From: Hamadaea tsunoensis DSM 44101
GTDB taxonomy: Bacteria > Actinomycetota > Actinomycetes > Mycobacteriales > Micromonosporaceae
Assembly (NCBI RefSeq): GCF_000428945.1
Contig: NZ_AUAX01000024.1
Coordinates: 1-64,000, forward strand
DNA: 64,000 nucleotides
Direction of reading: 5' to 3'
The notes under the pieces were generated by a model that saw only the letters and a program-made list of their open reading frames with translations, was not told the DNA's origin and made no database searches. Shown here piece after piece: positions 1 to 64,000 of the stretch (within the stretch, counting starts at the first letter, position 1; the number at the start of each line of letters is the position of its first letter). Made by a program: the position numbers and the translations under genes.

Positions 1-70
1 TGGATCACGGTTACCACCCGAATCTTGGGCCATGATTCGGGTGATTTCCCTGATCCAAGCGGAATCTTGG
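1..70 (+). repeat. Nested-palindrome intergenic repeat, copy 1 (left-truncated)
   Basis: An outer arm ending GGATCA pairs with TGATCC. Inside it ACCCGAATC pairs with GATTCGGGT around the 9-base loop TTGGGCCAT. The same element recurs at 4214 and 33671. Here the window edge removes the left outer arm. The spacers between inner and outer arms (cggtta and tttccc) run in the same order as in the 4214 copy, but the loop reads as its reverse complement. It lies on the 3' side of the patatin-like gene. No protein is encoded. It resembles a REP or MITE type element; the function is unknown. Confidence 0.8.
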
Positions 71-73
71 AGG

Positions 74-122
74 CTGGGGGCTGGGGGCTGGGGGCTGGGG
101 GCTGGGGGCTGGGGGCTGGGGG
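74..122. repeat. Seven tandem copies of CTGGGGG
   Basis: A perfect heptamer array starts four bases after the end of palindrome copy 1. Runs of five G on the plus strand every seven bases could form a G-quadruplex. The array separates the palindrome from the 3' end of the patatin-like gene. Copy 3 of the palindrome (33671) is also followed by a G-rich tandem array. Confidence 0.9.
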
Positions 123-136
123 TGCGGGCGGGTGGG

Positions 137-1009
137 TCACTTCCAGAACTGGGCGGCCTGCTCGGCCAGGTCCCGGCCCTGGGCCCGGCCGGCCTGCGCG
201 GCACCCGCCCGGCGCGCCGGATCCAGCACGTTGCCGCCGATCGCCGCTTTCGCGGCCGCGTCCGGCGAGATCAGCCAGGGCCGGCCCATCTGCCCGACGA
301 TCCGCATCTCCTCCGTGACCCGGCCGATGTGGCCGCCGCCACGGGTGATCGGCGCGATGACGGCGATGCGTCCGAAGCCGACGGCGAGGTCCGCGTTGGT
401 CGAGGAGCGCATGCCGCCGTCCATGTAGCGCCGGCCGCCGATCGTCACCGGCGGCCAGACGCCCGGCACCGCGCAACTGGCCCCGACCGCGTCCACAAGC
501 GACACTTTCGTGTCCCGGTCGAAGACGACGAACTCGCCGGAGACGGCGTCGACCGCCGTGATCTTCAGCGAGCCGATCGGCCACTCGTGGCTCGGCAGCC
601 GGGCCGCGATGACCTCCCGCCGCTGGGCCTCGGTCGGCTCCGCCAGGGCCAGCGCGGTACGCCCGACGCGCCGCCGGAACGACTCCGGGCTGCGGGAGAG
701 CACGGAACTCCAGGCGATCCGGGCGACCCAGCCGGACCCGAGCCGGGCCGGGATCTCCGCACCGGGCGGTTCGAGCTGGGCGGCGTACAGGGCGGCGATC
801 GGGGTGCCGGACCAGAGCTGGGCGCCGACGACCGCGCCGGCGGAAGTGCCGACGATCAGGTCGGCCGTGCCGAAATCGACGCCCCGATCGGACAGCCCGG
901 CCAGAACTCCCAGTTCCCAGGCGACTCCGGTGACTCCGCCGCCGCCGAGGACCAGCGCTCTCGTTCTCACCGGATCAGCAGAACGCAGATCGGTAGTAGA
1001 GTCAAACAT
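137..1009 (-). CDS. Patatin-like phospholipase family protein (RssA/NTE type)
   Basis: 290 aa from the ATG at 1009; an upstream in-frame codon exists but extends past the conserved N-terminus. A glycine-rich oxyanion segment GGGGVTG (about residues 22-28), the nucleophile elbow GTSAG (54-58, Ser56) and the DG dyad (D197-G198, in YMDGG) give the complete Ser-Asp catalytic set of patatin-like acyl hydrolases. These enzymes cleave acyl groups from membrane phospholipids; the substrate here is unknown. There is no signal peptide, so a cytoplasmic or membrane-associated enzyme is expected. It is transcribed divergently from the expansin-like gene, with 104 bases between the two starts. Confidence 0.85.
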   Translation of the reverse strand: MFDSTTDLRSADPVRTRALVLGGGGVTGVAWELGVLAGLSDRGVDFGTADLIVGTSAGAVVGAQLWSGTPIAALYAAQLEPPGAEIPARLGSGWVARIAWSSVLSRSPESFRRRVGRTALALAEPTEAQRREVIAARLPSHEWPIGSLKITAVDAVSGEFVVFDRDTKVSLVDAVGASCAVPGVWPPVTIGGRRYMDGGMRSSTNADLAVGFGRIAVIAPITRGGGHIGRVTEEMRIVGQMGRPWLISPDAAAKAAIGGNVLDPARRAGAAQAGRAQGRDLAEQAAQFWK

Positions 1010-1113
1010 ATCCACAGCCGTGTAAGTCCGTCCCCGGCGTACGCGTCCGCCCAGACGTGCCGCCGACTTCACGCCGACGGGTGCGCACGGCTCTCTTGAG
1101 AAGGGTCGTCCCC

Positions 1114-2538
1114 ATGCTCGTGCCTCGTCTGAGGCGCGGGACCCGGCTGCGCTCCACGGTCATAGCCGCCGTCTCCGCCTGTCTGCTGTCCATGGCGTCC
1201 ATGCTGGCCATAGCGTCGTTCGACGCGGTCGCCCAGGCCCTGCCCGATCCGCCTTCTCCCGTCACCGGGAACTCCACGTACTTCGACGGCCTCGGCGCGC
1301 CCTACGGCGGCTGCGGCCTGCCCCAGGCCGACCTCGACAGCCAGGACTTCGTGGCGCTCAACGTGTTCAACACCCCGGGCGACTACGCGTACTCGACCCG
1401 GCCGGTGCCGGCCGCCGACTCCGCCAAGACCGGCATGTGGAACAACGGCCTCAACTGCGGCCGCTACGTCCAGGTCAGCATCAGCGACTTCTGCACCGGC
1501 ACCAATGACGGCGCCCCGGGGCAGGCGTTCTGCCGCAACGGCTCCTGGGTCTCCGACGCGTACAACGGGGGCACGCTGACCATGCTCGTCGCGGACAGCT
1601 GCGGCGACTCGAACGCCTGGTGCCGCGACGATCCCTACCACCTGGACCTGTCGAAGCCGTCGCTCAACAGGTTCGTGAAGAACGGCACCACGATGACCGA
1701 CATGTACCCGAACCACTTCAACAACCGGCACATCACCTGGAACTTCGTGCCGGCGCCGAACTACTCGGGCGACATCAAGGTCGGCTTCCTCAACGGCGCG
1801 CAGGTCTGGTGGCCGGCGATCTCCGTCTCCCACCTGGCCAACGGCATCCACGGGGTCGAGTACCTCGCCAACGGCAGCTGGGTCACCGCCTCGATGAACG
1901 GCGACATGGGCCAGTCGTACATCATCGGCGGCACGACGAGCGGTGCGAACGCCTTCCAGATCCGCGTACGCGACGTGAACGGCGCTCTCATCAACGGCGG
2001 CCGGGTGTACTCGTTCACGCTGCCCTCGACCTGCTCCTCGCAGTGCAGCGCGCCGTACACGCAGGTCACGTACACGACGAGCGGTGGATCGACGGCGTCC
2101 CCGTCCAACCCGTCGTCCCCGTCGGCGTCGGCCTCCCCGTCGGTCTCCCCCTCGGCCTCCCGATCGCCGTCGGCCTCGCCGAGCGCGTCGGCTTCCCCGA
2201 GCGCGTCGGTCTCGCCGTCGTCGTCGCCCACCGCGGGCGGCGCCTGCACCGCGACGTACGTCATCACGAACAGCTGGCCCGGCGGGTTCAGCGGAGACGT
2301 GCACGTCAAGGCCGGTGCGGCACCGATCAACGGCTGGACCGCGAAGTGGACCTTCGCCAACGGCCAGGTGATCTCGTCGCTGTGGAACGGCGTCATGACG
2401 GTGAGCGGCGCGAACATCACCGTCAAGAACCAGACCTGGAACGGCTCGCTCGCGGCGGGCGCGGAGGTCTGGTTCGGCTTCAACGCCAGCTGGAGCGGCA
2501 CCAACGCGATCCCGGCGGTCACCTGCACGTCACCGTGA
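1114..2538 (+). CDS. Secreted expansin-like protein with C-terminal CBM2
   Basis: 474 aa from ATG 1114, preceded by an AGAAGG ribosome site. Residues 1-41 are a basic, then hydrophobic, signal peptide ending AVAQA. Residues about 50-220 are cysteine-rich with a double-psi beta-barrel character (TYFDGLGAPYGGCG, CGRYVQVSI, LVADSCGD, HLDLS), followed by a second beta domain to about 325. A Ser/Pro linker (about 329-378) leads to a C-terminal family 2 cellulose-binding module of about 95 residues bounded by cysteines and carrying the usual Trp residues. Expansins loosen plant-type cell-wall polysaccharides without hydrolysing them; I see no glycosidase domain. The 3' end overlaps the convergent FAD oxidoreductase gene by 9 bases. 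Confidence 0.85.
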   Translation: MLVPRLRRGTRLRSTVIAAVSACLLSMASMLAIASFDAVAQALPDPPSPVTGNSTYFDGLGAPYGGCGLPQADLDSQDFVALNVFNTPGDYAYSTRPVPAADSAKTGMWNNGLNCGRYVQVSISDFCTGTNDGAPGQAFCRNGSWVSDAYNGGTLTMLVADSCGDSNAWCRDDPYHLDLSKPSLNRFVKNGTTMTDMYPNHFNNRHITWNFVPAPNYSGDIKVGFLNGAQVWWPAISVSHLANGIHGVEYLANGSWVTASMNGDMGQSYIIGGTTSGANAFQIRVRDVNGALINGGRVYSFTLPSTCSSQCSAPYTQVTYTTSGGSTASPSNPSSPSASASPSVSPSASRSPSASPSASASPSASVSPSSSPTAGGACTATYVITNSWPGGFSGDVHVKAGAAPINGWTAKWTFANGQVISSLWNGVMTVSGANITVKNQTWNGSLAAGAEVWFGFNASWSGTNAIPAVTCTSP

Positions 2539-4140
2539 TCCGAACCCCAGCCTGAAGCGCCGCTGATCCCGCAGGATCTGGCGCACCACGTTCCGCCCGG
2601 GTACGCCGGTCACGCCGCCCCCGCCATGGGTCGCCGAACCGGCCTGGTACAGCCCCTTGACGGGGGTACGCAGATCGGCGTACCCGGCGGCCGGACGGCA
2701 GTGGAACATCTGCCCCGGTACCAGTTCACCGTGGAAGATGTTCCCGCCCGGCAACGCGTACTCCTGCTGCATCTCATGGGGACCGATGACCTGGCGGCCG
2801 ACGACGGAGGCCGTGAAGCCGGGCGCGACGGCTTCGAGGCGGGCCGTGAGCCGGTCCGCGTACGCCGACAGCCCCGCTCTGTCCGGTGTGGACGCATAGG
2901 TGTGGGGCACCCACTGGGTGAAGGCGGAGACGATGTGGTGCCCCTCGGGCGCGAGGGTGGGATCGAAGACGGAGGGGATGCAGACGTCGGCGAAGGGCAG
3001 CGTGGCGGGCTGCCCGGCGGCGGCCTCGCGGAAGGCGCCCTCGACGTCGTCGAGCGACTCGGAGAGCACGATCGTGCCCCCGTGGACCTGGGGGTCGAAG
3101 TCCGGATGCGACGCGAAGACCGGCAGCCTGTCCACCGCATAATTGATCTTCACGGTCCCCGACCGGCTCCGGTACGCCTCGATGTCCCGCACGAAGTCGC
3201 CGGGCAGGTCGGCCCGGTCGAGCAGGCGCAGGAACGAGATCTGCGGATGCGCGGTGGTGACCACGGTGGACGCCTTGATCTCGGTCCCGTCGCCGAGGGT
3301 CACCCCGACCGCCCGGCCGTCGCGCGTATCGATGCGGGCGACCTCGGCGTCCGTGCGGATCTCGGCGCCGAAGCCGCGGGCCGCCGCCGCGATGGCCCCG
3401 CTGACCGCCCCCATGCCGCCGCGCGGGAACCCCCAGGCGCCGACCTGGCCGTCCACCGCGTCGCCGAGATGATGGTGCAGCATCACGTACGCCGTACCGG
3501 CGCTGCGCGGGCCCGCCCAGCCGCCGATCACGCCGGACACGCTCAGCACGCCCCGCATCGCGTCGGACGCGAACCGGTCCTCGACGATGTCCGCCACGCT
3601 GGCCGTGAACAGCCGGGTCAGATCGAACGCGTCGCGTACGCCGGCCCCGCGCAGCCGGCCCAGCAGACCGGCCTGGGAGAGCAGATCCGCCGGCCGCTTC
3701 GAGCCGACCTTCGGCGGTATCTCGTGCAGCAGCGGGCCGACGAGCCGACCGAGGCGGCCGAGCCAGGCGTCCCACTCCGCGTACGCGTCGGCGTCCTTCC
3801 GCGAGAACTTCGCGATCTCCTCATGCCGGGCCGCCGGATCGTCCGGCAGCCGGAGATGGCGCCCGTCCCGCCTCGGCGCGAAGTACGGTCCCTGCGGGTA
3901 GACGTGATACCCGTGCTCTTCGAGGCGCAGGTCACGGACCATCGCCCGGTCGAGCCAGCTGACCACATAGGACAGCGCCGTGACGGTGTAGTCGGGCCCG
4001 AAGGGATGCTCGGAGATCGCCGCGCCGCCGACGACGGGCCGCCGCTCCAGCACCAGAACCTTCCGCCCCGCCCGGGCCAGGTACGCGGCAGCGGTCAACC
4101 CGTTGTGCCCCGCACCGATGATCACCACGTCGTACGCCAT
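2530..4140 (-). CDS. FAD-dependent oxidoreductase, phytoene-desaturase-like (PYROXD2 type)
   Basis: 536 aa. The N-terminal dinucleotide-binding motif GAGHNGL (residues 9-15), followed by the acidic LVLERR strand end and GG, is typical of the amine oxidase/phytoene desaturase superfamily. The C-terminus carries the second FAD segment (LYQAGSATHGGGGVTGVPGRN). Full-length similarity is to the NAD(P)/FAD oxidoreductase group that includes human PYROXD2, not to true carotenoid desaturases, and no carotenoid genes are nearby. The substrate is unknown. The gene stands alone on the minus strand. Its upstream region (4141-4362), shared with the divergent MFS gene, contains palindrome copy 2. Confidence 0.85.
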   Translation of the reverse strand: MAYDVVIIGAGHNGLTAAAYLARAGRKVLVLERRPVVGGAAISEHPFGPDYTVTALSYVVSWLDRAMVRDLRLEEHGYHVYPQGPYFAPRRDGRHLRLPDDPAARHEEIAKFSRKDADAYAEWDAWLGRLGRLVGPLLHEIPPKVGSKRPADLLSQAGLLGRLRGAGVRDAFDLTRLFTASVADIVEDRFASDAMRGVLSVSGVIGGWAGPRSAGTAYVMLHHHLGDAVDGQVGAWGFPRGGMGAVSGAIAAAARGFGAEIRTDAEVARIDTRDGRAVGVTLGDGTEIKASTVVTTAHPQISFLRLLDRADLPGDFVRDIEAYRSRSGTVKINYAVDRLPVFASHPDFDPQVHGGTIVLSESLDDVEGAFREAAAGQPATLPFADVCIPSVFDPTLAPEGHHIVSAFTQWVPHTYASTPDRAGLSAYADRLTARLEAVAPGFTASVVGRQVIGPHEMQQEYALPGGNIFHGELVPGQMFHCRPAAGYADLRTPVKGLYQAGSATHGGGGVTGVPGRNVVRQILRDQRRFRLGFGSR

Positions 4141-4213
4141 GCACCAGTCTTACTGATCCCCCACTCAGCAGGAACCCTCTGCTTTCCAGATCCCGTCTGG
4201 TTCAGGGTCGCCA

Positions 4214-4292
4214 TGATCCCGTTTGGATCACGGTTGTCACCCGAATCATGGCCCAAGATTCGGGTGATTTCCCTGATCCAAGCGGGATCTTG
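4214..4292 (+). repeat. Nested-palindrome intergenic repeat, copy 2
   Basis: The outer arms are GATCCCGTTTGGATCA and TGATCCAAGCGGGATC (one mismatch). The inner arms TCACCCGAATC and GATTCGGGTGA pair perfectly around the loop ATGGCCCAA. The spacers are cggttg on the left and tttccc on the right. Apart from one base in the left arm, it equals the reverse complement of copy 3 (33671). It lies in a divergent promoter region between the FAD oxidoreductase and MFS genes, so the element is not simply a terminator of convergent genes. Confidence 0.9.
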
Positions 4293-4362
4293 GAGGCGGC
4301 CGCCAGTTGCGCAAAACCGGCAAAAACCGCACCGCAAGCGCGACGGGTTCGTTGGGTGATGC

Positions 4363-6654
4363 GTGCCCGATCAATCCTCTGAGGAGCTTCGCCGTCCCCG
4401 GCTGATCGCGATCTTCCTGGGTCTGATGCTGTGCGTCCTGCTCGCGGCCCTGGACCAGACGATCGTCGCGACCGCCCTGCCGACGATCGTGGGCGACCTC
4501 GACGGGCTGGACCACATCGCGTGGGTCGTGACGGCGTACCTGCTGACCTCGACGGTCACGCTGCCGCTCTACGGCCGGGCCGGCGACCTGTTCGGCCGCA
4601 AGCCGGTCTTCCTGTTCGCGATCGCGGTGTTCCTCGCCGGATCGTTGCTGTGCGGCTGGTCGCAGACGATGACGCAGCTCATCGCGTTCCGCGCGGTGCA
4701 GGGCATCGGCGCCGGCGGCCTCATGGTCTCCGCGCAGGCGATCATCGCCGAGCTCGTCCCGCCCCGCGAGCGCGGCCGCTACATGGGCTTCATCGGCGCG
4801 GCCTTCGGCGTCGCCTCGGTCGCCGGCCCGCTGCTCGGCGGCTACCTCACCGACCATGCCAGCTGGCGCTGGGTCTTCTTCATCAACCTGCCGCTCGGCG
4901 TGCTGGCGCTCGTGGTGATCGCGCTGGTCCTGCACCTGCCGGCGCCGTCGGCCCCGGGCACCATCGACTACCTCGGCGCCGCGTTGCTCTCGGCCACCGT
5001 CACCGGCCTGGTCCTCGTCACTTCCTGGGGAGGCTCCGAGTACGCGTGGAGCAGTCCTCAGATCCGCTGGCTGATCGGCTCGACGGTCGTGCTCGGCCTG
5101 GCCTGGTTCGTCAGCGCGCGGCGGACGGCCGAGCCGATCCTGCCGCTGCGGTTGTTCGCGGACCGCACGTTCGCGCTGGCCAGTGTGGCGAGCGTGGCCG
5201 TCGGCGTGGCCCTGTTCGGCTCGGTCAGCTACCTGCCGACCTTCATGCAGGTCGTCAACGGCGCGAACGCCACCGACTCCGGGCTGCTCATGCTGCCGCT
5301 GGTCGCCGGGATCCTGGTCACCGCCATCCTGTCCGGGCAGCTGATCAGCCGGACCGGGCGGTACAAGGCGTACCCGATCCTGGGCTGCGTCCTCACCGGC
5401 GCGGGCACGTTCCTGCTGTCCACCATGGACGAAACCACCAGCCGTACGCTGATCAGCGCGTACATGGTGGTCGTGGGCCTGGGGATCGGGCTGATCCTGC
5501 AGGTGCTGATCCTGGTCGTGCAGGCGACCGCGGCGCGGCGGGATCTCGGGGTGGCGACCTCGACGATCACGTTCGTCCGGCAGGTCGGCGGCGCGCTCGG
5601 CGTGGCGGTCTGCGGCTCGCTGTTCACGGCCCGGCTGCCGCACGGCCTGAACGTGGCCTCGCTGACCCCCGCGCAGCTGGCCCACCTGCCCGCGGCCGTA
5701 CGCGAGCCGATCGCGCACGCGTTCGCCCACGCGCTGCCGCCGATCTTCGGTTACCTCGTGCCGCTGCTGGCCGTGGCCCTGGTCTGCGTGGCGTTCCTGC
5801 CCGCCGACGCCCTGCGCGGCCACCCCGCATCCGCGGTCAGCCCCGGCCCCGGCACCGGCCCCGGCCCCGGCCCCGGCACCCTGACGCTGACCGGCCGCGT
5901 ACGCGCGACGGACGGGCGGCCGCTCGACCGGGCCCGGGTGACCCTGCTCGCCCCGGACGGCGGCTACGTCGCCGGCGCGACCGTCGACCCGACCGGCTCC
6001 TACTCCGTCGCGGTTCGCCGGCCGGAAACGTACGTGCTGGTCGCGGCCGCTCCCGGACACTGGCCGAAGGCCGACCGCGTACGCGTCGACGGCCCGGCCG
6101 TCCACGACGTGACCCTCGGCGGCGCCGCGACCGTCGCCGGAACCGCACCCGCCGGTTCGACCGTGACGCTGACCTCCTCAGTGGACGGACAGGTGGCCGC
6201 GTCGGCGCGTACCGGCGCGGACGGCGGCTTCACGTTCGAGCGGCTCGACGCGGGCGACTACACCCTGACCGTCACCGCGCCCGGCCACCAGCCGTTCGCG
6301 CACCCCGTCCCGCTCGGCCCCGGCGAACGGCTGACCGTCCCCGTCCACCTGCGGCGGATGGCCGCGATCGGCGGCGTCGTGCGTACCCCTGCCGGCACGC
6401 CGGTGGCCGACGCGCACGTCATGCTGCTCGACGACCGCGGCCAGGTACGCGCCCACCTCGTCACCGCAACCGAGGGCGCCTTCAGTTTCGAGGACCTGCC
6501 GGACGGCGCGTACACGGTGGTCGCGTCCGGGTACCCGCCCTCGGCGGCGACCGCGTACGCGGACGGGGAGCAGGTCGAGGCCCGGCTGGTGCTCAGCCAC
6601 GACCAGCCGCACGCCGGCCGCCCACCCCAGGTCCGCACCCCCTCATCCGCCTGA
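4363..6654 (+). CDS. DHA2-family MFS exporter fused to carboxypeptidase-regulatory-like repeats
   Basis: 763 aa, GTG start. Residues about 15-475 form a 14-helix drug:H+ antiporter of the EmrB/QacA type: LDQTIVATALPTIVGDL in helix 1, then GRAGDLFGRKPVF in loop 2-3, then GGLMVSAQAIIAELVPPRERGRY. A Pro-Gly linker (about 490-505) joins three predicted beta-sandwich repeats of carboxypeptidase regulatory (transthyretin-like) type, at about 506-577, 580-650 and 652-740. Each contains the G-x-V, dG-x-(Y/F)-x-(F/V) and G-x-Y-x-(L/V) pattern. The export substrate is unknown. The tail follows helix 14 and its side of the membrane is not obvious. No regulator gene is adjacent. Confidence 0.85.
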   Translation: MPDQSSEELRRPRLIAIFLGLMLCVLLAALDQTIVATALPTIVGDLDGLDHIAWVVTAYLLTSTVTLPLYGRAGDLFGRKPVFLFAIAVFLAGSLLCGWSQTMTQLIAFRAVQGIGAGGLMVSAQAIIAELVPPRERGRYMGFIGAAFGVASVAGPLLGGYLTDHASWRWVFFINLPLGVLALVVIALVLHLPAPSAPGTIDYLGAALLSATVTGLVLVTSWGGSEYAWSSPQIRWLIGSTVVLGLAWFVSARRTAEPILPLRLFADRTFALASVASVAVGVALFGSVSYLPTFMQVVNGANATDSGLLMLPLVAGILVTAILSGQLISRTGRYKAYPILGCVLTGAGTFLLSTMDETTSRTLISAYMVVVGLGIGLILQVLILVVQATAARRDLGVATSTITFVRQVGGALGVAVCGSLFTARLPHGLNVASLTPAQLAHLPAAVREPIAHAFAHALPPIFGYLVPLLAVALVCVAFLPADALRGHPASAVSPGPGTGPGPGPGTLTLTGRVRATDGRPLDRARVTLLAPDGGYVAGATVDPTGSYSVAVRRPETYVLVAAAPGHWPKADRVRVDGPAVHDVTLGGAATVAGTAPAGSTVTLTSSVDGQVAASARTGADGGFTFERLDAGDYTLTVTAPGHQPFAHPVPLGPGERLTVPVHLRRMAAIGGVVRTPAGTPVADAHVMLLDDRGQVRAHLVTATEGAFSFEDLPDGAYTVVASGYPPSAATAYADGEQVEARLVLSHDQPHAGRPPQVRTPSSA

Positions 6655-6801
6655 TCATCATCCGAAACAACGACGGAACGGCCGGAAGCGTCCTTCTGAG
6701 GGATGTTTCGTCGATTCGGGGTCGTTCGTCCGCCCGGCTTTCTCGCACCGCATTCATCACTAGCGTGATAGACAACGAATGCCACGCGGAATGAGCGAGC
6801 C

Positions 6802-8256
6802 ATGACCGATGTCCAGTTCAATCCACCGCCCGGATGGCCGCCCGCTCCCGTGGGTTGGCGCCCGCCGGAGGGCTGGCAGCCGGATCCATCTCTTCCGCCC
6901 GCCCCGCCCGGATGGCAATGGTGGGTTCCGATCGCGACCGTGACCCCATCGGTTCCTGCGTCGCCGCCAGCGCCCGTCCCTACCGCCGCTCCCGCGGCTC
7001 CGCTCGGACAAGCATCACCGCCGATTCACTCGGGCGGCTTGTTCGGGCGGCGGCGCCACCTGGAAGAAGAGAACGAGCAACTGCGTGGCGAAGTCAACCG
7101 CTTGCTGGGCCTCGACCTCGCCGCCGCTCGCGCCGAAGGCGACTCCATCCGCTCCGCTCTCCAGCAGTCCCGCCAGGAGTACGCGCAGCTTCAGGCCCAG
7201 CTCGCACAACTGAGGGCACAATTGGTACAGACATCGATCGACGTGGACCTCCAAGAGGTCGGCGTGTACGCGTACCAGCATCCGCTCGAGGACGCAGTCG
7301 CGTACAAAGCTCGTCTGGCGGACCTCACCGACCACATCAAGGTGATGGCGCGTGGCGACGGAGCGGTCCTCGCCGCCACGGGATGGACCGTGAACGGGTC
7401 GATGGCAGAGGGCAGGAAGATGCTCAAGGAGTATTCGAAACTCATGCTCCGCGCCTACAACGCGGAGGCGGACGCCTGCGTACTGCGGGTTCAGCCGCAC
7501 CGCGTCCACACAGTCATCGACCGGCTGACCAAGGTGGCGGAGACGATCGCCAAGCTCGGCAAGACGATGGGCATTCGCATCGCGCCGGAATACCACCAGC
7601 TCCGAGTGCAGGAAATCCGATTGACCGCCGACTATCGATCGCGGCTTGAGGAAGAGAAGGAGCGCGTACGAGAAGAGCGCGAACGCCAGAAAGAGGAACG
7701 GGCGGCTGCACTCGAATTCGAGCGCGAGAAGGCACGCCTCGCCAAGGAGCGTGCGCATTACGAGAACGCCCTGGCGAAGCTCACCGCCAACGGCAACGCG
7801 GCCGCCGCGGCGGAGATGACGGCGAAGCTCAAGGAGATCGACGAGGCCATCGCCGGCGTCGAAGCTCGAGAGGCGAACATCCGGGCAGGGTTCGTCTACG
7901 TGATCTCCAACGTCGGCGCGTTCGGGCCCAAGATGGTCAAGATCGGCATGACTCGCCGCCTGGAGCCCGAAGATCGCGTACGCGAGCTGGGCGACGCGTC
8001 GGTGCCGTTCCGGTTCGACACGCACGCGCTGATCTTCAGCTCGGACGCGGTGGGTCTGGAGACCCGGCTACACACGATGCTGCGCGACCGGGCCGTGAAT
8101 AAGGTCAACCTCCGGCGCGAGTTCTTCTACGCCACCCCGGCCGAGGTACGCGACCTTCTCCGCGAGGCGGCGAGCGAACATGTGCTCCAGTTCCACGAGG
8201 AACCGGAGGCGGTGGAATGGCGCCAGAGCTCGAAGCTCGTGACGCCATCCACGTAG
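6802..8256 (+). CDS. DUF4041 and GIY-YIG (T5orf172/MUG113-like) nuclease-family protein
   Basis: 484 aa. Residues 1-75 are Pro/Trp-rich with repeated PPGW/PEGW motifs. Residues 85-140 are a coiled coil rich in Glu and Gln. Residues about 145-300 match the DUF4041 pattern (VGVYAYQHP, VNGSMAEGRKM, LMLRAYNAE). A charged second coiled coil covers 270-355. Residues about 363-460 are a GIY-YIG fold: YVIS stands for GIY, MVKIGMTRR carries the YIG-equivalent KIG and the catalytic-region Arg, ETRLH supplies the conserved Glu, and RREFF follows. DUF4041 plus GIY-YIG is the architecture of the SNIPE anti-phage nuclease as I recall it; that protein has a membrane anchor, which I do not see here. A defence role is inference. 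It stands alone and its stop abuts the convergent lyase gene with no intervening base. Confidence 0.8.
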   Translation: MTDVQFNPPPGWPPAPVGWRPPEGWQPDPSLPPAPPGWQWWVPIATVTPSVPASPPAPVPTAAPAAPLGQASPPIHSGGLFGRRRHLEEENEQLRGEVNRLLGLDLAAARAEGDSIRSALQQSRQEYAQLQAQLAQLRAQLVQTSIDVDLQEVGVYAYQHPLEDAVAYKARLADLTDHIKVMARGDGAVLAATGWTVNGSMAEGRKMLKEYSKLMLRAYNAEADACVLRVQPHRVHTVIDRLTKVAETIAKLGKTMGIRIAPEYHQLRVQEIRLTADYRSRLEEEKERVREERERQKEERAAALEFEREKARLAKERAHYENALAKLTANGNAAAAAEMTAKLKEIDEAIAGVEAREANIRAGFVYVISNVGAFGPKMVKIGMTRRLEPEDRVRELGDASVPFRFDTHALIFSSDAVGLETRLHTMLRDRAVNKVNLRREFFYATPAEVRDLLREAASEHVLQFHEEPEAVEWRQSSKLVTPST

Positions 8257-9681
8257 TCAGCTCAGATAAGGGCTGTAGAGGGCGCTGAGGAAGCGGATGA
8301 GGATCACCTCGCGGACCTTGGGCGGCAGCGCGTCCAGTACCGCGTTCACCGTCGCCATCTCGGGCTGGCCGCCGGAGAAGTCCACCCCCACCGCCGGCAG
8401 CAGCGCGGCGAACGCCGCATCGTCCATGGTGGAGAAGTCCAGCGACGACAGCATGCCGAGCAGTTCCGGCGGCGCGGCGACCGGGCCCCGCAGACGGGCG
8501 GCCTCGACCGACTCCCGGAGCACGGCGAGCATCGCGTCGACCGCGCCGAGGCTGACGCCGGTCAGGGTCAGGTGCAGGCTGGCGGGCAGTCCGGCGTAGC
8601 TGAGCTGCGGCTGGATGAAGAACCCGCGGGCCCGCGCCTCGTCGGCCACCACGAACAGGTCGACGGTGGACGATCCGAGCGCCACCAGGGTCGCGTCCGG
8701 CTCGCCGAGGACGTGGAGATCGGGGATGGTCGAGACGCCGGCGATCAGTGCCCGCGTCGCGGCGTAGGCGTCCTGGCCGAGCGAAGCGTAACCGGACGCG
8801 CCCAGCGCCTGGAGGGTCGCCCAGGCTCCGGCCAGCGGTCCGGCGCCCTTGCTGCTCTGGACGGTCGAGTTGATCACCGTGTAGCCGGGCCAGTCGGCGC
8901 ACGCGAAGTACGCGGCCCGGCGCAGCGCGTCGTCGGCGAAGAGCAGGACCGAGGCGCCCTTCGGGGCGTACCCGAACTTGTGCAGGTCCACGGAGAGCGA
9001 GGTGACGCCGGGAACGGAGAGGTCGAACGGCCGCACCGGTACGCCGAGCCACGGCAGCAGCCAGCCGCCGACGCACGCGTCCACGTGGCAGGGTACGCCC
9101 CGGTCGGCCGCCGACGCGGCGATCTCCGCGACGGGGTCGATGACGCCGTGGGCGTACGAGGGCGCGGACACGACCACGAGCACCGTCGACGGGGTGATCG
9201 CCGAGATCATGGCGGCCGGGTCGGCGCGGAAGGTGTCCGCGTCGACCGGGACCGACTTCACGCGTACGCCCAGGTAGTGCCCGGCCTTGTGGAACGCGGC
9301 GTGGGCGGTGGTCGGGACGATGATCTCGGGATCGGTGATCTCGGGCCGAGCGTCGCGCGCGGCCTTGACGGCGAGGATGATCGACTCGGTGCCGCCGCTG
9401 GTGAAGATGCCGGGGGTGGCCGCGGAGCCGCCGAGCCGGCTCGCGACCGCGCCGACGACCTGGCGTTCGAGGTGCACGATGCTGGGGAAGGCGGTCGGGT
9501 CGAGCCCGTTGACCTCCAGCATCTCCAGGTACGCCGCCCGCGCGGCCTGGCGCACGTCCTCGCGCCCGCTGTCGTAGACGTAGGCGGTGGTGCGCCCGCC
9601 CTGGGTCGGCAGGTCGGCGCGGCGGGCCGCGGCGAGTTCGGCGAGCAGTTCCTCGACGGGGCGTCCGTTCTCCGGCAGCAA
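8257..9681 (-). CDS. PLP-dependent decarboxylase/lyase, sphingosine-1-phosphate lyase-like
   Basis: 474 aa with a TTG start, supported by a GGAG site seven bases upstream. It is a fold-type I PLP enzyme of the group II decarboxylase family. SGGTESIILAVKAAR binds the phosphate, HVDACVGG carries the ring-nitrogen Asp, and SVDLHKFGYAPKG contains the Schiff-base Lys. The last motif resembles sphingosine-1-phosphate lyases more than glutamate or aromatic decarboxylases. No sphingolipid genes are nearby, so the substrate is open. It is third in a minus-strand operon behind tetR and an MFS gene, 61 bases after the MFS stop. The MFS protein may supply or export the substrate or product. Confidence 0.8.
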   Translation of the reverse strand: MLPENGRPVEELLAELAAARRADLPTQGGRTTAYVYDSGREDVRQAARAAYLEMLEVNGLDPTAFPSIVHLERQVVGAVASRLGGSAATPGIFTSGGTESIILAVKAARDARPEITDPEIIVPTTAHAAFHKAGHYLGVRVKSVPVDADTFRADPAAMISAITPSTVLVVVSAPSYAHGVIDPVAEIAASAADRGVPCHVDACVGGWLLPWLGVPVRPFDLSVPGVTSLSVDLHKFGYAPKGASVLLFADDALRRAAYFACADWPGYTVINSTVQSSKGAGPLAGAWATLQALGASGYASLGQDAYAATRALIAGVSTIPDLHVLGEPDATLVALGSSTVDLFVVADEARARGFFIQPQLSYAGLPASLHLTLTGVSLGAVDAMLAVLRESVEAARLRGPVAAPPELLGMLSSLDFSTMDDAAFAALLPAVGVDFSGGQPEMATVNAVLDALPPKVREVILIRFLSALYSPYLS

Positions 9682-9742
9682 CGGTCTTCTCCTTGCTGGA
9701 TGGCTGAGCTGAGCTGAGCTGGGCTGGACTAGCTGGACTGGG

Positions 9743-11074
9743 TTAGCGGCTGGGCTCGGCGGCCGCCACCCCGGGACCCGTGACGGTCCGGGTGCGGCCG
9801 TACGCGCGCAGCGCCGGCAGCGAGACGAGCATGAGCACTGCCGGGACGGCCGTGTAGCCGAGTAGCAGCATGGTGCGCGCGGTGGCCGTCTGGGCCACCG
9901 GGGCGTCGAAGGTGGACGAGGCGAAGCCGCCCAGGGTGAGCAGCACCGCGTAGACGCCGGGGCCGATCGCGAGCCCGGCGGTCTCCCCCGCCGTCCAGGC
10001 GCCGGTGAAGGCGCCCGCCTGCATCCGCCCGGTCCGCGCCGCGTCCGCCACGACGGCGTCCGGCATCAACGCGAGCGGCAGTACCTGCAGCGCCGCGTAG
10101 CAGAGCCCGAGGACGGCGGCCAGCGCGAGCACGGCCGGGACGGACTTCGCGGCGGCGGCGGGGTAGCCCAGCGCGCAGGCGGCGGCGAAGCCGACGGTGG
10201 CGACCGTGAAGCAGCGCAGCCGGCCGAAGCGGCGGGCGAGCGCCGACCAGACGGGCACGGCCAGCGCGCTCGGCCCGACCACGCAGACGAACAGCGCCGA
10301 GGTCAGCGTGTTGTCGCCGAGCCAGTAGGTGGCGATGTAGGGCGCCGCCGCGAGCATCGTCGCGATGCCGAGCGCCTGGACGACGAACGCGGTCATGAGC
10401 CGGAAGAACGGGCGGTTCCCGCGCGCGGTACGGAAGGTGGCGGCGAGGCCGAGCGGCTGCTCGCCGGCGGACGACGGCACCCAGCGGGTGGACAGCGTCG
10501 CGGTGAGGCAGGCGGCCAGGATGACGACGCCGACGACCAGGCCCATGAGCGCGTACCCGGGCCGGCCCTTGCCGCCCGCGTTCACCACGACCGGGGCGAG
10601 GCCGCCCGCGACCAGGATGCCGAGGGTCAGGAAGACGATCCGCCACGTCATGATCCGCAGGCGTACGCCCTGATCCGGCGACATCTCCGCGGGCAGGGCC
10701 ACGTAGGGGACCTGGAACGCGGCGAAGCTGACCGAGGCGAACACGAAGGCGACGATCACCCAGCCCGCGGCGGCCGAGCCGGTCCCGGGCGCGAGGAACA
10801 TCAGCGCGAACGCCACCGGCAGCGCGAACGAGCCGAGCAGCAGCAGCCGCCGACGGCGGCCGGTGCGGACGGCCTCGCGATCGGAGGCCGCCCCGATCAG
10901 GGGGTTGAAGAGCACGTCGAGGGCCTTGGGGGCGACCACGACCACGCCGGCGAGCGCCGCCGGGACGGCCAGGATGTCGGTCATGTAGTAGAGGAGCAGC
11001 AGCCCGGGGACGGTCGAGAAGACGCCCGTCCCGATCGAGCCGACGCCGTAGCCGAAGAGGCGGGCACGCTTCAT
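9743..11074 (-). CDS. MFS transporter (GPH/MFS_2-like)
   Basis: 443 aa with about 12 hydrophobic segments. The N-terminus (GVGSIGTGVFSTVPGLLLLYYMTD) and the PLIGAASDR loop motif are typical of the glycoside-pentoside-hexuronide cation symporter family. The ATG overlaps the tetR stop in an ATGA arrangement, so translation is probably coupled. The substrate cannot be read from the sequence; the downstream PLP lyase suggests an amine, amino acid or phosphorylated amino alcohol. A longer in-frame reading upstream is excluded because it lies within tetR. Confidence 0.8.
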   Translation of the reverse strand: MKRARLFGYGVGSIGTGVFSTVPGLLLLYYMTDILAVPAALAGVVVVAPKALDVLFNPLIGAASDREAVRTGRRRRLLLLGSFALPVAFALMFLAPGTGSAAAGWVIVAFVFASVSFAAFQVPYVALPAEMSPDQGVRLRIMTWRIVFLTLGILVAGGLAPVVVNAGGKGRPGYALMGLVVGVVILAACLTATLSTRWVPSSAGEQPLGLAATFRTARGNRPFFRLMTAFVVQALGIATMLAAAPYIATYWLGDNTLTSALFVCVVGPSALAVPVWSALARRFGRLRCFTVATVGFAAACALGYPAAAAKSVPAVLALAAVLGLCYAALQVLPLALMPDAVVADAARTGRMQAGAFTGAWTAGETAGLAIGPGVYAVLLTLGGFASSTFDAPVAQTATARTMLLLGYTAVPAVLMLVSLPALRAYGRTRTVTGPGVAAAEPSR

Positions 11075-11667
11075 GGGGTCTCCGTCAGTAACGCCGTGAC
11101 GAGGGTGTCGAGGTGCGCGCGGTATCTGTCCACAGTGGCCTGGTCGCCGGGGCCGTGCCGCCGGCCGTCGGGCTCGATGATGCCGCCGCGGCAGAAGCCG
11201 TGGATGCTCCACGTGACCGTCCACAGTGCCATCTGCACGTCCCGGCCGCGCGCCGAGAACGCCTCCAGCACCAGTCCCGCGAGCGGCCACGCGTACTCGG
11301 CCTCGGGCTCGCCCACCTCCGCGGCGTCCGCCAGCCACCGGCGCATCCACAGCGCCGGTATCTCCGGGTTCGCCAGGCAGAAGTCCAGGTAGCGGCCCAC
11401 CAGCAGGCGCGCGCCCGCGACCAGGTCGCCCGCCGCCGCCAGCTCCCCCACCGCGTCGGTCAGCGCCGCCATCTCCCGGGTGTACGCGCGCCGCATCACC
11501 TCGCGGTACAGCTCCGCCTTCGAGCCCACGTGGTACGCGACGGTGGCGATGTTGAGCCCGCTGGCCTTGCCGATCTCGCGGGTGGTGGTGCCGTCGTAGC
11601 CGCGCTCGGCGAACAGCCGCGTGGCCGCCGCGAGGACGCGTTCACGACTGTCGTCCGGGGTGGCCAT
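11071..11667 (-). CDS. TetR-family regulator of the MFS/PLP-lyase operon
   Basis: 198 aa. The N-terminal helix-turn-helix spans about residues 8-55: RERVLAAATRLFAERGYDGTT, then EIGKASGLNIATVAYHVGSKAELY. The C-terminal domain is helical and specific. The ATG at 11667 is preferred over a TTG nine bases upstream, because a promoter with its -10 seven bases from the ATG is visible. It is first in the operon tetR-MFS-PLP lyase. It probably represses its own operon and responds to the transported or metabolised compound; this is inferred from position. Confidence 0.88.
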   Translation of the reverse strand: MATPDDSRERVLAAATRLFAERGYDGTTTREIGKASGLNIATVAYHVGSKAELYREVMRRAYTREMAALTDAVGELAAAGDLVAGARLLVGRYLDFCLANPEIPALWMRRWLADAAEVGEPEAEYAWPLAGLVLEAFSARGRDVQMALWTVTWSIHGFCRGGIIEPDGRRHGPGDQATVDRYRAHLDTLVTALLTETP

Positions 11668-11674
11668 GCCCGCC

Positions 11675-11704
11675 AAGCTACTGTGTCGACAATGCCTCCG
11701 TCAA
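11675..11704 (-). promoter_or_regulatory. Leaderless promoter and candidate operator of tetR
   Basis: Read on the minus strand: -35 TTGACG, an 18-base spacer, -10 TAGCTT, then seven bases to the ATG at 11667. The spacer contains the perfect palindrome TGTCGACA, a plausible TetR operator half of an autoregulated promoter. The hexamers are seen directly; operator function is inferred. Confidence 0.6.
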
Positions 11705-11726
11705 TCGTTTGATGGAGAACAGATTG

Positions 11727-12803
11727 TTACCCGATTTTGTCGTACTTTCGCAGGCCGTAGCGCCGGATGAGATCGATGAGGCTGTTCGCGTACGTCTGCG
11801 AGGTCGCGTACCCGGCCTTCTGCAGCTCCCGCGCGAACTGCTCGGGGTCGTCGCGGTGCTTCATCGCGGTCGCGTACCGGGACAGGGTCGCCAGCTGCCG
11901 CCCGTGATCGTCGAACGAGTCGGCCATCCGCCGGTACGCCCGGAAGTCGGCCCGCTCGCTGTGGCAGGTACTGCCGGAGCACTCCGAGGTCAGGTAGTTC
12001 GAGCAGCCGATCGCGATGCCGCCCGGGTCGCCGAAGCACTTCATGCCGAAGTAGCTGTGGTCGAGGCGGGTGAGCGTACTGCGGCCCCAGCCTGATTCGA
12101 GGACGGCCTGGGCCATGGTGACCGAGGCGGGCACCTGCCACGTCCGCATGCTCTGCTGGGCCGGCCCGGCGACCAGCGAGAGGAACGCGGCCGTCGTGGC
12201 CGGCGGTACGGTCGCCGGGTCCTGCCCGCACCACGGGTAGCGCGGTCTGGCCGGGCTCCACCGCACGTACTGGTCGGCGACATACTGGCCGGCCGCCAGC
12301 CGGTCCCAGGTGCCGTTGCCCTCGATCTTCGTACCCCAGGCGCGGCACTCGACGGTCAGGCCCGTGCCGTCGGCGAGCTGCCGCGCCGTCGCGTACCCGG
12401 TGCCAGGCCCCGTGCGGACGTTGAGCACGCCGCTGGTGATGTGGACGGCCGGGTGCGTGGCGTCGGTGGGCGCGTCGCCGCACCAGGGCAGCTTCGGGCG
12501 TACGCCGCCCGGCCACTGCACGAACGCGTCGGCGACGTGGCCGTGCCCCCAGTCCAGCCGGTCCCACAGCGCGGAGGTGCGCTGGCTGCCGCTGATCTGC
12601 TGGCCGAACACCTGGCACACGACGTGGACGGTCGAGCCGTCGGTGACGGCGCCGATCACGGAACGGTCCGTCGCCGCCCCCGAGCGGACGTTCAGCCCGC
12701 CGGACGCGCGGACGATCGCGGACGAGCCGGCGGCGTACGCGGGAGCGGTGACACCGGTCCCCGCGAGGGCGCCGAGGACCAGGGCGGCCAGAGCGAGCTT
12801 CAT
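11727..12803 (-). CDS. Secreted glucosaminidase with two SH3-like domains (GsmA-like), paralog 1
   Basis: 358 aa. The signal peptide covers residues 1-24 (ending PAYA). Two bacterial SH3-like repeats follow (about 30-95 and 115-185), each beginning G-LNVR-G-G and ending in W-PWCG. The C-terminal glucosaminidase domain (about 195-355) is of FlgJ/LytG type: VPASVTMAQAVLESGWG carries the catalytic Glu, followed by YFGMKCFGDPGG, DDHGRQLATLSRYA and GYATS-TYA. It should cleave peptidoglycan glycan strands outside the cell. The arrangement matches GsmA, which separates sporangiospores in Actinoplanes missouriensis; that role here is inference. It is divergent from the LCP gene, with a paralog on the other side. 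Confidence 0.87.
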   Translation of the reverse strand: MKLALAALVLGALAGTGVTAPAYAAGSSAIVRASGGLNVRSGAATDRSVIGAVTDGSTVHVVCQVFGQQISGSQRTSALWDRLDWGHGHVADAFVQWPGGVRPKLPWCGDAPTDATHPAVHITSGVLNVRTGPGTGYATARQLADGTGLTVECRAWGTKIEGNGTWDRLAAGQYVADQYVRWSPARPRYPWCGQDPATVPPATTAAFLSLVAGPAQQSMRTWQVPASVTMAQAVLESGWGRSTLTRLDHSYFGMKCFGDPGGIAIGCSNYLTSECSGSTCHSERADFRAYRRMADSFDDHGRQLATLSRYATAMKHRDDPEQFARELQKAGYATSQTYANSLIDLIRRYGLRKYDKIG

Positions 12804-12932
12804 GCAGGTTTAACCGCAGTTACCGCTTAAGAGGTACTTGTTGGGACGAAGTACGATTCGCACTCGTGCCGTAAATCGTTCTCCCAGCCGACATTCATGG
12901 CTGACCTGGGAATACACGGCTAGCGTGAAGCC

Positions 12933-13931
12933 ATGGGAACGATCTACGAGGCTCCTGCGCGGCGCCGGCGAGGCCGGCGGATCGCTCTCATCGCCGGGCT
13001 GGTGCTCGTCGTCCTGCTGGCGGGGGCCGCGGTGGGCGGGTGGGCGTACTACCACTCCGTCGACAGCAAGCTCCACCGGATCAGCGTCGCCTCGCTGACC
13101 GATCCGCAGAACAGCCCGCAGAACATCGCCGCCGGTACGCAGAACATCCTGCTGCTCGGCTCCGACTCCCGCAATCCCGACACGACGGACGGCTCGCGCA
13201 CGGACACGATCATGGTGGCCCACATCTCGGCCGACCACCGCAGCGTCCAGCTGATCTCGATTCCCCGGGACACCTACGTGGACATTCCCGACCACGGCAA
13301 GGACAAAATCAACTCCGCGTTCGCCGAGGGCGGGGCCGACCTGATGGTGCGTACGGTGCAGTCCTTCACCGGGCTGCGGATCGACCACGTGGCGCTGATC
13401 GACTTCTCCGGCTTCAAGGAGATCGTGGACGCGCTCGGCGGCATCGACATCCACGTCGACCAGACGTTCACCTCGATCCACACGCAGCACGAGTTCGTCA
13501 AGAACGCCGACGGGCAGACGACCCACATGGACGGCGCGACCGCCCTCGACTACGCCCGCCAGCGCTACCAGTTCACCGACGGCGACTTCACCCGCATCGC
13601 GCACCAGCACCAGGTGATCAAGGCCGTCATGGACAAGGCGGTCAGCACCGGCACGGTCACCGACCTGGCCAAGCTGCACTCGTTCCTCAGCGCCACGGCC
13701 AGCGCCGTCACCGTGGACGACACCCTGTCACCGCTCGACACGGCCTGGGCGATGCGCTCGATCACCAGCGCCGACGTCACGTTCGTGACGAACCCCTCCG
13801 CCGGTACGCCGACCATCGACGGCGAGAGCGTGGTCCTCTCGGACGAGACGAAGTCGCCGGAGCTCTGGCAAGCCGTCGCGAACGACACGGTCCCGCAGTG
13901 GGTCGCCGACAACCCGACGTACGTCCGCTAG
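12933..13931 (+). CDS. LytR-CpsA-Psr (LCP) family cell-wall ligase
   Basis: 332 aa. A short basic N-terminus and one membrane anchor (about residues 17-40) precede an extracytoplasmic LCP domain: ILLLGSDSR, RTDTIMV, IPRDTYVDIP, INSAF, GFKEIVDALGGIDI and ALDYARQRYQ carry the conserved Arg and Asp residues that bind the polyprenyl-pyrophosphate substrate. LCP enzymes attach teichoic-acid-like or other glycopolymers to peptidoglycan. A -10 like TAGCGT ends six bases before the ATG, so the mRNA is probably leaderless. The stop overlaps the convergent GsmA-like gene by four bases: the two stop codons share CTAG. Confidence 0.88.
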   Translation: MGTIYEAPARRRRGRRIALIAGLVLVVLLAGAAVGGWAYYHSVDSKLHRISVASLTDPQNSPQNIAAGTQNILLLGSDSRNPDTTDGSRTDTIMVAHISADHRSVQLISIPRDTYVDIPDHGKDKINSAFAEGGADLMVRTVQSFTGLRIDHVALIDFSGFKEIVDALGGIDIHVDQTFTSIHTQHEFVKNADGQTTHMDGATALDYARQRYQFTDGDFTRIAHQHQVIKAVMDKAVSTGTVTDLAKLHSFLSATASAVTVDDTLSPLDTAWAMRSITSADVTFVTNPSAGTPTIDGESVVLSDETKSPELWQAVANDTVPQWVADNPTYVR

Positions 13932-15058
13932 GAGTCGTACTTGTACAGCTGGAACTGCCGCATGATGCCGATCAGCGCGGCGGCGTAGGTCGGCGAGGTC
14001 GCGTACCCGGCCCGCTGGAGTTCCCGGGCGAACCGTTCGGGCGCCTTCCGGTACTTCATCGCGGTCGCGTACCGGTCGTAGAGGGCCAGCAGCCGGCCGT
14101 GGTCCACGAACGAATCGGTCGCGTTCCGGTACGCCCGGAACACGTCCCGCGTGTTCCAGCAATGCCCGCGGCCGGCGCATTCGCGCGTCGCGTACGCCGA
14201 GCAGCCGACGGCCACCCTGCCGGGGTCGCCGAAGCATTTCATGCCGAAGTAGCCGTGGTCCTTGACCGTCAGCGGGCTGCTCCCCCACCCCGACTCCAGG
14301 ATGGCCTGCGCGATCGTCACCGACGCCGGTACGCCGAACCGCTGCCGGCTCACCCGGGCCGGGCCGGCGACCCGGGCGATGAAGGCGGCTCGCGTGGCGG
14401 GCGGGTTCTCGGCGGGCGCCTGGCCGCACCAGGGCAGCCAGGGACGCGTACCCCCGGTCCAGCGGACGTAGGCCTGGGTGATGTAGCGGCCGGCGCCGAG
14501 CCGGTACCAGACGGGATCGCCGGCGATGTTCTCGGCCCACACGCGGCACGTGACCGTGACGCCCGCGCCGGGGGCGAGGTGGCCGACCACGGCGGCGCGC
14601 AGGCCGGGCCCGGAGCGGACGTTGACGGGCGTGCCGGACACGATGCCCGCGGACACGATGCCGGCGGCGACCGTGCCCGCGAGGTCCGCGCAGTCCGGCG
14701 CCGTACGCCCGCGCGGCCACGCCACGAAGGCGTCGGAGACGAACCCGCCGCCGGCGAGCCGGTCCCAGGCGGCGGTCGTCCGCAGGCTGCCGACGATGTT
14801 CTGGCCGGTCATCCGGCAGGCGACGGCGAGCGCGGACCGGTTCGCCACCCGCCGGACGACCGGGTGCGACAGCCCCGGCCCGGTACGCACGTTCAGCCCG
14901 ATCGAGGACCGGACCACGGGCCCGGCGGCGGCCGCTACGGCGTTCCCGGGAACCGCTTCGGCGCTTCCGGGAGCCGTGAACGGGCTCAGCAGCAGCGCGA
15001 GGACCGGCAGGACGAGGGCGCGGCGCGGTTCCCGGAAGGCCCGCCGGTGGTTCCGCAT
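13928..15058 (-). CDS. Secreted glucosaminidase with two SH3-like domains (GsmA-like), paralog 2
   Basis: 376 aa from ATG 15058, chosen because GAGGAGG lies seven bases upstream; the in-frame extension beyond it has no signal peptide. Signal peptide about 1-35, SH3-like repeats at about 50-115 and 140-205, and a glucosaminidase domain (about 220-376) with SVTIAQAILESGWG (catalytic Glu), YFGMKCFGDPGR and VDHGRLLALYDRYA. The domain order and the W-PWCG ends match the 11727 paralog. The pair flanks the LCP gene, so a local duplication is likely. A role in spore or septal wall cleavage is inferred. Confidence 0.87.
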   Translation of the reverse strand: MRNHRRAFREPRRALVLPVLALLLSPFTAPGSAEAVPGNAVAAAAGPVVRSSIGLNVRTGPGLSHPVVRRVANRSALAVACRMTGQNIVGSLRTTAAWDRLAGGGFVSDAFVAWPRGRTAPDCADLAGTVAAGIVSAGIVSGTPVNVRSGPGLRAAVVGHLAPGAGVTVTCRVWAENIAGDPVWYRLGAGRYITQAYVRWTGGTRPWLPWCGQAPAENPPATRAAFIARVAGPARVSRQRFGVPASVTIAQAILESGWGSSPLTVKDHGYFGMKCFGDPGRVAVGCSAYATRECAGRGHCWNTRDVFRAYRNATDSFVDHGRLLALYDRYATAMKYRKAPERFARELQRAGYATSPTYAAALIGIMRQFQLYKYDS

Positions 15059-15230
15059 GACGGCCTCCTCGTGACATCCGGTTCGAAAGCCGGTAAAGCG
15101 AGCACTCATCGCATACCCAGCGTAACCGGATGAATACGACACGGCGTCGGAATTCGCGGAGAACCCCCGGACGTGAGGTTCGCCGCTCAGGGCTACCCCG
15201 ATGCCGGTTTGGGGCCGGTGACACGCGACA

Positions 15231-17105
15231 ATGGTCACTATGCTGACCCGCCCCGATCTCCGGAACGTCGCGATCGTCGCCCACGTCGATCATGGCAAGA
15301 CAACGCTCGTCGACGCCATGCTCAAGCAGGGCGGTGCGATCCACACGCGCGGCGAGATGGCCGACCGCGTGATGGATTCCATGGATCTGGAGCGCGAAAA
15401 GGGCATCACGATCCTCGCCAAGAACACCGCAGTGCACTACCAGAACGCCGCCGGCGAGTCGATCACGATCAACATCATCGACACCCCGGGCCACGCCGAC
15501 TTCGGCGGTGAGGTCGAGCGCGGTCTGACCATGGTCGACGGTGTCGTGCTCCTCGTGGACGCCTCCGAGGGCCCGCTCCCGCAGACCCGCTTCGTGCTCC
15601 GCAAGGCGCTCAAGGCGAAGCTGCCGATCATCCTCGTCATCAACAAGGTGGACCGCCCGGACGCGCGGATCAAGGAGGTCGTGGACGACACCTACGAGCT
15701 CTTCCTCGACCTCGACGCGGACGAGTCGCAGATCGACTTCCCGATCGTCTACGCCTGCGCCCGCGACGGCATCGCCTCGCTGAGCCAGCCCGAGGACGGC
15801 AAGGTCCCGACCGACTCGGACACCCTGCAGCCGCTCTTCCAGACGCTGCTCGACACGATCCCGGCGCCGGCGTACACCGAGAACGCCCCGCTGCAGGCGC
15901 ACGTCACCAACCTGGACGCCTCACCGTTCCTCGGCCGGCTCGCGCTGTGCCGCGTCCGCGAGGGCGTCATCCGCAAGGGCCAGTCGGTGATGTGGTGCAA
16001 GACCGACGGCACCACGGAGCGCGTACGCATCTCCGAACTGCTCATGACCGACGGCCTGGAGCGCAAGCCGGCCGAGCAGGCGGGCCCGGGCGACATCATC
16101 GCGGTCGCCGGCATCCCGGAGATCATGATCGGTGAGACCCTGGCCGACGCCGAGAACCCGATCGCGCTGCCGCTGATCACGGTCGACGAGCCGGCCATCT
16201 CGATGACCATCGGCACCAACTCCTCGCCGCTGGTCGGCCGGGCCAAGGGGAGCAAGGTCACCGCCCGCATGGTCAAGGACCGCCTGGAGAAGGAGCTGGT
16301 CGGCAACGTCTCGCTGCGGGTCCTGCCGACCGAGCGCCCCGACACCTGGGAGGTGCAGGGCCGCGGCGAGCTGGCCCTGGCCATCCTCGTCGAGCAGATG
16401 CGCCGCGAGTCCTACGAGCTGACGGTGGGCAAGCCGCAGGTCGTCACCAAGGAGATCGACGGCCGGGTCCACGAGCCGGTCGAGCGCCTCACCATCGACG
16501 CTCCCGACGAGTACCTCGGCGCGATCACGCAGCTGCTGGCCACCCGCAAGGGCCGCATGGAGCAGATGGTCAACCACGGCACCGGCTGGATCCGGATGGA
16601 GTGGCTGGTCCCGGCCCGCGGCCTGATCGGCTTCCGGACCGAGTTCCTCACCGACACCCGCGGCACCGGCATCCTGCACCACGTCTTCGAGAAGTACGAG
16701 CCCTGGTTCGGCGAGCTGCGTACGCGCAACAACGGCTCGCTCGTGGCCGACCGGTCCGGCCCGGTGACCGCCTTCGCGATGACCAACCTGCAGGAGCGCG
16801 GCACGCTGTTCGTCGACCCCGGCACCGAGGTCTACGAGGGCATGATCGTCGGTGAGAACTCGCGCTCGGACGACATGGACGTGAACATCACCAAGGAGAA
16901 GAAGCTCACCAACATGCGCGCGTCCACGTCGGACGAGACCGAGAAGCTGATCCCGCCGCGCAAGCTGTCGCTGGAGCAGGCCCTCGAGTTCTGCCGCGAG
17001 GACGAGTGCGTCGAGGTGACGCCGGTGGCCGTACGCATCCGCAAGGTGGTGCTGGACCAGACGCAGCGGGCCCGCGAGACGGCCCGCCGCAAGCACGCCA
17101 GCTGA
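15231..17105 (+). CDS. typA: Ribosome-associated GTPase TypA/BipA
   Basis: 624 aa, the normal length. G1 AHVDHGKT (about 17-24), switch I with [12 protein letters not shown]3 DTPGH, G4 NKVD, then EF-G-like domains III and V and the family-specific C-terminus ([30 protein letters not shown]). TypA binds the 70S ribosome near the EF-G site and helps ribosome assembly and stress adaptation. The start could also be the ATG nine bases downstream. It is monocistronic, with a strong terminator 21 bases after the stop. The upstream 170 bases are shared with the divergent GsmA-like gene. Confidence 0.97.
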
Positions 17106-17125
17106 TCTGCCCGGAGCAGACGCAG

Positions 17126-17156
17126 AAGGGCGGGTGCCGGTCGGCACCCGCCCTTT
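17126..17156 (+). terminator. Intrinsic terminator after typA
   Basis: A perfect 13-base-pair hairpin, AAGGGCGGGTGCC and GGCACCCGCCCTT around the loop GGTC, followed by T-rich sequence. It starts 21 bases after the typA stop and could also end transcription of the convergent gene at 17209. Confidence 0.9.
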
Positions 17157-17208
17157 CGCTTGTCCAGCCCGGCTACTGCGCTTTCTGGATCTACTGCGCC
17201 TTCTGGAT

Positions 17209-17928
17209 CTACTGAGCGTTCTGGATGCAGAGAACGCCGTACTTCCGGGACGGCAGCGGCGTTCCGTGACACGACGCCCCGTCCGTGACGGCGACGACCT
17301 CGGCGTCATGCGGGCCGGCGCAGTCCACTTCGGTCAACCGGCCGCCGCCGCGGTTCACGCACTTGCCCGCCAGGCCGTTGATGACGTCCTCGACCGACGG
17401 GATCCCCGAACCGGTGATGACCGGCGTACTCGTGATCACCGGACTCTGCTCGTACGGCGAGTACGGGTCGTTGGCGTCGGTCGACGCCGCCAGGACGATC
17501 AACCCGATGACCAGGACGGGCAGGAGGACGCCCAGGATCGCCGGACGCTGGTACAGCGGCTTGCCCGGATCGGCCGGCGCGCGACCGCCCGGCATCGGCT
17601 GCGCCGCGGGCAGGTTCGCCACCGTCGAGCGCCGGAACAGGTTGATCAGGATGGTGACCGGGGCGATCACCATCGACGCGTACCCCCACCAGCCGGCGAG
17701 CAGCGTGTGGGCCGTGGTGGAGCGGAAGGCGTACAGGCCGCAGTCGCGGCAGAACGGTCCGGTGACCGACGCGAACCGCATCACCAGGATCATCCCGGTG
17801 TGCTTGCGGAACGTGGTCTGCGCGGCGGGCCCGTTGCCGCAGAACCGGCAGACGAGCCCGGGCACGGGCGGCGCCACCGGGTACGCGCCCGGACGCTGGG
17901 AGAGGTTCGGCGGGAACAGGTCGGTCAT
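17209..17928 (-). CDS. Membrane protein with N-terminal zinc-ribbon-like Cys pairs (LppU/SCO3897-like)
   Basis: 239 aa. CRFC (about 27-30) and CRDC (about 60-63) form a possible zinc-binding module in a proline-rich N-terminus. Two transmembrane segments follow (about 77-97 and 130-148). The C-terminal extracytoplasmic part (about 185-239) has the pattern GKCVN-x(5-6)-L-x-VDC-x-PHDAEVV, common in actinobacterial small secreted or septum-formation-type proteins, with four cysteines that could form disulfides. The function is unknown. The 100 bases after its stop hold the typA terminator and three near-repeats of CTTTCTGGATCTACTG. Confidence 0.65.
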   Translation of the reverse strand: MTDLFPPNLSQRPGAYPVAPPVPGLVCRFCGNGPAAQTTFRKHTGMILVMRFASVTGPFCRDCGLYAFRSTTAHTLLAGWWGYASMVIAPVTILINLFRRSTVANLPAAQPMPGGRAPADPGKPLYQRPAILGVLLPVLVIGLIVLAASTDANDPYSPYEQSPVITSTPVITGSGIPSVEDVINGLAGKCVNRGGGRLTEVDCAGPHDAEVVAVTDGASCHGTPLPSRKYGVLCIQNAQ

Positions 17929-17978
17929 GAGGGGGCCTACCGGGGAGCGAGGGGAAAGATCAGCGGGATGCTACCGCC

Positions 17979-18833
17979 TCAGATCCCGAAGCACGTGCAG
18001 TTGACCATCAGCGCCCGCACGCTGCTCACGTACGACGGGTTGGGAATCTTGATCCCGGCGTCGGTGTCGACCGCCCCGTACCCGTAGTTGTAGCTGGCGA
18101 TCACCGCGTTGAGCAGGCATGGAGTCTTGTAGTTCGGCACCGCCGGGTCACCGCTGACGCAGTCGTCCGCGCTGAGCGAGTAGTCGCTGTCGAAGTACAC
18201 GTCCCCGAAGTACTTCACCAGCCACTGCAGGTACGCCGCCCCGATCATCGTGTTGCCGGACAGCGTCTTCACGTCGTAGTCGGTGCCGAACTTCTGGTTC
18301 ATCCAGGTGGCCGTGTTCGGCATGACCTGCATCGTGCCGATCCCGCCGTCGCAGGCCATGATGGTCGACTGCCAGCCGCTCTCCTGCCACGCGATCGCCT
18401 TGAGCAGCTGCGGGGTGAGGTCGACGGCGGTGCCGGGCCAGAACGACTTCGCGGCCGCGGTGTCGAGGGCGGCGCGTACGTCCGTCTTGGCGGCGTCGGT
18501 CCCGGCGTGGTACGGGCACTTCACGCCGCTCGGCAGCGGTGACGCCTTCGGCTTGGGCGGCGGCTGCGTGACCGTGACCGGCTTGCGGCTCGGCGTCGGC
18601 TTCGGACTCGGCTTGCGCGAGGCGCTCGGCTTCACCGACGGCGACTTCGCCGTCGACGCCGAGGGCAGGACGGCGGCCTCGATCGACGGAGGCACCGCCG
18701 AGGCGGACGGCGACGGGCCCACCACCGCCACCGGATCAGGCTTACCGGAGAAGCCGAAGGCGGCCAGGCCGACCAGGCTCGCCCCGGCGACCAGCGCAGC
18801 GATCGAGATGACCAATCCGTTCCTGCTGTTCAC
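17979..18833 (-). CDS. Secreted lytic transglycosylase (SLT domain)
   Basis: 284 aa, GTG start behind GGGGAGG. Residues 5-28 are a signal/anchor segment. Residues 38-100 are a Ser/Pro/Lys linker. Residues about 104-284 are a lysozyme-like SLT domain: LLKAIAWQESGWQ holds the catalytic Glu151, GTMQVMPNTA is the conserved substrate strand, and ASYNYGYGAV matches the third SLT motif. Six cysteines in the domain suggest disulfides. It should cleave glycan strands with 1,6-anhydro product formation. It is divergent from the serine hydrolase gene of the next operon. Confidence 0.85.
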   Translation of the reverse strand: MNSRNGLVISIAALVAGASLVGLAAFGFSGKPDPVAVVGPSPSASAVPPSIEAAVLPSASTAKSPSVKPSASRKPSPKPTPSRKPVTVTQPPPKPKASPLPSGVKCPYHAGTDAAKTDVRAALDTAAAKSFWPGTAVDLTPQLLKAIAWQESGWQSTIMACDGGIGTMQVMPNTATWMNQKFGTDYDVKTLSGNTMIGAAYLQWLVKYFGDVYFDSDYSLSADDCVSGDPAVPNYKTPCLLNAVIASYNYGYGAVDTDAGIKIPNPSYVSSVRALMVNCTCFGI

Positions 18834-18976
18834 GTACGCCTCCCCGTGCCGCCGGAACGGGGGAAATACCGGCGGACCCGGTTGAACCTACCCGCGTACC
18901 CCAAGTGCGCCAAAAGGGTTCGGATACTCATTCGCGCAGGGGGAAATAGCTCAGCGGTTCGGGTAGCGTCCGGGGC

Positions 18977-19816
18977 ATGACGCGCGCGCTCGACGCCCTC
19001 CGCCCCGACCTCGAAGCCCTGACCAGCACCGGCGGAACCGTGTCCATATGGGCCGGTCCGATCGACGGCCCCCCGGCGTACGCGTGGAACGAGGATGCCG
19101 GGCACTACGCGGCGAGCACGATGAAGGTCGCCGTCATGGCGGCCGCCTTCCGGGCCGCCGAGCGCGACGAGCTCGACCTCGGTGCCCAGGTCGACATCGT
19201 CAACCGGTTCACGTCGGCCCACCCGGGCGCCCCCGCGTACGCCATCGACGCCGACGACGACAACGACGAGGCGGTGACCAGCCGGATCGGCGGGCGGGCC
19301 GACCTGGGCTGGCTGATCGAGCGCATGATCGTGCGCTCCAGCAATCTGGCCACGAACCTGGTGATCGAGCAGCTGGGCGGGACGGCCGGGGTCAACGAGG
19401 TGTGGCGGGCGGTCGGCGCGAAGCGGTCGGTGACCGGCCGCGGCATCGAGGACGCGGCGGCGCGCGAGGCCGGGGTGACCAACACGGTGACCGCCGCGGA
19501 CCTGGCCGCGCTGTTCTCGGCGCTCGCCCGGCACGACATCGCGACCACGGAGAGCTGCGACGCGATGCTGCGCATCCTGCTCGCCCAGGAGTACCGCGAC
19601 GACCTGCCGGCCGGCCTGCCCGAGGGCACGCCGGTGGCCGCAAAGAACGGCTGGGTGACGGGTGTACGACACGGCGCCGCGGTGGTGCTCCCCGACGACG
19701 AGCCGCCCTTCACCCTCGTGATCTGCACCTCCACCGATCTCGGCGAGGCCGAAGGGGCCGCTCTCGTGGCAAGGATCGCCGAGGCGGCCTGGCGCGACCG
19801 AAAAGCCTTCACATAG
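18977..19816 (+). CDS. Cytoplasmic serine hydrolase, class A beta-lactamase/PBP fold
   Basis: 279 aa. The three active-site motifs are complete: STMK (47-50, Ser nucleophile and Lys), SSN (121-123) and KNG (223-225). The family includes beta-lactamases and DD-peptidases, but there is no signal peptide and KTG is replaced by KNG, so an antibiotic-resistance role is doubtful. It is first of three co-directional genes with an epimerase and an NlpC/P60 peptidase, which suggests a role in murein-peptide processing. TAGCGT ends seven bases before the ATG, indicating a leaderless transcript. Confidence 0.8.
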   Translation: MTRALDALRPDLEALTSTGGTVSIWAGPIDGPPAYAWNEDAGHYAASTMKVAVMAAAFRAAERDELDLGAQVDIVNRFTSAHPGAPAYAIDADDDNDEAVTSRIGGRADLGWLIERMIVRSSNLATNLVIEQLGGTAGVNEVWRAVGAKRSVTGRGIEDAAAREAGVTNTVTAADLAALFSALARHDIATTESCDAMLRILLAQEYRDDLPAGLPEGTPVAAKNGWVTGVRHGAAVVLPDDEPPFTLVICTSTDLGEAEGAALVARIAEAAWRDRKAFT

Positions 19817-19826
19817 GCTGGCCCCC

Positions 19827-20894
19827 GTGCCGATCTCTGAAGTGCGCACGCACCGCCTCGTCGCCCCCCTGCACACCCCGTTCGTCACGGCGCTCCGGCG
19901 TACGACGCACACGGAAAGCCTGATCGTCGAGCTCGTCGACGAGGACGGGCGGCACGGCTACGGCGAGGCGCCCGGGGTCTGGCAGGTCACCGGCGACAAC
20001 ATCGCCGGCGCCCAGGCCTGCGTCGAGGCCGTTCTGCGCCCGCTGCTCACCGGCGCCGACCCCGACGACACCGTCGCGCTCACCCGCCGCGTCGAACGCG
20101 CGGTCCGCGACAACCAGGCCGCCAAGATGGCCGTCGACATCGCGCTGCACGACCTCGCCGCGCGCCGCCGGAACATCTCCCTGGTACGCCTGCTCGGCGG
20201 CACCGGTTCGCGCGTACGCACCGACGTGACGATCGCGGCCGGCGAGGTGGAGGCGTTGCGGTCGGCCGCGAAGGAGCGGGTCGCCGAGGGCTTCACGACC
20301 CTGAAACTCAAGGTGGGCACCGACGCGGCCGGGGACCTGGCCCGCATCGCCGCCGTCCGGGACGCCGCCGGACCCGACGTCACCATCCGGCTCGACGCCA
20401 ACCAGGGCTGGTCCGCCCGCGAAGCGGTACGCATCATCCACGGCCTGGAGAACGCCGCCCTCGGCGTCGAGTTCGTCGAACAGCCGGTACCGCACTGGGA
20501 CATCGAGGGCCTGGCCTGGGTCAGCGACCGCGTCGAGACGCCGATCATGGCCGACGAGTCCCTGTTCTCCGTACGCGACCTCGTCGAGATCATCCGGCGC
20601 CGCGCGGCCGACCTGGTCAACGTCAAGCTGGCCAAGTGCGGCGGCCTGACGAACGCGCGTACGCTGCTGGAACTCGCCCGCGCCCACGACCTCGGGACGG
20701 TCGTCGGCTCCATGATGGAGTCCCCGATCGGCATCGGGGCGGCGGCCGCGCTGGTGGCCGCGTACCCGACGACCGCCGTGCCGGACCTCGACGCCGCCTG
20801 GTGGCTGGAGTCCTCGCCCGTCACCGGCGGCCTGAGATACGAGGGCGCCGAGATCGTCCTGCCGGAGGGGCCGGGTCTGGGGGTCGAGCTGTGA
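19827..20894 (+). CDS. Dipeptide (L-Ala-D/L-Glu) epimerase, enolase superfamily
   Basis: 355 aa, GTG start 10 bases after the previous stop. The enolase-superfamily barrel carries LKLKVG (Lys160 and Lys162, the KxK pair), metal ligands Asp190 (RLDANQGW), Glu218 (EFVEQP) and Asp243 (MADES), and the opposing Lys268 (NVKLAK). This set fits the muconate-lactonising/L-Ala-D/L-Glu epimerase subgroup. With the NlpC/P60 peptidase encoded four bases later in GTGA overlap, it recalls the ykfB-ykfC pair of Bacillus, in which murein dipeptides are released and epimerised. The substrate is inferred from context. Confidence 0.85.
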   Translation: MPISEVRTHRLVAPLHTPFVTALRRTTHTESLIVELVDEDGRHGYGEAPGVWQVTGDNIAGAQACVEAVLRPLLTGADPDDTVALTRRVERAVRDNQAAKMAVDIALHDLAARRRNISLVRLLGGTGSRVRTDVTIAAGEVEALRSAAKERVAEGFTTLKLKVGTDAAGDLARIAAVRDAAGPDVTIRLDANQGWSAREAVRIIHGLENAALGVEFVEQPVPHWDIEGLAWVSDRVETPIMADESLFSVRDLVEIIRRRAADLVNVKLAKCGGLTNARTLLELARAHDLGTVVGSMMESPIGIGAAAALVAAYPTTAVPDLDAAWWLESSPVTGGLRYEGAEIVLPEGPGLGVEL

Positions 20895-21880
20895 ACGCGT
20901 CCGTCCGAGTGGCCACCGCCACCCTCTTCCGGCAGCCCACCGGCGACCGGCCGGCCGACGAACCGGCGCTCGCCGCCGTCACCGACGTCCGCCGCTGGGT
21001 CGCCGGCCTCGACGACAAGGAACGGATGCGTCCCGCCGTCGTCACGCAGGCGCTGCTCGGCGAGCACGTCGTCGTCGAGGAGGAGCGCGACGGCTGGTCC
21101 CGGGTCGTGGTGACCGGGCAGCCCGCGACCGACCTGGACACCCGCGGCTATCCCGGCTGGCTCCCGACCCACCAGCTCGCCCCGTCGCCGGCGGTCTCCT
21201 CGTCGGCTGCATCGTCGTCGGCTGCATCGTCGTCGGCTGCATCGTCGTCGGCTGCATCGTCGCCGGAAGGCCCGGACTTCGTCGTGGCGGTGACCGCGAC
21301 CACGCTGCGCGACGCCCCCGACGGCGACCTCGTGCTCCCCTCCGTCGTCCTCGGTACGCATCTCCGCCCCGCGACCGGCCACCCGATGGCCGCCCGGCGC
21401 CGGAGCAACGCCGCGGACGGCTGGTCGGCGGTGTGCGTACCCGGTTTCGACGAACCCCTCTGGGCGCGCACTCTCGACCTGTCCCGCACCCCGTCCGGCC
21501 CGGTACGCCCCCGCGACGTCCTCAAGACGGCCACGATGATGCGCGAAGTCGCGTACGTGTGGGGTGGGCTGTCGCCGTTCGGCATCGACTGCTCCGGCCT
21601 CGTGCACCTCTCCTTCCGCCGGCACGGCGTGACGCTGCCGCGCGACGCGTACAACCAGGCGGCCGCGACCCAGCCGCTGGAGTTCGGCGAGGAGAAGCCC
21701 GGCGACCTCTACTTCTTCGCCCGGCCCGGGGAACGCGTACACCACGTCGGCTTCGTGGCCGCCGCCCCGCGCGGCGACCGCCGGGTGATGCTGCACGCCT
21801 GCTCGGCCAAGGGCGAGGTGGTCATCGAGGAGCTGACCGGCGACCGCGCCGCCACCCTGGTCTCCACCCACCGCCCCTGA
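20891..21880 (+). CDS. NlpC/P60 gamma-D-Glu-diamino acid endopeptidase with SH3-like domains
   Basis: 329 aa from a GTG overlapping the epimerase stop. Residues 1-97 and 128-195 look like SH3-type beta domains, joined by a Ser/Ala linker made of four 15-base repeats. The C-terminal NlpC/P60 domain (about 210-329) has Cys234 in GIDCSGL, His285 in HHVGF and His302 in LHACS. This order, SH3-SH3-NlpC, is that of YkfC-type cytoplasmic enzymes which cleave gamma-D-Glu-diamino acid bonds of murein peptides. No signal peptide is present. Structured element C1 begins 32 bases after the stop. Confidence 0.88.
   Translation: MNASVRVATATLFRQPTGDRPADEPALAAVTDVRRWVAGLDDKERMRPAVVTQALLGEHVVVEEERDGWSRVVVTGQPATDLDTRGYPGWLPTHQLAPSPAVSSSAASSSAASSSAASSSAASSPEGPDFVVAVTATTLRDAPDGDLVLPSVVLGTHLRPATGHPMAARRRSNAADGWSAVCVPGFDEPLWARTLDLSRTPSGPVRPRDVLKTATMMREVAYVWGGLSPFGIDCSGLVHLSFRRHGVTLPRDAYNQAAATQPLEFGEEKPGDLYFFARPGERVHHVGFVAAAPRGDRRVMLHACSAKGEVVIEELTGDRAATLVSTHRP
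21197..21256 (+). repeat. Four in-frame 15-base repeats encoding SSSAA
   Basis: Four copies of a 15-base unit (TCGTCGTCGGCTGCA; the first starts TCC) encode Ser-Ser-Ser-Ala-Ala four times between the two SH3-like domains of the NlpC/P60 protein. Unit length is a multiple of three, so copy-number change would alter linker length without a frameshift. Confidence 0.95.
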
Positions 21881-21912
21881 CCCACCTCTCCGCAGGTCGG
21901 TGCGGTGAAAAC

Positions 21913-22038
21913 GGTGACCAGACCGCGGCGAAGGATGCTTCGCCCCACTGTGCTGGCAGTGGAGGCCCCGCCCGGGTTTGGCGGGGCCGGAGCGGTCTCC
22001 CGCGGGAGGAGCGGAAGTGAGATCGACGGACCCGGGAC
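21913..22038. ncRNA. Structured intergenic element, copy C1
   Basis: 126 bases, one of three similar copies (others at 49817 and 55721). Predicted folds on the plus strand are: a closing stem GCTTC/GAAGT; hairpin 1 GCCCCACT/AGTGGAGGC with one bulged A; hairpin 2 GGCCCCGCC/GGCGGGGCC, nine pairs here against five in the other copies; and hairpin 3 CTCC/GGAG. It is followed by a small GATCC-TAAA-GGATC hairpin. It lies between convergent genes, 32 bases after the NlpC/P60 stop and 19 bases from the TerC stop. The transcribed strand and function are unknown, and I recognise no known RNA family. Confidence 0.5.
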
Positions 22039-22057
22039 AAAAGATCCTAAAGGATCC

Positions 22058-23050
22058 CTACGCTTTGGATGTCTGTAACGAGCGGTCCCGGCTGGACTTC
22101 ACCAGGCTGGCGATCGTCGCCACCAGCAGCGTCCCGATGATCACCGCGAGCGACAGCCAGATCGGGATGTGCGGGGCCCAGCCCACCGGTTCGCCGCCGT
22201 TGATGAACGGGAGGCTGTTCGTGGCGAGCGCCTCCAGGAAGAGCTTGACGCCGATGAACGCGAGGACCGCGGCGAGCCCGACGGACAGGTAGACGAGCCG
22301 GTTGAGCAGGCCGCCGAGGAGGAAGTACAGCTGGCGCAGGCCCATCAGCGCGAAGACGTTCGCGGTGAAGACCAGGTACGGCTCCTTGGTGAGGCCGAAG
22401 ATCGCGGGGATCGAGTCGAGCGCGAAGATCAGGTCGGTGGTGCCGATCGCGATCATGACGATGAGCATCGGGGTGAACAGCCGCCTGCCGTTGACCCGCG
22501 TGGTCAGCTTGGCGCCGTCGGACTCCTTGCTCATCGGCAGGATCCGGCGGGCCCACCGGATCATCAGGTTCTCCTTGTAGTCACTCTCGTCGTTCTCGCC
22601 GTGCTTGAGCAGCGTGATCGCGGTGTAGACCAGGAAAAGCCCGAAGAAGTAGAAGACCCAGGAGAACCGGCTCACGACCGCGGCGCCGGCGGCGATGAAC
22701 GCGCCGCGCATCACCAGCGCTATCACGATGCCGATGAGCAGAACCTTCTGCTGGTACGCGCGGGGCACCGCGAACCGGGCCATGATGATCACGAAGACGA
22801 AGAGATTGTCGACGGAGAGGCTGTACTCGGTCAGCCAGCCCGCGAAGAACTCGCCTGCGTACTGGCTGCCTTCGTGCAGGTAGATCCAGACGCCGAAGAG
22901 GGCGGCGAGTCCGACGTAGAAGGCGACCCAGAGCGACGATTCGCGCATCGAGGGTTCATGGGGGCGGCGCCCCACGATCATGAGGTCCACCACGAGCAGC
23001 GCTACCAGCGCGACGAGAGTGACGACCCATTCCAGCGTGGTGACGTTCAT
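22058..23050 (-). CDS. TerC-family integral membrane protein
   Basis: 330 aa from ATG 23050, preceded by GGAGG at the correct distance. Eight to nine hydrophobic helices carry the family signatures: FFAGWLTEYSLSVDNLFVFV with the conserved Asp-Asn, and MIAIGTTDLIFALDSIPAIFG with Asp residues. TerC proteins are implicated in tellurite resistance, Mn2+ export and metal loading of exported proteins; no ter operon is present here. It is a single gene. I see no Mn riboswitch of yybP-ykoY type in the 220 bases upstream. Its 3' end is next to structured element C1. Confidence 0.92.
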   Translation of the reverse strand: MNVTTLEWVVTLVALVALLVVDLMIVGRRPHEPSMRESSLWVAFYVGLAALFGVWIYLHEGSQYAGEFFAGWLTEYSLSVDNLFVFVIIMARFAVPRAYQQKVLLIGIVIALVMRGAFIAAGAAVVSRFSWVFYFFGLFLVYTAITLLKHGENDESDYKENLMIRWARRILPMSKESDGAKLTTRVNGRRLFTPMLIVMIAIGTTDLIFALDSIPAIFGLTKEPYLVFTANVFALMGLRQLYFLLGGLLNRLVYLSVGLAAVLAFIGVKLFLEALATNSLPFINGGEPVGWAPHIPIWLSLAVIIGTLLVATIASLVKSSRDRSLQTSKA

Positions 23051-23271
23051 AGAGAATCCTCCGGTTGGCAGCATTTTGCCCCAGAGGTCTCTCCCGCCGC
23101 GAGAGCCCTACGCTCAGGGTTCACACGACCGATGACACCGGGCTCCTCTGTGCGAGCCGTGCTGACGAGGCCATCGCGGGGGGATACTCCCCTCTCTGTA
23201 GCACCATTGTCGCTCATGAGACGCCCCAGGGCGAAACCGGGCCGGAAGATCGGCGTGGCAGGATCTTCTCC

Positions 23272-23559
23272 ATGGTTCTGGAGATCGCCCAGTTCGAGAT
23301 CATCCCTGGTCAGGAGGACGCGTTCGCGGCCGCGTACGCGCAGGCCCGGCACCTGCTGGAGGCCACCGACGGCTTCCTGTCGGTACGCATGACCCGCGGC
23401 GTGGAGTCGCCGTCCCGTTTCGTCCTGCTGGTCGAGTGGGCGACGGTGGCCGCGCACGAGGAGAATTTCCGCGGGTCGGAGCGCTTCGGCCAGTGGCGGG
23501 CATTGATCGGTCCGCACTTCGCCGCGCCGCCGGCGGTCGAGCACTTCGCCGACCTCTGA
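23272..23559 (+). CDS. Antibiotic biosynthesis monooxygenase (ABM) domain protein
   Basis: 95 aa from ATG 23272. A longer in-frame reading upstream has no homologous character. A single ABM/dimeric alpha-beta barrel domain is suggested by EIAQFEIIPGQEDAFAAAY, the GFLSVRMTRG strand and FVLLVEWATVAAHEENFRGSE. Such small proteins act as cofactor-independent monooxygenases or haem-binding homologues; which applies is not visible. The alpha/beta hydrolase gene starts 17 bases after its stop, so the two are probably co-transcribed. Confidence 0.82.
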   Translation: MVLEIAQFEIIPGQEDAFAAAYAQARHLLEATDGFLSVRMTRGVESPSRFVLLVEWATVAAHEENFRGSERFGQWRALIGPHFAAPPAVEHFADL

Positions 23560-23576
23560 GCCGGACGGCACATCCC

Positions 23577-24389
23577 GTGAGGTTGATCACTTCGGACGGG
23601 GTCGCGATCGACGCGCACCATGATCCCGGCCCCGCCCCGCTCTCCCCACCCAGCGCCGGTCGCCTCACGTCCGGCGAATCCGTCGAACCCGCGAGGACTG
23701 AATCCGTCGAACCCGCGAGGACCGCGTTCGTCGTGGCCCACGGATTCACGGGCACCTGGCGGAAGCCGGCGACCCGGCGGGCGGCGGCCGTGTTCGCGCG
23801 CTACGGCGGCGTCGTGACCTTCGACTTCCGCGGCCACGGCCGGTCGGCGGGCGGGTCGACCGTCGGCGCCCTGGAGATCCACGACCTGGAGGCGGCCGTC
23901 GGCTGGGCCCGCGAACTGGGCTACGACAAGATCGTCACGGTCGGCTTCTCGATGGGCGCCTCCGTGGTGGTACGCCACGCCGCCCTCGTACGCGGAGTCG
24001 CCGCTGCCGTCGCCGTCAGCGGTCCGGCGCGCTGGTACTACCGCGGAACGCCGCCCATGCGCCGGGTGCATCTCGTCATCGAGAACCCGGTCGGCCGGAT
24101 GGTGTCCCGGGTCTTCCTGCGTACGCGGATCGCCGGGGGCGGCGCCTGGGACCCGGTCCCCGAGGCGCCGTTCGAGGTGTCCGGACGGATCGCGCCGGCC
24201 CCTCTGCTCGTGGTGCACGGGGACGCCGACGCCTACTTCCCGGTGGAGCACGCGCACCAGCTCTATGACGCGGCCGAGCCGCCCAAGGAACTGTGGATCG
24301 AGGCGGGCTTCGGGCACGCCGAGAACGCCGCTCCGCCGGAGCTGCTCGACCGCGTCGCGCAATGGGCGGTCAAGCAGCTCACGGCATAG
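23577..24389 (+). CDS. Alpha/beta hydrolase
   Basis: 270 aa, GTG start. HGFTGTW forms the oxyanion strand, GFSMGAS is the nucleophile elbow (Ser), HGDADAYFPVEHA supplies the acid and GFGHAEN the catalytic His, giving a complete triad. The N-terminus holds an exact-type 24-base duplication (about 23678-23725) encoding ESVEPART twice, between the first strand and the oxyanion loop. The reaction is unknown; esterase, thioesterase or peptidase are possible. It follows the ABM gene closely. Confidence 0.85.
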   Translation: MRLITSDGVAIDAHHDPGPAPLSPPSAGRLTSGESVEPARTESVEPARTAFVVAHGFTGTWRKPATRRAAAVFARYGGVVTFDFRGHGRSAGGSTVGALEIHDLEAAVGWARELGYDKIVTVGFSMGASVVVRHAALVRGVAAAVAVSGPARWYYRGTPPMRRVHLVIENPVGRMVSRVFLRTRIAGGGAWDPVPEAPFEVSGRIAPAPLLVVHGDADAYFPVEHAHQLYDAAEPPKELWIEAGFGHAENAAPPELLDRVAQWAVKQLTA

Positions 24390-24443
24390 CCGGGCCTCTC
24401 AGGCTGCGGTGTGTTGGGCTGCGGTGTGTTGGGCGGCGGCGTC

Positions 24444-26558
24444 TCAGGCGGCCGCGTCCATCACCCGCAGCTCCTTCTTCAGCTCCTGCATCTCGTCCCG
24501 GATCCGGGCCGCCAGCTCGAACTGGAGTTCGCCGGCCGCCGCGAGCATCTGCTCGTTCAGGTCGCCGATGAGCCGGGTCAGCTCCTCGCGCGCCATGCCC
24601 TGCGTCTTGGCCTCGATGTGCCCGCTGGACTTGCGGCTCGAACCGGTCGGGGTCGGCGTCTTGCCGCGCGACATGCCACGGCCGCTGCCGCCGACCGGGG
24701 TCGAACCGAGCACGGCGTCGGTCTCCTCCGCCTCGCGGTAGATGTCGTCGAGGATGTCGTGGATGCGCTTGCGCAGCGGCTGCGGGTCGATGCCGTGTGC
24801 CTCGTTGTGCGCGATCTGCTTCGCCCGCCGCCGGTCGGTCTCCTCGATGGCCTTGGCCATCGACGGTGTGATCTTGTCGGCGTACATGTGGACCTCGCCG
24901 GAGACGTTACGCGCGGCGCGGCCGATGGTCTGCACGAGCGACGTCCCCGAACGCAGGAAGCCTTCCTTGTCCGCGTCGAGGATCGCCACGAGCGAGACCT
25001 CCGGCAGGTCGAGCCCTTCCCGCAGCAGGTTGATGCCGACGAGCACGTCGAAGTCGCCCTTGCGCAGCTCCTTGAGCAGCTCGACCCGGCGCAGGGTGTC
25101 CACTTCGGAGTGCAGGTAGCGCACGCGGATGCCGTGCTCGAGGAGGTAGTCGGTGAGGTCCTCGGCCATCTTCTTCGTCAGCGTCGTGACCAGCACCCGC
25201 TCGTCCCGCTCGGTACGCAGCCCGATCTCGTGCATGAGATCGTCGATCTGGCCCTTGGTCGGCTTGATGACGACCTGGGGGTCGACCAGGCCGGTCGGCC
25301 GGATGACCTGCTCGACGAACTCGCCGCCGGACTGGCGCAGCTCCCACGGGCCGGGGGTGGCCGACAGGAACACCTGCTGACCGACCCGCTCCAGGAACTC
25401 GTCGAAGCGCAGCGGCCGGTTGTCCATCGCGGACGGCAGCCGGAAACCGTGCTCCACCAGTACGCGCTTGCGCGAGGCGTCGCCCTCGTACATGCCGCCG
25501 ATCTGGGGGACGGTGTTGTGCGACTCGTCGACGACGGTCAGGAAGTCGTCCGGGAAGTAGTCGAGGAGGCAGTGCGGCGGGCTGCCGGCCTCGCGGTAGT
25601 CGATGTGCCGCGAGTAGTTCTCGATGCCGGAGCAGAACCCGACCTGGCGCATCATCTCGATGTCGTAGGTGGTCCGCATCCGCAGCCGCTGCGCCTCCAG
25701 CAGCTTGCCCTGCCGGTCGAGCTCGGCGAGCCGGTCCTCCAGCTCCTTCTCGATGCCGGCCAGCGCGCGTTCCATCCGCTCCGGGCCGGCGGTGTAGTGC
25801 GTGGCCGGGAAGACCAGCAGCTGGTCGACCTCCTTCACGACGTCGCCGGTCAGCGGGTGCAGGTAGGACAGCTTCTCGACCTCGTCGCCGAACAGTTCGA
25901 CGCGGACCGCCAGCTCCTCGTAGGCCGGAATGATCTCCAGCGTGTCCCCGCGGACGCGGAACGTCCCCCGGTTGAACGCCAGGTCGTTGCGGCTGTACTG
26001 GATGTCGACCAGCTGGCGCAGCAGCTTGTCCCGGTCGACCTCGTCGCCGACCTTGACCTTGACCGCCCGCTCCAGGTATTCCTGCGGCGTTCCGAGGCCG
26101 TAGATCGCGCTGACGGTCGCCACGACGACGACGTCCCGGCGGGTCAGCAGGGACATGGTCGCCGAGTGGCGCAGCCGCTCGACCTCCTCGTTGATCGAGG
26201 AGTCCTTCTCGATGTAGGTGTCCGTCTGCGGGATGTACGCCTCGGGCTGGTAGTAGTCGTAGTAGCTCACGAAGTACTCGACCGCGTTGTTCGGCAGCAG
26301 CTCGCGGAACTCCTTGGCGAGCTGGGCGCACAGCGTCTTGTTGGGGGCGAGCACCAGCGTCGGGCGCTGCAGGCGCTCGATCAGCCAGGCCGTGGTGGCG
26401 CTCTTGCCCGTGCCGGTGGCACCCATGAGGACGACGTGCTTCTCGCCGGCCCGCACCCGGCGCTCCAGCTCCGCGATCGCGGTCGGCTGGTCGCCGGAGG
26501 GGACGTAATCGCTGATGACGCGGAACTCGCCGTCCAGCCGCGGAATCTCCAGAGCCAT
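24444..26558 (-). CDS. uvrB: Excinuclease ABC subunit B
   Basis: 704 aa, full length. Walker A GATGTGKS (46-53), the DNA-binding beta-hairpin region [13 protein letters not shown] (about 98-110), helicase motifs including DESHNTVPQ and the QTIGRAARN motif VI, and the C-terminal UVR domain (about 665-700) that contacts UvrC. It unwinds and verifies damaged DNA after UvrA loading in nucleotide excision repair. TAGGTT ends six bases before the ATG, suggesting a leaderless mRNA. A direct repeat of GGGCTGCGGTGTGTT lies between its stop and the convergent hydrolase gene. Confidence 0.98.
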
Positions 26559-27023
26559 GAGCCCAACCTAGCCCGTGGGTATGACAACCTCCGCCGACAA
26601 CGCCCTGTAGGGCCGGATCCGGGCCGAATATTGCGATTGTGTGACGCGATCCATCCGGGTACCGTCAATCCCGTAGGCCGCTCGCGGCGGCCGACCGAGG
26701 CTGTGACCGGACCTCCACACCGGCCGGTCCCCTCGGTGCGGGGTCGCTGCTCCCGCCACGACGACCGTCGCTGACCCAAACCGGCGATGGGCGTCGCGCC
26801 CTGGTGAGCGCACCCACGTGGTCGCGCGCTCACGCGCGCAGACCCGCCGCCGCGGGCGTCCTTATGCGTTTTGTTCCACTTTCGACCCGTGTGTCGGGCA
26901 ATGTTCCGACCCGTGCGTCGGGGAACGTTTCGACCCGTGTGCCAGGGAACGATCGAGTGCCCGGAAACGCCGTAAATGCGACAGGGCCGTCACCCGCCAC
27001 CCGCCCCCGCAGTTCTGCATGCC
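26559..27023. other. Intergenic region with three 24-base tandem repeats
   Basis: 465 bases upstream of both uvrB and the lipoprotein gene. It contains three tandem 24-base units (26880-26951), each with TTTCGACCCGTG and a CCCG/CGGG mini-hairpin, located 72 bases before the proposed lipoprotein start. The remainder shows no convincing gene; reading frames through it lack conserved character. Confidence 0.7.
26880..26951 (+). repeat. Three tandem 24-base repeats upstream of a lipoprotein gene
   Basis: The units at 26880, 26904 and 26928 share CGACCCGTG, then GTCGGG or GCCAGG, then AA(T/C)G, with two to five differences per pair. Each carries a short CCCG-N4-CGGG inverted repeat. The position suggests either a repeated operator or neutral slippage; both remain possible. 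Confidence 0.85.
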
Positions 27024-28637
27024 GTGGAGTCCGCCCGCCCCAACCGCCGCCGCCGGTTCGCCTCGATCATGACGGCCGGATGTCTCGCCGTGGGTGCCCT
27101 GCTGGGCCTGACCCAGGGCATCAGCGCCTGCTCTCCGCCGAAGCCGGCGGCGGCCGAGCAGCCGAGGCCGCTCAACGCCGTCGAGGCCGACCGGCTGGCC
27201 CGGGTACGCGTACGCGACTACTCCGACGGCCGCGTGGGAATTCGGGGCCAGGTCGGCGACGCCACGAAGCAGATACGGTTCACCGGCTGGGTCGACTGGC
27301 GGCAGCCGCTGCTGTACGTGCGCACGGACGCGCGGGCGGGGATGGCGGCGCTGCTCATCCAGGCCGAACCGGGCCTGATGGCGATCCGGTCCGACCCGCA
27401 CCCGTCCGCCACGCCACCGCCGCCTGGGACGATGCCGCCGGCCGTGGCCCCGGCCGACAACTGGCGCGTACGCCCGCTCGGCCTGCCGCTGCCCGACAAG
27501 CCCGATCCGATGGACTCGCTGGTGCAGTTGCTGTTCGCGCTCGCGGCGAACCGTCCGGACGACCCGGGACTGCTGCAGCGGACGGATTCCCGCTGGATCC
27601 GCCACGACAGCTACCAGGGCACCGCGGTAGAGGTGCTGATGGGACCGGCGCTGATGCCCCAGCCGGTCCCCTCGGCCTCGGGCGGCGTCCTCGCCCCCGC
27701 GCACAACGAACTACTCGCCGCGTCCCCCACAGCGAGCACCAGCCCGAAGGCGAGCACGACTCCGAAGGCGGGCACCAGCCCGAAGCCCGGTTCGACTCCG
27801 AAGCCCGGCCTGACTTCGAGCAGCCCCGGGCCGAACGAGCTGCGTGCCCACGGCGGTGCGGTCGCGTACTGGGTGGACGGACAGTCCCGGTTGCAGCGCC
27901 TGGAGACCCTGCTGTCCGACACCGTCTCCGCGCGGGTGGACTTCGACCGGTCCGCGCAGCCCGTTCCGGTGCCGATCGCGGCTCTGGGCGGCGCGCGGAT
28001 CAGCCCTCGGAAGGTCACCTCCGTCGAGGCGAGGGCGCTGTCGATGATGCGCCGCCGTACGCTGTCCGCCCGGGGCGGGACGATGTCGATCACGATGCCG
28101 CTCGCCCCGTCCGGGATGGTGCTCGCCGAAGGCTGGCTGGACTGGCGGGCGGGGGTCGCGTACGCGTTGGCGCACAACGAGGACGACTCGAAGCTGAACG
28201 CGCTCGTGCACGCGGGCCACACGAAGATCTCGTTGCGGGCGGCGGGGAGCCTGGTCAAGCCGCCGCTGCCCGCACCCCGGGGCGCCTGGGAGGTACGCGC
28301 CTGGGAGGACCTCGGCGTCACCGCCCCGGCCACGGATCTCGACGTCCTGCTGCACGAGGCGCTGTCGATCGGGCTGAACGCGGCCGACGACCCGAAGGAT
28401 CTGCTGGACCGGGCGTACCGGCTGCGGGTCGACAAGCTCGACGGCCGGACGGTCGGCGTGTTCGAGATCCACTCGCCGGGCGACCGGGCCACGCCGGCGG
28501 GCACGGCCCTGATGCGCTACTGGGTCGACGCGTTCGGGGTCGTGCACCGCATCGAACTGCGTACGCGGGTCGGCTTCGCCCAGCTCGACCTCGCGATCGG
28601 GTCGAAGCTGCCTACGCTGCCCGCGCGCGTGGCCTGA
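27024..28637 (+). CDS. Conserved actinobacterial lipoprotein with two similar halves
   Basis: 537 aa from GTG 27024; an ATG 48 bases upstream is an alternative. Residues 1-36 are a signal peptide ending in the lipobox ISAC (Cys36). Two halves share the pattern (I/V)x-GW-DWRxx-x-YxxxH/R: GWVDWRQPLLYVR near residue 88 and GWLDWRAGVAYALAH near 370. They are separated by a repeat-rich Ser/Thr/Pro/Lys linker (about 235-270). The fold may be LolA/LppX-like, but I cannot confirm it. It probably sits on the outer face of the membrane. Its 3' end overlaps the convergent coaE gene by 26 bases. Confidence 0.7.
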   Translation: MESARPNRRRRFASIMTAGCLAVGALLGLTQGISACSPPKPAAAEQPRPLNAVEADRLARVRVRDYSDGRVGIRGQVGDATKQIRFTGWVDWRQPLLYVRTDARAGMAALLIQAEPGLMAIRSDPHPSATPPPPGTMPPAVAPADNWRVRPLGLPLPDKPDPMDSLVQLLFALAANRPDDPGLLQRTDSRWIRHDSYQGTAVEVLMGPALMPQPVPSASGGVLAPAHNELLAASPTASTSPKASTTPKAGTSPKPGSTPKPGLTSSSPGPNELRAHGGAVAYWVDGQSRLQRLETLLSDTVSARVDFDRSAQPVPVPIAALGGARISPRKVTSVEARALSMMRRRTLSARGGTMSITMPLAPSGMVLAEGWLDWRAGVAYALAHNEDDSKLNALVHAGHTKISLRAAGSLVKPPLPAPRGAWEVRAWEDLGVTAPATDLDVLLHEALSIGLNAADDPKDLLDRAYRLRVDKLDGRTVGVFEIHSPGDRATPAGTALMRYWVDAFGVVHRIELRTRVGFAQLDLAIGSKLPTLPARVA

Positions 28638-29217
28638 GCTCCCGTTCCCAGACGTCGTCCACAGTGGAGTGCAGGTCGGCGAGCGTACCGTCGTTGGGGA
28701 TGACCACGTCGGCCACGGCCCGGCGCTGCTCGTCGGTGGCCTGGGCGGCGATCCGGGCACGGGCCTCGTCCGCGGTCATGCCGCGGGTGCGGATCAGGCG
28801 CTCGATCCGGGTGGTCTCGTCGGCGAGGACCACCACGACGAACTGGTAGCGCCCGGCGAGCTTCGCCTCGACGAGCAGCGGCACGTCGTTGACGACGACC
28901 GTACCCGGCGGCACCGCGGCGGTCAGCTCGGCGATCCGCTGGGCCACCCGTGGATGGATCACCGCCTCCAGCCGGCGCCGCGCCTCGGCGTCACCGAAAA
29001 CCTTGCGCGCCAAGGCCGCCCGGTCGATGCCGCCGTCCGCGCCGAGCACACCCGGGCCGAACTCCGCCACGACCGCCGCGTACCCGTCGGTGCCGGGCTC
29101 GACGACCTCGCGCGCGATCCGGTCGGAGTCCAGCACGACCGCTCCCAGCTCGGCCAGGCGCGCCGCCACGGCGCTCTTGCCCGACCCGATACCTCCGGTC
29201 AGCCCCACGAACAGCAT
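28612..29217 (-). CDS. coaE: Dephospho-CoA kinase
   Basis: 201 aa. The P-loop GGIGSGKS is at about residues 7-14, LDSDRIAREVV is the CoA-binding segment, and VVVVLADETTRIERLIRTRG is the lid region. It catalyses the last step of coenzyme A synthesis. ATG 29217 is chosen over a GTG six bases upstream because TAGGGT lies six bases before the ATG, the usual leaderless spacing in this window. The coaE-rpsA neighbourhood is usual in actinobacteria. Confidence 0.96.
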   Translation of the reverse strand: MLFVGLTGGIGSGKSAVAARLAELGAVVLDSDRIAREVVEPGTDGYAAVVAEFGPGVLGADGGIDRAALARKVFGDAEARRRLEAVIHPRVAQRIAELTAAVPPGTVVVNDVPLLVEAKLAGRYQFVVVVLADETTRIERLIRTRGMTADEARARIAAQATDEQRRAVADVVIPNDGTLADLHSTVDDVWERELRPRARAA

Positions 29218-29294
29218 GGACACACCCTACCCAGGTCCGCGCGGGGCGGCGTGGCGGCAATCGCTTCCGGCTAATCCGACATAAAGTTCATTTC

Positions 29295-29528
29295 GTGGCG
29301 TACGCGCGGGGAAGGCATCGGCAGGGCAGACCGGGATCGGTGCCCTTCCGCATAGGCCCGCGGCCCCGGCAGTGGGCGGGCCCCCGGCACGGCCGGCGCG
29401 GGTCGACGCACCTGGTCTCGCCGGCCGCGTTCACGGTGACGTTGATCGTCTGTGCCGCGGTGGCGGCGGTCAGCTTCGCGGCGGCCGCCCGCGGTGTCGT
29501 CGCGGTGGCGACGATGCTGCTCCCGTAG
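29295..29528 (+). CDS. Possible small basic protein with one transmembrane helix
   Basis: A 77-codon reading frame with GTG start between coaE and rpsA. The first half is very basic (many Arg and Gly). The second half is one hydrophobic Ala/Val-rich segment (about residues 43-76). There is no clear ribosome site and no recognised family. GC-rich DNA often gives such frames by chance, so this is a weak call. Confidence 0.25.
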   Translation: MAYARGRHRQGRPGSVPFRIGPRPRQWAGPRHGRRGSTHLVSPAAFTVTLIVCAAVAAVSFAAAARGVVAVATMLLP

Positions 29529-29565
29529 CGGGTGCGTGTTCCGTAGCGATTCTTCGCGGACAAGG

Positions 29566-29597
29566 CGAGGCCCGCCCCCTTCCGGGGACGGGCCTCG
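29566..29597 (-). terminator. Terminator after rpsA
   Basis: Hairpin CGAGGCCCG-C-CCC / GGGG-A-CGGGCCTCG with a short loop, 19 bases past the rpsA stop. No long T run follows on the minus strand, which is common for actinobacterial terminators. Confidence 0.75.
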
Positions 29598-29615
29598 TTG
29601 CGACTGTTCAGCGGG

Positions 29616-31091
29616 TCACTTGCCGCCGGCCAGCTTCTCCTTCAGCGCGGCGAGCGCCTCGTCGGTGGCCAGGGTGCCCGTGGGCTCCTCGGTCGCCTTG
29701 ACGGGGGTCGACGTCGAGACGTTGCCCACCGGGGCCTCCGTCGCGGCGGCCGCGTCGGCGGCGCGAGAGGTCTGCACCTGCTTGGTGTGGGCCTCCCAGC
29801 GCTGGCGCGCCTCGGCGTACTGCGTCTCCCAGGTTTCGCGCTGCTTGTCGTAACCCTCGAGCCACTCACCCGTCTCCGGGTCGAAGCCCTCGGGGTAGAT
29901 GTAGTTGCCCTCGTTGTCGTACGTGGCCGACATGCCGTAGAGGGTCGGGTCGAAGTGCTCCTCGCCCTCGACGAAGCCCTCGTTGGCCTGCTTCAGCGAC
30001 AGCGAGATGCGGCGACGCTCCAGGTCGATGTCGATGACCTTGACCATGACGTCGCTGCCGACCTGGACGACCTGCTCCGGGATCTCCACGTGGCGCTCGG
30101 CCAGCTCGGAGATGTGCACCAGGCCCTCGATGCCGTCCTCGACGCGCACGAACGCACCGAACGGAACCAGCTTGGTGACCTTACCGGGCACGATGTTGTT
30201 GATCGCGTGCGTACGCGCGAACTGGCGCCACGGGTCCTCCTGCGTCGCCTTGAGCGACAGCGAGACCCGCTCGCGGTCCAGGTCGACGTCCAGGACCTCG
30301 ACCTCGACCTCCTGGCCCACCTCGACGACCTCGGACGGGTGGTCGATGTGCTTCCAGGACAGCTCGGAGACGTGCACCAGACCGTCGACACCGCCGAGGT
30401 CCACGAACGCGCCGAAGTTGACGATCGAGGAGACGACGCCCTTGCGGACCTGGCCCTTGCCGAGCTTGTTGAGGAACTCGGTACGGACCTCGGACTGCGT
30501 CTGCTCCAGGTACGCCCGGCGGGACAGGACCACGTTGTTGCGGTTCTTGTCCAGCTCGATGATCTTCGCCTCGAGCTCCCGGCCGACGTACGGCTGGAGG
30601 TCGCGCACACGGCGCATCTCGACCAGCGACGCCGGGAGGAAGCCCCGCAGGCCGATGTCCAGGATGAGACCACCCTTGACGACCTCGATGACCGAACCCC
30701 GAACGACGCCGTCCTCGTCCTTGATCTTCTCGATCGTGCCCCACGCCCGCTCGTACTGCGCGCGCTTCTTCGACAGGATCAGACGCCCCTCCTTGTCCTC
30801 CTTCTGGAGAACAAGGGCCTCGATGTGGTCACCAACCGTGACGACCTCGGAAGGGTCAACGTCGTGCTTGATCGACAACTCGCGCGAGGGGATGACGCCC
30901 TCGGTCTTGTAGCCGATGTCGAGCAGGACCTCGTCCCGATCGACCTTGACGACGGTGCCTTCGACAATGTCGCCGTCGTTGAAGTACTTGATGGTCTCGT
31001 CGATCGCGGCGAGGAATGCCTCCTCAGAACCGAGATCGTCGTGGGTGATGACCTTGGTGACGCTCGAGGTGGCCTCGATGCTGCTCGTCAT
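29616..31091 (-). CDS. rpsA: 30S ribosomal protein S1
   Basis: 491 aa. Four S1 RNA-binding domains lie at about 38-107, 124-190, 210-280 and 297-366, with motifs such as GTVVKVDRDEVLLDIGYKTEG, KGGLILDIGLRGFLPASL, GVVSSIVNFGAFVDLGGVDGLVHVSE and GKVTKLVPFGAFVRVEDGIEGLVHISE. The acidic, Ala-rich C-terminal tail is typical of actinobacterial S1, which has four domains rather than the six of E. coli. It helps recruit structured mRNAs to the ribosome. Confidence 0.98.
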   Translation of the reverse strand: MTSSIEATSSVTKVITHDDLGSEEAFLAAIDETIKYFNDGDIVEGTVVKVDRDEVLLDIGYKTEGVIPSRELSIKHDVDPSEVVTVGDHIEALVLQKEDKEGRLILSKKRAQYERAWGTIEKIKDEDGVVRGSVIEVVKGGLILDIGLRGFLPASLVEMRRVRDLQPYVGRELEAKIIELDKNRNNVVLSRRAYLEQTQSEVRTEFLNKLGKGQVRKGVVSSIVNFGAFVDLGGVDGLVHVSELSWKHIDHPSEVVEVGQEVEVEVLDVDLDRERVSLSLKATQEDPWRQFARTHAINNIVPGKVTKLVPFGAFVRVEDGIEGLVHISELAERHVEIPEQVVQVGSDVMVKVIDIDLERRRISLSLKQANEGFVEGEEHFDPTLYGMSATYDNEGNYIYPEGFDPETGEWLEGYDKQRETWETQYAEARQRWEAHTKQVQTSRAADAAAATEAPVGNVSTSTPVKATEEPTGTLATDEALAALKEKLAGGK

Positions 31092-31411
31092 GTGGACTGT
31101 TGCTCCGGTCGGATGGTCGTCGTGGTGACAGACGTCTGGTTGCCCAGCCGCACCGCCGCGCCCGCCGCCGGCATCGAGGACGACCGTCGCATCCGGCGGA
31201 AACCGGATGTAGCGATGATCACCGATATCGACGACCGCGAACCTGCTCCCTACTGAGGCACGCAGCGCGCAAGTGCACTGAACAGCTTACCGTGCGCCTT
31301 AGCACACGCCGCAACCCCTCCCGATAAGAGAGGCACCACCTTCGCCGCAACGCCCGTGTAGATGAGGTTATGGGCCGACTGTGTGCTCGCTCACACCAAT
31401 AGGATGACGGC
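31092..31411. other. Divergent promoter region rpsA / methyltransferase
   Basis: 320 bases without a gene. On the plus side TAGGAT (31400-31405) ends six bases before the methyltransferase GTG. On the minus side the rpsA leader must begin within this region; TAAGCT near 31290 is a possible -10, but I could not pick it with confidence. No riboswitch or repeat was seen. Confidence 0.5.
31400..31405 (+). promoter_or_regulatory. -10 hexamer TAGGAT of leaderless methyltransferase mRNA
   Basis: TAGGAT lies six bases before the GTG at 31412, and no ribosome-binding site is present. A leaderless transcript fits the same spacing seen at several other genes in the window. Confidence 0.45.
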
Positions 31412-32290
31412 GTGCCCGACGCCGTTTTCGCCAGCGCCCGCCCGTCCGCTCCCCCTTCCGCTCCCCTGACTGCTCCCCCGGCCGCGCCCCCAGGCGAGGG
31501 CATCCCCGCCCGCCGCGCCGTGACCAGCGGCGAGAACCGCCGGGCCAGCCGGCACTGGTGGGACGAGGACGCCGACGAGTACCAGGCCGAGCACGGGGAC
31601 TTCCTCGGCCGCGCCGACTTCGTCTGGTGCCCCGAGGGCCTGCGGGAGGAGGACGCCCGCCTGCTCGGCGACGTCGCCGGCCGGCGCGTCCTCGAACTCG
31701 GCTGCGGCGCCGCGGCCGCCGCCCGCTGGCTGGTCGCCCAGGGCGCGGAGGTGGTCGCCCTGGACCTGTCCGGCGGCATGCTGCGCCACGCGCGGGAGGC
31801 GGCCGACGCGACCGGTCTGCGCCCGGCCCTCGTCCAGGCCGACGCGCTGGCCCTGCCGTTCGGCGACGCCGCGTTCGACATCGTCTGCACCGCCTTCGGG
31901 GCGATCCCGTTCGTGGACGACTCCGCGCTCGCGATGCGCGAGGTGTTCCGGGTGCTGCGGCCCGGCGGCCGCTGGGTGTTCTCCGTCACGCATCCGATGC
32001 GCTGGATCTTCCTCGACGAGCCGGGCGAGGAGGGGCTGATGGCGGTCAACTCGTACTTCGACCGCAGCGCGTACGTGGAGCAGGACGAGAACGGCGTCGC
32101 GACCTACGTCGAGCACCACCGCACCCTCGGCGACCGGCTGCGCGAGCTGATCGCCGCCGGCTTCGTGCTCACCGACCTGGTCGAGCCCGAATGGCCCGAG
32201 GGCCACGAACAGATCTGGGGCCAGTGGTCACCCCTGCGTGGCCACCTCTTCCCCGGCACCGCGATCTTCTGCGCGGCCAAACCCGCTTGA
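31412..32290 (+). CDS. Class I SAM-dependent methyltransferase
   Basis: 292 aa, GTG start. Residues 1-45 are a Pro/Ala-rich tail. The Rossmann core (about 90-200) carries motif I VLELGCGAAAAARWL, the acidic end of strand 2 VVALDLSGGM, QADALALPF (motif II) and FRVLRPGGRWVFSVTHPM. The motifs fit the Methyltransf_11/UbiE-like group; the HWWDEDADEYQAEHGDF start is a frequent actinobacterial variant. The substrate is unknown. It precedes the leader of the PheS-like gene by 32 bases and may be co-transcribed with it. Confidence 0.85.
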   Translation: MPDAVFASARPSAPPSAPLTAPPAAPPGEGIPARRAVTSGENRRASRHWWDEDADEYQAEHGDFLGRADFVWCPEGLREEDARLLGDVAGRRVLELGCGAAAAARWLVAQGAEVVALDLSGGMLRHAREAADATGLRPALVQADALALPFGDAAFDIVCTAFGAIPFVDDSALAMREVFRVLRPGGRWVFSVTHPMRWIFLDEPGEEGLMAVNSYFDRSAYVEQDENGVATYVEHHRTLGDRLRELIAAGFVLTDLVEPEWPEGHEQIWGQWSPLRGHLFPGTAIFCAAKPA

Positions 32291-32322
32291 TCGCGTACGC
32301 GTCCCCGCGCACACTGGACGCC

Positions 32323-32370
32323 ATGACAGCCGCCGCGCGATTTGCCGGCCCCCGGACTCCGGTGGGCTGA
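32323..32370 (+). CDS. Possible leader peptide of the PheS-like gene (15 aa, one Phe)
   Basis: An ATG frame encodes MTAAARFAGPRTPVG and stops at a TGA. Its Pro-Arg-Thr codons form strand 1 of the alternative stems described in the next entry. There is only one Phe codon (codon 7), unlike classical pheST leaders with several, and no clear ribosome site. Its position just before an attenuator-like hairpin makes translation plausible but unproven. Confidence 0.35.
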   Translation: MTAAARFAGPRTPVG

Positions 32371-32418
32371 CTTCTCCGCGTGCGCAGGCACCTCGCGGCC
32401 CCCGGCAGAGTCCGGGGG
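32349..32418 (+). promoter_or_regulatory. Attenuator-like alternative stems upstream of the PheS-like gene
   Basis: Strand 1 CCCCCGGACT (32349-32358), strand 2 CCCCCGG (32399-32405) and strand 3 AGTCCGGGGG (32409-32418). Strands 1 and 3 pair perfectly over 10 bases. Strands 2 and 3 form a 7-pair hairpin with a 6-base loop, followed by TTCT, like a weak terminator. The two foldings exclude each other. A further hairpin (CCGCG/CGCGG) sits between 1 and 2. A ribosome on the leader peptide would cover strand 1. Regulation by charged tRNA is inference. Confidence 0.45.
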
Positions 32419-32463
32419 TTCTCGCATTTCCGTGGCATCGGCCGCACCCGCGAGGAGATCATC

Positions 32464-33651
32464 ATGGACACCGTCCCCACCGCTCGAATCGACACCGCCC
32501 GACTCGGCACCGCCCGAATCGGCACCGCCCGGCTCGACGCCGCTGAACTCGGTGCCACTGAACTCGGTGCCGCAGAGCTCGACGCCGCGCTGCGCCTGCG
32601 CGACTTGTCCGATCCGGCCGCCGGCCCGCACGCGATGCAGGTCGTGCTCGAACGGATCGAGGCCGCGCTGGCCGCCGCGTGGGGCGTACCGGTCCGGCGC
32701 GACCGGGGCAGCCGCGTCGTCGAGGTCACCGACAACTACGACGCCCTGCGGTACGCGCCCGACGCCGTCACCCGCGACCGCCGCTACACCCGCTACATCG
32801 GCGCCGGACGGATGCTCCGGTCGCACACCACCGCCCGGATTCCGGGGCTGCTCCGGGAGGTCACCGGGGACGTGGTGCTGTGCGTGCCCGGGCTCTGCTA
32901 CCGCCGCGACGTCATCGACCGCCACCACGTCGGGCAGCCGCACCAGCTGGATCTGTGGCGCGTACGCCGCAACGGCCGCCTGACCGGCGAGGACCTGGAG
33001 TGGATGGCGGGTCTGATCGTCGGCGCGATCCTGCCGGGCCGCCGGTGGTGGACGGTGCCGAGCGAGCATCCCTACACAGTGGAGGGACGCGAGATCTACG
33101 TCGAGGACGGCGGCGGCGCGGTCGAGATCGGCGAATGCGGTCTCGCGCACCCCGAGGTGCTGGCCGCGGCCGGGCTCGCGGGCGCGTCGGGGCTCGCGAT
33201 GGGCCTCGGCCTCGACCGGCTGGTGATGCTGGCCAAGGGAGTGCCCGACATCCGGCTGCTGCGCTCCGCCGACCCGCGCGTCGCCGCCCAGATGCTCGAC
33301 CTGGCGCCCTACGTACCGGTCTCGATGATGCCCCCGGTACGCCGTGATCTCTCCCTCGCGGTGCCGGCCGATCTCGACGAGGAACTGCTCGGTGACCGCG
33401 TACGCGGACTGCTGGCCGAGGAGGCCGAGGCGATCGAGGAGGTGGTGCTCCTGTCCGAGACCGCGTACGCCGCCCTGCCCGACTCGGCGCGCACGCGGAT
33501 GGGGATGCGGGACGGGCAGAAGAACCTGCTGCTCCGCCTGGTGCTCCGGCATCCGGACCGGACCCTCACCGACGCCGACGCGAACGCCCTGCGCGACCGC
33601 GTCTACGCCGGCCTCCACGAAGGCACCCGCTCCGAATGGACCACTCGGTAA
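32464..33651 (+). CDS. PheS-like class II ligase fused to an FDX-ACB domain (SrmL-type)
   Basis: 395 aa from ATG 32464 behind GAGGAG. Residues 6-40 are seven pentads of type (T/A)AR(L/I)(G/D), then AAEL(G/D). Residues about 60-300 are a class II synthetase core related to the PheRS alpha subunit: the motif 2 region RRYTRYIGAGRMLRSHT, and motif 3 GLAMGLGLDRLVML. Residues about 305-395 resemble the ferredoxin-like anticodon-binding domain normally found at the end of PheT (RRDLSLAVP, LLLRLVLRHPDRTLTD). A single chain combining both is the actinobacterial 'PheS-related mystery ligase' type. No pheT is adjacent. The true substrate is not known; it is unlikely to be the housekeeping PheRS. Confidence 0.75.
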   Translation: MDTVPTARIDTARLGTARIGTARLDAAELGATELGAAELDAALRLRDLSDPAAGPHAMQVVLERIEAALAAAWGVPVRRDRGSRVVEVTDNYDALRYAPDAVTRDRRYTRYIGAGRMLRSHTTARIPGLLREVTGDVVLCVPGLCYRRDVIDRHHVGQPHQLDLWRVRRNGRLTGEDLEWMAGLIVGAILPGRRWWTVPSEHPYTVEGREIYVEDGGGAVEIGECGLAHPEVLAAAGLAGASGLAMGLGLDRLVMLAKGVPDIRLLRSADPRVAAQMLDLAPYVPVSMMPPVRRDLSLAVPADLDEELLGDRVRGLLAEEAEAIEEVVLLSETAYAALPDSARTRMGMRDGQKNLLLRLVLRHPDRTLTDADANALRDRVYAGLHEGTRSEWTTR

Positions 33652-33670
33652 CCCACCCCACAGCCCCCAA

Positions 33671-33746
33671 GATCCCGCTTGGATCAGGGAAATCACCCGA
33701 ATCTTGGGCCATGATTCGGGTGACAACCGTGATCCAAGCGGGATCT
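33671..33746 (-). repeat. Nested-palindrome intergenic repeat, copy 3
   Basis: Outer arms GATCCCGCTTGGATCA and TGATCCAAGCGGGATC pair perfectly (16 bases). Inner arms TCACCCGAATC and GATTCGGGTGA pair perfectly (11 bases) around the loop TTGGGCCAT. The asymmetric spacers show that the element is reversed relative to copies 1 and 2. It lies between the convergent PheS-like and DUF6585-like genes, where the hairpin could also end transcription. Confidence 0.92.
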
Positions 33747-33782
33747 TGGGCCGGGGGATCTTGGGGCGGGGGATCTTGGGGC
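33738..33782 (+). repeat. Three 15-base tandem units copying the palindrome end
   Basis: The last bases of palindrome copy 3 (GGGATCTTGGG) are repeated in tandem as GGGGGATCTTGGGGC units at 33753 and 33768. The arm end has thus been amplified outward. The G-rich sequence continues to about 33809. Confidence 0.88.
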
Positions 33783-33808
33783 GGGCAGGGGTGGCGGGGT
33801 GGGGTGGG

Positions 33809-34648
33809 TCAGAAGCGGCCGGCGGTCTGGCGGCCGCGGTCGAGCAGCGTGAGGAACACCGGCAGGTTCGGGATCCGCTTGCACTGGCGGCTGAAGAACG
33901 AGATCCGCTTCCCGGCCCGGTCGACGAAGACGTAGCCGCGCTGCACCCGCAGGTCGCTGATCTCGGGCCAGGGCAGGACGCCCTTGCCCGTCTGCAGGCC
34001 GGCCTGCGTGAGCTGGACGTCGCCGAACGGGATCGGGTGCCCGGCGCGCAGCGCGTCGATCGCCAGGGGCACGTGCGCCTCGGCCACGCCGCGCTGGATG
34101 ACCGGCCCGAACGCGGCCATGTTGGTGTTGTTCGAGTGCAGCCTGACCTTGCGCCCGTCGGTCATCGTGATCCGGTAGATGTAGTTCGTCCCGGTGTTGA
34201 CGCCGTTGACGTAGGTCGTGGTGATCTCCTGGAACACCGTGGCCATCTGGTCGAACCGGTACGCGACCGGACCGGTCTTGGCCATCTCGATGTAGCCGTT
34301 GGCGAAGGACTGGAACGGCCGGGCCGCCGCCTTCGCGGAGAACACCGGACTCTGCGTCGCCAGGTAGCCGGCGAAGCCGAGGAATCCCAGGCCGATCAGG
34401 CCGAAGATCGACCCGAGGAGGATCATCGGCGCGGCCTCGCCGGCGTCGTCGCCGACGGCGCTGAGGGCGATGCCGAGCCCGATGGGCACGAAGACCACGC
34501 CGAGCAGCACGCCGGCGATGATGCGCCGCCAGCCCTTCGCCCGCGGAAAGGTGGCGACGTGCTGGCCGAGGCGGTGCTCGATCGCGACCGAGACCGCCTC
34601 GGCAGACAGCGATTGCGGCAGGTAGGCCGCGGTGGGAGTGGTGGACAC
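33809..34648 (-). CDS. Membrane protein, DUF6585-like
   Basis: 279 aa from GTG 34648; the longer in-frame reading would run back over the polA end. Two adjacent transmembrane helices (about 45-65 and 73-95) split a soluble N-terminus from a C-terminal beta-rich domain of about 180 residues with the strands YRFDQMATVFQ, TYVNGVNTGTNYIYRITMTDGR and ISDLRVQRGYVFVDRAGKR. The last part resembles a PH-like domain. I assign DUF6585 from memory of this pattern. It lies 44 bases downstream of polA on the same strand. Function unknown. Confidence 0.6.
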   Translation of the reverse strand: MSTTPTAAYLPQSLSAEAVSVAIEHRLGQHVATFPRAKGWRRIIAGVLLGVVFVPIGLGIALSAVGDDAGEAAPMILLGSIFGLIGLGFLGFAGYLATQSPVFSAKAAARPFQSFANGYIEMAKTGPVAYRFDQMATVFQEITTTYVNGVNTGTNYIYRITMTDGRKVRLHSNNTNMAAFGPVIQRGVAEAHVPLAIDALRAGHPIPFGDVQLTQAGLQTGKGVLPWPEISDLRVQRGYVFVDRAGKRISFFSRQCKRIPNLPVFLTLLDRGRQTAGRF

Positions 34649-34692
34649 GAGCGCCGATCCAAGCACAACTCGACCGGCCCCGCTGCCCCGGC

Positions 34693-37365
34693 CTAGTGGT
34701 CGGCGGCGTTCCAGTCCGTGCCGGCGCCGACCGAGACCTCCAGCGGCGTACGCAGTTCCCACGCGCCGGCCATCTCGCGGCGGACCAGCGCCTCGGCCCG
34801 CTCACGTTCGCCGGGCGCGACTTCGAGGACGAGTTCGTCGTGCACCTGGAGCAGCAGCCGGGACGACAGCTGCTCGGACCGCAGGGCGGCGTCGACGCGC
34901 AGCATCGCGATCTTGATGATGTCCGCGGCCGACCCCTGGATCGGGGCGTTGAGCGCCATCCGCTCGGCCATCTCGCGCCGCTGCCGGTTGTCGCTGGTCA
35001 GGTCGGGCAGGTAGCGGCGGCGGCCGAGGATCGTCTCGGTGTACCCGTCGCGCCGGGCCTGCTCGACGACGCGGTGCAGGTAGTCGCGGACGCCGCCGAA
35101 CCGGGCGAAGTACTCCTCCATCAGCCCGCTCGCCTCGGCGGTCGAGATGTTGAGCTGCTGCGACAGCCCGTACGCCGACAGCCCGTACGCGAGCCCGTAG
35201 GACATCGCCTTGATCTTGCGGCGGTGGTCGGGCGTGACGTCGTCGGTCTGGAACACCCGCGACGCGACCGTCGTGTGCAGGTCCTCGCCGGACATGAAGG
35301 CGTCGATGAGGCCCTCGTCGCCGGAGAGGGTCGCCATGATCCGCATCTCGATCTGCGAGTAGTCGGCGGTCAGCAGCGTCTCGTAGCCCTCGCCCACGAC
35401 GAACGCGCGCCGGATGCGCCGGCCCTCCTCTGTCCGGATCGGCACGTTCTGCAGGTTCGGGTCGGTGCTCGACAGCCGGCCGGTCGCGGCCACCGTCTGG
35501 AAGAACGTGGTGTGGATGCGGCCGTCGTCGCTGACCGACTTGAGCAGGCCGTCGACCGTGGACTTCAGCTTGGCGACGTCCCGGTGCCGCAGCAGGTGTT
35601 CGAGGACCGGGTGCGTGGTCTCGGCGTACAGCCACTGGAGGGAGTCTGCGTCGGTCGTGTAACCGGTCTTGATCTTCTTGGTCTTCGGCAGGTTCAGCTC
35701 GGTGAACAGGATCTCCTGCAGCTGCTTGGGCGAACCGAGGTTGAACTCGCGCCCGATCACCCCGTACGCCGACTGGGCCGCCGACTTCACCTCGCCCGCG
35801 AAGAACGCCTCCAGCTCGCTGAGGTACTCCGTGTCGGCCGCGATACCGGTCTTCTCCATCGCGGCGAGCACCCGGATCAGCGGCAGCTCGACCTCGTCGA
35901 GCAGGCGCGTCCCGCTGCCCTCGCCGCGGTCGAGCTCGGTTCCGAGCGCCTCGACGAGATCGAGGGTGGCCCGGGCGCGCAGCATGAGCGCCTCGGCCGC
36001 GCTGTCCACACCGGACGAGTCGCCGAAGTCGAGGGCGAGCTGCCCGTCGTCCGGCGTCTCGGTACGCAGTTCCCGGTGCAGGTACCGGACCGACAGGTCG
36101 GCCAGGTCGTAGGTGCGCTGATCCGGCCGGGCCAGGTACGCCGACAGCGCCGTGTCGGCGGCGACCCCGTCCAGCGACCAGCCCCGCGCCTCGAAGGCGA
36201 GCAGGGCGGGCTTGACGTCGTGCAGCACCTTGGGCCGGTCGGCGGCGGCGAGCCAGGCGGCGAACGCGTTGTCGTCGGCGGGGTCCAGCTCGGCCGGGTC
36301 GAACCAGGCGGCCGCCTCGCCGGTGGCCAGCGCGATCCCGGTCAGGCTGCCGGTGCCGCGGCCGAACGAGCCCGCGACGGCGACGCCGACCAGGCCGGTC
36401 GCCTTCTCGCCCAGCCAGGCGGTCAGCGCGCCGGGCTCGGTGAGCACGTCGCCGGTCAGCTCGAAGCCCTCCTGCGCCTCCGGCTCGGTGTTGTCGAGGT
36501 ACTGGTAGAGCCGCTCGCGCAGGACGCGGAACTCCAGGGTGTCGAAGACCCGGTGCACGGCCTCGCGGTCCCAGCCCGACCAGGCCGTCTCGGTCGCCGC
36601 GAAGGGCAGTTCGACGTCGTCGACGAGCAGGTTGATCTGGTAGTTGCGCATGACGCCGGCCAGGTGCTCGCGGAAGCTCTCGCCGGCCTTGCCCTTGATC
36701 TGGTCGGCGCTGTTGATCACGCCGTCGAGGCCGTCGTACTGCTCGATCCACTTCGCGGCGGTCTTCGGCCCCACCCCCGGTACGCCGGGCAGGTTGTCGC
36801 TCGACTCGCCGACCAGCGCGGCCAGGTCGCGGTACCGGCCGGGGCCGACGCCGTACTTCTCCTGGACGGCCGCCGGGGTCATCCGGGCCAGGTCGGAGAC
36901 GCCCTTGCGCGGGTAGAGCACGGTGACGTCGTCGGTGACGAGCTGGAACGCGTCGCGGTCGCCGGAGCAGATGAGGACCTTCATGCCCGCCTCGCGGCCC
37001 TGCCGGGCCATCGTGGCGATGATGTCGTCGGCCTCGAAGCCCTCGATCTGCACGTGCTTGACCTGCAGCGCGTCCAGCACCTCCTGGACCAGCCCGACCT
37101 GCCCCTTGAACCCTTCGGGCGACTCCGACCGGCCCGCCTTGTACTCCGCGTACTGATCGGTGCGGAAGGACTTGCGGGACACGTCGAAGGCCACCGCGAT
37201 GTGCGTCGGCTGCTCGTCCTTCAGCACGTTGATGAGCATCGACGTGAAGCCGTAGACGGCGTTGGTCGACTGCCCCGTCGACGTGGAGAAGTTCTCCACC
37301 GGCAGCGCGAAGAACGCCCGGTAGGCGAGCGAGTGGCCATCAAGCAGCAGCAGTCGGTCAGTCAC
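34693..37365 (-). CDS. polA: DNA polymerase I
   Basis: 890 aa, GTG start. The 5'-3' exonuclease domain spans 1 to about 300 (LLLDGHSLAYRAFFAL, the GVGPKTA helix-hairpin-helix). The central domain (about 310-500) has the 3'-5' exonuclease fold but lacks the DxE and other acidic metal ligands, so proofreading is probably absent, as in other actinobacterial PolA. The polymerase domain (about 520-890) has motif A DYSQIEMR, motif B RRKIKAMSYGLAYG and motif C QVHDE (about 840). It fills gaps in repair and replaces Okazaki primers. TAGGCT ends six bases before the GTG (leaderless pattern). Confidence 0.98.
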   Translation of the reverse strand: MTDRLLLLDGHSLAYRAFFALPVENFSTSTGQSTNAVYGFTSMLINVLKDEQPTHIAVAFDVSRKSFRTDQYAEYKAGRSESPEGFKGQVGLVQEVLDALQVKHVQIEGFEADDIIATMARQGREAGMKVLICSGDRDAFQLVTDDVTVLYPRKGVSDLARMTPAAVQEKYGVGPGRYRDLAALVGESSDNLPGVPGVGPKTAAKWIEQYDGLDGVINSADQIKGKAGESFREHLAGVMRNYQINLLVDDVELPFAATETAWSGWDREAVHRVFDTLEFRVLRERLYQYLDNTEPEAQEGFELTGDVLTEPGALTAWLGEKATGLVGVAVAGSFGRGTGSLTGIALATGEAAAWFDPAELDPADDNAFAAWLAAADRPKVLHDVKPALLAFEARGWSLDGVAADTALSAYLARPDQRTYDLADLSVRYLHRELRTETPDDGQLALDFGDSSGVDSAAEALMLRARATLDLVEALGTELDRGEGSGTRLLDEVELPLIRVLAAMEKTGIAADTEYLSELEAFFAGEVKSAAQSAYGVIGREFNLGSPKQLQEILFTELNLPKTKKIKTGYTTDADSLQWLYAETTHPVLEHLLRHRDVAKLKSTVDGLLKSVSDDGRIHTTFFQTVAATGRLSSTDPNLQNVPIRTEEGRRIRRAFVVGEGYETLLTADYSQIEMRIMATLSGDEGLIDAFMSGEDLHTTVASRVFQTDDVTPDHRRKIKAMSYGLAYGLSAYGLSQQLNISTAEASGLMEEYFARFGGVRDYLHRVVEQARRDGYTETILGRRRYLPDLTSDNRQRREMAERMALNAPIQGSAADIIKIAMLRVDAALRSEQLSSRLLLQVHDELVLEVAPGERERAEALVRREMAGAWELRTPLEVSVGAGTDWNAADH

Positions 37366-37436
37366 CCGGGAAGCCTATGCCAAGCCCCCGACACTTCCGC
37401 GCCGCCACTTCCGCGCCGCCGCGGTAGGGTCCGCGC

Positions 37437-38168
37437 GTGGATCAACTCACCGAGTTCACGGCGGAGATCGCCCGGGAAATCGACCGCGTCTTCATCGGCG
37501 CCATGCAGGCCGCCCGCGCCCACGGCGGCCTCGAACTCGGCCGCAGCTACGGCGGTCCGGAAGCTGTCGGCGTCCTCATCGACCTCCGCACCAGGCTGGG
37601 CGAAGAGGGCGGCAAGGTCACCAACGAGCAGTTCGTCCCGTTTCGTCGCTACTGGGATCCGGCCCAGACCCACCAGGCTCTCCTCCGCCAGGCCGAGCTA
37701 GGCATGATCACCTACGAGGACGGCACCATCGAGGCCACCGGCAGAGGCCGCGAGCTGATCACCGCCGTCTACACCCTCCATGCCCGGATCACCCGCTCCT
37801 GGCCCGAGCACCTCGCCCCCTGGGCACATCGCGTCCTTCAGGCGGCTCGGATCTCACCGCCCGAGACCGCCGACGGGCACGCCCTCGCCGCCGTCGCTCC
37901 CCCTTTCGAACCTCCGGGTACGCCTACCGGTGTGCTCCTGTTGAACAGACTGAGCTGCCTGCGCTACGCGAGGGCGGATGCGCACGCGTCGGCGTGGCAG
38001 TCCGCCGGCGCCACGGCCGCCGAGATGTCCTCGGAATCGGTCGACCACGCGACGCGTACACGGATCGAGGAGAGAACGAACGAGACGGCGGCCGGGCCTT
38101 GGACGGCGCTCTCGGACGCGGAGCGTGACGAGTTCTTGAAAGGCTTACAGGACCTTCGCCAGGAATGA
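37437..38168 (+). CDS. Hypothetical protein with winged-helix-like segment
   Basis: 243 aa, GTG start; TAGGGT lies six bases upstream, again the leaderless pattern. I do not recognise a family. Residues about 60-110 ([48 protein letters not shown], described here only in part as helix, turn and wing) look like a MarR/PadR-type winged helix. The rest is helical and charged. It is divergent from polA with 71 bases between starts, and its stop overlaps the convergent ATPase gene by 24 bases. A regulator of polA or of its own expression would be only a guess. Confidence 0.55.
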
Positions 38169-38924
38169 CTTCGTGCGTTCGTGCTTCGGGTTCGCGATGA
38201 CCTCTCGGGGATTCCCGGACTCGACGACCACGCCGCCGTCCATGAAGACCAGGAGATCGCCCACCTCGCGCGCGAAGCCGATCTCGTGGGTGACGACGAC
38301 CATGGTCATGCCCTCGCGGGCCAGGTCCTTCATGGCGTCCAGGACCTCGCCCACCAACTCGGGGTCCAGGGCGCTGGTGGGTTCGTCGAAGAGCATGAGC
38401 TTCGGGCGCATAGCCAGCGCCCGGGCGATGGCGACCCGCTGCTGCTGGCCGCCGGACAGCTGGTTGGGATAGCTGGTCGCCTTGTCCGCCAGGCCGACCC
38501 GGGCGAGCAGGGCGCCGGCCCGTTCGCGGACGTCGGCCTTGCTCTCGCCCTTGACGCGCAGGGGCGCCTCCATGACGTTCTGGAGCGCGGTCATGTGCGG
38601 GAACAGGTTGAACCGCTGGAAGACCATGCCGATGTCGCGGCGCTGCTCGGCGATCACCTTGTCGTGCAGTTCGTAGAGCTTGTCGCCCTTGCGGCGGTAA
38701 CCGACGAGCCGCCCGTCGATCCAGATCTCCCCCGCGTCGATCTTCTCCAGGTGGTTGAGGCAGCGCAGGAAGGTCGACTTGCCGGACCCGGACGGGCCGA
38801 GGACGACGCAGACCTGCCCGCGCTCGACCACCATGTCGATGCCGCGCAGCACTTCCAGCCGGCCGAAGGACTTGTGCACCCCGACGGTACGCACCATCGG
38901 CCCGGTCGGGTCCACGTCGGTCAT
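38145..38924 (-). CDS. Polar amino acid ABC transporter, ATP-binding protein (GlnQ type)
   Basis: 259 aa. Walker [10 protein letters not shown], the Q-loop [12 protein letters not shown] (typical of polar amino acid importers), the signature LSGGQQQR, Walker [13 protein letters not shown] and the H-loop VTHE are all present. It energises the importer formed with the permease and binding protein upstream. Its ATG overlaps the permease stop (ATGA), so translation is coupled. Last gene of a three-gene minus-strand operon. Confidence 0.93.
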
Positions 38925-39853
38925 ACCGCACCGCCCTGCTCGCCCGCGATGCCGGACAGCCGGATGCGGGCCTGTTCGGTGCGGTGGCCGCGGGCGAAGT
39001 GCCGTTCGAGGTAGTACTGGCCGACCAGCAGGACGCTGACGATGGCGAGGTACCAGAGGCAGGCGGCGACGTACATCGGGAACGGCAGGAAGAACCGCGA
39101 GCCGATGGCCGAGAGCTGGTAGAACAGCTCGGTCGTGACCGGTACGTAGATCAGCAGCGAGGTGTCCTTGAGCATCGCGATGGTCTCGTTGCCGGTCGGC
39201 GGGATGATCACACGCATGGCCTGCGGCAGCACGACGCGGCGCAGGGCCTGGCCGCGGCTCATGCCCAGGGCGGTCGCCGCCTCCTCCTGGCCGGGGTCGA
39301 CCGACTGCATGCCGGCGCGCACGATCTCGGCCATGTACGCGGCCTCGGACAGCGCGAGGCTGATCGTGCCGGCGATGAATCCGGTGAGCAGCGACCGGGT
39401 CTCCACGGTGAACAGTCGCATGTGGAGGTCGGTGACCCCGAAGATCTTGCCGATGTAGGTGTCGAACGGGACGCCCAGCGACAGGTTCGGCCACAGGATG
39501 TTCAGGTTGCCGAAGACCGCGAGCAGGACGATGCGCGGCACCGCCCGGAAGAACCAGGTGTACGCCCACGACACCCCGCGCAGCACCGGATTCGGCGACA
39601 GCCGGGCGATCGCCACGAGGACGCCCAGGCCGATCCCGAAGATCATGGCGAGCACCGTGACGAGGATCGTGCCCTGCAGGCCGCGCAGGACGGCCGGGGT
39701 GAACATGTGGCGGAACATGAACCGCCAGTGGAAGTTCTCGTTCGTCACCAGCATGTGGACGAACATCGCGGTCAGGACCGCGAGGAAGCCGACCGCCACC
39801 CACCGCCACGGGTGGCGGACGGGAACGGCGCGGATGGGTTCGGGCTGGCTCAC
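38921..39853 (-). CDS. Polar amino acid ABC transporter permease (HisM/GlnP type)
   Basis: 310 aa from a GTG that overlaps the binding-protein stop. About six transmembrane helices. The EAA loop [30 protein letters not shown] contacts the ATPase. Helices before the loop read [31 protein letters not shown] longer N-terminus than GlnP (about 60 residues with an extra helix) is common in actinobacteria. It probably forms a homodimer since only one permease gene is present. Confidence 0.92.
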
Positions 39854-40770
39854 GCCGGGTTGATCTCCGAGGTCTTGATCGCGCCGTCGCCCACGTTCCA
39901 GGCGTCGAGGATCTTCTTGTACGAGCCGTCGTCGATCAGGGCCTGCGTGGCCTTCTGGATCGCCTGGGCGAACTGCATGTCCGACTTCTTGACCACGTAG
40001 CCGTACGGGGCGGAGTCGTAGATGTCGCCGAGCTTCTCGAGCTGCCCGTTCGACTGCTGGACCGCGTACGCGATCACGGGCGAGTCGGCCAGCATCGCGT
40101 CGTCCTTGCCGGACACGACGGCGTTGGCGGCCGCGTCCTGCCCCGGGTAGGGGTCGATGGTGACCGCCGGCTTGCCGGCCGACGTGCAGGCGGTCGAGCG
40201 TACGGTGATGTCGTCGACCTGCACCGTGTCCTTCTGGACGGCGATCCGCTTGCCGCACGGCTCGTCGATCGACACCCCGGCCGGGTTGCCCTTCTTCGTC
40301 GCCCACTGCGTACCGGCGTTGAAGTAGCTGACCATGTTGGCCTGCTGGATGCGGTCCTTGTTGATCGTGAACGCGCTGACGCCGGCCTCGTACTTGCCCG
40401 TCCCGACGCCCGGGATGATGTCGCCGAACGTGCTCTGCTGGAACTCGACGGTGAGCCCGAGCTTGGCCGCGACCGCCTTGAACAGGTCGGGGTCGAAGCC
40501 GATGACCGTCTTGCCGTCCTCGGCCAGGAACTCGGCCGGCGGGTAGGTCGCCTCGACGCCGGCCGTGATCTTGCCGTCCGCCTTGATCGCGTCGGGCACC
40601 ATCGCCGCCAGGGCGGCATCCGCGGTCACCGTGGGCAGCGGCTGCGTCGTGGGCGTCGTGCCGGTGCCGTCGTCACTCCCGCAGGCGGAGAGCGCGACGC
40701 CGGCGGCGATCACGACCGTGGCGTACCGGACAGCGGCATATCGGGCAGTGGCAAAATGGACAAATCGCAC
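39850..40770 (-). CDS. Polar amino acid ABC transporter substrate-binding lipoprotein
   Basis: 306 aa. Residues 1-29 are a signal peptide with lipobox LSAC. The mature part is a family 3 solute-binding protein: [51 protein letters not shown], then [23 protein letters not shown] and YGYVVKKSD. The region that normally carries the ligand Arg and Asp is present but the amino acid cannot be read from it. First gene of the operon. No terminator is seen between it and the liv terminator upstream. Confidence 0.92.
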
Positions 40771-40847
40771 CTACGCAGGGTAACGCGCCGGTCATCGTCC
40801 GCGGGCCGGTTCGCGTACGGCGCGTCCTGACGAGCTCGTCCTGCATG

Positions 40848-40881
40848 GAGCGAGCCGGGGCCCGTGGACCCCGGCTCGCTC
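40848..40881 (-). terminator. Terminator of the liv operon
   Basis: A perfect 13-pair hairpin, GAGCGAGCCGGGG and CCCCGGCTCGCTC with an 8-base loop, 12 bases past the livF stop. It separates the liv operon from the polar amino acid operon transcribed in the same direction. Confidence 0.88.
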
Positions 40882-40893
40882 GTGGACGGTGCC

Positions 40894-41622
40894 TCAGCCG
40901 CCGAGGTACGCCTTGGCGATCTCGGGGTCGTTGCGCAGCTCCCGGGCGTTGCCGGAGAGCTTGATGGTGCCCGACTCCAGCACGTACGCCCGGTCGGCGA
41001 CGCTCAGCGCCGCCCGCGCGTTCTGCTCGACGAGCAGGACGGTCGTGCCCTGCTCGCGGATCCGCCGGATGGTCGCGAAGATGACGTCGACCAGCACCGG
41101 CGCGAGGCCCATCGAGGGCTCGTCCAGCAGCAGCAGCCGGGGCCGGGCCATGAGCGCCCGGGCGACCGCCAGCATCTGCTGCTCGCCGCCCGACAGCGTG
41201 CCGGCCTTCTGCGAGATGCGCTCGCGCAGCCGCGGGAACAGCTCCAGCATGCGCTCCTGGTCCTGGGCGATCCCGGCCTTGTCGTTGCGCAGGAACGCGC
41301 CCAGGTCGAGGTTCTCCGCCACGGTCATCCGCGGGAAGATCCGCCGGCCCTCGGGCGACTGGGCCAGACCGCGCTTGACCACGTCGTGCGCGGGCAGGCT
41401 GTCGATCCGCTGGCCGAGGAACGTCACCGCACCGCTGCGCGGCCGGATGAGCCCCGACACCGTACGCAGGGTCGTCGACTTGCCGGCGCCGTTGGAGCCG
41501 ATGAGCGTGATGATCTCGCCCTCGTTGACGGTGAGGTTGAGCCCCTTCACCGCGGCGATGTTGCCGTAGTACACCGACAGGCCGGAGATCTCCAGCATCG
41601 GACCGGCGGGAGTGGTGGTCAT
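40894..41622 (-). CDS. livF: Branched-chain amino acid ABC transporter ATPase LivF
   Basis: 242 aa. Walker A GSNGAGKST, signature LSGGEQQM, Walker B LLLLDEPSMGLAP and H-loop LVEQNA are the LivF-type pattern. Its ATG overlaps the livG stop by four bases. Works with LivG as the ATPase pair of the importer. Last gene of livKHMGF. Confidence 0.96.
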   Translation of the reverse strand: MTTTPAGPMLEISGLSVYYGNIAAVKGLNLTVNEGEIITLIGSNGAGKSTTLRTVSGLIRPRSGAVTFLGQRIDSLPAHDVVKRGLAQSPEGRRIFPRMTVAENLDLGAFLRNDKAGIAQDQERMLELFPRLRERISQKAGTLSGGEQQMLAVARALMARPRLLLLDEPSMGLAPVLVDVIFATIRRIREQGTTVLLVEQNARAALSVADRAYVLESGTIKLSGNARELRNDPEIAKAYLGG

Positions 41623-42470
41623 TCGCCCTCCTCGTCGGCGATCGTGATGTGGTTGTCCCCGGCCGAACTGCCCAGGTACGCCTCGACGACCCGGGGGTTC
41701 GTGCGGACCTCCTCGGCGGTGCCCTCGGCGATCTTCTCGCCCCGGTCGAGCACGGTGATCCGCTCCGACACCCGCATGACGACGCTCATGTCGTGCTCGA
41801 TGAGCAGCACCGACACCTTCCGCTCGTCGCGTACGCGGTGGACGAACTCGACGAACGCCGCCGACTCGCGCGGGTTCATGCCGGCCGTCGGCTCGTCGAG
41901 CAGCACCACGCGCGGCTTCAACGCCAGCGCCCGGGCCACCTCCAGCCGCCGCTGGTCGCCGTAGGACAGGTTGCGGGCGTACTCGTAGGCGGTCTTGCCG
42001 ATGCCCACGAAGTCCAGCAGTTCGAGCGCGACCTCGTGCGCCTCGCGCTCCTCCCGGCGCTGCCAGGGCAGGCCGAGCACGGTGCCGAAGACGCCCGACT
42101 TCAGGTGGGAGTGCATCGCCACCTTCACGTTCTCCTCGGCCGTCATCAGGTTGAACAGCCGGATGTTCTGGAACGTGCGGGCGAGCCCGAGGGAGGCGAT
42201 CCGGTTGGGCGACATCCCGGTGACGTCCAGGCCGTTGAGGACGACCCGGCCGCCCCGGTCCGGCTGGTAGAGACCGGTCAGGGCGTTGAAGAAGGTGGTC
42301 TTGCCGGCGCCGTTCGGCCCGATGAGGCTGACGATGCTCTGGTCCGGCACGGTGAACGAGACGTCGTTGACGGCCACGAGGCCGCCGAACGTCACGGTGA
42401 TGTTCTCCGCCGACAGCGCGGCCGGGGCCGGGGCCTCGGCTTCCGGGACGGCGGTCTGGGTTTCGGTCAC
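41619..42470 (-). CDS. livG: Branched-chain amino acid ABC transporter ATPase LivG
   Basis: 283 aa from a GTG overlapping the livM stop. Walker A GPNGAGKTT, the LivG-type segment GLARTFQNIRLF, signature LSYGDQRRLE, Walker B VVLLDEPTAGMNP and H-loop LIEHD. The first 20 residues are a Pro/Ala/Glu tail not seen in enteric LivG. ATP hydrolysis drives uptake of leucine, isoleucine or valine. Confidence 0.96.
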   Translation of the reverse strand: MTETQTAVPEAEAPAPAALSAENITVTFGGLVAVNDVSFTVPDQSIVSLIGPNGAGKTTFFNALTGLYQPDRGGRVVLNGLDVTGMSPNRIASLGLARTFQNIRLFNLMTAEENVKVAMHSHLKSGVFGTVLGLPWQRREEREAHEVALELLDFVGIGKTAYEYARNLSYGDQRRLEVARALALKPRVVLLDEPTAGMNPRESAAFVEFVHRVRDERKVSVLLIEHDMSVVMRVSERITVLDRGEKIAEGTAEEVRTNPRVVEAYLGSSAGDNHITIADEEGE

Positions 42471-43741
42471 TTGACGGCTCCCGCCTGGTCCACGAGCTCC
42501 TCGTCGGGCTCCTCCGCCTGCGTGTCGCCGGCCGCGCCCTCGTGCAGGACCAGCCGTGTACGCCGTTCGGGCAGCAGGCCCTCGCGGCGGAACAACATCA
42601 TGATCACCAGCGTGCCGCCGAAGATCAGGAAGCTGTACGACGGGAAATCGATGTTCGTACCGAACGTGCCGTTGACCGTGTCGCCGATCTCCGGCAGGCC
42701 GGTCGAGTTGAACCACGCGATGAGCAGGGCGCCGACGAGCACTCCCCACACGTTGCCCATGCCGCCGAGCACGACCATGGCCAGCAGCGTGATCGACACC
42801 GAGAAGGTGAACGGGTCGGGCAGCATCCGGTTGAGCTGCAGCGCGTACGCGACGCCGCAGATGCCGCCCGCGACGGCACCGACCGCGTACGCGGCCAGCT
42901 TGGCCCGCATCAGCGGTACGCCCATCGCGCTGGCCGCCAGCTCGTCCTCGCGGATGGCCAGCCAGGCGCGGCCGAGCCGGCCCTGCCGGATGCGCAGCGA
43001 GATGAAGATGATCAGCGCCGTGAGCAGCGTGAACATAATGAAGCGGCCGGAGTGGTCGAAGGCTAGCAGGTCACCCCAGCCCACGTCGGTGTGCTGGGCG
43101 ACCCCCGCCACGACCGTGGTGCGGGCGGTCACGCCCTCGACCGCATCGATCGGGCCGATGCTCTGCGTGCCGTTGGAGATGTTGTGGCCGAAGAAATCGT
43201 CGCCGTTCTTGAAGATCTGCGGAATGATCTCACCGAAGCCGAGCGTCACCAGGGCGAGATAGTCGCTGCGCAACCGCAGCGTCGGCGCGCCGATGATGAC
43301 GCCGAACAAGGCGCAGAACGCGGCCGCCCCGATCAGCACCAGCAGGATGTTCAGGTGCAGGCCCGTCTTCGTGCCGGGCGCGGCGTTGCCCAGGATGTTG
43401 ATCGCGCTGACCGGGACGAAGTACGACATCAGCCAGGCGGCCGCGTACCCGCCCAGGGCCCAGAAGGCCACGTAGCCGAGGTCGAGCAGGCCGGCGTAGC
43501 CGACGACGATGTTCAGCCCGAGCGCGCTCATCGCCCAGATCAGGGCGGTGTTGATGGTCCCGAGGGGCATCCAGTGCTGGACGACCGTCCGGATGTCCGG
43601 CGTGAGGTACGGCAGGATGAAGCTGTAGAAGATGAAGATCACCACGGCGGCGATGGCGAACCCGATCGGCCACGATCGCTTGGTCCGGTCGACGTTCTGC
43701 GGCCGCTGGGGCACGGGTACGGCGAAATTCGGCTGGGCCAT
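42467..43741 (-). CDS. livM: Branched-chain amino acid ABC transporter permease LivM
   Basis: 424 aa from ATG 43741, seven bases after an AGAAGG site; a GTG two codons upstream overlaps the livH stop and is an alternative. About ten transmembrane helices with the LivM pattern (LNIVVGYAGLLDLGYVAFWALGGY, LRLRSDYLALVTLGFGEI, RAWLAIREDELAASAMG). The C-terminal 40 residues are a charged cytoplasmic tail. Pairs with LivH to form the channel. Confidence 0.95.
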   Translation of the reverse strand: MAQPNFAVPVPQRPQNVDRTKRSWPIGFAIAAVVIFIFYSFILPYLTPDIRTVVQHWMPLGTINTALIWAMSALGLNIVVGYAGLLDLGYVAFWALGGYAAAWLMSYFVPVSAINILGNAAPGTKTGLHLNILLVLIGAAAFCALFGVIIGAPTLRLRSDYLALVTLGFGEIIPQIFKNGDDFFGHNISNGTQSIGPIDAVEGVTARTTVVAGVAQHTDVGWGDLLAFDHSGRFIMFTLLTALIIFISLRIRQGRLGRAWLAIREDELAASAMGVPLMRAKLAAYAVGAVAGGICGVAYALQLNRMLPDPFTFSVSITLLAMVVLGGMGNVWGVLVGALLIAWFNSTGLPEIGDTVNGTFGTNIDFPSYSFLIFGGTLVIMMLFRREGLLPERRTRLVLHEGAAGDTQAEEPDEELVDQAGAVK

Positions 43742-43743
43742 GG

Positions 43744-44796
<1,053 letters not shown>

Positions 44797-44856
44797 GGTG
44801 CTCCTTGGGAGGGCCGGTGTGGGCCGCCGGATCGGCGGCCGGCCTGGGTGGTGAAA

Positions 44857-44887
44857 GAGCCGGCGCGGCGGTCAGCCGCGCCGGCTC
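44857..44887 (-). terminator. Intercistronic hairpin between livK and livH
   Basis: A perfect 13-pair stem GAGCCGGCGCGGC / GCCGCGCCGGCTC with a 5-base loop, 49 bases after the livK stop. It lies inside the operon, so it may act as a partial terminator or as a 3' block against RNA decay, giving more binding protein than permease. Confidence 0.75.
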
Positions 44888-44936
44888 TCTTCTGTTTCCG
44901 ACCGGGTCGATTACCCGGGATCTTCCGATCCGAGGA

Positions 44937-46196
44937 TCAGCTGACCGGCCAGGCCTTGATCGAGGTCTCCTTGCCACCGGTGATGGTCTGGATCGTCATG
45001 TCGATCGCGTTGACGTCACCGGAGGCCGGGTCGATCTTGATCTCCTTGCCGAGGATCGCGGTGTCGGCCGGGACGGTGATGCCCGTGCTGCCGCCGAGAA
45101 CCTGCGACGTCACGCTCTTGCGGGTGCCGTCCGACTTCTCGATCGCGGCCAGGATCACCTGGAGCGCCTGGACGCCGTAGAGGGCGTACGGGCTGGCCGG
45201 GGCCTTGCCGTACTCCTTGTTGTAGTCGTCCAGGAACTTGCCGGTGATGGCGGTCTTGCCCAGGTCGTCGAGGCCGAGACCGGGGAAGGTGTTGTAGATG
45301 CCCTCCGCCTCGGGCATGGCGTCCAGGTCGGTGTAGCCGACCCAGCCGTCGGGGGTGACGACCTTCACGGTCTTGTTGTCGCCGAGGATGCGGACCTTGT
45401 CCTTGAGCAGCTGGCCGCCGTTGTTGTCGAACACGCCACCGAAGTAGACGCAGTCGACGCCGTCCGTCTTGGCCTTGTTGAACAGCGCGTTGTAGTTGGT
45501 GGCCTTGCCGTCCCAGGCAGCCGTCGTGACGGTGATGCCCTTGGCCGTGGCCTCCAGCGCGAACTGCTTCGCGACACCCTTGCCGTAGGTCTCGGTGTCG
45601 TCGAGGACCAGGCACTTCTTCACGCCCAGGTCCTGGGCGGCCATCTGGGCGCCGGCCTTGCCCTGGAGGTCGTCGGTGGTGACGACGCGCGCGTAGTTAC
45701 GCGTGTTGGTCGGGTAGTACTTGTTGGGCTCGTTGTCGCTCCACGCCTTGGTGAGGCCGGGGTAGGTGTTCGCCTCGGAGATCATCAGCATCGGGCCGGA
45801 CGGGTCCTGGTTGAGCACCGGGATCTCCAGCTGCGCGCAGCCGGAGTTGTAGGTGCCCATGACCGCGACCTCGCTGGCGTTCGCGACGTGGTCGTTGGCG
45901 TTCTTGGTGCACTGCGAGGCGTCCCACTTGCCCAGCGCGGCGGTCGCGTTGTCGTACTTCTTCAGCGTGACCTTGTACTTGCCGGCCTTGCCGTCGTGCT
46001 GCTTGAGGTACAGCTCCATCGCCTGGTACGTCGAGTCGGACGCGTCCTTGGACGAACCCGTGAAGGGCAGGTCCACGCCGACGACGACCTCGGTGGTGGC
46101 CGAGCCGCTATTGCCGGACTTGTCACACGCGGTCGCCGTCAACGCGGTGGCGGTCGCGGCGACGAGCACGGTGAGTGCCTTGATGCGCCTGTTCAT
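44937..46196 (-). CDS. livK: Branched-chain amino acid ABC transporter binding lipoprotein LivK
   Basis: 419 aa. Signal peptide with lipobox ATAC (Cys24). Family 6 periplasmic-binding fold: VVGVDLPFTGSSKDASDSTYQAMELYLKQ, MGTYNSGCAQLEIPVL, KCLVLDDTETYGKGVAKQF, VYFGGVFDNNGGQLLKD and PYALYGVQALQVILAAIEKS. It delivers branched-chain or related amino acids to LivHM. First gene of the operon; the 265 bases upstream hold its promoter, but I could not fix the -10. Confidence 0.94.
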   Translation of the reverse strand: MNRRIKALTVLVAATATALTATACDKSGNSGSATTEVVVGVDLPFTGSSKDASDSTYQAMELYLKQHDGKAGKYKVTLKKYDNATAALGKWDASQCTKNANDHVANASEVAVMGTYNSGCAQLEIPVLNQDPSGPMLMISEANTYPGLTKAWSDNEPNKYYPTNTRNYARVVTTDDLQGKAGAQMAAQDLGVKKCLVLDDTETYGKGVAKQFALEATAKGITVTTAAWDGKATNYNALFNKAKTDGVDCVYFGGVFDNNGGQLLKDKVRILGDNKTVKVVTPDGWVGYTDLDAMPEAEGIYNTFPGLGLDDLGKTAITGKFLDDYNKEYGKAPASPYALYGVQALQVILAAIEKSDGTRKSVTSQVLGGSTGITVPADTAILGKEIKIDPASGDVNAIDMTIQTITGGKETSIKAWPVS

Positions 46197-46461
46197 CCTT
46201 GTCCTCTCGACTCCTCAACCCAAGTGGGCGCCTCGGGCACGGGCCCGCGGCGCTCGCGGCGTACCAGCGCTCAACAGCCAATTCGGTGATCCTGGCTGTG
46301 ATGCGGCACACCGGTGGCGCGAACGTAGGTTGTCGACGAGAGCTGTGTCAAGGCTTGGGACGCCCCACCGGCGTGTTTGCCTACCAAGCCGTAATGCAAT
46401 GGTGGCCGAGGTGATGCGGTCATCTCGGCGAAACAATCTCAACTTAATCAATCAATACGAA
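46197..46461. other. Upstream region of livK
   Basis: 265 bases up to the terminator of the ANTAR regulator, less GC-rich than the coding DNA. It contains the liv promoter presumably, but no clear -35/-10 pair, riboswitch or repeat was recognised. Confidence 0.4.
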
Positions 46462-46488
46462 AACCCGCAGGTCAGAGACCTACGGGTT
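46462..46488 (-). terminator. Terminator of the ANTAR regulator gene
   Basis: Hairpin AACCCGCAGGTC / GACCTACGGGTT (one mismatch) with a 3-base loop, followed on the minus strand by TTTTCG. It is 25 bases after the stop of the regulator gene. Confidence 0.88.
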
Positions 46489-46513
46489 GCGTGTTAACAG
46501 GTGATGACAGCGC

Positions 46514-47122
46514 CTACTCAGCGGCCTCGGCGGCAGCCTCTTCGATGATCCGCTCGGCGACCTCCCGCATGGTCATCCGATGGTCCATCGCGGTCCGCTG
46601 AATCCACTTGAACGACTGCGGTTCGGTCATGCCGTACTGGGTCATCAGGGCACCCTTGGCCCGCTCGACGGCCTTGCGGGTCTCCAGCCGGTCGGACAAT
46701 CCGGCCACCTCGGCCTCCAGCGCCGCCACTTCGGCGTGCCGGGACAGCGCGATCTCGATCGAGGGCACCAGGTCCGACTTCTGGAACGGCTTCACCAGGT
46801 ACGCCATGGCACCGGCCGCGCGCGCCCGCTCGACCAGGTCGCGCTGGCTGAACGCGGTCAGAATGATCACCGGGGCGATCCGGGCGCCGGCCACCTTCTC
46901 CGCCGCGGCGAGGCCGTCCATGATCGGCATCTTGATGTCGAAGATGCAGAGATCGGGCTTGAGCTCCTCGGCCAGCCGCACGGCCGTCTCGCCGTCGCCC
47001 GCCTCGCCCACGACCTCATAGCCCTCCTCGCCGAGCATCTCGGCGAGGTCGAGCCGGATGAGCGCCTCGTCCTCCGCGATCAGCACCCGCTTACGAGCCG
47101 CGCCCGCCTGCACTTCCGTCAC
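46514..47122 (-). CDS. ANTAR-domain response regulator (PdtaR/Rv1626-like)
   Basis: 202 aa from GTG 47122 with GGGAG upstream. The receiver domain (about 10-125) has the acidic pair in AEDEA, phospho-Asp in CIFDIKMP, Thr in ILTAFS and Lys in LVKPF. A short coiled coil leads to the C-terminal ANTAR RNA-binding domain (about 140-198: LETRKAVERAKGALMTQYGMTEPQSFKWIQRTAMD, seen as three helices with conserved Ala and aromatic residues). Such regulators bind paired hairpins in mRNA and prevent termination when phosphorylated. The partner histidine kinase is not in the window. A likely -10 (TAGGCT) is 44 bases upstream. Confidence 0.93.
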   Translation of the reverse strand: MTEVQAGAARKRVLIAEDEALIRLDLAEMLGEEGYEVVGEAGDGETAVRLAEELKPDLCIFDIKMPIMDGLAAAEKVAGARIAPVIILTAFSQRDLVERARAAGAMAYLVKPFQKSDLVPSIEIALSRHAEVAALEAEVAGLSDRLETRKAVERAKGALMTQYGMTEPQSFKWIQRTAMDHRMTMREVAERIIEEAAAEAAE

Positions 47123-47192
47123 CGACAACTCCCAACACCCAGCGAACCCTGTTTCTGCCCCGAAGCCTAGTCGGGTAGAGTGAGCCGTCCGC

Positions 47193-47276
47193 GCCGGGAT
47201 GGTGGAATCGGTAGACACCATGGCCTCAAAATCCATTGCCTGAAAGGGCGTGCGGGTTCGAGTCCCGCTCCCGGCA
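47193..47276 (+). tRNA. tRNA-Leu (anticodon CAA)
   Basis: 84 bases. Acceptor stem GCCGGGA/TCCCGGC pairs perfectly with discriminator A. The D-arm GGTGGAATCGGTAGACACC, the anticodon loop CTCAAAA (anticodon CAA, reads UUG), a long class II variable arm and the T-arm GCGGGTTCGAGTCCCGC are all present. The last pair of the anticodon stem is a C-T mismatch. CCA is not encoded. It lies between the divergent regulator gene and proS. Confidence 0.95.
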
Positions 47277-47344
47277 CTTTCACCGCTTCGGCCCTGCTTA
47301 ACTGATGTCCGGTTCGCCGGGACCGTCGGCTAGGCTCGGCGACT

Positions 47345-49048
47345 ATGCGCTGGTCTCAGATGTACGTCCCCACCCTGCGGCAGGACCCCGCCGACGCCGA
47401 CGCGGTCAGCCACCGGCTGCTGCTGCGCGCGGGCTTCGTCCGACAGCTCATGTCCGGCCACTACAGCCTCCTGCCCATGGCGGTACGCGTACGCGCGAAG
47501 ATCATGACCGTGATCCGCGAGGAGATGGACCGGATCGGCTCGCAGGAGTTCCTGCTGCCGGCGATGCATCCGGCGGAGATCTGGCACAAGTCGGGACGCT
47601 GGGACGTGATGGGACAGGAGATGTTCCGGCTGCGTGACCGCCGGGGAGCCGACCTGGCGCTCGGCATGACGCACGAGGAGATCTTCACTACCCTCGCCGC
47701 CGAGCTGCGCTCCTATCGCGAGCTGCCGCAGATGTGGTACCAGTTCCAGACCAAGTTCCGCGACGAGCCGCGGCCGAAGAGCGGTCTGATCCGCGTACGC
47801 GAGTTCACGATGAAGGACTCCTACAGCTTCGATCTCGACCAGGCCGGCCTGGACGTGTCGTTCGACAGGCACTACGACGCGTACGTGCGGATCTTCCAGC
47901 GGCTGGGCATCGAGGCGATCCCGGTCGAGGCGTCCAACGGCACCATGGGCGGCAGCGACTCCCGGGAGTTCATGTCGCCGTGCGGCGCCGGCGAGGACCT
48001 CGTCGTGCACTGCCCCGCCTGCGGGTACGCCGCGAACGTGGAGAAGGCGGCCGCCGCCCTGGCCCCGGTCGAGGACGACGGCCTCCTGGACACCCCGGAG
48101 CGTTTCGACACCCCCGGCGTACGCACGATCGACGACCTCGACGTCCGGTTCGGGTTCCCCGGGAACAGGCAGGTCAAGACGCTCGTCTACGTCGTCGACG
48201 ACCAGCTGACGCTCGTGCTGATGCGCGGCGACCACGCGCTCGTCGAGCAGAAGTTGATCGACGTGCTCGGCGCCGTCGGCGTACGCCCGGCCCATCCGGA
48301 GGAGATCCAGTCGGCGCTCGGCGCGCTGCCCGGCAGCCTCGGCGCGGTCGGCGTGACGGGCCTGCCGATCGTGGCGGACGAGGCGCTGCGCGGCCGCCGG
48401 GGCATGGCGACCGGCGCCAACATCGACGACGTGCACCTGCGCGGCGTGGACGTGGAACGCGACATCACCGTCGGACGCTGGGCGGACCTGCGCGAGGTCG
48501 TCGCGGGCGAGACCTGTGCCCGCTGCGGCGCGACCCTCGAAGTCGTCCGCACGGTCGAGGTCGGCCACATCTTCAAGCTCGGCTACAAGTTCACCGAGTC
48601 GCTGGGCGTCAGCGTGCTGACCCAGGACGGCCGGCGGGTGGCCCCGATCATGGGCTCGTACGGCATCGGCGTCGAGCGGGCGCTCGCCGCGATCGTCGAG
48701 AGCCACCACGACGAGAAGGGCATCCTCTGGCCGATGGCCACAGCGCCGTTCCACGTGGCGATCGTGCGGCTCGGCCAGGACGAGGCGACCGTGGCCGCCG
48801 CCGACACCCTCTACTCCGACCTGCTCGACCGGCGCGTCGAGGTCATCCTCGACGACCGCGAGGAGCGGCCGGGCGTGAAGTTCAGCGACGCCGAACTGGT
48901 CGGCTTCCCGCTGCGGGTCACGGTCGGAGCGCGCGGGCTCGCCGAGGGCACGGTGGAGATCACGGTCCGCGCGAGCGGCGAAACCACCAAGGTCCCGGTC
49001 GCGGAGGCCGCCAACCACCTGGCCGCGCTGGTCCGCGCCGCCCTCTGA
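47345..49048 (+). CDS. proS: Prolyl-tRNA synthetase (bacterial type with editing domain)
   Basis: 567 aa. Class II core: motif 1 near REEMDRIGSQEFLLPAMHP, motif 2 FRDEPRPKSGLIRVREFTMKDSYSF, motif 3 GSYGIGVERALAAIVE. The editing (INS) domain lies between motifs 2 and 3 (about residues 225-390), and the anticodon-binding domain covers the last 110 residues. It charges tRNA-Pro. TAGGCT is eight bases before the ATG, so the mRNA is probably leaderless; no T-box leader is seen. Confidence 0.98.
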   Translation: MRWSQMYVPTLRQDPADADAVSHRLLLRAGFVRQLMSGHYSLLPMAVRVRAKIMTVIREEMDRIGSQEFLLPAMHPAEIWHKSGRWDVMGQEMFRLRDRRGADLALGMTHEEIFTTLAAELRSYRELPQMWYQFQTKFRDEPRPKSGLIRVREFTMKDSYSFDLDQAGLDVSFDRHYDAYVRIFQRLGIEAIPVEASNGTMGGSDSREFMSPCGAGEDLVVHCPACGYAANVEKAAAALAPVEDDGLLDTPERFDTPGVRTIDDLDVRFGFPGNRQVKTLVYVVDDQLTLVLMRGDHALVEQKLIDVLGAVGVRPAHPEEIQSALGALPGSLGAVGVTGLPIVADEALRGRRGMATGANIDDVHLRGVDVERDITVGRWADLREVVAGETCARCGATLEVVRTVEVGHIFKLGYKFTESLGVSVLTQDGRRVAPIMGSYGIGVERALAAIVESHHDEKGILWPMATAPFHVAIVRLGQDEATVAAADTLYSDLLDRRVEVILDDREERPGVKFSDAELVGFPLRVTVGARGLAEGTVEITVRASGETTKVPVAEAANHLAALVRAAL

Positions 49049-49152
49049 CCCCGCCATGTGCTTTGTCGCGACTATCCGATTTGCACGGACGGTCGCGGCC
49101 GGACTTGGTGACGGTCGCGGCCGGACTTGGTGACGGTCGCGGCCGGACTTGG
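49049..49152. other. Start of the repeat-rich intergenic region after proS
   Basis: After the proS stop, a TTTGTCGCGACT motif (49062-49078, minus orientation of GGACAGTCGCGACAAA) precedes the 22-base tandem array. The same order is found, inverted, next to element B at 55630-55685, so the similarity between the two intergenic regions extends beyond the 146-base element. Confidence 0.6.
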
Positions 49153-49154
49153 TG
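49089..49154 (+). repeat. Three perfect 22-base tandem repeats
   Basis: Units at 49089, 49111 and 49133 are identical (beginning ACGGTCGCGG and ending CGGACTTGGTG). The array ends at the left terminal repeat of the 146-base element, whose first two bases it shares. The homologous flank of the 55484 copy has no such expansion. Confidence 0.95.
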
Positions 49155-49298
49155 ATCGTTTACGGCCGAGGTGTGAAAACGGCCCCTTGATGCATGATCG
49201 TTGACGGTCCTGGAGCACGCTGACCGGCTCCGGCTACACCTGAGGCGTAAATGATCATGCAGATCGGCTCGGATTGACACCTCAGCCGTAAATGATCA
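49153..49298 (-). repeat. 146-base MITE-like element, copy A
   Basis: The ends are inverted repeats of about 22 bases: TGATCGTTTACGGCCGAGG on the left and the complement of CCTCAGCCGTAAATGATCA on the right. Two more half-motifs lie inside (TGCATGATCGTTGACGG and its partner near 49234-49257). Copy B (55484) has the same length in opposite orientation, roughly 80 percent identical by eye. No coding capacity. It resembles a non-autonomous mobile element or a large structured repeat; no transposase is in the window. Confidence 0.8.
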
Positions 49299-49816
49299 AG
49301 GACTCCGCGCCTCCGGCCCACATGACGGAAGATCGTTCTCGCGTCATGGGCTCCGGCCGAGGACGGGGCGGCGCGCGCTTGATCGACAGCGGCTGCGATG
49401 TTAAAACCCGCCCCTGTCCCAAGATCCAGGGCGCCCCAGATGTAGGAAATCGGCCCATAGCGACATCCCAGCCGCAATGGATCGAGGAACAGGCCCGAAA
49501 ACTACATCCCAGCCGCGAACGATCACCCACCAGCCGATCCACCCGATCGCCATATCGGACAGTCGCGACAAAGTCCGGGGTAAAGAGCCGCGTCACCCAT
49601 AGCGGGTCGCCGATGATCGCGCCGAACTCCTTGATCATGTAACCCTGTTCCGGCAAGAAAACGCTCTCCTGCCGATATGGCGTTACATGATCAAGGCGCA
49701 GCCACCCCCATCGCCGGAATGGCGCTACATGATCATGGCGTCGGGCACAGGACCCGCCGGCAACCGATACCCATATCGGACAGTCGCGACAAAAGCCGGG
49801 TTGAAGGGGTGAACCA
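49299..49816. other. Repeat-rich intergenic region: 25-base motifs and ATGATCAT hairpins
   Basis: No gene is credible. Three more copies of the motif TGATC-N5-CGGCTGNGATGT lie at about 49379-49404, 49461-49485 and 49501-49524. CATATCGGACAGTCGCGACA occurs at 49552 and 49772. Between these, TTGATCATGTAAC (49631) is inverted as GTTACATGATCAA (49683) and partly repeated as GCTACATGATCATGG (49724). The part next to element A also resembles the flank of element B. Confidence 0.75.
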
Positions 49817-49930
49817 GCGACCGGACGACGGTGATGGATGCCTCGCCCCACTCAGCTGGCAGTGGAGGCCCCCCAGGGCCGGAACGGTCTCCCGCGGGAG
49901 GAGCGGAGGTGAGATCGACGAACCCGGGAA
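49817..49930. ncRNA. Structured intergenic element, copy C2
   Basis: About 114 bases, aligned with C1 and C3. The closing stem reads GCCTC / GAGGT here, where C1 and C3 have GCTTC / GAAGT: both sides change together. Hairpin 1 GCCCCACT/AGTGGAGGC, hairpin 2 GGCCC/GGGCC with loop CCCA, hairpin 3 CTCC/GGAG. It is 23 bases from the stop of the minus-strand APC permease gene and about 770 bases after proS. Confidence 0.5.
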
Positions 49931-49953
49931 CAAAAGATCTTGATAAAAGATTC

Positions 49954-51150
49954 TCAAGCCCTTGATCTCAGCCGAACGACGCGATAGACAAGGCCGACGG
50001 CGTAGACCCCCACCCCGGCCAGGATCGCCGGCAGCGGCAGCGTCACGACCAGCACCACGCAGCCGAGCGCGCCGAGCACCTGCCAGAAGCGGGCGTAGAG
50101 GCGGTCGGTCTGCGTGAACGCGGCCAGGTTCGCGACCAGGTAGTAGACCAGCACGCCGAACGACGAGAATCCGATCGCCCCGCGCAGGTCCACCGTCAGC
50201 ACGAGTGCGCAGACCACCGCGCCGAGTACCAGCTCCGCGCGGTGGGGCACCTGGTACTTCTCGTGCACCGCGGCGAGGTACCGCGGCAGGTCGCCGGTCC
50301 GGGCCATCGCCAGCGTCGTGCGCCCCACTCCCGCGATCAGCGCCAGCAGCGCGCCGAGGGACGCGAGTGCCGCGCCGATCGTCACGATCACCGACGGGTA
50401 CGCGTCGTGCAGCGGGGCGGTGGACGTCGCGAGCGCGTCGGCGCCGAGCGCGTGCAGGACGGCCACGCCGACGAACGCGTACACGATGACGGCGATGCCC
50501 AGCGCGATCAGGATCGCCCGGGGGATCGTGCGGCGCGGTTCGCGTACCTCCTCGCCCATGGTCGCGATCCGCGCGTAGCCCGCGAACGCGAAGAACAGCA
50601 GGCCCGCCGACTGCAGCACGCCGTAGGCACCGTGCACCTGCCCCGCCGGCGCCCCGGGGGCACGCAACCCGGCCGCCGTCACCACCGCGAGCACCACCAG
50701 CACCGCGGCGACCAGGATCCGAGCCAGTTTCGCCGTACGCGTGACCCCGCGGTAGTTGACCGCCACCAGTCCCGCCACGGCGGCCACGGCCACGGGACGT
50801 TCCCAGCCGGCGGGGGCGGCGTACGCGGCGAACGTCAGCGCCATGGCCGCGCAGGAGGCCGTCTTGCCGACGACGAAGCCCCAGCCGGCGATGAAACCCC
50901 ACCAGTCGCCGAGGCGTTCGCGTCCGTACACGTAGGTGCCGCCGGACGTCGGGTACTGCGCGGCCAGCTGCGCCGACGCGGTCGCGTTGCAGTACGCGAC
51001 GATCGCGGCGATCCCGAGGCCGGCCAAGAACAGCGGTCCGGCCGCCCGGGCGGCGGGCGCGAAGGAGGCGAAGACGCCTGCGCCGATCATGGAGCCGAGG
51101 CCGATGACGACGGCGTCGAGCGTGCCGAGCCGGCGGGCGAGGGTGGTCAC
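49954..51150 (-). CDS. APC-superfamily amino acid permease
   Basis: 398 aa with about 12 hydrophobic helices. The first helix contains VIGLGSMIGAGVFASF, the glycine-rich unwound substrate-binding segment of the APC fold, and helix 6 has LLFFAFAGYARIATMGEEVREPRRTIPRAI, a typical APC signature. It is shorter than most family members (no C-terminal extension). The start is nine bases from the stop of the Rrf2 gene, so it is the last gene of the sulfate/Rrf2 operon. Uptake of a sulfur amino acid would fit that context but is a guess. Confidence 0.85.
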   Translation of the reverse strand: MTTLARRLGTLDAVVIGLGSMIGAGVFASFAPAARAAGPLFLAGLGIAAIVAYCNATASAQLAAQYPTSGGTYVYGRERLGDWWGFIAGWGFVVGKTASCAAMALTFAAYAAPAGWERPVAVAAVAGLVAVNYRGVTRTAKLARILVAAVLVVLAVVTAAGLRAPGAPAGQVHGAYGVLQSAGLLFFAFAGYARIATMGEEVREPRRTIPRAILIALGIAVIVYAFVGVAVLHALGADALATSTAPLHDAYPSVIVTIGAALASLGALLALIAGVGRTTLAMARTGDLPRYLAAVHEKYQVPHRAELVLGAVVCALVLTVDLRGAIGFSSFGVLVYYLVANLAAFTQTDRLYARFWQVLGALGCVVLVVTLPLPAILAGVGVYAVGLVYRVVRLRSRA

Positions 51151-51159
51151 GCCGCCGAG

Positions 51160-51558
51160 TCAACCAGACGTGCTCTCACACCCCGACAACAGATCGGCGA
51201 TCGAAACCTCGTCCAGTACGCGCAGGGTCGCGTCGTCGGCCGCTCCCCACAACGTGCTCAGCCGCTCGCCCAGCGGGTCCGCGCGGCGGGGCGCGGGCGG
51301 TCCCGGCGGGTCGAGGACGCGCCGGACGTCGGCCAGCGTGATCTGGTCCGGCGGGCGGCTGAGCGCGTACCCGCCGTAGTGGCCGCGCTGGGCCCGGACC
51401 AGGTTGGCCCGGCGCAGCTCGGCCAGCACGTCGTAGAGGTACGGCCGGGGGATGCCCGCGTCCCGGGCGAGGGTGGCCGCCTTCGCCGGTGCGGGCGCCG
51501 ACCGGGCCAGGCCGAGCAGCGCCCGCACCGCGTAGTCGACGCGGGCCGGCAGGGTCAT
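51160..51558 (-). CDS. Rrf2-family regulator within the sulfate operon
   Basis: 132 aa. The winged-helix N-terminus (LPARVDYAVRALLGLARS, TLARDAGIPRPYLYDVLAELRRANLVRAQRGHYGGYAL) is typical of Rrf2. The three-cysteine Fe-S segment of IscR/NsrR is absent; a single Cys is near the C-terminus, so this is a CymR-like, cluster-free type. Start seven bases after the cysA stop. In Bacillus CymR senses cysteine status; here a role in controlling the sulfate operon is inferred from position. Confidence 0.85.
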   Translation of the reverse strand: MTLPARVDYAVRALLGLARSAPAPAKAATLARDAGIPRPYLYDVLAELRRANLVRAQRGHYGGYALSRPPDQITLADVRRVLDPPGPPAPRRADPLGERLSTLWGAADDATLRVLDEVSIADLLSGCESTSG

Positions 51559-51565
51559 GCCGGGA

Positions 51566-52537
51566 TCACACCGTGAGCGAGAGCGCCGACGGGATCGCCC
51601 GCAGGTGGACGGTGTCCCCCGTACGCAGCCGCAGCCCTTCGGCGGTCCCCCGGGTCACCTGCACCCAGACGTCCTCCGGGTCCTCGGCCGCGGAGCGGGC
51701 CTGGAGCTCGACGCGTACCTCGAAGCCCAGGTGGACGATCCGGTTCACGGTCGCCTCGACGGTCCCGGGCTCGGGCGAGGTCGCGATGTCGATGTCGTGC
51801 GGCCGGACCAGCCGCCCGTCCAGCCGGGTCACCGGGCCGAGGAAGCTCATCACGAACGGGCTCGCCGGCTCGTCGTAGAGCTGCTGCGGCGTACCGGCCT
51901 GCTGCACCTGCCCGTCGGCGAGCACGACGATCGAGTCCGACACGTCCATCGCCTCCTCCTGGTCGTGCGTCACAAAGACGGTCGTCACGTGCACCTCGTC
52001 GTGCAACCGCCGCAGCCACGTACGCAACTCCTTGCGTACCTGGGCGTCGAGGGCGCCGAAGGGCTCGTCGAGGAGCAGCACCTCGGGCTCGACCGCGAGC
52101 GCCCGGGCGAGCGCCATGCGCTGGCGCTGGCCGCCCGACAGCTGCGCGGGATAGCGGTCGCGGAACTGTTCCAGGTGCACCAGCTGCAGCAGCTCGTCGA
52201 CCCGCTTGCGGATCTCGGCCTTGGGGCGCTTGCGGATCTCCAGGCCGAACGCGACGTTGCGGAACACGCTCATGTGCTTGAACGCGGCGTAGTGCTGGAA
52301 GACGAAGCCGACGTTGCGCCGCTGCGGGGACAGCCGCGTCGCGTCCACACCCGAGATCGTGACCGTGCCCGCGTCCGGCGTCTCCAGGCCCGCGATCACC
52401 CGCAGCAGCGTGGACTTGCCGCCGCCGCTCGGGCCGAGCAGCGCGGTCAGCGAGCCGGAGGTGATGTCGACGCTCACGTCCTTCAGGACCGGGGTGCTGC
52501 CGAACGACTTGGAGACGTCGCGTACTTCGATGGCCAT
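51566..52537 (-). CDS. cysA: Sulfate/thiosulfate ABC transporter ATPase
   Basis: 323 aa. Walker [11 protein letters not shown]-loop [17 protein letters not shown] (characteristic of CysA), signature LSGGQRQR, Walker [12 protein letters not shown] and H-loop [10 protein letters not shown], then a C-terminal OB-type regulatory region (about 240-323). Its ATG overlaps the cysW stop (ATGA). Energises sulfate import. Confidence 0.95.
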
Positions 52538-53325
52538 CAGTTGCCCTCCTTCGGGCGAAGGACTCGGGTGATCAGGAGCGTGGCGACGGCCACGAGTGCG
52601 AGCAGCGAGGCGGCGGCGAAGGCGGTGAGTACCTCGTAATTGAGGTAGCGCTCCTCGACGAACAGGGTCAGCGTCTGCGTCTCGCCGACGATCTTGCCGG
52701 ACACCACCGCCACGGCGCCGTACTCCCCCAGCGCCCGCGCCAGGCAGAGCACGATCCCGTAGCCGAGCGCGCCGCGGATGCCCGGCACCGTGATCCGCCG
52801 GAACGTCGCCCAGCCGCCGGCGCCGAGCGTACGGGCGGCCTGCTCCTGGTCGTCGCCCATCTGCTCCAGCACCGGCACGATCGCGCGGACGACCAGGGGC
52901 AACGACACGAACACGGTCGCCAGGACCATGCCCGGGACCGAGAAGATCACCTGGATGCCCGCCGTCTCCAGCCAGCCGCCGACCGTCGAATATTTCCCGT
53001 ACGCGAGGATCAGCGCGAGCCCGACGACGACCGGCGACACGGCGAGCGGCAGGTCGATGAGGGCGTTGAGCAGCCGCTTGCCCGGGAATTCCCGGCGGAC
53101 GAGCAGGATCGCGGCGCCGACGCCGAAGACCGTGTTGAGCACGACCGCCCAGATCGCGACCTCGACGGTGACCCGCATGGCGTGCAGGGCCTCCTCGGAG
53201 GTGAGCGATTCGATCACCGGGGCGAGCCCGTCGGCGAACGTCCGCCAGCCGATCAGCCCGATCGGCAGGATCAGCAGGAACAACAGGTACGCGAGCGCGA
53301 CCAGGCGCAGAATCCACTTAGCCAC
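52537..53325 (-). CDS. cysW: Sulfate ABC transporter permease CysW
   Basis: 262 aa, GTG start overlapping the cysT stop by eight bases. Six transmembrane helices with the EAA loop [33 protein letters not shown], and [16 protein letters not shown] near the last helices. Forms the channel with CysT. Confidence 0.94.
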
Positions 53326-54166
53326 GACGCGACCCCCAGCGCTGCAGCAGATCGAGGACGACGAGGACCAGGAACGAGACGACGAGCAGCGCGGTCGAGA
53401 CGGCCGCCGCCGACGCGGTGTCGTCGCCCTCGATCCGGCCGAAGATGTTGACCGCGGCGACCTGGGTCTGGAACGGCAGGTTGCCGGAGAGCAGGACGGT
53501 CGAGCCGAACTCGGCGATCGCCCGGGTGAAGGCGAGCCCGGCCCCCGAGACCATCGCGGGCACCAGGTTCGGCAGGATGATCCGCCGGAACGTCAGCCCC
53601 GGCCCGGCCCCCAGCGAGTACGCGGCCTGCTCCATGTCCCGGTCGAGTTCCTGCAGGACCGGCTGGACCGTGCGTACGACGAAGGGAAGGGTGACGAACA
53701 GGAGCGCGACCACCACCCCCGCCCGCGTGTACGCGAGGTTCACGTGCAGCGGGCTGGTGACGCCGTACAGCGCGAGGAGCACGAGGCCGGCGACGATCGT
53801 GGGCAGCGCGAACGGCAGGTCGATGAGGGCGTCGACGACGCCTTTGCCCCAGAACCTGTCGCGGACCAGGACCCAGGCGATCACCGTGCCCATGACGACG
53901 TTGATGATCGCGACCAGGGCGGACGCGCCGAGGGTGAGCTTGAGGGCGGCCCAGGAATCGGGCGTGGTGACCGCGGACCAGAACGCCTGCGGGCCGCCCT
54001 CGACGCCGCGCCAGGCGACGGCGGCCAGCGGGAACAGCACGATCAGGCTGAGGTAGAGGACGGCGAGGCCGAGGCCGAGCCCGGGGCTCTTGGGTCCCCG
54101 GACGCGGGCCGAGCCCGGTGCCTTGGTGGCACCGGGCGCGGCCGTCCTGTCGAGGGTGGCGGTCAT
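53318..54166 (-). CDS. cysT: Sulfate ABC transporter permease CysT (CysU)
   Basis: 282 aa. Six helices; EAA loop RDMEQAAYSLGAGPGLTFRRIILPNLVPAM and FTRAIAEFGSTVLLSGN are the CysT pattern. The stop and start are one base from the sbp stop, so the four transporter genes are tightly packed. Confidence 0.94.
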   Translation of the reverse strand: MTATLDRTAAPGATKAPGSARVRGPKSPGLGLGLAVLYLSLIVLFPLAAVAWRGVEGGPQAFWSAVTTPDSWAALKLTLGASALVAIINVVMGTVIAWVLVRDRFWGKGVVDALIDLPFALPTIVAGLVLLALYGVTSPLHVNLAYTRAGVVVALLFVTLPFVVRTVQPVLQELDRDMEQAAYSLGAGPGLTFRRIILPNLVPAMVSGAGLAFTRAIAEFGSTVLLSGNLPFQTQVAAVNIFGRIEGDDTASAAAVSTALLVVSFLVLVVLDLLQRWGSRRG

Positions 54167-54167
54167 G

Positions 54168-55217
54168 CTATTTCGCTGATGCGCTCGGGGACGCGGCGAC
54201 CGTGGCGACGCCGTGCTTCTGCTCGATCGCCGTGACCAGGCCGGTCTTCGTGTCGAAGAACTTCTTGGTCACGTCGGTCCAGCCGCCCAGGTCCTTGATG
54301 GTGAACAGGCCCGAAGGGGTCGGGAAGTTCACGCCGCCGGTGTCGACGCCCTGCACCGTCGGCCGGTACCCGTTCTGCGCGTAGATCTTCTGGCCGTCGG
54401 CCGAGAAGAGGAAGTCGAGGAACGCCTTGGCCTCAGTCGGGTGCTCGGAGTTCTTGGTGACCGCGATCGGGTTCTCGATGAGGATCGTCGAGTCCGGGAT
54501 GGTGTAGTCGACGGCCTGCCCGTGCTGCTGGGCGAAGATCGCCTCGTTCTCGTACGAGATGAACGCGTCGCCCTTGCCGCCGGTGAACGTCTGCAGCGAG
54601 GCGCGGCCGGACGAGTCCTGCACCGGGACGTTGGAGATCAGCTTGTCCAGGTAGTCGAGGCCGGCCTGCTGGTCGGCGCCCTTGTTCGACTTCGCGCCGT
54701 AGCCGGCGAGGATGTTCCACCGGGCGCCGCCCGACGTGAACGGGTTCGGCGTCAGCACCTCGACACCCGGCTGCACCAGGTCGTCCCAGGTCTTGAGGTT
54801 CTTCGGGTTCCCCTTGCGGACGCCGATGACGGCGACCGAGTCCGTGACGAAGCCGTTGGTGGCGTTCTTGTTCCAGTCGTCGGCGACCAGACCGGCCGTG
54901 ACCAGGCGGGTGACGTCCGGCTCCAGCGAGAAGGCCACGATGTCGGCCTTCAGGCCGGCCGCGACGGCGCGGCTCTGGTCGCCGGAGGCGCCGTAGGACT
55001 GCTTGAACTTCACGTTCTTGCCGGCGTCGGTCTTCTGGAAGGCCTTGATCAGCGCCTCGTACGCCGCCTGCGGAGTCGAGTACGCCACCAGCGAGAGCGT
55101 CACCTCCGGCTTGTCCCCGGCGCCGCTGCCGGAGTCCTTCGAGCAGCCGGCGAGGCCGATCGCCGCGACCGCGAGGGCGGCGATGCTCGCCGCGACACGT
55201 GCCCTACCCATCGTCAT
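54168..55217 (-). CDS. sbp: Sulfate-binding lipoprotein
   Basis: 349 aa from ATG 55217 with GGGG just upstream; an ATG two codons later is possible. Signal peptide with lipobox GLAGC. Family signatures: VAYSTPQAAYEALIKAF, QSYGASGDQSRAVAAGLKADIVAFSLEPDV, NPFTSGGARWNILAGYG (anion-binding Ser/Gly/Arg), SYENEAIF. It binds sulfate or thiosulfate and hands it to CysTW. About 25-50 bases upstream the AT-rich stretch contains CCTA-N9-TAGG, a possible Rrf2 operator. Confidence 0.93.
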   Translation of the reverse strand: MTMGRARVAASIAALAVAAIGLAGCSKDSGSGAGDKPEVTLSLVAYSTPQAAYEALIKAFQKTDAGKNVKFKQSYGASGDQSRAVAAGLKADIVAFSLEPDVTRLVTAGLVADDWNKNATNGFVTDSVAVIGVRKGNPKNLKTWDDLVQPGVEVLTPNPFTSGGARWNILAGYGAKSNKGADQQAGLDYLDKLISNVPVQDSSGRASLQTFTGGKGDAFISYENEAIFAQQHGQAVDYTIPDSTILIENPIAVTKNSEHPTEAKAFLDFLFSADGQKIYAQNGYRPTVQGVDTGGVNFPTPSGLFTIKDLGGWTDVTKKFFDTKTGLVTAIEQKHGVATVAASPSASAK

Positions 55218-55483
55218 CCCCACTATCCCTACCATCCATATATTCCCTACTGACTTACTAGGCATTGAGTTTGGCATGAGGCGGGGAAATCCGGAAGATG
55301 GCCGAACGGGTGACTCAGGTCACGGGTACATCAAGATCTTCTCTAAGATCAATTCGTCCCGGGTCGCTACAGGCCGGTTTTCTACATCTCAGCCGCTGTG
55401 GATCACGCTAAGCCGTCTGGCCGACCGCTGTGGCCCGGGATGCGGGAACGATCTTCTACGATGCGGCACTGATCCTGTTTTCG
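55218..55483. other. Upstream region of the sulfate operon, repeat-containing
   Basis: The sbp promoter must lie here; CCTAGTAAGTCAGTAGG (minus strand, about 55240-55262) is an imperfect inverted repeat that could be an operator. From about 55350 the sequence matches the reverse complement of the flank of element A (for example TTCTACATCTCAGCCGCTG at 55379). TGACTCAGGTCA near 55311 is another small inverted repeat. No gene is seen. Confidence 0.5.
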
Positions 55484-55629
55484 TGATCATTTACGGCTGG
55501 GGTGTAAATCCGGCCGGATCTGCATGATCATTTACGCGTCAGGTGTAGCAAAAGCCGGTCAACGCGCTCCAGAACCGTAAACGATCATGCATCGGGCGGC
55601 CTTTTCCGCACCTCAGCCGCAAACGATCA
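55484..55629 (+). repeat. 146-base MITE-like element, copy B
   Basis: It starts TGATCATTTACGGCTGGGG and ends CACCTCAGCCGCAAACGATCA-like (the complement of the start with few differences). Internally TGATCATTTACGCGTCAGG (55524) and CCAGAACCGTAAACGATCA (about 55570) form a second, nested inverted pair. The length is identical to copy A and the orientation opposite. It is located between the sulfate operon and the second Rrf2 gene. Confidence 0.8.
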
Positions 55630-55720
55630 CCCCGCCGGCCGTCGACTGGCCACACAAGCCGGACAGGCGCGACAAAGGCCGGGCCGACCCAAGCCGGGCG
55701 GGGTTTGGTTGGGGGTAAAC
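55630..55720. other. Link between element B and structured element C3
   Basis: Contains GGACAGGCGCGACAAAGG (55660), a variant of the GGACAGTCGCGACAAA motif seen three times around 49.1-49.8 kb, then GGG-rich sequence. In both regions this motif comes shortly before the structured element (C2 or C3). Confidence 0.6.
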
Positions 55721-55835
55721 GGTGACCGGACGACGGCGGACGATGCTTCGCCCCACTCAGGTGGCAGTGGAGGCCCCCCAGGGCCGGAACGGTCTCCCGC
55801 GCGAGGAGCGGAAGTGAGATCGACGAACCCGGGAC
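55721..55835. ncRNA. Structured intergenic element, copy C3
   Basis: 115 bases, with closing stem GCTTC/GAAGT, hairpin 1 GCCCCACT/AGTGGAGGC, hairpin 2 GGCCC/GGGCC and hairpin 3 CTCC/GGAG. Compared with C1 it is 11 bases shorter, and the whole difference is in hairpin 2. It lies 47 bases from the stop of the minus-strand Rrf2 gene; the gap holds several GATCTTGA/TTGATC segments. Confidence 0.5.
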
Positions 55836-55882
55836 AGTATTTTGATCCGAACTTGATCTTGAAATTGATCTCGAACTAAAGA

Positions 55883-56320
55883 TCAGAAAGGCAGGGACCC
55901 GCTCGCCAGGTGCTCGAACGTCACCTGCTCCAGCATGGTGCGCTCCTGCGCCTCCACCGCGATCCAGACCTTCTGCAGGGTCTGGGCCGGGCCCTGGTAG
56001 CCGAGATCGGCCGGCAGCTGGCCGCGCACCTGTGACAGCGGGCCGTCGATGATCTCGATGACGGCCGCCAGGGTGATCTCCGACGCGGGCCGGGCGAGCC
56101 AGTAGCCGCCCTCGGGGCCGCGCTGCGCGTTGACCACGCCGCCGCGGCGCAGCTGCAGCAGGATGCTTTCCAGGAACTTCGGCGGGATCTCCTGCGCCTT
56201 GGCTATCCGCTCGGAGGTGATCGGGAAGTCCGCCGGGGGCTTGCCGGCCAGGACCGGCTCGACGGAGGCGAGCTCGATCACGGCACGGATCGCGTAGTCC
56301 ACGCGGGCGGAGAGGCGCAC
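55883..56320 (-). CDS. Second Rrf2-family regulator, upstream of the sulfate operon
   Basis: 145 aa from GTG 56320; TAAAGT lies seven bases upstream. Winged helix with SARVDYAIRAVIELASVE, RIAKAQEIPPKFLESILLQLRRGGVVNAQRGPEGGYWLARP, then the Rrf2 dimerisation helix. No cysteine at all, so it cannot bind an Fe-S cluster in the IscR manner. The promoter region has a direct repeat CGGACAA-N4-CGGATAA (about 56333-56350) that could be an autoregulatory site. A role over the sulfate operon 0.7 kb downstream is inferred. Confidence 0.87.
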   Translation of the reverse strand: MRLSARVDYAIRAVIELASVEPVLAGKPPADFPITSERIAKAQEIPPKFLESILLQLRRGGVVNAQRGPEGGYWLARPASEITLAAVIEIIDGPLSQVRGQLPADLGYQGPAQTLQKVWIAVEAQERTMLEQVTFEHLASGSLPF

Positions 56321-56389
56321 ATGAACAACTTTATCCGACCGTTGTCCGTGTTCCCACGCGCTCCGGGGCATCTTAGGGGCCAGCGTCCG

Positions 56390-57271
56390 CTAGTGGACTT
56401 TCCGGAGAAGTCCCTCCTGGACCGCGGTGGCGATGTGCCGGCCCTCGACGTCGATCATCCGGCCGGTCGCCAGGCCGCGCGCGCCCGAGGCCGACGGGGA
56501 CCAGCAGTCGTAGAGGAACCACTCGTCCGCCCGGAAGGGCCGGTGGAACCACAGCGCGTGATCCAGCGACGCGCCGATCACCCCGCCCGGCCCCCACACT
56601 TCGCCGTGCACCGACAGCACCGAGTCGAGCAGGGTCAGGTCGGAGGCGTACGTGAGGGCGCAGGCGTGCACCAGCGGGTCCTCGGGCAGCTTGCCGTCGA
56701 TGCGCATCCAGACCCGCTGGTGCGGATCGGGCTGCCGGGTGCCGGGCCGGACCCAGCCGGGCTCGCCGACGTAGCGTACGTCGAGGGGGCGCGGGATGGT
56801 CTGCCACAGTTCGGCCCGCTCCGGGTAGGGCGTCAGCCGGTCCAGCATCGTCGGCAACCCGTCCGGGCCGGGCACGTCGTCGGGGCCGGGCGCGTGGTGG
56901 TCCAGCCCGGACTCCTCGATCTGGAACGACGCCGACATCAGGAAGATCGGCTTACCGTCCTGGATCGCGACGGTACGCCGGACCGAGAACGACCGGCCGT
57001 CCCGGATGACCTCGACGGCGTACTCGATGGGCTGGCGGGGGTCGCCGGCGCGGACGAAGTACCCGTGCAGGGAGTGCACGCGCCGGGACTCCTCGACGGT
57101 CCGCCCGGCGGCACACAGCGCCTGCGCCGCGACCTGTCCGCCGTAGACGCGGATGGGCAGCTCGGCCGGGCTGTGGCCGACGAACCGCAGGTCGTCGACG
57201 CGGTCGAGGTCCAGCAGCTGCACGAGGTGGTCCACGGCCGCCTGACCGGTCACCGGATCATTGGTGCTCAC
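56390..57271 (-). CDS. tesB: Acyl-CoA thioesterase II
   Basis: 293 aa, GTG start. Tandem hot-dog fold: N-terminal half with YGGQVAAQALCAAGRTV and HSLHGYFVRAGDPRQPI, C-terminal half with PLVHACALTYASDLTLLDS (catalytic Asp) and ASLDHALWFHRPFRADEWFLYDCWSPSASGARGLATG. It hydrolyses acyl-CoA to free acid and CoA. TAGTCT lies six bases before the GTG. The stop is 69 bases from the Rrf2 start on the same strand. Confidence 0.94.
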   Translation of the reverse strand: MSTNDPVTGQAAVDHLVQLLDLDRVDDLRFVGHSPAELPIRVYGGQVAAQALCAAGRTVEESRRVHSLHGYFVRAGDPRQPIEYAVEVIRDGRSFSVRRTVAIQDGKPIFLMSASFQIEESGLDHHAPGPDDVPGPDGLPTMLDRLTPYPERAELWQTIPRPLDVRYVGEPGWVRPGTRQPDPHQRVWMRIDGKLPEDPLVHACALTYASDLTLLDSVLSVHGEVWGPGGVIGASLDHALWFHRPFRADEWFLYDCWSPSASGARGLATGRMIDVEGRHIATAVQEGLLRKVH

Positions 57272-57341
57272 CAGCGGAGACTACCGGCCGGTAGGGCCTT
57301 TCCGGGTTTCCGCACGGTGTCCGCTGTGCCACACACGCCGA

Positions 57342-57373
57342 ACGGGGCACCCGGTGTGATCCGGATGCCCCGT
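57342..57373 (-). terminator. Terminator after pyk
   Basis: Stem ACGGGGCA-C-CCGG / CCGG-A-TGCCCCGT with a 6-base loop, 18 bases after the pyk stop. No T run; typical of high-GC terminators. Confidence 0.78.
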
Positions 57374-57391
57374 GGACGCGTACGCGCCGAA

Positions 57392-58825
57392 TCAGCGGCC
57401 GATGTGGCCGGTCAGCGACCCGAGCGGGTGCAGGCGCAGCGTGTTCGTCGAACCGGGCGTGCCGGGCGGCGAACCGGCCACGATGACCACGACGTCGCCG
57501 GGCTTGCCGCGGCCGAGGCCCAGCAGCGCCTGGTCGACCTGGCGGAACATGTCGTCGGTGTGGTGCACGAACGGCACGAGGAACGTCTCAACGCCCCAGG
57601 ACAGCGCCATCTGGTTGCGCGCGTGCTCCTCCGGGGTGAACGCCAGCAGCGGCAGTTCGCAGTGCAGCCGGGCGAGGCGCCGGACGGTGTCGCCGGTCTG
57701 CGTGAAGGCGACCAGCGCCTTGGCGCCGACGGCCGAGGCGATGTTCGCCGCCGCGACCGTCAGGGCACCGCCGCGGGTACGCGGGTCGTGCTGCAGCCGC
57801 GGTACGCCGAGCGGCAGCGCCTCCTCGGTGGTCTCGATGATCTTGGCCATCGTGGCGACGGTCAGCACCGGGAACTTGCCGACGCTCGTCTCGCCGGACA
57901 GCATGACCGCGTCGGCGCCGTCGAGCACCGCGTTGGCGACGTCGGACGCCTCCGCGCGGGTCGGCCGCGAGTTCTCGATCATCGAGTCGAGCATCTGCGT
58001 CGCGACGATGACCGGCTTCGCGTACTCCCGGCAGAGCTGGACGGCCCGCTTCTGCACGATCGGGACCTGGTCCAGCGGCATCTCGACGCCGAGGTCGCCA
58101 CGGGCGACCATCACCGCGTCGAACGCGTTGACGATCTCCTCCAGGCGGGCGACCGCCTCGGGCTTCTCGACCTTGGCGATGACCGGCCGGTAGACGTTCT
58201 CCTCGGCCATGATCTCGTGGACGAGCTTGATGTCGTCGGGCGAGCGCACGAACGACAGCGCGATCCAGTCGACGCCCAGGCGCAGCGCGAACCGCAGGTC
58301 CTCGGCGTCCTTCTCGGAGAGCGCGGGCACCGAGACGGCCACGTTCGGCAGCGAGACGCCCTTGTTGTTGCTGACCATGCCGCCTTCGACGACCCGGCAC
58401 TTGATGTCGTGGCCATCCACGCCGATGACCTCGACGGCGACCTTGCCGTCGTCGATGAGCAGGCGGTCACCCGCCTTCACCTCTTCGGGCAGCCGCTTGT
58501 AGGTGCACGACACCCGGTCCTTGGTGCCCTCGATGTCGTCGCTGGTGATGGTGACGGTGTCACCGGTACGCCACTCGTGCGGGCCGTCGACGAACCGGCC
58601 GAGCCGGATCTTCGGGCCCTGGAGGTCGGCGAGGATCGCCACCGCCACGCCCGCCGCCCGCGCCTGCCGGCGCACCTGCTCGTAGACGGCCTCGTGGTCG
58701 GCGTGGTCGCCGTGGCTGAAGTTGAGGCGGGCCACGTTCATGCCCGCGTCGATGAGGCCCTTGAGCCGCTCCGGGCTGCTGGTAGCGGGGCCGAGGGTAC
58801 AGACTATTTTCGCGCGGCGTGTCAC
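57392..58825 (-). CDS. pyk: Pyruvate kinase
   Basis: 477 aa. CTLGPATSSPERLKGLIDAGMNVARLNFSHG starts the barrel, GPKIRLG and KVEKPEAVARLEEI carry active-site Lys and metal Glu, and MVARGDLGVEMPLDQVPIVQK is the signature with Asp ligand. The C-terminal allosteric domain (about 340-477) is complete. Converts phosphoenolpyruvate and ADP to pyruvate and ATP. GTG start with TAGGCT eight bases upstream. Confidence 0.98.
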   Translation of the reverse strand: MTRRAKIVCTLGPATSSPERLKGLIDAGMNVARLNFSHGDHADHEAVYEQVRRQARAAGVAVAILADLQGPKIRLGRFVDGPHEWRTGDTVTITSDDIEGTKDRVSCTYKRLPEEVKAGDRLLIDDGKVAVEVIGVDGHDIKCRVVEGGMVSNNKGVSLPNVAVSVPALSEKDAEDLRFALRLGVDWIALSFVRSPDDIKLVHEIMAEENVYRPVIAKVEKPEAVARLEEIVNAFDAVMVARGDLGVEMPLDQVPIVQKRAVQLCREYAKPVIVATQMLDSMIENSRPTRAEASDVANAVLDGADAVMLSGETSVGKFPVLTVATMAKIIETTEEALPLGVPRLQHDPRTRGGALTVAAANIASAVGAKALVAFTQTGDTVRRLARLHCELPLLAFTPEEHARNQMALSWGVETFLVPFVHHTDDMFRQVDQALLGLGRGKPGDVVVIVAGSPPGTPGSTNTLRLHPLGSLTGHIGR

Positions 58826-59046
58826 GGTGACCGAGCCTAGCGCTTTCCACTGGGACCATGACAGCCGGGCTACAGCCTTTAACCCACGTTAACCTGGGAT
58901 CTTTATAGTTGTCCGCCCCGCCGAACCGCCCGGTGAGCGGCATCGGCCCGGTCCGCCGGTTCCCGCCCGGCGGCGCACTTCGTGCCATCTTAGAGGCTTT
59001 CCCGGCAGCACTGCTTTCCCAGCCGGCTCAGCGATTTCTGCGTTTC

Positions 59047-59091
59047 CTGCGGCTCAGCTCTTTCTGCGGCTCAGCTTTTCTGCGGCTCAGC
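59047..59091. repeat. Three copies of CTGCGGCTCAGC at the 3' end of the YbaB gene
   Basis: Copies at 59047, 59064 and 59080 with T-rich spacers. The last covers the stop codon of the YbaB-like gene, so the end of the gene has been tandemly duplicated downstream. No hairpin terminator is obvious here. Confidence 0.85.
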
Positions 59092-59470
59092 GTTCCAGGC
59101 GGCGGGTCATCTCGTTCAGGCGCTCGGTCAGCTCGTCGATCCGCGCCACGCCCCGCTCGTACTCCTCGTCGCCGGGCGGCGGCAGCTCCGTGGCCATCAG
59201 CTTGCCGGCCTCCTGCGCGTACGCGTTCTGGGCGGCGGTGATCGCGGAGCGGACGGACCGGCCGAGGCGCTCCGCCCCGCCGCCGAGCGCCCGGGGATCC
59301 AGGCGCAGGTCGAGCACCCGCCCGCCGGCCCCCGTACGCGCCACGACCAGTCCGTCGGGTGACCGCCCCTCGCAGCTGAGGTCGGCCAGCCGGGCCTGCA
59401 GCGCGCGCAACCGCTCGACCTGATGCAGGGCATAGGCGGCCAAGTCATCCAGGTTCTTCACTTCATCCAT
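59087..59470 (-). CDS. YbaB/EbfC-family nucleoid-associated protein
   Basis: 127 aa from ATG 59470; a long in-frame extension upstream is not protein-like. Helix 1 (about 4-30), a central beta sheet (GLVVARTGAGGRVLDLRLDPRAL, about 38-65) and a long C-terminal helix (about 75-127) give the YbaB fold. Members bind DNA as dimers. Here it is not next to dnaX/recR but is divergent from an EspC/WXG cluster; YbaB-like proteins in that context are recurrent in actinobacteria and may have a specialised role. Confidence 0.82.
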   Translation of the reverse strand: MDEVKNLDDLAAYALHQVERLRALQARLADLSCEGRSPDGLVVARTGAGGRVLDLRLDPRALGGGAERLGRSVRSAITAAQNAYAQEAGKLMATELPPPGDEEYERGVARIDELTERLNEMTRRLER

Positions 59471-59557
59471 CCGCGTTTCCCCCTCCCCGCCGGGAGTTGT
59501 CCACAGCTCGAAGACAGACCATAGCCAGTGCCGCCGAACCGTGCCAGGATTCCCGAT

Positions 59558-60157
59558 GTGCCTGACGCATCGACCGACACGATCGCCCGTGACGCCGCGG
59601 GCGTCCTGGGTCCGGGCGAGGAACTCGGGGCGGCCGCCGTCATCACCCGTATCGATCCCGGTGCCACCGGTCCCGTCGACGCGCGCGCGGAACTCGGCGC
59701 CGCCGCCACCCGGGTCCTGACGCTGGGCCTGCTCGGCGGGCACACGCAACTGCTGCGCCTGGCCGGCTTCGGCAGGGCCGTCGACGGTCCGGCCGGTTCG
59801 ACCGCGGCGACGCTGCACGAACTCATCACCGAGGCGTCGTGGGCCAAGCTGGTGGTCACGGACCGGCGCGTGATCGTCGCACGCGGCGAACTCGTCGAGC
59901 ACCAGCGCCAGGCGCCGGGGCACTACGAGTTCTCCGTCGTCGGCTGGGTCGCGCGTACCGCGGTGACGGGGGCCCGGCCGGCGCCACGGGGGCTGCTGCG
60001 CCGCGGGCGGATCGTCGTGTCCTGCGCCGACGGCTCCGCGGTCGCCGTGAACCTGCTCCGCAGGCAATCGTCCACAGTGCTGGCCGCGCTGGGTGGACAA
60101 CCGAACACGAGGACAAGCGACGGGAGGACCCGTGACGACCGACACGACCAAGGTTGA
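59558..60157 (+). CDS. Hypothetical protein of the EspC/WXG cluster
   Basis: 199 aa from GTG 59558 (AGGA upstream). A first Asp/Ala-rich half is followed by a beta-rich segment (about 95-185: LVVTDRRVIVARGELVE, HYEFSVVGWVARTAV, GRIVVSCADGSAVAVNLLRR) that may be PH-like. No signal peptide or membrane helix. The last 26 bases overlap the next gene. Family not recognised; association with type VII secretion-like partners is by position only. Confidence 0.6.
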   Translation: MPDASTDTIARDAAGVLGPGEELGAAAVITRIDPGATGPVDARAELGAAATRVLTLGLLGGHTQLLRLAGFGRAVDGPAGSTAATLHELITEASWAKLVVTDRRVIVARGELVEHQRQAPGHYEFSVVGWVARTAVTGARPAPRGLLRRGRIVVSCADGSAVAVNLLRRQSSTVLAALGGQPNTRTSDGRTRDDRHDQG

Positions 60158-60461
60158 CACCACCAAGGTCGCCCTGCGGGCGCTGACCGCGTACCACCAG
60201 GCGGCGCAGGACATCTCGGAAGGTTTCGAGCGCGCCCGGCAGGTGCTGGCCGACACGGACGTCACCGCCGGCAGTTTCGGCCTGCTCCAGGAGGCGCACG
60301 GGCTGCACGACCGGTACGCCGAACGCTGCGACGAGGGGCTGAACGCGCTGCGCGACGGGCGGGACGTCTTCGACGCGCTGGCCGAGGCGATGGAGTCGAT
60401 CCGGTCGGCGTACCGCGATGCCGACCAGGCCGCCGCGGCGCGATTCGGCGGAGGTGACTGA
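60132..60461 (+). CDS. EspC/DUF2580-like small helical protein (ESX-type)
   Basis: 109 aa from GTG 60132, preceded by GGGAGGA. Two long amphipathic helices with a central turn (about 12-55 and 60-100) and C-terminal AARFGGGD. The pattern fits the EspC/DUF2580 group of small proteins linked to type VII secretion. One base separates its stop from the next ATG, so it is probably translated together with the WXG protein. Confidence 0.65.
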   Translation: MTTDTTKVDTTKVALRALTAYHQAAQDISEGFERARQVLADTDVTAGSFGLLQEAHGLHDRYAERCDEGLNALRDGRDVFDALAEAMESIRSAYRDADQAAAARFGGGD

Positions 60462-60462
60462 G

Positions 60463-61197
60463 ATGCCCCGCTCCGAACCCGGCGTCGAGCGCATCGCCGA
60501 ATGGCTGTCCCCGGCGGGGGCCGCGCTGCACGTCATCCAGCCCATCGTCGAGTTCCTCGCCGACCCGCTCGACGCGGTCACCGGCGACCCGGCCGCGCTG
60601 CGCGACAAGGCGCAGGCCTGGCGCAAGGCGGCCGACGAGGTCCACGATCTCGTCGGGGTGGAGGTCGGCGCGCGGGCGAAGCTGATGGCCTCGTGGGAGG
60701 GCCCCGCCTCCGAGGCGTTCAACCGCGAACTCGACCAGCTCGCCACCAGCCTCGAGCAGATCGTCGGGCACTTCCAGCAGACGGCCGACCTGCTGGAGCA
60801 GACCGCCACCGGCGCCGAGCAGGCCGAGGAGCTGGTCGTGCGCATCATCAAGGAGCTCGTCGCCTGGCTGATCGCCACGATCCTCGTCGCCCTCGCGTCC
60901 TCGTGGGCCACGCTCGGCGCGTCCGTCGCCGCCGGCACCAGCGCCGGCTGGAGCGCGTCGGCCGCCGCCGCGAGCCGGTGCGCCACCATCGCCGCCAAGC
61001 TCGCCGGGCTGCTCCGGGCGGCCGAGGCGTTCCTGCGGAAGATGAGCGACTTCGCCCAGGCGTACCCGCTGACGAAGATCAAGGCCATGGGGATCGGCAA
61101 ATGGGCCCGGTCGAGCCTCGCCACCGGGGAGGGATACCAGGCGATCGCCTCGAACTGGGTGATCAAGGCAGCCGTGGATCGGCCGGCGCTTTTGTGA
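60463..61197 (+). CDS. WXG100-like protein with C-terminal hydrophobic segments
   Basis: 244 aa from ATG 60463. Residues about 45-125 are a helical hairpin with MASWEGPASEAF, where W-E-G is the WXG turn. Residues about 135-190 contain one or two hydrophobic Ala-rich segments, then a basic C-terminus. Similar two-gene EspC/WXG units occur near YbaB genes in actinobacteria. No FtsK/SpoIIIE-like ATPase (EccC) of a secretion machine is in the window. Confidence 0.72.
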   Translation: MPRSEPGVERIAEWLSPAGAALHVIQPIVEFLADPLDAVTGDPAALRDKAQAWRKAADEVHDLVGVEVGARAKLMASWEGPASEAFNRELDQLATSLEQIVGHFQQTADLLEQTATGAEQAEELVVRIIKELVAWLIATILVALASSWATLGASVAAGTSAGWSASAAAASRCATIAAKLAGLLRAAEAFLRKMSDFAQAYPLTKIKAMGIGKWARSSLATGEGYQAIASNWVIKAAVDRPALL

Positions 61198-61223
61198 CAT
61201 CCTGCTGCGCTGTGAGATGCGTG

Positions 61224-62339
61224 ATGGGAATGTCAGTACGCGTGGCGGCACGTATGTCGGCACTCGTGCTGGCGCTGGCGGTCGCCGCCTGCGGGTCCAC
61301 CGCTCCGACCGCAGCCGGTCCCGATGCCGTGGGCCCGAACGCTGCGGGCCCGAACGCTGCGGGACCTGATGCCGCCGGCTCGAGCACTGCCGGGCCGAGT
61401 ACTTCCGCGTCGGCGGGGATCGGGGCGGCGGCCACTGCCGCACCCAGTGCCTCCACCGGTGCCGGCCCAGGACAGGGTTCCTGCGACGGCTTTCCCGCGG
61501 ACAACATCTGGCGCGCCGACGTCTCCCGGCTGCCCGCCGACCCCGCCTCCGCGCGGTACATCGCCTCGATCGGGACGGCATCCGGCGTACACGCCGACTT
61601 CGGCAGCGGCACGTGGGACGGCGGCCCGATCGGCATCCCCGTCACGACCGTCCCGGCTGGACAGAAGAGCTCCACTGTCCGGTTCGCGTACGCCGGCGAG
61701 AGCGACAAGGGCCCGTATCCGATCCCGGCGGGCGCGGCGATCGAGGGCGGCCCGCAGGCGGACGGGGACCGGCACGTCGTCCTGCACGATCCGGTGGCCT
61801 GCAAGGTCTACGAGCTGTTCGCCGCCGAGCACCGGTCCGACGGCTGGCACGCCGGTTCCGGTGCGGTCTTCGACCTCCGCTCGGACCGGCTGCGCCCGGC
61901 CGGGTGGACCTCCGCCGACGCGGCCGGGCTGTCGATCTTCGCCGGGCTCGTCCGCTACTCCGAGGTCGCGTCCGGCCACATCGACCACGCGATCCGGGTG
62001 ACGGTGCCGAGATCGCGTACGTCCTATGTGTGGCCGGCCCGGCACGCGGCCGGCCAGTCCGCCGACGCCGCCCTGCCGCCGATGGGCCTGCGGCTGCGGC
62101 TGAAGGCGGGCGTCGACGTCTCGAAGCTGCCGAAGCAGGCGCGGATCGTGGCCGAGGCGATGAAGAAGTACGGCCTGATCGTCGCGGACAACGGCTCGCC
62201 CTGGTACATCTCCGGCACGCCGGACTCCCACTGGGACAACGACGCCCTGCACGCCCTGGGCGGGCTGACCGGCTCGGACTTCGAAGCGGTCAACGTGTCG
62301 ACGCTGATGGTCAGCGCGAACTCGGCCGCGGCGCGCTGA
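61224..62339 (+). CDS. Lipoprotein of conserved unknown family
   Basis: 371 aa from ATG 61224; an ATG two codons later is possible. Signal peptide with lipobox VAAC. An Ala/Gly/Pro/Asn low-complexity segment with repeated GPNAAGP/GPDAAG (about 30-75) is followed by a globular domain starting at C-D-GFPADNIWRADVSRLPADPASARYIASIG and continuing with DFGSGTWDGGPIGIP and HIDHAIRVTVPRSR. The same signature occurs in secreted proteins of other soil bacteria, without a known function. The 3' end overlaps the convergent gene by 29 bases. Confidence 0.7.
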   Translation: MGMSVRVAARMSALVLALAVAACGSTAPTAAGPDAVGPNAAGPNAAGPDAAGSSTAGPSTSASAGIGAAATAAPSASTGAGPGQGSCDGFPADNIWRADVSRLPADPASARYIASIGTASGVHADFGSGTWDGGPIGIPVTTVPAGQKSSTVRFAYAGESDKGPYPIPAGAAIEGGPQADGDRHVVLHDPVACKVYELFAAEHRSDGWHAGSGAVFDLRSDRLRPAGWTSADAAGLSIFAGLVRYSEVASGHIDHAIRVTVPRSRTSYVWPARHAAGQSADAALPPMGLRLRLKAGVDVSKLPKQARIVAEAMKKYGLIVADNGSPWYISGTPDSHWDNDALHALGGLTGSDFEAVNVSTLMVSANSAAAR

Positions 62340-62673
62340 CCGGGCCGCCCGGCGCCGTCGCTTCCCCGGCCTCCGGCGCGGCACCGACGGGCGGCTTGCG
62401 GCCGAACGCGCCCGGCCCGGCGTGGAAGAGGCCCATCGCCAGGACCCCGGCCGCGATCGCCGCGACGGCCGGCAGCGGATGCGTCGCCGGATGGGCGAAG
62501 TAGCCCGCGACGGCGGCGAGGACGAACATCAGCCACCCGGCGACCAGGTTCACGACCGGCCCGTAGCCGAACGCGCTCGGATACGTCTCGCGCGTGATCC
62601 CCCGGACGAAGTGCGGTACGCCGTTCGCGCCGAACACCCCGGCGAGGAACGCGAGCGTGATCGTCTGTCCCAT
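62311..62673 (-). CDS. Small integral membrane protein
   Basis: 120 aa, ATG with GGAGAGTG upstream. Three hydrophobic segments (about 5-20, 40-60 and 68-85) and a Pro/Ala-rich polar C-terminus. FLAGVFGANGVPHFVRGI near the N-terminus and a TYPSAFGYGPVVNLVAGW segment are conserved in related actinobacterial small membrane proteins as I recall them. Function unknown. Confidence 0.65.
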   Translation of the reverse strand: MGQTITLAFLAGVFGANGVPHFVRGITRETYPSAFGYGPVVNLVAGWLMFVLAAVAGYFAHPATHPLPAVAAIAAGVLAMGLFHAGPGAFGRKPPVGAAPEAGEATAPGGPVSAPRPSSR

Positions 62674-62778
62674 GTGGTCACTCTCCTGTCAGCCGGCCAG
62701 GACGCCGGCGGGCTGACTGCTCGTGGGCTGACTGTCGTGGGCTGACATCATGCGGGGCTGGGATCGCCGGGGCCGGCA

Positions 62779-63372
62779 TCACGCGGGGCCGACGTCACGC
62801 AGCCCGCGCGTCACCAGGTCGATCAGTTGACGCAGCCGGCGGCGGACCTCGTCCGGTGGCACCGGTTCCTGGCCGATCCCCGGCAGCCCGTCGACCAGGA
62901 CGAGGGCGGCGTCCCGCGCGGAGATCACGGTCCCCACCCCGGGCAGCCCGTCGGCGGCCTCGGCGAGCAGGCCCTCGACCTCGGCCAGGTGCCGGTCGTG
63001 GAAGTCGGCCACGAGATCGCCGACGACCTCCTTGGCCTCGGCGAACAGTTCCGCACGGAACTCCGGCTGGATCGATGTCGCGACGAGGTCGAGTTTCGGG
63101 GCGAGAGCCGCGTACAGGCGGTCGGCGACGGGGCCACGGTCGTGCCGGGCTCGGGCGGCCGCCGCCACGACCTCGGCCGCGAGGCGCTCGCCGAGGGCCC
63201 GGAACACGGCCTCCTTGCCGCCGAAGTACTGGTAGACCGCCGGGCGGGAGAATCCGGCCGCCTGGGCTATCTGATCCATCGAGGTACGCCGGAATCCGTA
63301 GCGCCCGAAGACGCCGAGCGCCGCGGTCAGGATCCGCTCCCTGCGTTCGTCGGCCGCCACCGTGCTGGACAT
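62779..63372 (-). CDS. TetR-family regulator with own operator
   Basis: 197 aa. HTH at about 8-55 (RRERILTAALGVFGRYGFRRTSMDQIAQAAGFSRPAVYQYFGGKEAVFRAL). C-terminal ligand domain helical. A strong promoter with an embedded palindrome (next entry) indicates autorepression. The downstream small membrane protein is 105 bases away on the same strand and may be a target, as may the gene whose remnant lies at 63675. Confidence 0.9.
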   Translation of the reverse strand: MSSTVAADERRERILTAALGVFGRYGFRRTSMDQIAQAAGFSRPAVYQYFGGKEAVFRALGERLAAEVVAAAARARHDRGPVADRLYAALAPKLDLVATSIQPEFRAELFAEAKEVVGDLVADFHDRHLAEVEGLLAEAADGLPGVGTVISARDAALVLVDGLPGIGQEPVPPDEVRRRLRQLIDLVTRGLRDVGPA

Positions 63373-63407
63373 ACTGACAATCTATGCTTGATTTGTCAGA
63401 TCGTCAA
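63373..63407 (-). promoter_or_regulatory. Leaderless promoter and palindromic operator of the TetR gene
   Basis: On the minus strand: -35 TTGACG (63402-63407), 17-base spacer, -10 TAGATT (63379-63384), six bases to the ATG. The inverted repeat CTGACAA (63374-63380) and TTGTCAG (63393-63399), 12 bases apart, overlaps the -10 and the transcription start. This is a classical TetR autoregulation layout. Confidence 0.75.
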
Positions 63408-63674
63408 AGGGATCCCCGGGAAGGCCGACGATCAAGAACGCGCCTCCCGGATGACGGCCGAGGCCAGGGCGGCCGTACGCGCGGCTCCCGCTGCCGGCCC
63501 GCCGCCCCGGCCTGACCATTCTCGCGACCTCGGCGGACACGACCGCCGGAGCCGGAGCCGAAGTCGGAGCCGGAGCCGAAGTCGGAGCCGAAGCCGGAGC
63601 TGAAGTCGCTGCCGAGCCGGGGGCTGGGTCGAGGGCTGGGGCTGGGGCTAGTGCTGGACCTGGCGAGCACGTCC
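63408..63674. other. Low-complexity region between tetR and the dehydrogenase remnant
   Basis: Contains a tandem repeat (63548-63607) and a following GGGGCTGGG-rich stretch. The first 140 bases show no gene with recognisable domains. Confidence 0.5.
63548..63607. repeat. 18-base tandem repeat GGAGCCGGAGCCGAAGTC
   Basis: Two identical units (63548 and 63566) and a third, diverged one (63584), plus a partial end. Built from GGAGCC and GAAGTC hexamers. It could encode a Ser-Asp/Gly-rich segment on the minus strand but there is no supported gene. Confidence 0.85.
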
Positions 63675-63936
63675 GGGGCCGGGGCGCCACCGAGGTCTAT
63701 CCCGGCCATGATCCCGCCGCCCTCGCCCAGGCGACCTGGCCGTCGAGACGGTCATGGGCACGACCCACCTGATCTCCGGGACCTTGCCGACCCTGGCGGG
63801 ACTGGTCGTCGACGGGACGATACCGGACCCGGTCACGCGTACCCGCACGCCGACCGGGGCAGTGGCGGCCTACGCCGACCTCGCGGCCGGCCGCCACTCC
63901 CCGGGAAGGACCGTGATCATGATCAATGAGTCATGA
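63675..63936 (+). pseudogene. Probable remnant of an alcohol dehydrogenase/quinone reductase-like gene
   Basis: The frame from 63754 to the stop at 63936 ends in GAVAAYADLAAGRHSPGRTVIMI, which resembles the C-terminal end of zinc-type alcohol dehydrogenases and quinone oxidoreductases (AYADLAAGR then a basic GK-V strand). Upstream of it, DLAVETVMGTTHLISG continues the frame, but before about 63727 the best continuation (TEVYPGHDPAALAQ) is one base out of phase. No start codon, nucleotide-binding fold or catalytic part is present upstream, where low-complexity repeats occur. A short independent gene cannot be excluded. Confidence 0.4.
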
Positions 63937-64000
63937 TCGCACAGTGAGCAGGGGCCCGCTCAGATCGCGGCGAGCGGGCGGGACGACGGGCGTACCGGGG

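What the first reader, a model, noticed from the sequence alone, without database searches (positions are those of the whole stretch)
55721..55835. Three-copy structured element with compensatory change, candidate ncRNA
Copies at 21913-22038, 49817-49930 and 55721-55835 align along their whole length. The closing stem changes from GCTTC/GAAGT (C1, C3) to GCCTC/GAGGT (C2): both strands change together. Hairpin 2 is GGCCC/GGGCC in C2 and C3 but a symmetric nine-pair GGCCCCGCC/GGCGGGGCC in C1, accounting for the full 11-base length difference. Hairpin 1 is invariant while its loop varies. This is the behaviour of a selected RNA fold. I recognise no Rfam family.
Basis: partly seen in the sequence, partly recalled or inferred. 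Interest (0 to 1): 0.85.

Follow-up and report, generated by a model that had tools for sequence, protein, structure and literature searches.

The report
Repeat family capping bacterial gene ends
The three matching stretches belong to a family of more than two hundred closely similar, hairpin-bearing repeats in this actinobacterial genome, more than half of which sit in one fixed orientation just behind a gene's stop codon; they look like a long relative of the known REP-type repeats rather than a small-RNA gene.

Summary
The three copies are real, but they are 3 of 216 pattern matches in a 9.48-Mb genome. The element is an intergenic repeat: TGGCAG box, variable hairpin, conserved 45-nt core ending CCCGGGA, AT-rich GATCTTGA tail. 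In 68 of 120 copies examined the core ends within 60 nt of the stop codon of a gene on the opposite strand; the mirror side gives 10, random intergenic points 9%. All 19 close pairs point tail-outward. A model finds relatives in 32 of 354 family genomes, including all six Asanoa held; 15 of 27 copies of one Asanoa genome sit beside genes whose likely orthologue carries a copy in another. Hairpin 2 holds: 94% paired, 65 double-change cells against 21 in shuffles. No Rfam family at threshold, no Y1 transposase, no RVT_1 reverse transcriptase in this genome. Best reading: a long REP/BIME-like mobile repeat capping gene 3' ends. Its mover is unknown; transcription was not testable. New variant of a known kind.

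The parts
55721..55834 (+). Copy C3 of the repeat, up to CCCGGGA
   Evidence: model R1 hit 55751-55834, 89.3 bits
55762..55767 (+). TGGCAG box, conserved across genera
55772..55785 (+).
   Evidence: covariation over 115 copies
55790..55834 (+). Conserved 45-nt core CGGTCTCC...CCCGGGA
55835..55882 (+). AT-rich GATC tail and remaining gap, ending at the stop codon of the Rrf2-like gene on the minus strand (55883-56371)
   Evidence: tandem unit TTGATCTCGAAC at 55842-55877
55331..55366 (-). Remnant of an opposite-facing copy: tail plus GTCCCGGGTCG only (truncated)
49817..49929 (+). Copy C2
   Evidence: R1 hit 49846-49929, 92.4 bits
49867..49880 (+). C2 variable hairpin GGCCC/GGGCC
49930..49953 (+). 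C2 tail, ending at the stop codon of an APC-type permease gene on the minus strand (49954-51150)
21913..22037 (+). Copy C1, with the longer hairpin
   Evidence: R1 hit 21943-22037, 88.5 bits
21964..21988 (+). C1 variable hairpin GGCCCCGCC/GGCGGGGCC
22038..22057 (+). C1 tail, ending at the stop codon of a TerC-like gene on the minus strand (22058-23074)

Best explanation
It is a long REP/BIME-like, non-autonomous repeat: a dispersed DNA element with a covarying hairpin, which spread through this genome and was placed or kept, tail first, in most cases behind the stop codon of a facing gene, and often as outward-facing pairs that cap intergenic islands of other short repeats. Shown: copy number, anatomy, placement, orientation, hairpin 2 covariation, spread over several genera, and presence beside the same genes in different Asanoa species. 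Inferred: that it moved by an unidentified trans-acting enzyme, that its position reflects target choice plus harmlessness, and that older copies are retained because a hairpin and core at a gene's end are useful, for example as a boundary against read-through.
For: 216 copies in one genome, control 0; no BLAST match in the three other genomes of its genus (21 of 43 to 45 candidates scored in each), where a model finds only 1, 2 and 0 at E 1e-4 (3 in the second at a looser cut-off): a lineage-specific amplification. 68 of 120 copies have a convergent stop codon within 60 nt of the 3' end, mirror side 10, random intergenic points in the same segments 9.1%. Similar placement in Asanoa, 70 of 105 copies facing a convergent gene, median gap 21 nt, and in 30 copies from eight genomes of five genera, one of them the window's own: 24 face a convergent gene, 16 of these within 42 nt. 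19 of 19 pairs closer than 1500 nt are tail-outward; of 96 copies with room upstream, 43 have an opposite copy (32) or an end remnant (11, one doubtful by eye) on the far side, against 2 with the end motif in direct orientation. Hairpin 2 covaries. At ahcY one Asanoa species lacks the element while four have it between the stop codon and a terminator-like hairpin that the species without it also has, with remnants of a repeated gene end beyond the element. REPs in print lie mostly beside ORF 3' ends, most under 20 bp away in convergent cases in the two species shown (PMC3733652, section 15 read).
Against: Longer than the 20-40 bp of REPs. No Y1_Tnp match (the RAYT type) in the genome and no RVT_1 match, so no mover is known. 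A duplication of the gene end is seen at ahcY; a general flank test finds no excess in 117 own copies and a small one in Asanoa (12 of 104 at score 20 or more, 7.3 expected, two of the top being tandem copies). 31 of 120 copies face a same-strand gene, and only 11 of the 19 tail-outward pairs lie between convergent genes, so the stop codon is not the whole rule. Shared sites in Asanoa could mean host function rather than mobility. The core is kept in sequence, not visibly in fold.
Confidence: 0.6

Rival explanations
1. A host-used 3'-boundary element: the copies are kept because the hairpin and core stop, pause or process antisense or read-through transcription at gene ends.
For: Preferred orientation and distance in several genera; 15 of 27 G113 copies at genes whose likely orthologue carries a copy in G116; core identity about equal for such sites (0.911) and unrelated sites (0.883-0.884), as expected if the sequence is constrained, though homogenisation of copies would do the same; where the gap is 60-140 nt, 11 of 15 gaps hold a hairpin of their own with z below -2.
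Against: No U-run after the hairpin in either direction (by eye); no terminator-like match at C2 or C3; at ahcY the element was inserted although a terminator-like hairpin was already there; most genomes of the family lack it (322 of 354 without a match at E 1e-4).
Confidence: 0.25
2. A trans-acting small RNA gene family or a cis-regulatory RNA of the known kind.
For: Hairpin 2 covariation; a T.G wobble in 35 of 113 copies at one pair, which is A.C on the other strand; whole-element predicted fold more stable on the plus strand in 93 of 115 own and 27 of 30 diverse copies, and hairpin slots more stable on plus in Asanoa (28 against 8 of 58) and the diverse set (10 against 2 of 17).
Against: Closing stem not supported and hairpin 1 weak; no cross-lineage double change in the consensus fold; 216 copies; no Rfam match at the gathering score; strand preference otherwise mixed: whole element more stable on plus in only 54 of 104 Asanoa copies, and own hairpin slots more stable on minus in 23 of 40 and on plus in 10.
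Confidence: 0.08
3. A SINE-like retro-element: plus-strand RNA copied into new sites from its 3' tail.
Against: No RVT_1 candidate in this genome, 99.5% complete, and a match in only 8 of 17 genomes searched; no general target duplication in own copies; 5' loss may come from the neighbouring repeats.
Confidence: 0.06

Closest known systems
REP elements (GTAG and CGTC super-families; Di Nocera et al. 2013, PMC3733652: abstract and outline, passages, and section 15 seen)
   Same: High-copy, extragenic, hairpin-forming, often as pairs in opposite orientation, close to the 3' ends of flanking genes, patchy among relatives.
   Different: Ours is about 85-125 bp plus a tail, not 20-40 bp; has a 45-nt conserved core and a variable hairpin slot; carries a GATCTTGA tail; no Y1_Tnp match in the genome. 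The words actinobacteria, Micromonospora, Salinispora and Frankia do not occur in that paper's main text.
BIMEs (mosaics of REPs; known to me here from the search listing and abstract opening of PMC2817692)
   Same: Mosaic intergenic islands with units in opposite orientation.
   Different: I made no sequence comparison with BIME units; here the outer units end in a tail, and all 19 close pairs face outward.
Bacterial MITEs and RU elements (PMC2759123, PMC10969869: listing and abstract openings only)
   Same: Short non-autonomous mobile sequences in intergenic space.
   Different: No terminal inverted repeats noticed by eye within one copy, and no general target duplication in own copies.

Membership tests
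REP (GTAG or CGTC type) | Unit of 20-40 bp | tested here: not met
   Aligned unit about 115-126 bp in this genome; box to core end about 65-100 bp in other genera
REP (GTAG or CGTC type) | High copy number, intergenic | tested here: met
   216 places; 2 of 120 copies inside a predicted gene (own gene caller)
REP (GTAG or CGTC type) | Palindromic stem | tested here: met
   Hairpin 2, with paired changes
REP (GTAG or CGTC type) | Unpaired GTAG or CGTC tag at one end of the stem | tested here: inconclusive
   By eye only: CGTC occurs on the minus strand near the 3' end, not as an unpaired tag of the covarying stem
REP (GTAG type) | RAYT (Y1_Tnp) gene in the genome | tested here: not met
   PF01797: 0 matches at E 0.001 in G000 (3 candidates scored); control rings in 5 of 14 genomes
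MITE | Target-site duplication | tested here: not met
   No excess of flank similarity in 117 own copies; small excess in 104 Asanoa copies, with ahcY and tandem copies among the top
MITE | Terminal inverted repeats | not tested
   Looked at by eye only; none noticed
Rfam family | Covariance-model score above gathering | tested here: not met
   Window at gathering: one tRNA only. 15 related loci at E up to 5: three matches, best E 0.012 to a microRNA family, all below gathering and outside the element. C3 region: two matches at E above 4, one overlapping the element
Intrinsic terminator | GC-rich stem followed by a T-run | tested here: not met
   No match at C2 or C3 in 49700-56000; 2 elsewhere, shuffle mean 2.1; C1 not scanned
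Small RNA gene | Discrete transcript | not testable with these tools
   No expression data on hand

The most novel reading that the evidence does not exclude
A SINE-like retro-element of bacteria: a structured plus-strand RNA with a simple-repeat 3' tail, copied into DNA behind stop codons, leaving 5'-truncated copies with intact tails and, at ahcY, a repeated gene end.
Probability: 0.06. Interest if true: 0.9.

Novelty: new variant of a known kind. Interest (0 to 1): 0.5.

Why it matters
Well over a hundred gene ends in one actinobacterium (68 of the 120 copies examined, of 216 counted), and many in each of six Asanoa genomes, carry the same element at a similar distance and orientation. Either an unknown mover recognises gene 3' ends, or bacteria of this family use a shared boundary element there. 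Both can be tested with strain comparisons and 3'-end sequencing. The case also shows how three aligned copies can suggest a compensatory change that 112 copies do not bear out.

Tried and rejected
Rejected or left weak: the closing stem as a pair; hairpin 1, weakly supported at best; a shared RNA fold of the core over lineages (0 of 7 pairs with double changes); a 3' hairpin GGTC/GACC, which is strong in a few genera (by eye on folds) but not kept in this genome; a general target-site duplication; phage or plasmid carriers (no match to C3); RAYT and RVT_1 as movers in this genome; genes inside the 19 paired islands (none predicted); a description in print (searches listed no paper that I recognised as being about this element; listings and abstract openings seen, and PMC3733652 in part). 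An intrinsic terminator: no scan match at C2 or C3. I considered that quasi-palindrome correction during replication can make paired changes without selection; this is not excluded.

Rows dropped and limits of counts: 118 of 120 own copies had the upstream length needed for the alignment and 115 were distinct. Alignment A2 used 50 of the 57 references printed; seven were left out by hand and three shortened. The Asanoa set has 105 copies in hand; 189 were counted by pattern in the six genomes. Sharing of sites rests on BLASTP of the gene ahead (over 55% identity), not on synteny; at least one group (G113 L193 with G116 L213 and G117 L237) may be a loose match. The 120 own copies are those listed first or scoring best, not a random sample. 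Genes were called by a codon-usage script of mine.

Full report
What is there. The three copies align and lie in the intergenic spaces before a TerC-like, an APC-type permease and an Rrf2-like gene, each on the minus strand (gene names recalled from the translations, no family search was run on them). Rfam finds only a tRNA in the window at curated thresholds. A core pattern finds 106 forward and 110 reverse places in the 9.48-Mb genome, with none for the reversed pattern. I collected 120 copies with surroundings, 105 copies from the six Asanoa genomes held and 30 from eight other genomes of five genera, one of them the window's own genus.

Anatomy. From 5' to 3' on the plus strand: a less conserved leader, a TGGCAG box, a variable hairpin, a 45-nt core CGGTCTCC...CCCGGGA, and a variable tail made of GATCTTGA-like steps. 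The tail belongs to the element: of 106 occurrences of the motif [AT]GATCTTGA in 557 kb in hand, 83 lie within 150 nt behind a copy, 13 in other intergenic places (some behind truncated copies) and 10 in genes. Tails of 60 nt or less are 64% AT against 30% for the sequence in hand, and 63 of 68 hold GATC.

Placement. 88 of 120 copies face a gene on the opposite strand, 68 of them with at most 60 nt between CCCGGGA and its stop codon; on the mirror side only 10 copies have a gene end that near, and random intergenic points in the same segments give 9.1%. The 31 that face a same-strand gene lie further from it, median 109 nt. A further set of 24 copies, picked by their 5' half, shows the same leaning: 16 of the 23 with a gene in hand face a convergent gene. 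All 19 pairs closer than 1500 nt are tail-outward, though only 11 of these lie between convergent genes. Of 96 copies with room, 43 have an opposite copy or remnant at the far side, against 2 with the end motif in direct orientation; in the window the remnant at 55331-55366 is the far end of the C3 island.

Structure. Mutual information picks out the same nested pairs of hairpin 2 and one outer pair that would close a purine-rich internal loop. In Asanoa mainly two kinds of sequence fill the hairpin slot, a GC-rich stem and a GCGGAGCGAAGCGGAG-like piece, and orthologous sites may differ in kind. At ahcY four Asanoa species have three different stem sequences that still pair. In several other genera the slot reads GG-GA-stem-GA-CC. 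The consensus fold over lineages has 7 pairs, none with a double change. Predicted stability gives a mixed answer on which strand folds.

Range and age. 13 of 354 family genomes match a strict core pattern and 32 of 354 a model at E 1e-4, including all six Asanoa, all seven genomes of one other genus, and one and two copies in two of three congeners (matches per genome are capped at 12 in that search). In Asanoa, 15 of 27 copies of G113 sit next to genes whose likely orthologues carry a copy in G116, and 18 of 27 in some other Asanoa genome in hand. Core identity is 0.911 between such sites, 0.884 between other sites within a genome and 0.883 between unrelated sites of different genomes. At ahcY, G115 has no element: stop codon, then a terminator-like hairpin; G113, G114, G116 and G117 have tail, element and a remnant of the gene's last codons before the same hairpin; the G021 orthologue was not found. 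This is an insertion, with a repeated end of about 20-25 nt best seen in G116; such a duplication does not stand out in general.

Mechanism. The amplification in one species, the ahcY insertion and the truncated copies argue for mobility; the shared sites and the kept core in Asanoa argue that copies, once placed, are retained. No Y1_Tnp or RVT_1 match is in this genome, so the mover is unknown. The placement is what is described for REPs, but size, tail and missing RAYT differ. I therefore call it a REP/BIME-like element that works as a gene-end cap, not a member of the REP super-families.

Limits. No transcript data. Paired changes may arise by quasi-palindrome correction. Genes were called by my own script. 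Relatedness of the copies was controlled only by shuffles and slid partners, not by a tree.

Noticed in passing
window 49057-49815 and 55367-55720: The islands beside C2 and C3 are mosaics of other short repeats: CGGACAGTCGCGACAAAG-like (108 hits in 557 kb in hand, all outside my predicted genes), TGATCATTTACGGCTGAGGTGTA-like (34, all), ATGGCGTTACATGATCA-like (19, all); CGCGCAAGATCGTCGA-like (47, all) occurs in other islands, not in the window.
   Followed up: partly
window 49088-49155: About three perfect copies of a 22-nt unit GACGGTCGCGGCCGGACTTGGT in the same island.
   Followed up: no
L210 (G116:C4, about 1929921-1930289): Tandem array of five copies of the element at 81-nt spacing before a gene whose product starts MSGHSKWATTKHKK; two other Asanoa genomes in hand carry one copy there.
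   Followed up: partly
Asanoa core positions 5-6: G021 (18 of 18 copies) and G115 (10 of 11) read GT where the other four genomes mostly read CC or CT, at orthologous sites too: a lineage-wide shift that suggests homogenisation of copies or a trans-acting partner.
   Followed up: no
hairpin slots of Asanoa and other copies, for example L153, L236, L060: The slot pieces GCGAAGC and GCGCAGC equal sequences that I recall as unusually stable DNA mini-hairpins, flanked here by GA/GA or GGA/GGA steps; recalled, not tested.
   Followed up: no
G000 contig ends: Many contigs of this assembly start or end within a few hundred bases of a copy (for example C5:22, C6:306, C10:273, C12:285, C16:272584 of 272926), so the islands probably break the assembly.
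   Followed up: no
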